Positions 1-22,797 of a stretch of 22,797 bases of DNA are shown piece after piece. The notes beneath the pieces are model-generated. The model was not told the origin of the DNA, searched no databases, and saw only the letters and a list, made by a program, of their open reading frames with translations. Numbering within the stretch: position 1 is the first letter of the stretch; each line of letters opens with the position of its first letter. The position numbers and the translations under genes are program-made. Source of the DNA: a virus; the IMG/VR virus record IMGVR_UViG_3300031565_000404, positions 1 through 22,797 of that record. One strand, given 5' to 3'.

Positions 1-35
1 TTTTTAAAGTGTTGCCACTGTGTTAGGTTTTTCAT
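1..35 (-). CDS. Partial small protein, start only
   Basis: A minus-strand ATG at 35-33 opens a frame reading MKNLTQWQHFK before it leaves the window at the left edge. It lies 25 bases after the stop of the preceding leftward ORF, as expected for the next gene of a tightly packed phage operon. There is far too little sequence to assign a function, and the start itself is only plausible. Confidence 0.25.
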   Translation of the reverse strand, partial: MKNLTQWQHFK

Positions 36-60
36 TGTTATTTATTTTTGGTTTATATAA

Positions 61-198
61 TTATCCTTCTCCGCGCATAATTTCTTGGATTCTCTTTTTA
101 TGCCATCCGTAGATATGCTTTGGCTGCTTCTTAATATGTTTCTTGATCCAAAATTTGAAAAGATGCTTATAAAATTTGCGTAGGAATATAAATTTCAT
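61..198 (-). CDS. Small very basic protein (45 aa)
   Basis: This 45-codon frame starts at the ATG complementary to 196-198 and stops at TAA (61-63). It begins MKFIFLRKFYKHLFKFWIKK and is about one third lysine, arginine and histidine, mixed with aromatic residues. It could be a small nucleic-acid- or membrane-associated phage protein, but I recognise no family. It starts 8 bases after the stop of the 59-residue ORF and shares its strand, so the two would be co-transcribed. The main support is the packing and the biased composition. Chance is not excluded at this length. Confidence 0.4.
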   Translation of the reverse strand: MKFIFLRKFYKHLFKFWIKKHIKKQPKHIYGWHKKRIQEIMRGEG

Positions 199-206
199 GG
201 TTACAA

Positions 207-386
207 TTAATTAAAGTTGCTAAATCCGGTGATGTTGTTCCTGGAGAGGATATTCATTTTTAAATGGTGGTTTTCTGTAATCAAAGAGTTTAACTCTTTC
301 TCACAAACAATTAGCCTGCCTTTAAGTATCTTGTTCTCCCTGAGTAGACTTTTGACGCGGAAAATATTTATTAAAAATTGAATCAT
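207..386 (-). CDS. Small helical protein (59 aa)
   Basis: A 59-codon frame runs from the ATG complementary to 384-386 to a TAA at 207-209. It fills the gap between the 140-residue gene (6 bases away) and the basic 45-residue ORF (8 bases away), which is typical phage-operon packing. It begins MIQFLINIFRVKSLLRENKI. Residues 10-45 show regularly spaced leucines and isoleucines with charged residues, suggesting an amphipathic helix or short coiled coil. The last 12 residues are polar and Asn-rich. No known family is recognised. Confidence 0.5.
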   Translation of the reverse strand: MIQFLINIFRVKSLLRENKILKGRLIVCEKELNSLITENHHLKMNILSRNNITGFSNFN

Positions 387-392
387 TCTCTT

Positions 393-815
393 TTATTTAG
401 TTTTTAGTTGTTGGTTTAAAGTGTTGATGTCAATAGCTAAACCTTTTTCTATAAGTCCGAAAACGTCGAAGTGCCATTGAAATAATTTTTCCATATCATA
501 ATATTTAATTGATAAAAGACTTATATTTTTGTTAATATAGTTTTCACATATAATAACTTTGGTATTATCAATCAAATAATCAAAAGGTATAAAAACGCCA
601 TCAATATCAGTCATTGGTTTTTTTAAATCGCTTAATGGTCTTAGTATTGGTTTATTTCTGGTTGATGTTACTAACCATTCTATTTGATTTATACCAACAT
701 CTTTTATTCTAATGTGTTCTTTGTTGTGGTTATTGCCCCAACCACGCACAAACACTACCATCTTTAATTCATAAGGTAAATAAGGTGCTAAATGTTTTAG
801 TTTTATCTTTTCCAT
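393..815 (-). CDS. Conserved phage protein of the LAPYLPYELK / WHFDVFGLI type
   Basis: This 140-residue soluble protein has the hallmarks of a hypothetical family that I recognise as widespread in phages and prophages of Bacteroidota. These are an N-terminal LKHLAPYLPYELK segment, a central KPILRPLSDLKKP segment, and a C-terminal FQWHFDVFGLIEKGLAIDIN segment. The function is unknown as far as I know, and no catalytic motif or membrane segment is seen. It belongs to the leftward operon, 18 bases after the 151-residue gene and 6 bases before the 59-residue ORF. The family match supports a Bacteroidota host. It comes from recognition of the sequence pattern, not from a search. Confidence 0.75.
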   Translation of the reverse strand: MEKIKLKHLAPYLPYELKMVVFVRGWGNNHNKEHIRIKDVGINQIEWLVTSTRNKPILRPLSDLKKPMTDIDGVFIPFDYLIDNTKVIICENYINKNISLLSIKYYDMEKLFQWHFDVFGLIEKGLAIDINTLNQQLKTK

Positions 816-833
816 AGTCTATTTGTTATTTGG

Positions 834-1289
834 TTAAACACTTGTTTTGTGATAATATGAATCGTATAAATACCTCTTACCCAAAGTTGTTAAGTTACAT
901 TGTTTTGTAATTAACTTTAATTCTCTGCAAATTTGTTCGATTGTATAACCAGTTCCATATCCAGTTGCAAATTTCATCAATGCGTTTTGTATTACATCCC
1001 TTTTAGAAATATCACCTCCAAAACTTGCATTACCCCACGCTTTGTTTATATCGTTTTCAGATAGTAATTTTTCTAATAATGCATTTTTCTCAACAGTCCC
1101 ATCCTCAAGATGAATTATCCTTTCTCTTGCTTCTTTTAGCTCGGTTTGGAGTTGTTGGGTTGCCTTGTCTTTTTTATTCAATATTCTAACTAATGACTTA
1201 AACTCTAAATAGTCATTTTCAATGTAGTCTTGTTTAAAATACTTGTTAAAATATTTTTTGACTATTTTATTATTTTCCTTTGCTGCCAT
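834..1289 (-). CDS. Hypothetical coiled-coil protein (151 aa)
   Basis: This 151-residue protein is not recognised. Residues 1-35 are basic and aromatic. Residues about 38-80 form a probable coiled coil rich in Lys, Glu, Leu and Gln (QQLQTELKEARERIIHLEDG). Residues about 95-145 contain helices with the pattern YTIEQICRELKLITKQCNLT, which looks like a small helix-turn-helix or winged-helix unit. The Asn/Lys-rich start and the C-terminal basic Tyr-rich tail would be compatible with DNA binding, so a phage regulator is possible, but this is inference. It is in the leftward operon between the lipoprotein gene and the 140-residue gene. Confidence 0.6.
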   Translation of the reverse strand: MAAKENNKIVKKYFNKYFKQDYIENDYLEFKSLVRILNKKDKATQQLQTELKEARERIIHLEDGTVEKNALLEKLLSENDINKAWGNASFGGDISKRDVIQNALMKFATGYGTGYTIEQICRELKLITKQCNLTTLGKRYLYDSYYHKTSV

Positions 1290-1334
1290 AGTTTTGTTTA
1301 ATTAATATTTATTGAAATGGTTGTTATGCCGATG

Positions 1335-1571
1335 TTAGTAGCAATACAAAGTATCACCAACACTATACTTGTTCCAATCATATTCAACAACATAAACCCT
1401 CCCTGTTATTTCACCGTCTTTTCTAAAACGAAACCACTTGCCAGCAGGTGCATCTTCTTTTTCTACAATTTGGTTTCCGTTGTAATTACATACATCTTGT
1501 TCAGAGCAAGAAGTAAGTACTGCCGCTAACAGCACATAGACAAAAAAGCCGTTCAGTCTTTTATTTGACAT
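1335..1571 (-). CDS. Small phage lipoprotein (78 aa)
   Basis: This 78-residue protein has a classical lipoprotein signal peptide: a basic N-region (SNKR), a hydrophobic core FFVYVLLAAVL, and a lipobox LTSC with Cys22 as the predicted lipidated residue. The mature part of about 57 residues is hydrophilic (Asp, Lys and Tyr rich) and ends GDTLYCY, with two further cysteines. It should be anchored in the outer or inner membrane. Its gene follows a small one-TM-protein ORF on the same strand, so an outer spanin, a superinfection-exclusion lipoprotein or another envelope role are all possible. The mature domain is not proline-rich like many o-spanins, so I make no assignment. Confidence 0.7.
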   Translation of the reverse strand: MSNKRLNGFFVYVLLAAVLTSCSEQDVCNYNGNQIVEKEDAPAGKWFRFRKDGEITGRVYVVEYDWNKYSVGDTLYCY

Positions 1572-1597
1572 CTGTTTTAAATTTAAAGTTTATTTTT

Positions 1598-1738
1598 TTA
1601 GTAAGTAAATTCGTATAGCCAATGTATGAATATCATCGATAAGAGTATTCCGCCACTGAAAAGGATAGCTGAGAACCAAGCCCAAAGCTCATCAGTCTCA
1701 ACTATCCAACAGATTATATTTTTAATTACTCTTATCAA
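1598..1738 (-). CDS. Small single-TM membrane protein, TTG start (46 aa)
   Basis: No ATG opens this frame. The best reading uses a TTG that overlaps the TGA stop of the upstream 193-residue gene (TTGA overlap), a typical translationally coupled junction, and runs to TAA at 1598-1600. The product has a short basic N-terminus (IRVIKN), an acidic patch (ETDE), and one hydrophobic stretch from about residue 19 to 42, beginning LWAWFSAILFSGGILLSM. It would be a small inner-membrane protein followed by a lipoprotein gene. A holin or minimal spanin partner is conceivable but unproven. Without this ORF about 160 bases would be empty inside an otherwise packed operon. Confidence 0.45.
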   Translation of the reverse strand: MIRVIKNIICWIVETDELWAWFSAILFSGGILLSMIFIHWLYEFTY

Positions 1739-2316
1739 GACTCCCCTCCTGACAATAGCTTAGCATCTTCTCGCATTATAGCGATATTGGTCATTGCTCC
1801 AGTTAAAACTTCTTCTATAGATTTCTCAGAAGAGTATTCTCCAGCAAAGTAACCTTCGAAAGTAACATCAACACTAAGACCACCAAGCATCATGATAGCC
1901 TCGTACATGTTTCTAATTCTAACAACAGGCTTTTGTCCATTTGGACAATATACCAGGTATAACGAATCTCCTATATGAGTAATGTTGAAACCCTGCTTTG
2001 CGTATATTCTTACAACAACCTCGACTTCCCCTTCAATACTATCCATGATTACCTCTTTGAAGCCAAGGTACTCAGGAATAAAAGGTTGGTCTATCAGGTG
2101 TAACCCTGTTTCGGCCTGCTCTTTTACAAGCTTCTTAATGTCTTCACCTCTGTCGTTAGCTACATTCATAATGAATTTAAGCTCTTTCTCACATGCTTTT
2201 AATGCTGTTAATGCTTTTCGCTCTGTTGGAGAAGATGTTAATTTTTTACGGTCCTTCTTCGGGTAGATTCTAAGAGATTCTGCTCTGTTAAAATCAAATT
2301 GTATTTCTGCGTTCAT
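1735..2316 (-). CDS. Hypothetical protein (193 aa)
   Basis: This 193-residue soluble protein is not recognised. The N-terminal third is helical and basic (YPKKDRKKL, then ALKACEKELKF). The middle has probable beta strands, including EGEVEVVVRIYAKQGFNITH and DSLYLVYCPNG. The C-terminal third is mixed and ends with a helix rich in Met, Ile and Glu. There is no signal peptide or obvious catalytic motif. It starts 4 bases after the stop of the SEC-C gene, and its TGA stop overlaps the TTG start of the next ORF, so it is the second gene of the leftward operon. A phage metabolic or DNA-associated accessory role is all that can be said. Confidence 0.65.
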   Translation of the reverse strand: MNAEIQFDFNRAESLRIYPKKDRKKLTSSPTERKALTALKACEKELKFIMNVANDRGEDIKKLVKEQAETGLHLIDQPFIPEYLGFKEVIMDSIEGEVEVVVRIYAKQGFNITHIGDSLYLVYCPNGQKPVVRIRNMYEAIMMLGGLSVDVTFEGYFAGEYSSEKSIEEVLTGAMTNIAIMREDAKLLSGGES

Positions 2317-2320
2317 TTTC

Positions 2321-2602
2321 TTATATGTTTTCTTGGTTTGAATTATCTTCTTTTAACGGTAAGCCATCTAACACACGAGCTCGCTCCATATCTTCTTTTG
2401 ATTTGTAGAAAAGATTTTTCCCCATGCAACACTTTTTGTATTTCATCCTTACTGGTATTACTTGTTCAACACCTAATTCGTCTGTAAATACTTTATCTAC
2501 CGTAGCCCCACAAGGACAAACATCGTTCCTGCCTATCTTAACAGATAAAGCTTTTGATGCCGACTGCTTATAACCTACTCTATAACCTTTATTGCTTGCC
2601 AT
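2321..2602 (-). CDS. SEC-C zinc-motif protein with an internal insertion (93 aa)
   Basis: The protein contains the two halves of a SEC-C zinc-binding motif. The first is IGRNDVCPCGA at residues about 23-33 (Cys29, Cys31) and the second is KYKKCCMGK at about 54-62 (Cys58, Cys59). In typical SEC-C domains, such as the C-terminus of SecA, the two halves are contiguous (CPCGSGKKYKKCC). Here about 20 residues separate them, yet all four metal ligands are kept, so zinc binding is plausible. The rest is a basic N-terminus and an acidic C-terminus. It is the first gene of the leftward operon, with a promoter-like element at 2661-2632. The role is unknown. SEC-C proteins often act as protein- or nucleic-acid-binding adaptors. 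Confidence 0.7.
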   Translation of the reverse strand: MASNKGYRVGYKQSASKALSVKIGRNDVCPCGATVDKVFTDELGVEQVIPVRMKYKKCCMGKNLFYKSKEDMERARVLDGLPLKEDNSNQENI

Positions 2603-2631
2603 ATTTAATATTTTAATTCTTAATAATAGGT

Positions 2632-2661
2632 CAAATTTAGAATAAAAAATCTAATTAACAA
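2632..2661 (-). promoter_or_regulatory. Promoter of the leftward operon
   Basis: On the minus strand TAAATTTG (2639-2632) fits the Bacteroidota -7 box TAnnTTTG. A TTG (2661-2659, within GTTG) lies 19 bases upstream, as expected for the -33 element. The predicted start is near 2625, about 22 bases before the ATG at 2602. Confidence 0.6.
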
Positions 2662-2696
2662 CTATTTTTATATTATTTTTATTTTTTTATTTGCTT

Positions 2697-2900
2697 CTGT
2701 TGTCTCTTGGGCATAGTTAGCCTTATATCCCTTCAAGAGGGATTTCAGAGGGAGTATTCCCTCGATTAGCACAATTAACATTCGAATCCCTTGCCATTTT
2801 GGCGGTTAAACTGCTACATCTAACTCTTTTTCGGTGCTGACTATAATTTCTTATATCTTGAAGGTCATGTGTTGCCGGCTAAGCATTGCACATATTTTTT
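2697..2900 (+). ncRNA. Candidate structured RNA in the gene-free divergent region
   Basis: No gene is visible between 2640 and 3200. This part holds a dense run of possible hairpins: GGC/GCC (2710-2722), ATCCCT/AGGGAT (loop TCAAG, 2727-2743), GAGGGA/TCCCTC (loop GTAT, 2748-2763), GCC/GGC (2793-2803) and GCGGT/ACTGC (2802-2814). A possible closing stem pairs TTAGCC (2717-2722) with GGCTAA (2877-2882). A terminator-like ATGTG/CACAT hairpin (2867-2893) ends in six Ts (2895-2900). The upstream box TTTATTTGC misses the -7 consensus at one position. Most stems also fold on the minus strand, so the orientation is a guess. It matches no RNA family I know. Confidence 0.3.
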
Positions 2901-3007
2901 AATCAGCATTTAATTGTACTCTTCATTACATTTTTACATTCCTTTTGTTTACGCAGTGGGAAAATTTGAACTGCCCCGTAATGGTTTAATGTTATAAAAT
3001 TTTTAAC

Positions 3008-3055
3008 AAAAAAAAAAGCCCCTAACTTGTGGAAAGGGGTTGTTTTTGGGGCTTT
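3008..3055 (-). terminator. Intrinsic terminator, minus strand
   Basis: On the minus strand, AAAGCCCC (3055-3048) pairs with GGGGCTTT (3022-3015), and the stem runs into ten Ts (3017-3008). The 25-base loop carries the 11-mer AACCCCTTTCC. It would end the small RNA that starts near 3131. The plus strand lacks a matching T run, so minus-strand use is favoured. Confidence 0.6.
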
Positions 3056-3131
3056 CAAAAAGATTTTAACCTTTTTTAAATGTGTTCTACATGACTTCGC
3101 TATCTATAACCCCTTTCCAAGAAGTCGAATA
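3008..3131 (-). ncRNA. Candidate small RNA with a loop-loop (kissing) interaction, about 120 nt
   Basis: A minus-strand TATATTTGC box (3145-3137) predicts a start near 3131, and a strong terminator ends the transcript at about 3008, with no ORF between. The 5' hairpin has stem GACTTC (3126-3121) with GAAGTC (3098-3093), and its 22-base loop contains GGAAAGGGGTT (3118-3108). The terminator hairpin's loop contains the exact complement AACCCCTTTCC (3041-3031). The two loops could therefore pair over 11 bases, as a kissing loop or as an alternative fold excluding the two stems. Between them lies a possible AAAAAG/CTTTTT hairpin. No known family is recognised. A regulatory or phage-specific RNA is inferred from promoter, structure and terminator together. 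Confidence 0.5.
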
Positions 3132-3136
3132 ACATA

Positions 3137-3145
3137 GCAAATATA
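3137..3145 (-). promoter_or_regulatory. -7 box for the minus-strand small RNA
   Basis: TATATTTGC on the minus strand is a perfect TAnnTTTG box, identical to the box before the tmRNA at 3811. No clear -33 TTTG is seen upstream. It is adjacent to, and faces away from, the rightward promoter at 3154-3184. Confidence 0.5.
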
Positions 3146-3153
3146 AAACTTTT

Positions 3154-3184
3154 TTTGATATAAAACATTTTTTTTATATATCTT
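3154..3184 (+). promoter_or_regulatory. Promoter for the tandem small genes
   Basis: TTTG (3154-3157) is followed after 19 bases by TATATCTT (3177-3184), one mismatch from TAnnTTTG. The box ends 19 bases before the ATG at 3204, matching the 17-22 base spacing of the better boxes at 4628, 9836 and 20051. Confidence 0.45.
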
Positions 3185-3203
3185 TACTAAAAATTTTTAT
3201 ATT

Positions 3204-3461
3204 ATGGCATTAGAGAAACCATTTATCCACTCATTAACTGCAGAAGGAACGCCTGACCCAGTTAATTTTAATGACTGTTTTACTTTTAAGAAGTTTGACT
3301 TGCCACAACAAGGAAAAACAGCATCAGCTCGGTTTCATTTAGTTTTTAGCCGCGACGAAAACAGTTCAAGCCCAAAAGAGATAGTATGGAAATATAAAAA
3401 CCAATGCGACAGAAACGCTGAGTACACAAGGGTACTTGATTTAATAAGTAAACCTATTTAA
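3204..3461 (+). CDS. Small paralogue A (85 aa), possible virion or abundant phage protein
   Basis: This 85-residue soluble protein is a clear paralogue of the next gene. Both start with a short Met-Ala or Met-Ser segment and then KPxIHS, a Gly-x-x-x-PVN segment, a Phe-x-Lys segment, a central strand ending VFS-x-D, and a K-x-x-x-W-x-Y segment before a C-terminal helix. The pattern suggests a compact mainly beta fold. No family is recognised. It lies immediately before the virion genes in a two-gene unit with its own promoter and a strong terminator, which suggests high-level expression, for example as a minor capsid or decoration protein. That role is inference only. Confidence 0.65.
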   Translation: MALEKPFIHSLTAEGTPDPVNFNDCFTFKKFDLPQQGKTASARFHLVFSRDENSSSPKEIVWKYKNQCDRNAEYTRVLDLISKPI

Positions 3462-3483
3462 TCATTAAAAAAAATAAAAAACC

Positions 3484-3744
3484 ATGAGTGCATTAGTAAA
3501 ACCAATGATCCATAGCTCAAGAGCTACAGGAGATGTTCAGCCAGTAAATGCTGAAAAAATTATTAATTTCGTAAAGCTAACCATCCCACCAACACCAAAC
3601 TCAGTAAAGACTGTTTACAGAATTGTGTTTAGCATGGATGCTGGTATGAATGTAAAACAAGTTACTTGGGAGTACGCAACATCAATATTGATGGATAACG
3701 ACTTCACAGCTATAGTAGGCTTAGTATCTACAGTAACGCCGTAA
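3484..3744 (+). CDS. Small paralogue B (86 aa)
   Basis: This is the second member of the tandem pair, starting 22 bases after paralogue A with an A-rich leader. Shared features are KPMIHS near residue 6, GDVQPVN, FVKLTIPP, a strand with YRIVFSMDAG, VTWEY, and a C-terminal DFTAIVGLVS helix. Identity to paralogue A looks modest, with spacing nearly preserved, so the duplication is not recent. There are no membrane segments. The intrinsic terminator at 3763-3793 closes the unit. The function is unknown. The conserved Trp-x-Tyr and IHS positions are the likeliest structural or functional residues. Confidence 0.65.
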   Translation: MSALVKPMIHSSRATGDVQPVNAEKIINFVKLTIPPTPNSVKTVYRIVFSMDAGMNVKQVTWEYATSILMDNDFTAIVGLVSTVTP

Positions 3745-3762
3745 GAAAAACTACACCTAACT

Positions 3763-3793
3763 AAAAAAACCTCCTCTAACCGGAGGTTTTTTT
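3763..3793 (+). terminator. Intrinsic terminator after the paralogue pair
   Basis: CCTCC (3770-3774) pairs with GGAGG (3782-3786) around a 7-base loop. The stem is extended by seven As upstream and seven Ts downstream. This is a textbook rho-independent terminator that isolates the pair from the tmRNA gene. Confidence 0.85.
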
Positions 3794-3810
3794 ATTTAAA
3801 AAAAGTTATA

Positions 3811-3819
3811 TATATTTGC
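3811..3819 (+). promoter_or_regulatory. -7 box of the tmRNA gene
   Basis: TATATTTGC is a perfect Bacteroidota -7 box. It predicts a start near 3824-3826, just before the first base-paired segment of the tmRNA. No clear -33 TTTG is visible, because the upstream sequence is the preceding terminator's T/A run. Confidence 0.65.
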
Positions 3820-3960
3820 ACTGTTAACCTGTTTATTGACAGATTGTTTGGACGAGGGTTCGAATCCCTCCGACTCCACTGATAGTAAGAATATATGGGG
3901 TCGTTTTTTGGTTTTGACTGCAAGTATGTGGTAAGCGCGAAGTGGTTGACATCCTTAACA

Positions 3961-4014
3961 GGAAAATTAGTAAATTTATTCGGAAACTATTCTCCACTAA
4001 AAGCGGTAGCATAG
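3961..4014 (+). other. Putative proteolysis-tag reading frame of the tmRNA
   Basis: This 18-codon frame reads GKLVNLFGNYSPLKAVA and ends in TAG. The resume codon is uncertain. GGA (3961), GTA (3970) or AAT (3973) are candidates. The AAT option follows TTAGTA and resembles the usual context. The Ala-Val-Ala end fits the small hydrophobic ending of SsrA tags, although most tags end Ala-Ala. One other frame is also open, but it has no tag-like ending. Confidence 0.6.
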
Positions 4015-4021
4015 TTTCGAG

Positions 4022-4059
4022 AAAGAAGGTGCGAAGCACAGTAACACCTTCTTTTTTTT
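4022..4059 (+). terminator. Intrinsic terminator of the tmRNA gene
   Basis: GAAGGTG (4025-4031) pairs with CACCTTC (4045-4051), flanked by As upstream and followed by eight Ts (4052-4059). With the box at 3811 it defines a self-contained RNA gene of about 235 nt. Confidence 0.85.
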
Positions 4060-4079
4060 AACCTTTAAAACAAAAAAAA

Positions 4080-4571
4080 ATGCGTTTAAATGAAATGACA
4101 ACAACTTTCGAAACAGCAAGAATGACTGTTTCACAAGCAAAAGCTACTATGAAGAAGCTTATGACGCTTCAAGGCTCAGAACTTGATGCTGCAGTATCTA
4201 AAAAATTAGATAGTGCGATAAATAATTTGGGAAAAGTTCTTACTAATGTTTATGACAAGATAGACTTTAAGCAGGAATACGTTGACCACAGTGATAGCAA
4301 TTCACTATACAATGGCGACGAAGGTATCAAGGAAGGTTACAATGCTGACACAGTAAGAGCGAAAGCTGTTTCTTTGTTGATAAACATTGAGCAAGGCTTG
4401 AAGAAATTTAGCGATAAGAAACTTGCTACATCGCACCAAAGAATTATCGATCATAGCACGATGAAATTTATCGAGCTTGATAAAAAGTATTTCAGTTCTT
4501 TAAAATCATCAGTAAGTGCTATTTCTGATGCTATTGAAGCATTGAACGAGCTTTCTTTCGAACAAAAATAA
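4080..4571 (+). CDS. Hypothetical helical protein (163 aa)
   Basis: This 163-residue protein is almost entirely helical, with alternating Lys, Leu, Ala and Ser. The N-terminal half reads like an amphipathic bundle (ARMTVSQAKATMKKLMTLQG). The middle has a loop with several Asp, Asn and Tyr residues (EYVDHSDSNSLYNGDEG). The C-terminal half has two more helices ending AIEALNEL. No family or catalytic motif is recognised. It is a lone gene between the tmRNA terminator and its own terminator, just upstream of TerL, the position where many phages keep a small terminase subunit. The helical content would allow that, but no DNA-binding motif is evident and I do not assign it. Translation could also begin at Met6. 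Confidence 0.65.
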   Translation: MRLNEMTTTFETARMTVSQAKATMKKLMTLQGSELDAAVSKKLDSAINNLGKVLTNVYDKIDFKQEYVDHSDSNSLYNGDEGIKEGYNADTVRAKAVSLLINIEQGLKKFSDKKLATSHQRIIDHSTMKFIELDKKYFSSLKSSVSAISDAIEALNELSFEQK

Positions 4572-4591
4572 TAACACTACCCACTAACCAT

Positions 4592-4624
4592 AAAAAACCC
4601 TATATCAAAAGTATGGGGTTTTTT
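4592..4624 (+). terminator. Intrinsic terminator before TerL
   Basis: CCCTATA pairs with TATGGGG (one G-T pair) around a short loop. The stem is extended by six upstream As against six Ts (4619-4624). It separates the 163-residue gene from the large structural operon. Confidence 0.8.
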
Positions 4625-4627
4625 ATT

Positions 4628-4635
4628 TATATTTG
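4628..4635 (+). promoter_or_regulatory. -7 box of the main structural operon
   Basis: TATATTTG begins 4 bases after the terminator T run and ends 17 bases before the TerL ATG. No convincing -33 TTTG is present, and the leader would be only about 10-12 bases. Confidence 0.6.
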
Positions 4636-4652
4636 TCTCAAGAACAGAAGAA

Positions 4653-6968
4653 ATGAGTATAAAGACAAAAAACGAAATAGTAAGGTCAAATAGGCTTGAC
4701 TTCCTTTTCGACCTGCATACCAAAGGAATATCGATAAGCGATGAGGATATAAAACTTCTCAAGCAGCACAACTATATCTCCGAGCCAGCTCTAAAAACAA
4801 AAAGAGCTACAAAAACACTATTGGTTTCTGATGTAAGCGTAAAAAGTGAAAAAGCCATCGATGCTGATAAGCATATCGATATAATATCTGGTTCTGTTGC
4901 TGAAGAAGAGAAGACTATAGTTATAAAAACTGCCGAGGGTTATAAAAACATCACAGAAGGAACGGACTACAGATTTGAAGGCTCTCTTGATATCCAAGCT
5001 GAAGATTGGTTGCCAACATCAAAAACTTTACACGAGAGGGATTTTATAGAATGGATTGACAGCATCAATTCTGGATTTCAAAAAATGGTCCCATACAAAA
5101 AGTTTAGGCTTTATGTACAGCAAGCAAATCAATGGTATTCAGAAAATGGCTCAATAACAAATCACCATTCACTTGATGAGCAAAAGTTTTACGCTATCGA
5201 AGAGATGCGTAGATGTAAAGAAAACTCGCTATACTTTCTAAATAAATACCTTGTGCTTAAAGAGGGTGATTTAACCTCTGGAGCAAGAACATACGATGCT
5301 AAGCCTGTTCACGAGGTTATTGCTTACATGTTTGACTGTGGCTACTCTATGATGATTGGTAAAGGTCGACAAATAGCAGCAACATCGACTCTTGGTGGTT
5401 GTGCCTTAAAGAAAATCGTTTTCAACAAAAATTTCTTCCTGAAATTTATTACACAAGATAAAGAAACCGGTATAGAGATTTTTGAAGATAAGATAAAATA
5501 TCCATTTAGCGAGCTGCCTGAATGGATGAAGCCTGCAGTAAGTAATGATAGGGATAATTTATTTAGACTTAGTTCTAAGGCTAAAAAAGGAACAAAAAAA
5601 GGTATAAACTCAAAACTACAAGTAGTAGCACCATCTGTTTCAGCGATAAATGGTGGTTCTCCACAGCTTGTAATGATAGATGAGGCTGGTTACATCGGAA
5701 TACTTGGTAAGATGATGAAAGAGGCTCGTCCTACAATGTTTATGCAGAACCCTATTACAAAGATGCTTGAAATGAAGCGTCAGATTATTGCTTGGGGTAC
5801 TGGTGGAGAAATGGATAAGGGTGGTAAAGCATACGAAGAGGAATATACTCAATGTATGAGAAACTGGACCAATAGAGAGTTTAGTAGTGGTATTGTTCCT
5901 TTATTTTTTGACTGGACATGTAGACCAGGTATTACAAAAGAATTTTACGAATCAGAGAAAAAAGTATATACTGTTGATGGCCCTGATAGAGAGGAAAAAC
6001 TTGTTCAATTTAGACAAACATACCCCTCTATTGTCGAAGATATGTTCCTTACCTCAGCAAAAACACTTGTTGGAATCGATTATATCAATAGAAACATTGA
6101 AAGGATCAGGGATATTCCTCACAACGTAAGAGCTCAGAAAGGATTTTTCGAGCCGGTATTTGACACATCAAGACCTGCAGGAGAAAATGAAGATGTTCCA
6201 TTCATGATAACAGGAGCCACATTTGTACCTACAGAAGATGATGACCCAAGAGCTTCAACTATAATATTCATGCACCCATACAAAAACTGGATAAATAGAT
6301 ATTATGGAGGAACGGATCCTATTGCTACAGATAACGGATATTCAAATATGGCATCAGCAATATTTGACGCCCACTATAAAACAACTTCAGCTATAGTAAA
6401 CTATAGGGATAGTAACCATAAATACACTTTCTTACAGACAATGCTACTCCATCTTTACTACGGAACAGAAAATAGCAGTGATAAAAGAGCTAAAGAGCTT
6501 GTAGAGTCAAACATTGGAACAGCATACATCGATTATGTAGACACAAAGGGGTTTTATAGTAGTTTGGTCTATAGAACAGAGCTTCCAGAGTATATGCAGG
6601 GAGGTTCAGCAATAATAGGTATAGATAACCGTTCAGCAAGAACTAAGTTTATAATAAATAAGCTATTTGAATTTATACAAGCATACGGAGATAGAATATG
6701 TATAGATGTATTTTTTATACAGCTAAGAACCTTTGTTTGCACCATTACAGATAGTGGTAATGAGACATGGGGAACGGCCGATAAAAGGAAATATCATGAT
6801 GACGTTTTGTTTGCTGTAGTTTTTTCTTATATTTGTAGCTTATCGTATTCTCATCTTATCCCTAAAGAGATAAAGAGTGAAGCTGACAAGTATATTGTTA
6901 GACATGAATTATATAGGGACCATAATGGAAACTTGAGTAGACGAGAAGTAAGAAAAAGAGTCGCATAA
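4653..6968 (+). CDS. Terminase large subunit (TerL)
   Basis: This ATPase-nuclease motor cuts concatemeric DNA and pumps it through the portal. The 771-residue protein has about 200 N-terminal residues before the ATPase. A deviant Walker A lies at about 234-246 (IGKGRQIAATST, Gly236-Lys237-Gly238-Arg239-Gln240). Walker B is LVMIDEAG with Asp343-Glu344. The coupling segment is IIAWGTGG. The RNase H-like nuclease starts near 550 with YYGGTDPI (Asp555) and ends with KYHDDVLFAV (Asp716-Asp717). The classical Walker A lysine position is not Lys, as in several TerL families where an upstream basic residue takes over. Length and neighbours fit crAss-like terminases. Its TAA overlaps the next ATG by one base. 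Confidence 0.95.
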   Translation: MSIKTKNEIVRSNRLDFLFDLHTKGISISDEDIKLLKQHNYISEPALKTKRATKTLLVSDVSVKSEKAIDADKHIDIISGSVAEEEKTIVIKTAEGYKNITEGTDYRFEGSLDIQAEDWLPTSKTLHERDFIEWIDSINSGFQKMVPYKKFRLYVQQANQWYSENGSITNHHSLDEQKFYAIEEMRRCKENSLYFLNKYLVLKEGDLTSGARTYDAKPVHEVIAYMFDCGYSMMIGKGRQIAATSTLGGCALKKIVFNKNFFLKFITQDKETGIEIFEDKIKYPFSELPEWMKPAVSNDRDNLFRLSSKAKKGTKKGINSKLQVVAPSVSAINGGSPQLVMIDEAGYIGILGKMMKEARPTMFMQNPITKMLEMKRQIIAWGTGGEMDKGGKAYEEEYTQCMRNWTNREFSSGIVPLFFDWTCRPGITKEFYESEKKVYTVDGPDREEKLVQFRQTYPSIVEDMFLTSAKTLVGIDYINRNIERIRDIPHNVRAQKGFFEPVFDTSRPAGENEDVPFMITGATFVPTEDDDPRASTIIFMHPYKNWINRYYGGTDPIATDNGYSNMASAIFDAHYKTTSAIVNYRDSNHKYTFLQTMLLHLYYGTENSSDKRAKELVESNIGTAYIDYVDTKGFYSSLVYRTELPEYMQGGSAIIGIDNRSARTKFIINKLFEFIQAYGDRICIDVFFIQLRTFVCTITDSGNETWGTADKRKYHDDVLFAVVFSYICSLSYSHLIPKEIKSEADKYIVRHELYRDHNGNLSRREVRKRVA

Positions 6969-7561
6969 TGAGTAAAGAACCTACAGATAAAAAATTGTCA
7001 ATGTTCTATCCAAGAACTAAGAATGGTCTTTTATCAGATTATCCAGAATTAAAAAAGGTAGACATATTTACGAAAGTAAATAAGTTTGAATTGCTTTTTG
7101 CTTGGTATTTTGCATGTAAAGCAAGTCCATTCATGTATGAGGAAGACGATAGGAAAAGAACCGAATTAGCTCTTATTGAATCGCATGGTAAAAATGCTGA
7201 CGCATTAAAAAGCACTTACTCAGCAGGAAACTATCCTGAAAAATTAAGAATTGCTATTGGAGAAATGCGTAGATTTGAAATTGGTCCAAGAATACGTGCA
7301 AAAATGATGACTGAAAAGATAATGCAAAACTATGAGTTGCTTGTCGATGTAAATATAAAGACTGAATTTCTAAATAAAGATAGCGAGGTTGATTGGACAA
7401 AGAAAAAAGCATACATAGACGCTTGTGCTGTAATAAGTAGAAACATGTCTACACTTATAAACCAAGCTGAAGGCGGATTTGGTATAACTGAAAAAGAAGA
7501 CGGGGACTTTATCGAATTAAACGCTGAAGACCTAATAGAACAATTTCACGACACACATTAA
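6968..7561 (+). CDS. Conserved hypothetical protein between TerL and portal (197 aa)
   Basis: This 197-residue protein is not recognised by fold. It begins with a Lys-rich segment (KKLSMFYPRTKNG) and continues with mainly helical sequence, including FELLFAWYFACKASPF, RIAIGEMRRFEIGPRIRAKM and KKAYIDACAVISRNMSTLIN. It ends in a very acidic tail (EKEDGDFIELNAEDLIEQF). It is translationally coupled to TerL and is followed by the portal after 14 bases, so it very probably acts in packaging or portal assembly. A small terminase subunit or a portal partner are candidate roles from position alone. No helix-turn-helix is clear. Confidence 0.75.
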   Translation: MSKEPTDKKLSMFYPRTKNGLLSDYPELKKVDIFTKVNKFELLFAWYFACKASPFMYEEDDRKRTELALIESHGKNADALKSTYSAGNYPEKLRIAIGEMRRFEIGPRIRAKMMTEKIMQNYELLVDVNIKTEFLNKDSEVDWTKKKAYIDACAVISRNMSTLINQAEGGFGITEKEDGDFIELNAEDLIEQFHDTH

Positions 7562-7575
7562 AAAAAGATTAATTT

Positions 7576-9813
7576 ATGTTCTACTTTTCAAACGAAGCAG
7601 TTAATAAACCAAATAGACTAACTACAAAGGATAAGGACGCTGCTTATCACTTGCAGTATGGGAAATTCACCCTTACAGATGCAAGCACATCTTTGCACCA
7701 GGAATTTATAGCTAAAACAAAGCTAAATAAAAACTTCTATAAAGGTAATCAATGGACCTTCGATGAAGATGTTGAGGCTTTTTTAATGGATGCTACCAAG
7801 CAAACAAGAAATAGAATAAAGATTGTACACAACCTTATTCGCCCAATGATAGAGCAGTTTAGAGGTAACTCTATACGCTTATCAATAAATGCAAGTGCAA
7901 AAAGTGTATCTAAAAAAGCTATAAATAGAAGAGAGCGTTCTCTTGGGGAAAAATTACTAAAGACAAGGGTTGCCATGGAGTTTCCTGCTCTTGGTAGGCT
8001 AATGAAAGAAGCTGATAAATCTATTGGAGATAGCGAGAATGAAACTATTGAAATACACGAGAACCTATATGTAGATTCTTTTGTTAAAACCATAAACAGC
8101 CTTATTCAGTATGTTAAAAACCTAAATAATCTTGACGAAAAACAGACAAGGGTTGCTCAAAATCTTGGTTTATCTGGTCTTGCTGTAATAGAGGGGTTTG
8201 AACATGGTGGACACCAAAGATATGATATAGTTGAGTCCGAAGAGTTTTTCTTTGACCGTTCAGCGAGAGAGTACGACCTTACTGATGCTGATTATATGGG
8301 TAAATGCGTTGGAATGTTGCCTACAGATATTTTCGAAGGATATCAAAACATAGATGATGACAAAAGGGAAGCAATAGAGTCCTACGTTTCTGAAAGACAA
8401 TCAAATCTAAACAACTCTGTAAATGGTGAAACTGTAAATGTTGGATCAACAAAAATACCAGTTTGCCACTCTTACTGGAGAGACGAAGAGAAGAAAGATG
8501 CCGGATATGTATATGATGAATTTGGATATCCATACCTTATATATTTAGGAGAGACAGAAAACCCACGAACAGGAGAACCATATACTGAGGAAGATTTAAT
8601 AGAACCACCTGCCTCACCGAAAAACGAAAGATTATTCAAGGGAAAAAAGAAAAGGTCTATGTATATAGATGTTCTTAGATTCTGTGTATTCATACCGTTT
8701 GGAGCTATAGGAAACCCAACCATGGGAAAAGATAAGATCCCAGACATTGTTCTTGATTACGGTTTACACCCTTACCAAGAGACTGAATGGTTAGACTTAT
8801 CAAATGTTAAATTCCCTTTCAAATGCTACACATGGGGATATGTTGATGGAGAGATAATGAGTCCAGTAGATGATGCTATAAATCCACAGAGATTTATAAA
8901 TAGAGTATTGTCTGTGGCAGAATCACAAATAAACCAATCTGGAGGTTCGAGTGTAGTTGTTGATAAAGATGCTGTTGATGGTCCTGACGGGGAAGATGCT
9001 CTTTATAGAGATATTGACCAAGGAAAACCAATAACACTAAGAACAAAAGGAAGAGGAATACCAAACTCTGTAGGTGTTTATGATGCCACCCCAAAACAAG
9101 GGACTTATAGATTGTTTGATATCATACCAGTAATGGAGGGTATCATACAGAAAAACACAGGTGTAAATGAGGGATTAAAAGGAGAAAGCACAGGTTCAGA
9201 CCAACTTGTAGGAGTAACACAGTTGCTTATACAAAGAGGTTCGTTAATGCAGGAGCCATTCTATAATGCTTTAACACAAGTATTCTTGCAGGTTCACCAG
9301 CATACTGCAACGGTAGCTAAAAGAATGTACATAGATAACGAGAGAGAACTTGCTATTGCTGTTGGGGATGATGGTGTTGAAATACTTGAATTAAGCAAAG
9401 AGATGCGTAATGAGGACTTTAGAACTTTTGTTACGAGAGAAAATGCGGAAGAATCTTTATTTGCTCAGGGAGACCAAATGCTTAATGTATTCCTTCAAAC
9501 AGGAATGATAGATGAAACTATATATGCTAACCTATACTCAAGATCTACGCCTGCCGACGTAGCTATGGCTCTTAGAGAAAATTCCGGAAAGAAAATAGAG
9601 CTACAAAGACAGCAAGCAAAACAAGCACAGGCTGACCAACAAATAGCAGCACAACAAATAGCACAGCAAGAAGCTGCTAACGCTCAATTTATAGAGAACG
9701 AAAGAAAGGGTAGAACCATAGAAAAAATGGAGGACCACTCTAACGAAATGGAAAAAATAGCATTAAAAGGAGAGATTGATGCAATGAATAAAACAAAAAA
9801 CGCAACATTATAG
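7576..9813 (+). CDS. Portal protein
   Basis: This would form the dodecameric portal vertex through which DNA enters and leaves the capsid. The 745-residue protein has the length and layout of crAss-like portals. An N-terminal segment contains RNRIKIVHNLIRPMIEQF (about 79-96). A long clip/wing region follows (TRVAQNLGLSGLAVIEGF). A core contains SVVVDKDAVDGPDGED and the helix region NTGVNEGLKGESTGSDQ near residues 530-546. The last 70 residues are a Gln/Ala-rich coiled coil (QQAKQAQADQQIAAQQIAQQ), probably the barrel. The assignment rests on pattern and order (TerL, coupled gene, portal), not on a search. Confidence 0.85.
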   Translation: MFYFSNEAVNKPNRLTTKDKDAAYHLQYGKFTLTDASTSLHQEFIAKTKLNKNFYKGNQWTFDEDVEAFLMDATKQTRNRIKIVHNLIRPMIEQFRGNSIRLSINASAKSVSKKAINRRERSLGEKLLKTRVAMEFPALGRLMKEADKSIGDSENETIEIHENLYVDSFVKTINSLIQYVKNLNNLDEKQTRVAQNLGLSGLAVIEGFEHGGHQRYDIVESEEFFFDRSAREYDLTDADYMGKCVGMLPTDIFEGYQNIDDDKREAIESYVSERQSNLNNSVNGETVNVGSTKIPVCHSYWRDEEKKDAGYVYDEFGYPYLIYLGETENPRTGEPYTEEDLIEPPASPKNERLFKGKKKRSMYIDVLRFCVFIPFGAIGNPTMGKDKIPDIVLDYGLHPYQETEWLDLSNVKFPFKCYTWGYVDGEIMSPVDDAINPQRFINRVLSVAESQINQSGGSSVVVDKDAVDGPDGEDALYRDIDQGKPITLRTKGRGIPNSVGVYDATPKQGTYRLFDIIPVMEGIIQKNTGVNEGLKGESTGSDQLVGVTQLLIQRGSLMQEPFYNALTQVFLQVHQHTATVAKRMYIDNERELAIAVGDDGVEILELSKEMRNEDFRTFVTRENAEESLFAQGDQMLNVFLQTGMIDETIYANLYSRSTPADVAMALRENSGKKIELQRQQAKQAQADQQIAAQQIAQQEAANAQFIENERKGRTIEKMEDHSNEMEKIALKGEIDAMNKTKNATL

Positions 9814-9844
9814 TTTGTTGTATTAAAAAAATATTTATATTTGC
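9814..9844 (+). promoter_or_regulatory. Internal promoter before the scaffold/capsid genes
   Basis: TTTG (9814-9817) is followed after 18 bases by TATATTTGC (9836-9844). This is the best -33/-7 pair in the window and lies at the start of the portal-to-scaffold gap, 21 bases before the ATG at 9866. Confidence 0.75.
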
Positions 9845-9865
9845 CTAAATAGTAAAAGGAAAACT

Positions 9866-11119
9866 ATGTCAGAACAAGCAGAAAACTTAGGAGAAGAGCA
9901 AGGGGTAAGTAGAGAACAATCACTATCATCTGTAATGGGTGCTCTTGAAGGTTTGATACCACAATCCACTGCAGAAGAAATCTCTATACAGATGAACCCA
10001 GTAGGAAATCCAAATCCAAACGAGGAAGAGGAAATTGAACCTGAAATTATTGATCCAAACGACGCAACAGCAGTAGCTAACGATTTGCTAAAGTCAAAAG
10101 GTAAAAAAGAATCTAAACCTGAAGATGAGGAATCAGAAGAGGAAGAAGAGGAAGAAGAACCTGTTGATGGTGTTGAAGTAACTATAGATAGCCCTATTTT
10201 TGGGGGTGAAAAAGTTGTTAAAACTCAGTCAACAAAAAAACAAGAAGATTTTGTTTTTGAAGGCAAAGAGAAAGTTGATGTTTTTGTAAAAGAGAAAACT
10301 GGTATTGAAAACTTAGAAGCTTTAGTTTCTGGTTTTTCAGAGCTTAAAAGTAAGTCTGAAGAATTTGAAATAACTAAAGGGCTTGTAAGCAAATACGAAG
10401 GAATTTTCCAGCAAATCCCTGCTGAACTGTATCAAGGAATTGATGCTTTTCTTCAAGGTAAAGACTGGAAGACACCGATAGTTAGTAAGCCTAATATGGA
10501 CTTCAGCAAAGAAGCAAGTGCTCATGCTGTAAAATCATTGGTTGACAATTATCTTCCTGGAGAGTTTTCTAAAGAAGAGTGGGATGACTATAATTCTGAA
10601 GACCCTGACACTGGAATTAAGAAAGCTATAGATTTAGCTGTTAACACTGCTAAAAAGCAGTATGAAGCAGACAAGGTAGCTCTTGATAGTTTTAAAGGGA
10701 ACCAGATTAAAGAGGCTCAGGAAAGAGAGAGTAAAGTTAATAGTTCTATAGATGAATCTATAGAGTTTTTAAAGAAAAGTTTGGACGGTGCTGATGATGG
10801 TTATGTAAAAAGAATGAAGCAAAACCTAACTGTTCAAAAATTGAATGAATTATTTTTCAATCAAGACGGAACCTTTAAGAAGGAAGCTGCGTTAAGAATT
10901 AGTATGGCGGAACATGGCTACGACATGTTGGAGCAATATAAGACAATAGCACAGCATCAATCTGAAACAAATGAAAGACAAGCAATACTGGAAAGGACTC
11001 CAGCGAAACCAAAAGTGAAAAAGAAATCAGAAGATCAAAACAATAGTGTAAGACCAGAGGTAAGGACAGCAATAGACGCAATAACTAAAGGTGTAGGAAC
11101 GACTAATAATGTATATTAA
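9866..11119 (+). CDS. Probable scaffolding protein (417 aa)
   Basis: This lies between portal and major capsid protein, the usual scaffold position. The N-terminal 100 residues are strongly acidic with runs of Glu (EEEEIEPEIIDPND and later DEESEEEEEEEEP). The rest is charged, helical and free of cysteine. The C-terminal part contains several long helices (YVKRMKQNLTVQKLNELFF) and a basic tail (KPKVKKKSEDQ). Acidic, helical, low-complexity proteins with a basic C-terminus are typical of capsid scaffolds, which bind the inside of the shell and are later removed. No serine-protease motif is seen. The call is inference from position and composition. Confidence 0.65.
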   Translation: MSEQAENLGEEQGVSREQSLSSVMGALEGLIPQSTAEEISIQMNPVGNPNPNEEEEIEPEIIDPNDATAVANDLLKSKGKKESKPEDEESEEEEEEEEPVDGVEVTIDSPIFGGEKVVKTQSTKKQEDFVFEGKEKVDVFVKEKTGIENLEALVSGFSELKSKSEEFEITKGLVSKYEGIFQQIPAELYQGIDAFLQGKDWKTPIVSKPNMDFSKEASAHAVKSLVDNYLPGEFSKEEWDDYNSEDPDTGIKKAIDLAVNTAKKQYEADKVALDSFKGNQIKEAQERESKVNSSIDESIEFLKKSLDGADDGYVKRMKQNLTVQKLNELFFNQDGTFKKEAALRISMAEHGYDMLEQYKTIAQHQSETNERQAILERTPAKPKVKKKSEDQNNSVRPEVRTAIDAITKGVGTTNNVY

Positions 11120-11149
11120 AAGTTAAACTAAAACCAAAAAATTATTATT

Positions 11150-12427
11150 ATGAGTGCACAAACTTATGTACCTGGTGTTGGAAATTCACCTTTCGGGAAT
11201 TTAAACACTAACCCAGAAGGGTCGAATTACGCAGTTGATTCAGGCTTTTCACCACAAGAATCAATTTTAATTCAAAAAGCTGTAAAACAAGCAATTTTTG
11301 ACGCTGCTCCAGCTCAATACAATGCTTTGAAGCTTTTGAATATGAAACCTTACAAGGATAAAAACCTTGACGAGTTTTCTTATTTAGAGAAGACTTTTGG
11401 TAGAAGTCCTATTGAGGCTACTGCTATCGTTGCTGCTCAAGCTGGTGCTGCTGGTGTTTCACAAACACAAACTATCCCATTAACGGCGGCTTCTATGAAT
11501 CACGTTTCTGAGGATTTAATTATTATCTATCCTGACAACAGTAAAGCTGTTATTACTCAGGTTGGTCCTGGTAATCAAATTATCGTATCTTCACAAACAA
11601 GTGATGGTTTATCTGCTATCGCAGCTAACGATATTTTTGCTTTCCAATCAACTATCGAGTCTGACGGAATGGATGTGTTCAAAAACTACGAAAGAATGGA
11701 ATTTGTTGAGAGATACAACTACATCCAATTCTTCATGAGAGCTCAAAGATGGGCGAGAGTAGAGATGCAAAAACACATCAACGCAGGTACTACTGATTAC
11801 CTTACTCACGATAAACAACACAAATTAAACCAGTTAAGAGTAGATTTCTTCAACTCTTACTTCAATGGTCAAAGAGGTGAGTTTCCGTTGTCTGGTGGTA
11901 GAGTAGCTAAAGCTATGGGTGGTGTTTATCCTACTATGGTTGCTGCAGGTTCAGCAAGTGCTAACCCGACTGTAGCTGGTTTACAAGCTGCTTTCGAAAC
12001 ATTGGCTTTCCAAACAAACTTCAAGGTTGAAGGTGGTACTCGTTTCATTTATGGAACAGATGAGATTCTTAATGAGTTCTCTAAAATCTACAAACAACCA
12101 GGATTGAGATATTCTCCAAACGATGAGGTTGCTAACTTGAAACTGAGAAGAATCGAGGTAGGAACAATGAACTTCGTTTTAGTTCCTTGTGAATTATTTA
12201 GAGAAGAGTCTTGTTTCCCTGCTGAATGGAAAAGAAAAATCTTGGTTTTAGATCAAGAGGCTATCTCTCCAGTAAAAATGAAAGGAATTGACGCTCTTGA
12301 AATGGGACAAACTCTTAACAGAGGTAAGAACGGAACAAGAGAAAACTACATCGATTACTGGTGTGGTGGTCAGTTGAGCTTAGAGTTCAACAATCCAGTA
12401 GGATGTTTCTGGATTGATGTTCAGTAG
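11150..12427 (+). CDS. Major capsid protein, HK97-fold crAss-like type
   Basis: This is the shell subunit of the icosahedral head. The 425-residue protein has an Asn/Gly-rich N-arm, a helix ESILIQKAVKQAIFDAAP, and a small-residue region AIVAAQAGAAGVSQTQTIPL. A long spine-like helix follows (YNYIQFFMRAQRWARVEMQK), then an A-domain region around GGTRFIYGTDEILNEFSKI, and a C-terminus GGQLSLEFNNPVGCFWIDVQ. This arrangement resembles capsid proteins of crAss-like phages. Codon choice differs from neighbours, with more C-ending Asn, Phe, Tyr and Ile codons, as expected for the most abundant virion protein. An 8-bp hairpin follows the stop codon. Confidence 0.85.
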   Translation: MSAQTYVPGVGNSPFGNLNTNPEGSNYAVDSGFSPQESILIQKAVKQAIFDAAPAQYNALKLLNMKPYKDKNLDEFSYLEKTFGRSPIEATAIVAAQAGAAGVSQTQTIPLTAASMNHVSEDLIIIYPDNSKAVITQVGPGNQIIVSSQTSDGLSAIAANDIFAFQSTIESDGMDVFKNYERMEFVERYNYIQFFMRAQRWARVEMQKHINAGTTDYLTHDKQHKLNQLRVDFFNSYFNGQRGEFPLSGGRVAKAMGGVYPTMVAAGSASANPTVAGLQAAFETLAFQTNFKVEGGTRFIYGTDEILNEFSKIYKQPGLRYSPNDEVANLKLRRIEVGTMNFVLVPCELFREESCFPAEWKRKILVLDQEAISPVKMKGIDALEMGQTLNRGKNGTRENYIDYWCGGQLSLEFNNPVGCFWIDVQ

Positions 12428-12447
12428 TATAAAAACTAACTAACATG

Positions 12448-12475
12448 GGGTTGGCTCTTGAAAAAGTGCCAACCC
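12448..12475 (+). terminator. Hairpin after the capsid gene, possible partial terminator
   Basis: GGGTTGGC (12448-12455) pairs perfectly with GCCAACCC (12468-12475) around a 12-base loop and is followed by TTATTTT. The T run is interrupted, so it may act as a leaky terminator or a 3' stabilising hairpin that sets capsid mRNA apart from the downstream genes. Confidence 0.55.
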
Positions 12476-12503
12476 TTATTTTAAATATAAAATAAAAAAC
12501 AAG

Positions 12504-13277
12504 ATGGCTTTAGAAATAGAAGAATTATCAGGCTCAGAAGAAAACAAGAAAAAATCAGAAGACACAAATCAAACAGAATTGATTCTTGCAATGCAAAAAC
12601 AAATTAGTGAATTGCAAAACCAAAAATCAAGTGGTAACAAAAGTGATGTTGACATTGCTGATGTGTTAAAAGATTTAGTTGCTGGACTAAAAGAAAAACC
12701 AGATAGTGAAAAGTACGGTGGAGACAATTTTTATGTAAAACATGAAGATATCGACCCTGAAGATTTAATAATTGATGGCGTTCCTTTTTATTGTCACCAG
12801 GTAATGTATGTTATTGTTGATGATAAAAGAAATGGACACCCAGTAAGAACTCCTTTTGGAAATACTATCGTTTTTGAGTATCAATCAACAAGAAGAGTTA
12901 AAAATGGTAAGGAAGAAAGATTGCATAATATATCTCAGTATGTCAGCAAAAGTAAGAAAGAAGTGGCTTGGCTTAAACAGCATAGAGGTTACGGTTCTAT
13001 ATTTTTTGAAAGTCATATTGACGCGATGAATGTTGACGGTAGAAAAGCTGCTAAATTAGCAAAAATCATGGCCGTATTACAAAGGTCTGATACTGGTAAA
13101 ATTATAAAACTGGCTAATCAGAACGGAATAACACCATCTCAAGATGTAGATATGTTAAGATTGTCAATAGCAAACAAGCAAGCTGAAAATGAAATTGCTG
13201 CTGAAGATGCTGCTAACCAAATTAAATTACGAAACTCAATTATAGAAAAAGAAATTATACCAACAAAAAATTTATAA
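12504..13277 (+). CDS. Structural protein following the capsid gene (257 aa)
   Basis: This 257-residue protein is not firmly recognised. Residues 1-75 are low-complexity, with Glu, Lys, Ser, Gln and Asn (SGSEENKKKSEDTNQ, then a helix). A compact domain follows from about 80 to 170, with probable beta strands (VPFYCHQVMYVIVDD, NTIVFEYQSTRRVKNG). The C-terminal 80 residues are helical and end EKEIIPTKNL. The position directly after the major capsid protein fits a capsid auxiliary or head-completion protein of crAss-like phages. The disordered N-terminus could reach into the capsid. It lies 3 bases from the next gene. Confidence 0.65.
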   Translation: MALEIEELSGSEENKKKSEDTNQTELILAMQKQISELQNQKSSGNKSDVDIADVLKDLVAGLKEKPDSEKYGGDNFYVKHEDIDPEDLIIDGVPFYCHQVMYVIVDDKRNGHPVRTPFGNTIVFEYQSTRRVKNGKEERLHNISQYVSKSKKEVAWLKQHRGYGSIFFESHIDAMNVDGRKAAKLAKIMAVLQRSDTGKIIKLANQNGITPSQDVDMLRLSIANKQAENEIAAEDAANQIKLRNSIIEKEIIPTKNL

Positions 13278-13280
13278 GAA

Positions 13281-14036
13281 ATGATAAGTGCTCAGAGTGT
13301 TGTAGATAGAATGAAAAGTGTTTTAGACGCTGAAGGTTCTGATAGATACTTGTTCGAGCAGGATTTTAAACCAGCAATCAACTCGGCAATAGACTGGTTG
13401 GTTGCTGTTTTTAATGCAGCATTTTCTGATAAAAAACTTTCCGAAGAAGATTTAAGGGAGCTTGTAAAAACTACTATTTGGCAGGCAAACTCATTTTCAA
13501 GAATACAGTTTAATGAAACAGCTCTTGGTTACAAAATATGGAGTATATTAGCTGTATCACCAGAGCCAACAGTATTCCCATTAGCAACACCTCCACAGCT
13601 TGTTTCTCCAGAGAAATCGGTTTTTAGAAATGACTTATCATTTATTGATAGTTATTTTTCAGCAAAAAGATTAACCATAGAAGAATGGAATGAGAATAGG
13701 CAGAATGTTTTTTCTTCAGGAAATGAATCATTGTTAAACGGGTTAAAAACATACAGCTACTTAGGACATGGAAACTATAGTTCCTCATCTTACAACGCTG
13801 GCGGTGAAGAAATTCAAATAAGACCATCTGTAGCTGGTAATTTTGTAGGGGTAACAGTATTAAAGAATCCTTCTAAAATAAGCCTTGTAACAGATAATAT
13901 TGAATTTCCTGAGACAATAATGGATTTATTGTTTCAAAAATCATTAAATTTCATTGCTTATAAACAAGGCGATCAAACAAACTTGTATTCGGTAACGGCT
14001 CAAGATGTATCAACACTTGTAAAATTAATGGTATAA
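13281..14036 (+). CDS. Probable neck/ring (head-tail connector) protein 1 (251 aa)
   Basis: This is the first of three similar-sized, tightly packed proteins before the large tail gene. The N-terminal 80 residues are helical (SAQSVVDRMKSVLDAEG, AINSAIDWLVAVFNAAF, ALGYKIWSILAVSPEP). The rest alternates Pro-rich loops and strands, with ISLVTDNIEFPETIMDLLFQKSLNFIAYK near the C-terminus. The pattern of a helical start, loops, strands and a final helix is common in portal-adaptor and ring proteins of short-tailed phages. Assignment to the connector stack rests on gene order in crAss-like phages. One base separates it from the next gene. Confidence 0.6.
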   Translation: MISAQSVVDRMKSVLDAEGSDRYLFEQDFKPAINSAIDWLVAVFNAAFSDKKLSEEDLRELVKTTIWQANSFSRIQFNETALGYKIWSILAVSPEPTVFPLATPPQLVSPEKSVFRNDLSFIDSYFSAKRLTIEEWNENRQNVFSSGNESLLNGLKTYSYLGHGNYSSSSYNAGGEEIQIRPSVAGNFVGVTVLKNPSKISLVTDNIEFPETIMDLLFQKSLNFIAYKQGDQTNLYSVTAQDVSTLVKLMV

Positions 14037-14037
14037 T

Positions 14038-14772
14038 ATGGCAACACTTTTAAGACATATTGTTGACGATATCGCTCAGGATTTAAAACAGATTAGTGAT
14101 GATAAAGACGTTATCAAATCTCAAATAGCTTTTTGGGTAATATTAATAGGTAATAGACTTCGCTCTCAGCATATAGGCAAAAGAGATTCTGGAGCGTTCT
14201 TATCTACATTTGATAACATTCCTATTCAAACAGTTAATGTAAGTAGTGAGAATGAGATAAAAAACAGAAAATTCTTTATTCTTCCAAACAGCATTTACGA
14301 CTACGATTTAGATGGCGGTATAGAGTATATATCTTATTCTATCGATTTTGAAGCTCCAGGATGTCCTCCTCCATTTACAAACACACAATTTAGTAGAACA
14401 TCACCAAGCAAGTCAAGAGCTTTGTATTTCTCTAAGTATGAAGAACCAAAACCTTCTAACCCTTACTTCTATAGAGTACATGACCACATCTATTTATTAG
14501 GAATAGAATGTGTTGATATAAAATCTGTTGAGATAGGATTATACACTACTCTTGACCCAATTACAAGAATAGATTTAGATGACGAGTTTGATTTTCCAGA
14601 CGAATTATTAATAACTTTGAAAAGACAAGTTTTAGACCTTGGAAGATGGGCTTTAATGATGCCTCAAGAAAGGGTTAATGATGGTAGCGATAGTAATACT
14701 GCTCAAGGAATACCAACAAACAAACTTGTTAGCGTTAATGAAATGAGTGAGGACCAAATACAAAATAAATAA
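14038..14772 (+). CDS. Probable neck/ring (head-tail connector) protein 2 (244 aa)
   Basis: This 244-residue protein begins with helices (HIVDDIAQDLKQISDDKDVI, AFWVILIGNRLRSQH), then strands with a cluster of aromatic residues (YDYDLDGGIEYISYSIDF), a Pro/Cys loop (APGCPPPFTN), and a strand region YFYRVHDHIYLLGIECVDI. It ends in a helix and a polar tail. Sequence order resembles the preceding and following genes: a helical N-terminus and a beta-rich centre. I place it in the ring stack between portal and tail. Its last base overlaps the next start codon. Confidence 0.6.
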   Translation: MATLLRHIVDDIAQDLKQISDDKDVIKSQIAFWVILIGNRLRSQHIGKRDSGAFLSTFDNIPIQTVNVSSENEIKNRKFFILPNSIYDYDLDGGIEYISYSIDFEAPGCPPPFTNTQFSRTSPSKSRALYFSKYEEPKPSNPYFYRVHDHIYLLGIECVDIKSVEIGLYTTLDPITRIDLDDEFDFPDELLITLKRQVLDLGRWALMMPQERVNDGSDSNTAQGIPTNKLVSVNEMSEDQIQNK

Positions 14773-15575
14773 TGAACATTTCAAAACATAGCTTTGTTAC
14801 TCCAGAAGAGATACTTTCAGATGTGCTAAAATTGGCAGATGATGAAGGATTTAAAGATAACTCAAAAGGATATTACACGTCATTAATACAGCAAGCGTTA
14901 CAAGAACTTGCTTTTGATACTTTTTTTGACGAAAGAACAGAGTCTTTTGATGTTCCTCAAAATTTAAGATTAGAGATGCCTAAAGGTGCTTTTAATATTA
15001 AACAGATTTATTTATTCAACGGAACCGAGTGCGACATAGCTAACTCAAAAAATGTTTATTGGAAGAGGAATTATTACACAAAGGGCAATGGTTCACTATC
15101 AAGAGACAAATGGAGTAATGATGATCCATTTTATGATAATAGGTCAACTCCAAATAGTAATGGTTCAGTAAACGACCCTTCATACAGAAGAGCTGCTGTA
15201 GGTAGTTCTTTTTCGGAATTATATTATTATAATATTCAAGCTGGAGAAATAATGTTTAGCTCAAATGTTAGAAGCTTTGAGAAGGTAGCATTAGTATTCA
15301 ATGGTACAGGAGTAAATATAGGTGAGGTTCCATTTGTTCCAATGTTATTTAGAGAAGCTGTAAAATCATGGGTTTTAAATCCGGTTTACCAGATAAAGAT
15401 GGCTAAAGCTGAAGGAGCTCAATTTAATAAGTGGCAAACATTATTTAGCATAAATAATACAGCTCTCAATAAGCCGTTTGATGGTTTGTGGGCCGAAGCT
15501 CAGTATAGAGCTAAATCGATAGATTCAAAACAAAGAGAAGATATTAAAGAGTATATTTGTAGGTTTAATTATTAA
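14772..15575 (+). CDS. Probable tail tubular / adaptor protein (267 aa)
   Basis: The N-terminus HSFVTPEEILSDVLKLADDEG is followed by YTSLIQQALQELAFDTFFDE and a strand region (RLEMPKGAFNIKQIYLFNG). This matches the general pattern of crAss-like 'tail tubular' proteins, which have been compared with the P22 gp4 adaptor. Residues 95-140 are a polar loop rich in Asn, Ser, Asp and Gly. The C-terminal part has VPFVPMLFREAVKSWVLNPVY and a helix ending in the Arg/Phe/Tyr-rich tail. It probably joins the portal ring to the tail built by the next gene, which starts 2 bases downstream. Confidence 0.65.
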   Translation: MNISKHSFVTPEEILSDVLKLADDEGFKDNSKGYYTSLIQQALQELAFDTFFDERTESFDVPQNLRLEMPKGAFNIKQIYLFNGTECDIANSKNVYWKRNYYTKGNGSLSRDKWSNDDPFYDNRSTPNSNGSVNDPSYRRAAVGSSFSELYYYNIQAGEIMFSSNVRSFEKVALVFNGTGVNIGEVPFVPMLFREAVKSWVLNPVYQIKMAKAEGAQFNKWQTLFSINNTALNKPFDGLWAEAQYRAKSIDSKQREDIKEYICRFNY

Positions 15576-15577
15576 AA

Positions 15578-18500
15578 ATGAAGCAAGAAAACCATCCAAA
15601 AGAAGTACGCTCTAACGAGAAGGGTGCTAATCAAGATATTGATAAGGAAATACTTGGTTCAAACTCTAAGAGTGGAGAATATCTTGAGGGTAGAAACCTA
15701 CGTCTATCATCAGTTAGAAGCAATCGTTCTTCTGCTGAAAAAATAAAAGGAGAGCAAATAGTTCATCAAAATAATCAAGTTCAAGGTTACGAATGTATTT
15801 GTGCTGACTCAGTAAATGGTCAAAAGATAGAGTTTTGGGTTGATAGAAATAAAATCGAGGATCCTATAATTATTATAGATGGAGTTATCGTTGCTAAGTC
15901 AGATAAAATACCTTTTTTAATAGATTTCCCGATACAACATGATAAAAATGAAAGTTGCGTAGGTGGGGAAATATTTGTGACAGACAACAATACTCCTCCA
16001 ATGATTTTTAACTTAAAGGACATGCTTGATTCTTTAATTAATAATCCAACAAAATATTTTGCTGATTTTAACCCGTCTCTTTATACTGTAAACCTCGAGA
16101 CCCCTTTAAGCATACCAGTATTTAAGGAGCTTGTTAATATTGGTGGTTCAAATGGACTCCCAAGAGGCTCGTACATGTACTCTTTTAGATATGTAACTGC
16201 TGATGGAGACAGAACTGATTGGACACCTTCAACACCTCCAATACCAGTATTAGAGAGTGTTTCCTACGCAAGCAATACTTTTCCACATGTAAAAACTTAC
16301 GGCGGAATATCAGACACTTCAAACAATACTAATTTTGGTATAAGAATAAAGTTTAGGGTAAATAACTCTTCAAACTTTGATTTTATAGAGGTTAGAAGAC
16401 AGTCTTACAATAATGGATTGTCAGGAATATTAACTCCAGATTCTTTTATCATAGCAAAAATAGATTTATTTGACGGGGAAATTTCTGTAAAAGAATTTAT
16501 AGACCCTGTTGACTCAAATGTAAATGACGCTATAAGCGAAGAGGACGAGGTAAACAAACTGACAATAATAAATAGAGCAAAAGCTATTCGTTATCATGAT
16601 AAAAGACTTGTGTTAATGAATGTGGAGCTTGACTCGAAGAACATTGATGATATTGAGTTTATAGACATAAACGGAGCAGAAGGAATACCTGTAGTTAGGA
16701 ATTTATATAAAGACGGCCATAAGGACCCTCATAACCATACTTATTATAAGAAGTATATGGGAGGTGAAAAGTACGGGTTCGGTATAGCTTGTTTTAGCAG
16801 TACTGGAGGTAGTAGTTTTGCAAGGCCAATACCATCTTTAAAGAATTTTGAATTTCCAAATAGAAGAGACGAGGTTTCTGCTGATTCAAAAGCTCTTTCG
16901 TACCTTGGCACTCCAGTAGCAGCAAACAGATACGGTAATGTAACTGATGTTTTCGAGATATTTGACCTTGAGGACGCTGTTCAAAAGCAGGATAAATGTA
17001 GCTTTAAGAACTTAATAAATGACGATAGCTTTTTTAATGGCGGAAAATCAAGAAGTGCTGTAAATAGTTATGGATGTCCTGATCCCGGATTTGGAGCATT
17101 TGTAGAAGGTGACGAGGTTGGCTACCAACCGTACCACCCTACATCAATGAGTGACTTAGATGTTTCAGGTCTTGATTACAGAGTAAACCTTGATGTTGAT
17201 GATGGAAATGCTAAAAGAACGTATAATCCAAAAGGATTTGCTCCAAACAACTACTCTTTAGGATTAGCTATTGGTGGGGTTACAAAACTTCCTTCTTGGG
17301 TAAAAGGATTCTCAGTTGTAAGAACAGAGGCGGCAGGAAGAGTTGCATGCCAAGGGATAGGTATTTACTCAATGATAGAGGGAGAGTTTAATCAATACAC
17401 TCCTGGTAACACGAAACTTGTAACTAAACATCAAAATAAATTATGGTTCCATTCTGCTGACCTTAAACTATACGACTCTTCATTTATTGATGATTTAAAA
17501 GCAAATCCAGATGATTACGAAATTCAGTTAGTATCAGCATTAGGTTTCTTTTCTGAGATGTATAACTATAATAATGTTATTGCTGGAGGTTATGAAAATA
17601 GAGATTTAACAGTTGATTTAGTTACTTATGCAAGAATACTGCATGATGAAGGTCAAATAAACCCAAATGAGCACGCTGGAATGGGTGTGTTTTACGGCGG
17701 TAAAAACTATGTTGCTCATAGCAAATATAGAAACTCAAACGCGCCTTCTTCTGGAGCTTTTGCAGGTGATGGTAATAAAGTGTTCACTATAGCTTCTTTT
17801 TCTGAAGTAAACGATAATGGGTCTGTATTTTTCGATATAGAATTAGGTGACAGCATATACTATAACTCAAGTATAGGTGGGACTTCGGATCATGATTTCC
17901 AAGATACAGGATTAAAGGAATGGACGGAGCCATTTTACATTGTTAACATAATAAATAAAGGAGCAGAAGTAAAAGATAACAATATTAACAACTACAAATC
18001 TACTGGACATTTTCAAAAAATAGAAAGTATAATTGGTGTTGGAGACTCTACTTCTGGACAAATATTTGAGCTTGTTGATGAAAGATGGGAAGATTGTATT
18101 CCAGACTTGTCATCTTCTGGTTCTTTTGCTTCATTAAACTCTTACTTATACATGGTTAATAGCCTTGGGATAAGCAAAGCGTGGATGAATGTATCTTTCA
18201 GGTCAGCAATAGATGTTACCAATATAACAAACGACATTATAAATAATGGTTTCCACGTACCGGAACCAGGAGTTCAAATATATGGACTTTATACGCACAC
18301 AAACTCAGGCAACAAGAATTTTGATATTGTTTTCAATATTGCAAATTTCTTCCCTACGCAAGATGATTTTATCACTGTAAAATACGATGAAAGAAGACCT
18401 CTTATTGTTTTTGGTGGAGACACTACTATTGGAGAGTCAGTATTCTCTCCAATAAACAAAATCAATAATAATGAGCTTGATTTCTTCCTATCTGCAGATG

Positions 18501-20038
18501 ACCCTGCAGGACAATATGATTTTAATGCTGGATTTCCATTTAGAAGATTCTATATGAATCCAAGGGATTTTGTGCTGCAAGACGGTTCGGCTACATTTAA
18601 TAAGATACAAGATGACTCTGATGCTGCTCTTGGATATATTAGACAGTTAATAGTTATGTTTTTAAGCGAGAATAGAGCAGCAATTCATTACGCGCACAGT
18701 TTTCCAACATCGTTTAATAGTCAATTCTTCCCTCAAACAAACTATGTAAAAAGAGCAAATAGATGGGACACTGCTGACCTTAGTAATAACTTTGTATTCA
18801 AAGCAGAATACGAGAGTGATTATGGTCTTGATGAATTTCCAAACTGGGGATATGGTGGCTTTAAATATAATCCATCTATAAATATTGATTATTCATACGA
18901 TGGTCCTATACAATATTTTAGCAAGCCTGAATTTGGATTTAAAGAAGTTACTGAATTTTGTACTGCTGTATTATGGAGCTTGCCAAGAGCTATAAATGTA
19001 CAGGATTCACCAGGTTTAAAAACATTCACAAACTTAAATAGAACGGACATCGCCGATGACCAAGGACCTATAAAAAAGGCTTATGACGCTACTACTGGAG
19101 GGAAAGGGGAAAACCTTTACGCTATAACAGAAAAAGGTGTTTGTTTATTATTAACCAAAAAAGCTATACTATCAAATATAGATGCTAACGACTTAACAAC
19201 TACAGCTTCAGATACATTTGTTTCTGGTGAATACTGGATAAGCAAGCAAATAGGTTCTAATGATGAGATGTGGAGAGGTATGGGAGAAAGATCAATAGGA
19301 TTTATTACTGAAGGTGGGATGATAGAGAAGGAGGTTTTATTTTTCTGCAACAAACAATCAGTATATCACCTTGTTGAAAATCAAATAAAAGACATAGGAA
19401 GAACTGGCTACTACAGTAGGCTAAAGCCATTTTTAGACGGATTAAAACCCGGATATTCTGGATTTCTTACAGGCGCAATAAATAAAAATAACAATGAGTT
19501 CTGGCTTGATATTGAAGACGGAAGTAATGGGGATAGAAAACTATTTGTTTTCGGTAATGAAAACGTAATGTGGGAAGGTTACTTCGATTATTCATTTGAC
19601 AAATACTACACATCAAAAAACAAGGTTTATGGAGTTAGAGACCTTCAGACATTTGAACTTGAAAAAGGCCTTGAGATAAACGGTAGAGATATTATATTTG
19701 AACTTACAACAGTATTCTCTCCTGCTAATATTTCTATAGAAAAAGAATTTATACGTATTGGAGTTCAGACTGGCGGAAGAGGACTCATGAAGCCTACAAG
19801 AATTGAGTTTTTTGACGTAGAAATGAATAAACTATGCTCTCTTAGTCAGTTTGGTCAAGGAACTATGTTTTTAAAGCAATACGATTCATGGGAGCAGTTC
19901 ATAGGAAGAAAAGATGCTTCAGTATCTCCAAATAGAGATAGACTGCAAGAAAGAACTGTTGTTGTCAAGATTATACATAGCGAACCAGAAGATTTTAAAG
20001 TTATAACAACAACAATGCAATATAAAATATTAAAATAA
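15578..20038 (+). CDS. Large tail protein, crAss-like stabilisation / muzzle type (1486 aa)
   Basis: This 1,486-residue protein, the largest in the window, occupies the place of the crAss-like 'tail stabilisation' protein, shown in one structure to form most of the tail muzzle. It is beta-rich with many Asn, Gly, Asp, Tyr and Phe residues and almost no long helices. The start is basic and polar (NHPKEVRSNEKGANQDI). Near residues 205-240 it has SYMYSFRYVTADGDRTDWTP, reminiscent of repeated beta-sandwich domains. The last 300 residues include GENLYAITEKGVCLLLTKKA and FWLDIEDGSNGDRKLFVFG, which resemble propeller-like blades. No enzymatic motif is seen, and host-binding or tail-tube functions are inferred. 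Confidence 0.75.
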   Translation: MKQENHPKEVRSNEKGANQDIDKEILGSNSKSGEYLEGRNLRLSSVRSNRSSAEKIKGEQIVHQNNQVQGYECICADSVNGQKIEFWVDRNKIEDPIIIIDGVIVAKSDKIPFLIDFPIQHDKNESCVGGEIFVTDNNTPPMIFNLKDMLDSLINNPTKYFADFNPSLYTVNLETPLSIPVFKELVNIGGSNGLPRGSYMYSFRYVTADGDRTDWTPSTPPIPVLESVSYASNTFPHVKTYGGISDTSNNTNFGIRIKFRVNNSSNFDFIEVRRQSYNNGLSGILTPDSFIIAKIDLFDGEISVKEFIDPVDSNVNDAISEEDEVNKLTIINRAKAIRYHDKRLVLMNVELDSKNIDDIEFIDINGAEGIPVVRNLYKDGHKDPHNHTYYKKYMGGEKYGFGIACFSSTGGSSFARPIPSLKNFEFPNRRDEVSADSKALSYLGTPVAANRYGNVTDVFEIFDLEDAVQKQDKCSFKNLINDDSFFNGGKSRSAVNSYGCPDPGFGAFVEGDEVGYQPYHPTSMSDLDVSGLDYRVNLDVDDGNAKRTYNPKGFAPNNYSLGLAIGGVTKLPSWVKGFSVVRTEAAGRVACQGIGIYSMIEGEFNQYTPGNTKLVTKHQNKLWFHSADLKLYDSSFIDDLKANPDDYEIQLVSALGFFSEMYNYNNVIAGGYENRDLTVDLVTYARILHDEGQINPNEHAGMGVFYGGKNYVAHSKYRNSNAPSSGAFAGDGNKVFTIASFSEVNDNGSVFFDIELGDSIYYNSSIGGTSDHDFQDTGLKEWTEPFYIVNIINKGAEVKDNNINNYKSTGHFQKIESIIGVGDSTSGQIFELVDERWEDCIPDLSSSGSFASLNSYLYMVNSLGISKAWMNVSFRSAIDVTNITNDIINNGFHVPEPGVQIYGLYTHTNSGNKNFDIVFNIANFFPTQDDFITVKYDERRPLIVFGGDTTIGESVFSPINKINNNELDFFLSADDPAGQYDFNAGFPFRRFYMNPRDFVLQDGSATFNKIQDDSDAALGYIRQLIVMFLSENRAAIHYAHSFPTSFNSQFFPQTNYVKRANRWDTADLSNNFVFKAEYESDYGLDEFPNWGYGGFKYNPSINIDYSYDGPIQYFSKPEFGFKEVTEFCTAVLWSLPRAINVQDSPGLKTFTNLNRTDIADDQGPIKKAYDATTGGKGENLYAITEKGVCLLLTKKAILSNIDANDLTTTASDTFVSGEYWISKQIGSNDEMWRGMGERSIGFITEGGMIEKEVLFFCNKQSVYHLVENQIKDIGRTGYYSRLKPFLDGLKPGYSGFLTGAINKNNNEFWLDIEDGSNGDRKLFVFGNENVMWEGYFDYSFDKYYTSKNKVYGVRDLQTFELEKGLEINGRDIIFELTTVFSPANISIEKEFIRIGVQTGGRGLMKPTRIEFFDVEMNKLCSLSQFGQGTMFLKQYDSWEQFIGRKDASVSPNRDRLQERTVVVKIIHSEPEDFKVITTTMQYKILK

Positions 20039-20050
20039 GAAAATTTTAAC

Positions 20051-20058
20051 TATATTTG
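20051..20058 (+). promoter_or_regulatory. -7 box before the glycine-rich protein gene
   Basis: TATATTTG lies in the 43-base gap after the large tail gene and ends 23 bases before the ATG at 20082. No -33 TTTG is seen. It would give extra transcription of the last two genes. Confidence 0.6.
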
Positions 20059-20081
20059 TCTTAACCTAAAAAACTTAAACA

Positions 20082-20939
20082 ATGGCTTTTGATTCAACAA
20101 CAGGAATGTTAGGAGGTGCAGCAATAGGAACAGCTATTATGCCCGGAGCAGGAACGGCTGTAGGTGCTGGTTTAGGTGGTATTTTTGGTGGAATGTATGA
20201 TTCTTACCAAAAAGGAGCTGAAGCTGAAAAGAACAAACCAGGGCTTGAAGACCCGAATCAAATAGCTCGATTAAGAGAGATTGATGCTACAAGAAAACAA
20301 ATATCTGAAGGTAGAGACCCACTTACTCAACAACGTATTTCTGACATTAAAAAAATGGGGGAAACAACCAAGGGTCAACTTGGTAAATACACTGGCGGAG
20401 ATGTTGGTGGTACTGTAACAGCAATGTTAAGAGCTCAAAGAAATATTGGGCAAGGCATTAATCAGGGTTACTCAGAATCTCAACAAAGGATTCCTTTCTA
20501 CGAAAACTTATCTACTCAGATGGGTAATAGAATCGAGCAAAGAAAGTTAGAACTTGGAATACATGAAACTGATAGGCTTAGAGCTCAACAGGCACAAGCT
20601 GACAAAGAATCAAACGCTGCTGCATCCGGACTGATAGGTTCTATTGGTGGTGGTGGAATGATGGGCGGAATGATGGGCGGAATGATGGGTGGGGGACAAG
20701 CTGGAAGTATGCTTGGCAGCATCGGTGGCGGTGGAACAAACTCTTTAGGTCAATTTTCATCAGGAATACAAACTCCAGGATTAGGACAGGCATTTAATCA
20801 AGGGTTAGCTGGTACTAATGGTGTTGGTGGATTTGGACAACAGTTAGGCGGTGGTTTTGGTGGTTTTGGTGGTGGAAACTCAATGATTGGTCAATCACCA
20901 GTCGGAGTTAATGATTTCTCTAACTATGTTAACGGGTAA
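20082..20939 (+). CDS. Glycine-rich, glycine-zipper protein, probably ejected with DNA (285 aa)
   Basis: The N-terminal 45 residues form a glycine zipper (GGAAIGTAIMPGAGTAVGAG then GGIFGGMYDSY), a motif that inserts in or crosses membranes. Residues 45-175 are helical and polar (RIEQRKLELGIHETDRLRAQ). The C-terminal 110 residues are very rich in Gly, Met, Gln and Ser, with three Gly-Gly-Met-Met repeats. Podovirus internal proteins that enter the host envelope often combine such segments. A role in forming the DNA-ejection conduit is likely but not shown. It comes right after the tail gene and six bases before the last gene. Confidence 0.65.
   Translation: MAFDSTTGMLGGAAIGTAIMPGAGTAVGAGLGGIFGGMYDSYQKGAEAEKNKPGLEDPNQIARLREIDATRKQISEGRDPLTQQRISDIKKMGETTKGQLGKYTGGDVGGTVTAMLRAQRNIGQGINQGYSESQQRIPFYENLSTQMGNRIEQRKLELGIHETDRLRAQQAQADKESNAAASGLIGSIGGGGMMGGMMGGMMGGGQAGSMLGSIGGGGTNSLGQFSSGIQTPGLGQAFNQGLAGTNGVGGFGQQLGGGFGGFGGGNSMIGQSPVGVNDFSNYVNG
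20652..20687 (+). repeat. Three 12-bp direct repeats inside the glycine-rich gene
   Basis: The unit GGNGGAATGATG occurs three times in a row (20652-20663, 20664-20675, 20676-20687), in frame, encoding Gly-Gly-Met-Met. Being exact apart from one base, it is a likely slippage site that could vary in copy number. Confidence 0.85.
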
Positions 20940-20944
20940 TAAAG

Positions 20945-22792
20945 ATGACTGAAAATCTACCAAATATAAGTGACTATTCTACTATGCAAGACTCATTCTT
21001 ACCTCCGAATACACAAGGTAACAATGTTTCAAATCTTGTTGATGCAGCAACTATAGGAGAGTATAATCCAAGTGGTCAAAATGTACCAAGTAGTGATGTT
21101 TCTTACATTCAAAATCAAATGGACCCTTTGAACGGTCAGGCTCCTGCTATAAAGGACGCTACAAATGAAATGTTTATGCCTGGACTACACGAACCATTGA
21201 GGGTTGGTGGAACTTCTGGTCAAATGACTGGTTCAAGAGATATTTTTGTTGGTGGTGGAGCTTACGTACCATTTGCTGCATTAGAGAGGAGAAAACAAGC
21301 TCAACAGGACGCAGCATTAAAAAGAGCTGCTGATTTAAAGTCTTTCAAGCTTAAAAAACCAAAACTTTCTAAGGACCCAAGATTTAACCGTAACTTAGTT
21401 AGCACAGCTAATGATTTTACGAGTATATTTATTGGGGAGGCAGAAAAGCAATACGGTAGCCGGGAAGCTGCAATGAGAGCATTAACTGACCCAACAACAA
21501 AAATAGGTAGAGAGTTTATTCAGCAAATGGATAATCTTGAAATTTTGGCTGGAGAAGTTGACCAAGTTGTTGACTTATCAGCAAAAGTTGATGCAGCTAT
21601 CGAGTCTGGAGATAAATACATATCCCCTATAACAAGAAAGCATAATCAAGAATTTAAACAACTTTTAGGAAAATATGAAGGTGGAAATGCTTTTGGAGCA
21701 GCAAGCATGAGGGATAAACTTAACGAAATGACTATGGCAGCGAGTCTTGATGGGTATATAAAAGACTTTAAAGTTTTAGAAGGCATTGATGGGATTATAA
21801 AACAAACAGCAGGAGTAAGTGATAAAGGAGATTATTACCAAACAACTACTCAATACAATAAGTCTTATGAAGAAGGAGCAAGAACAGCCGCTAAAAATAT
21901 AGCTCAACAATTGGGTCATGTAACAGAGCAGGATGCTTATAATCATATAATGTCATTAAAAGGAGAAGAGAGTAAGCAGTCGAAAACAATGGTTCAAAAA
22001 AGAAATGATGATGGTGGTGGATATAACAAAAAAGAGGATGTAATTATAACAGAAGAACCAAAAGTCATTGACATTAATGGTTCTCAAGTTAAAACACAAA
22101 AATCAGTCCCTTTCGCTGGTACTGACAAACAGAAACCAGTTAAAATAGATGGAGCACTTGTAGTTGGTGCTGATGGAAAAACTACAACGTATAATGGAAT
22201 CATGGATTTTATCCCTGTGGAAAACAGTTTGCTTGACAATGGGGATAGGGTTGTTAGAGGGAAGCAAGTTATAAAGACTTCCGACTTAACAAAAGCTGAA
22301 TTAAAAGCTCTTGGTTATGGGGCATTAAGAAAGCCGCCTGAAAAAATAGAGAAGGATGTAACAATTAATTATGATAATAGTGAAAATGCAATATCTTCTC
22401 AAAGTAAAAATTTCAGAATAACAAACGAAGCCTTTAATGATGTAGCACCAAAAGCTGTTCGTGAAGAAGTGTTAATTGATAAAGATAATGTTTCTACTGA
22501 TTTCAAGAAAGATTTTATAAATTCAGGCTTTGAGACTGTTGATGAATATATTAATTCTGAAAAGAAAAAAGGAAATAATATCGTTTTAAACGAATCTTCA
22601 CAGAAAGAAATAAATAGTATTGAATTTAATAAGGCTGTAAATAGAGAAAGAAGTAAGTCTGGTAAAAAAGTTTCACCTAAATTTAATGACCCAACTACAA
22701 GTTCTTCATTTAATATAAATGGAGAAACATACACTAAAAAAGAGTTGATGGATAACGGATGGACTGAAGAGGATTTAAAACAATTAAAATAA
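20945..22792 (+). CDS. Probable virion cargo protein (615 aa)
   Basis: This 615-residue protein matches no family I can name. Residues 1-110 are Asn, Gln, Pro and Gly rich and look disordered (NNVSNLVDAATIGEYNPSGQ). Residues 110-330 are helical, with a basic stretch (SFKLKKPKLSKDPRFNRN) and KYEGGNAFGAASMRDKLNEM. The last 280 residues are polar beta/loop sequence with many Lys, Asp and Val, ending in a short module INGETYTKKELMDNGWTEED. A large, polar, cysteine-poor protein after the tail genes is the place where crAss-like phages encode cargo proteins packed in the head and tail. The gene is complete, its TAA lying just before the window ends. Confidence 0.6.
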   Translation: MTENLPNISDYSTMQDSFLPPNTQGNNVSNLVDAATIGEYNPSGQNVPSSDVSYIQNQMDPLNGQAPAIKDATNEMFMPGLHEPLRVGGTSGQMTGSRDIFVGGGAYVPFAALERRKQAQQDAALKRAADLKSFKLKKPKLSKDPRFNRNLVSTANDFTSIFIGEAEKQYGSREAAMRALTDPTTKIGREFIQQMDNLEILAGEVDQVVDLSAKVDAAIESGDKYISPITRKHNQEFKQLLGKYEGGNAFGAASMRDKLNEMTMAASLDGYIKDFKVLEGIDGIIKQTAGVSDKGDYYQTTTQYNKSYEEGARTAAKNIAQQLGHVTEQDAYNHIMSLKGEESKQSKTMVQKRNDDGGGYNKKEDVIITEEPKVIDINGSQVKTQKSVPFAGTDKQKPVKIDGALVVGADGKTTTYNGIMDFIPVENSLLDNGDRVVRGKQVIKTSDLTKAELKALGYGALRKPPEKIEKDVTINYDNSENAISSQSKNFRITNEAFNDVAPKAVREEVLIDKDNVSTDFKKDFINSGFETVDEYINSEKKKGNNIVLNESSQKEINSIEFNKAVNRERSKSGKKVSPKFNDPTTSSSFNINGETYTKKELMDNGWTEEDLKQLK

Positions 22793-22797
22793 GATGG

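Follow-up and report, generated by a model that had tools for sequence, protein, structure and literature searches.

A compact, circularly permuted tmRNA gene in a phage that probably infects Bacteroidota

Permuted tmRNA genes, in which the 3' part of the molecule is encoded ahead of the 5' part, are established in three bacterial lineages, the alphaproteobacteria, betaproteobacteria and cyanobacteria. A first-pass annotation of the locus described here proposed such a gene, with the alanine identity pair, in a phage of Bacteroidota type, which raises the questions of whether the locus encodes a working two-piece tmRNA and where a gene of this kind in such a phage would come from. We analyzed the locus in its window, by which we mean the complete 22,797-base virus record, probably a fragment of a virus genome. 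We are highly confident that it is a phage-borne, circularly permuted ssrA gene encoding a compact two-piece tmRNA that would serve trans-translation during infection together with the host's SmpB.

The window sequence places the T arm, with the 3' acceptor strand, at 3850-3878, ahead of the 5' acceptor strand at 3897-3903, and the acceptor stem formed by GGGGTCG at 3897-3903 and CGACTCC at 3871-3877 has seven of seven pairs, including G3-U70. The first-pass coordinates for the promoter box, T arm, discriminator A3878, linker, acceptor, D segment, tag frame and terminator were all correct, and the features of the locus, with their basis in brackets, are as follows:

3770..3793, plus strand: terminator of the upstream gene, dividing that gene from the tmRNA unit (sequence)
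3811..3818, plus strand: Bacteroidota-type -7 promoter box TATATTTG (TAnnTTTG) (sequence; motif enriched in the window)
3822..3829, plus strand: P2 outer helix, 5' strand, TGTTAACC, pairing with 3944-3951 (two-piece RNA cofold; pairing in homologues)
3844..3847, plus strand: P2 inner strand TTGT, pairing with GCAA at 3920-3923 (pair counts in 10 phage sequences; partner-swap test)
3850..3878, plus strand: core of the acceptor piece, GGACGAGGGTTCGAATCCCTCCGACTCCA, consisting of GGACG, the T stem-loop, CGACTCC and discriminator A3878 (RF04321 match; sequence)
3879..3896, plus strand: linker CTGATAGTAAGAATATAT, 18 nt, presumably removed on processing (length variable among homologues)
3897..3918, plus strand: start of the coding piece, with 5' acceptor GGGGTCG (3897-3903) and D segment TTTTTTGGTTTTGAC (3904-3918) (pairing; covariation)
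3920..3923, plus strand: P2 inner helix, 3' strand GCAA (pair counts; partner-swap test)
3944..3951, plus strand: P2 outer helix, 3' strand GGTTGACA (cofold; register in homologues; sequence)
3961..4014, plus strand: tag frame (G)KLVNLFGNYSPLKAVA plus stop, that is, GKLVNLFGNYSPLKAVA and stop, with GGA as the putative resume codon (same frame open in L005 and L026)
4023..4059, plus strand: hairpin and T run, a terminator and the probable 3' end of the coding piece (sequence; hairpin in the cofold MFE)

Flanked by two terminator-like hairpins, the tmRNA unit is its own transcription unit; upstream of it, no TTTG -33 box matching the -7 box was found. The gene does not itself supply the CCA that would follow A3878. 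The pseudoknots that usually flank the tag, PK1 and PK2, could not be made out by inspection, and the RF04321 alignment has deletions at the PK1 stem; P2 leaves little space before the resume codon, and beyond the stop there is just the terminator hairpin. Because neither pseudoknot is recognisable, the tmRNA, about 220 nt when mature, looks like a compact form. Ahead of the unit, the window carries two small genes in tandem that resemble each other in sequence, at 3204-3461 (MALEKPFIHSLTAEG...) and 3484-3744 (MSALVKPMIHSSRATG...), neither of which had a family match.

The Rfam model RF04321 (tmRNA_permuted) matches the window at 3819-4014 over its full length (model positions 1-213; 52.1 bits, E 9e-8), above its gathering score of 47 bits, while with the standard tmRNA model RF00023 the score is no more than 24.5 bits and derives from the T arm. 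No match to the lineage-specific models RF01849, RF01850 or RF01851 is listed for the window, overlapping lower-scoring matches from the same clan being omitted. Both Rfam and ARAGORN had been suggested as checks on the first-pass reading; the former bore it out, but ARAGORN called no tmRNA on the window. A loose permuted pattern, defined as a T arm plus a 7-bp acceptor that includes G3-U70, has a single instance in the window, and 3 of 200 dinucleotide shuffles also contain it; this comparison counts the T arm and acceptor pattern alone, before the D segment, tag and homologues. The permuted arrangement by itself is unlikely to be a product of chance but is not decisive; what decides the matter is the homologues.

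As to the host, the annotation's view of a Bacteroidota-type phage is backed by a Kordia MAG contig (Bacteroidota, Flavobacteriia; possibly misbinned), which has a terminase of 58% identity with a portal gene after it, and by TAnnTTTG boxes, of which the window has 47 versus 32.9 expected and which precede several genes (before 4653, 9866 and 20082). The phage probably infects Bacteroidota. Searches of the phage collection did not place it in a named phage group, with no near match for the whole window, no match for the portal and only ~25% identity for the terminase. Family matches are to SU10_MCP for the major capsid protein (11150-12427; E 5e-7) and to P22_portal for the portal (7576-9813); a small protein on the minus strand at 2321-2602 has, by eye, a SEC-C-like pattern, GRNDVCPCG...KKCC, and no Pfam match.

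The Kordia MAG itself carries a standard tmRNA (140.3 bits). RF04321 exceeds its cut-off in just one of 395 Bacteroidota genomes (G238). The permuted tmRNA there, a related one with tag GKVIQMNNAPVRLAA, lies within phage-like sequence on a 1.6-Mb contig, with genes of phage-type DNA polymerase, helicase, DnaB-like and Sak4-like kinds nearby; elsewhere this genome has a standard tmRNA (160.3 bits). The next-best nine RF04321 matches in these genomes are standard tmRNAs by ARAGORN, and a strict permuted-gene pattern, itself narrow, had no match over the genome collection. Judging from the sampled genomes, the tmRNAs of Bacteroidota themselves are standard one-piece molecules.

Relatives of the phage were found through terminase homology and not through the RNA. 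Two of them (L002 and L003) have a terminase 100% identical to that of the window and the same tmRNA gene; in two others, L005 and L026, terminase identity is 73% each, and a permuted tmRNA lies at the same place, ~0.6-0.7 kb before the terminase. The latter two score 43.6 and 46.7 bits with RF04321, slightly under the cut-off of 47; L026 scores 32.3 bits with the beta_tmRNA model, below its cut-off of 84, and weak matches to this model also occur in some relatives. ARAGORN made no tmRNA call in the close relatives of the window. The acceptors are GGGGTCG/CGACTCC in the window, GGGGATA/TATCTCC in L005 and GGGGTTG/CAACTCC in L026, changed on both sides with G3-U70 constant, so that the identification as a permuted tmRNA with the alanine identity pair is backed by compensatory changes of the kind the annotation had proposed to look for in related phages, as well as by the covariance model. 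The linker, 18 nt in the window, measures 53 and 130 nt in these two relatives and 16-214 nt among phage homologues, as expected of a discarded segment. The tags, GKLVNLFGNYSPLKAVA in the window, GKVINLHKEIPQLQAAA in L005 and GKLINLFESPFGGARAAA in L026, are similar peptides in a frame that stays open, including through an in-frame length change, with the alanine-rich end and stop kept.

A CGAAG...AGTA motif in the loop of the 3' hairpin is likewise kept while the stem changes (window 4023-4052, L005 ~2048-2078, L026 ~2010-2045), which suggests a role beyond termination. Counterparts of the two tandem small genes also precede the tmRNA in L005. The gene seems to come and go within the phage group, since no RF04321 match was found in L023 (terminase 58%; 10 kb upstream covered) or L029 (49%; 3.5 kb upstream covered); in six other relatives (L004, L006, L007, L024, L027 and L028) the upstream DNA is too short to judge its presence. 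L023, the phage-like Kordia MAG contig, has at 1294-1345 on its minus strand a candidate type-P1 twister ribozyme (40.2 bits versus a threshold of 67.2, E 2.4e-5).

Searching annotated phages at the DNA level with the window tmRNA returned 'SsrA' features in cr114_1, cr50_1, cr125_1, cr10_1, cr60_1 and MA9V-3. These genes are annotated in GenBank, the T arm lies at the gene start in all six, and ARAGORN calls them permuted. The belief expressed in the first-pass annotation that no permuted tmRNA was known from Bacteroidota phages was therefore mistaken, as crAss-like phages and Chryseobacterium phage MA9V-3 have annotated ones and IMG/VR holds more. A further permuted tmRNA, in cr53_1 (50.3 bits), has neither an annotation nor an ARAGORN call, and the Cellulophaga phages Calle_1 and phi14:2 have standard tmRNAs. 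The crAss-like genes (cr114_1, cr50_1, cr125_1, cr10_1, cr60_1) share with the window gene the permuted order, a Gly resume codon, the T arm and acceptor pattern and a setting in Bacteroidota phages, but differ in their tags (GNNFVTDYT...), their linkers of 99-214 nt and, for several, adjoining tRNAs or RAGATH RNAs. The MA9V-3 gene (PV245944), from a phage with a cultured Bacteroidota host, is permuted (by ARAGORN; RF04321 64.7 bits) and has a tag, GNVIDINKYVAKLEVAA, that resembles that of the window; it differs in its 60-nt linker. RAGATH-9, RAGATH-20 and RAGATH-22 RNAs (122-156 bits) occur just upstream of the permuted tmRNA, up to ~400 nt, in the crAss-like phages L012, L013, L014 and L017.

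IMG/VR was surveyed with a T-arm pattern scan followed by a strict rule applied to the matches listed, among which are further permuted tmRNA genes. Many of those with TTTTGAC D segments share, among the matches listed, a tag of the form [GSV]K-[VLT]-[VIT]-[NQ]-[LMF]...P-[LV]-R-[AM]-[VA]-A, examples being GKVVQMYNPSLRAVA, GKTINFSNAPLRAVA and SKVINFFPAPLRAVA (by sequence reading). Other permuted genes among these matches have the ANDxxxALAA tags typical of bacterial tmRNAs and probably belong to phages of other hosts.

The published record touches on these genes in part. The RF04321 model was built from alphaproteobacterial, betaproteobacterial and cyanobacterial genes in a study that lists 79 unique phage tmRNAs and whose main text does not take up those of Bacteroidota phages (PMC11915505). 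Another study tallies 53 phage tmRNAs of the two-piece kind, of which 50 are marine or aquatic, and the 53 may include some of the Bacteroidota phages considered here (PMC9004378). A tmRNA has been reported for MA9V-3, in tmRNA passages that leave its permutation unmentioned (PMC13120357), and one for Calle (PMC8776804). In the texts of articles we found no description of permuted tmRNAs of crAss-like or other Bacteroidetes phages, individually or as a lineage. OM43 phage Melnitz and further marine phages have two-piece tmRNAs that are also phage-borne permuted ssrA genes, but of alphaproteobacterial type, with Proteobacteria hosts and a tie to a glutamine riboswitch (PMC9004378).

Covariation was assessed in 10 sequences not chosen by pairing, namely the window, L005, L026, MA9V-3 and six crAss-like phage genes; the IMG/VR set was selected by acceptor pairing, and its acceptor pairing was therefore excluded as evidence. 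Across the 10 sequences, 92.4% of pair cells hold standard pairs, 18 cells show double-sided changes (shuffled mean 5.0; slid registers near zero), and the covariation score is 0.295 versus 0.097 shuffled, while sliding the registers by 1-3 columns lowers pairing to 50-57%. The acceptor is 100% paired in 10 of 10, with three of its seven pairs changed on both sides and G3-U70 invariant. The inner P2 helix is paired in 74% of cells, and a partner-swap permutation gave p ~1e-4 over 31 phage-set sequences whose relatedness was not removed. The outer P2 helix (3822-3829/3944-3951) is present in the predicted two-piece structure, and its register is kept in L005 and L026 with 2 compensated pairs, a comparison of three sequences only. 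Relative to shuffled sequences, the two-piece cofold energy has a z of about -3.5 in the window, about -3.4 in L026 and -0.4 (no better than shuffled) in L005. In several phage homologues UAAC precedes and GUUA follows the resume codon (window ~3953-3975); the two could pair into a hairpin whose loop contains this codon, but the arrangement may reflect chance or mere sequence conservation before the codon.

By analogy with known tmRNA biology, a precursor would be transcribed from the gene's own promoter, RNase P would cut it before G3897, and 3' processing with CCA addition after A3878 would remove the linker, leaving two pieces held together by the acceptor stem and P2. The host alanyl-tRNA synthetase would then charge the molecule with alanine via G3-U70, and with the help of the host's SmpB and EF-Tu it would reach stalled ribosomes and append the tag (Ala)GKLVNLFGNYSPLKAVA. 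Among the proteins of the window that were scanned, none was an SmpB. One might guess that the phage benefits by keeping ribosomes free as mRNAs degrade during infection, and by using a tag of its own.

tmRNA genes frequently serve phages as integration sites, and pieces of these genes are often carried in phage genomes, as is established for such sites and discussed in PMC9004378; the locus could in principle be a non-working remnant of a host tmRNA gene from such an attachment site (an attP-type fragment). Such a fragment would have only the 3' part, whereas the present locus continues, in permuted order, into the 5' half; both the acceptor pairing and the tag frame persist through divergence, with compensatory changes, and the sampled Bacteroidota tmRNAs are standard, all of which makes this origin extremely improbable. 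We also consider it very unlikely that the RNA is a decoy that titrates host SmpB or stalled ribosomes with no tagging, as has been proposed for mycobacteriophage DS6A, whose tmRNA consists of the tRNA-like domain only (PMC4131195; PMC11915505). The small size of the window RNA and its want of clear pseudoknots would suit a decoy, but the relatives keep a similar tag frame, with its alanine-rich end and stop, through an in-frame change of length.

How a working two-piece tmRNA came to these phages is a separate matter, and the two origins considered here are each compatible with that reading or an extension of it. Acquisition from alphaproteobacteria, betaproteobacteria or cyanobacteria, the lineages in which permuted genes are established, followed by retention in Bacteroidota phages, has in our estimate a little less than an even chance. 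Like the window gene, the permuted tmRNAs behind RF04321 have the order 3' part, linker, 5' part, a G3-U70 acceptor, a T arm, P2 and a tag frame; the window gene differs from them in its Bacteroidota-type phage setting, Gly resume codon, unusual tag, unrecognisable PK1 and PK2, unencoded CCA and mature length of about 220 nt. Some weak beta_tmRNA matches in relatives favor acquisition, and acquisition across host groups has been argued for phage Melnitz (PMC9004378), but other permuted phage genes among the matches listed have ANDxxxALAA tags, unlike the GK-V-I-N/Q... and GNNFVTDYT... types seen here with their Gly resume codon. A rather unlikely, though not negligible, alternative is that the genes form a Bacteroidota-phage lineage of their own, permuted independently of the alphaproteobacterial, betaproteobacterial and cyanobacterial ones and poor in pseudoknots, whose conserved tag (GKVIN/Q...PLRAVA) would give tagged proteins a fate unlike that conferred by the host tag.

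Swapped-order tmRNAs are thus already known and annotated in other Bacteroidota phages, and the window gene adds a compact new member to this family. Since ARAGORN misses some permuted genes, phage tmRNA counts based on it are too low. Phages of Bacteroidota, whose own tmRNA is one-piece, repeatedly have the two-piece form with tags of their own, offering a natural test of whether infection involves a separate phage system for ribosome rescue and tagging, and of the source of permuted tmRNAs.
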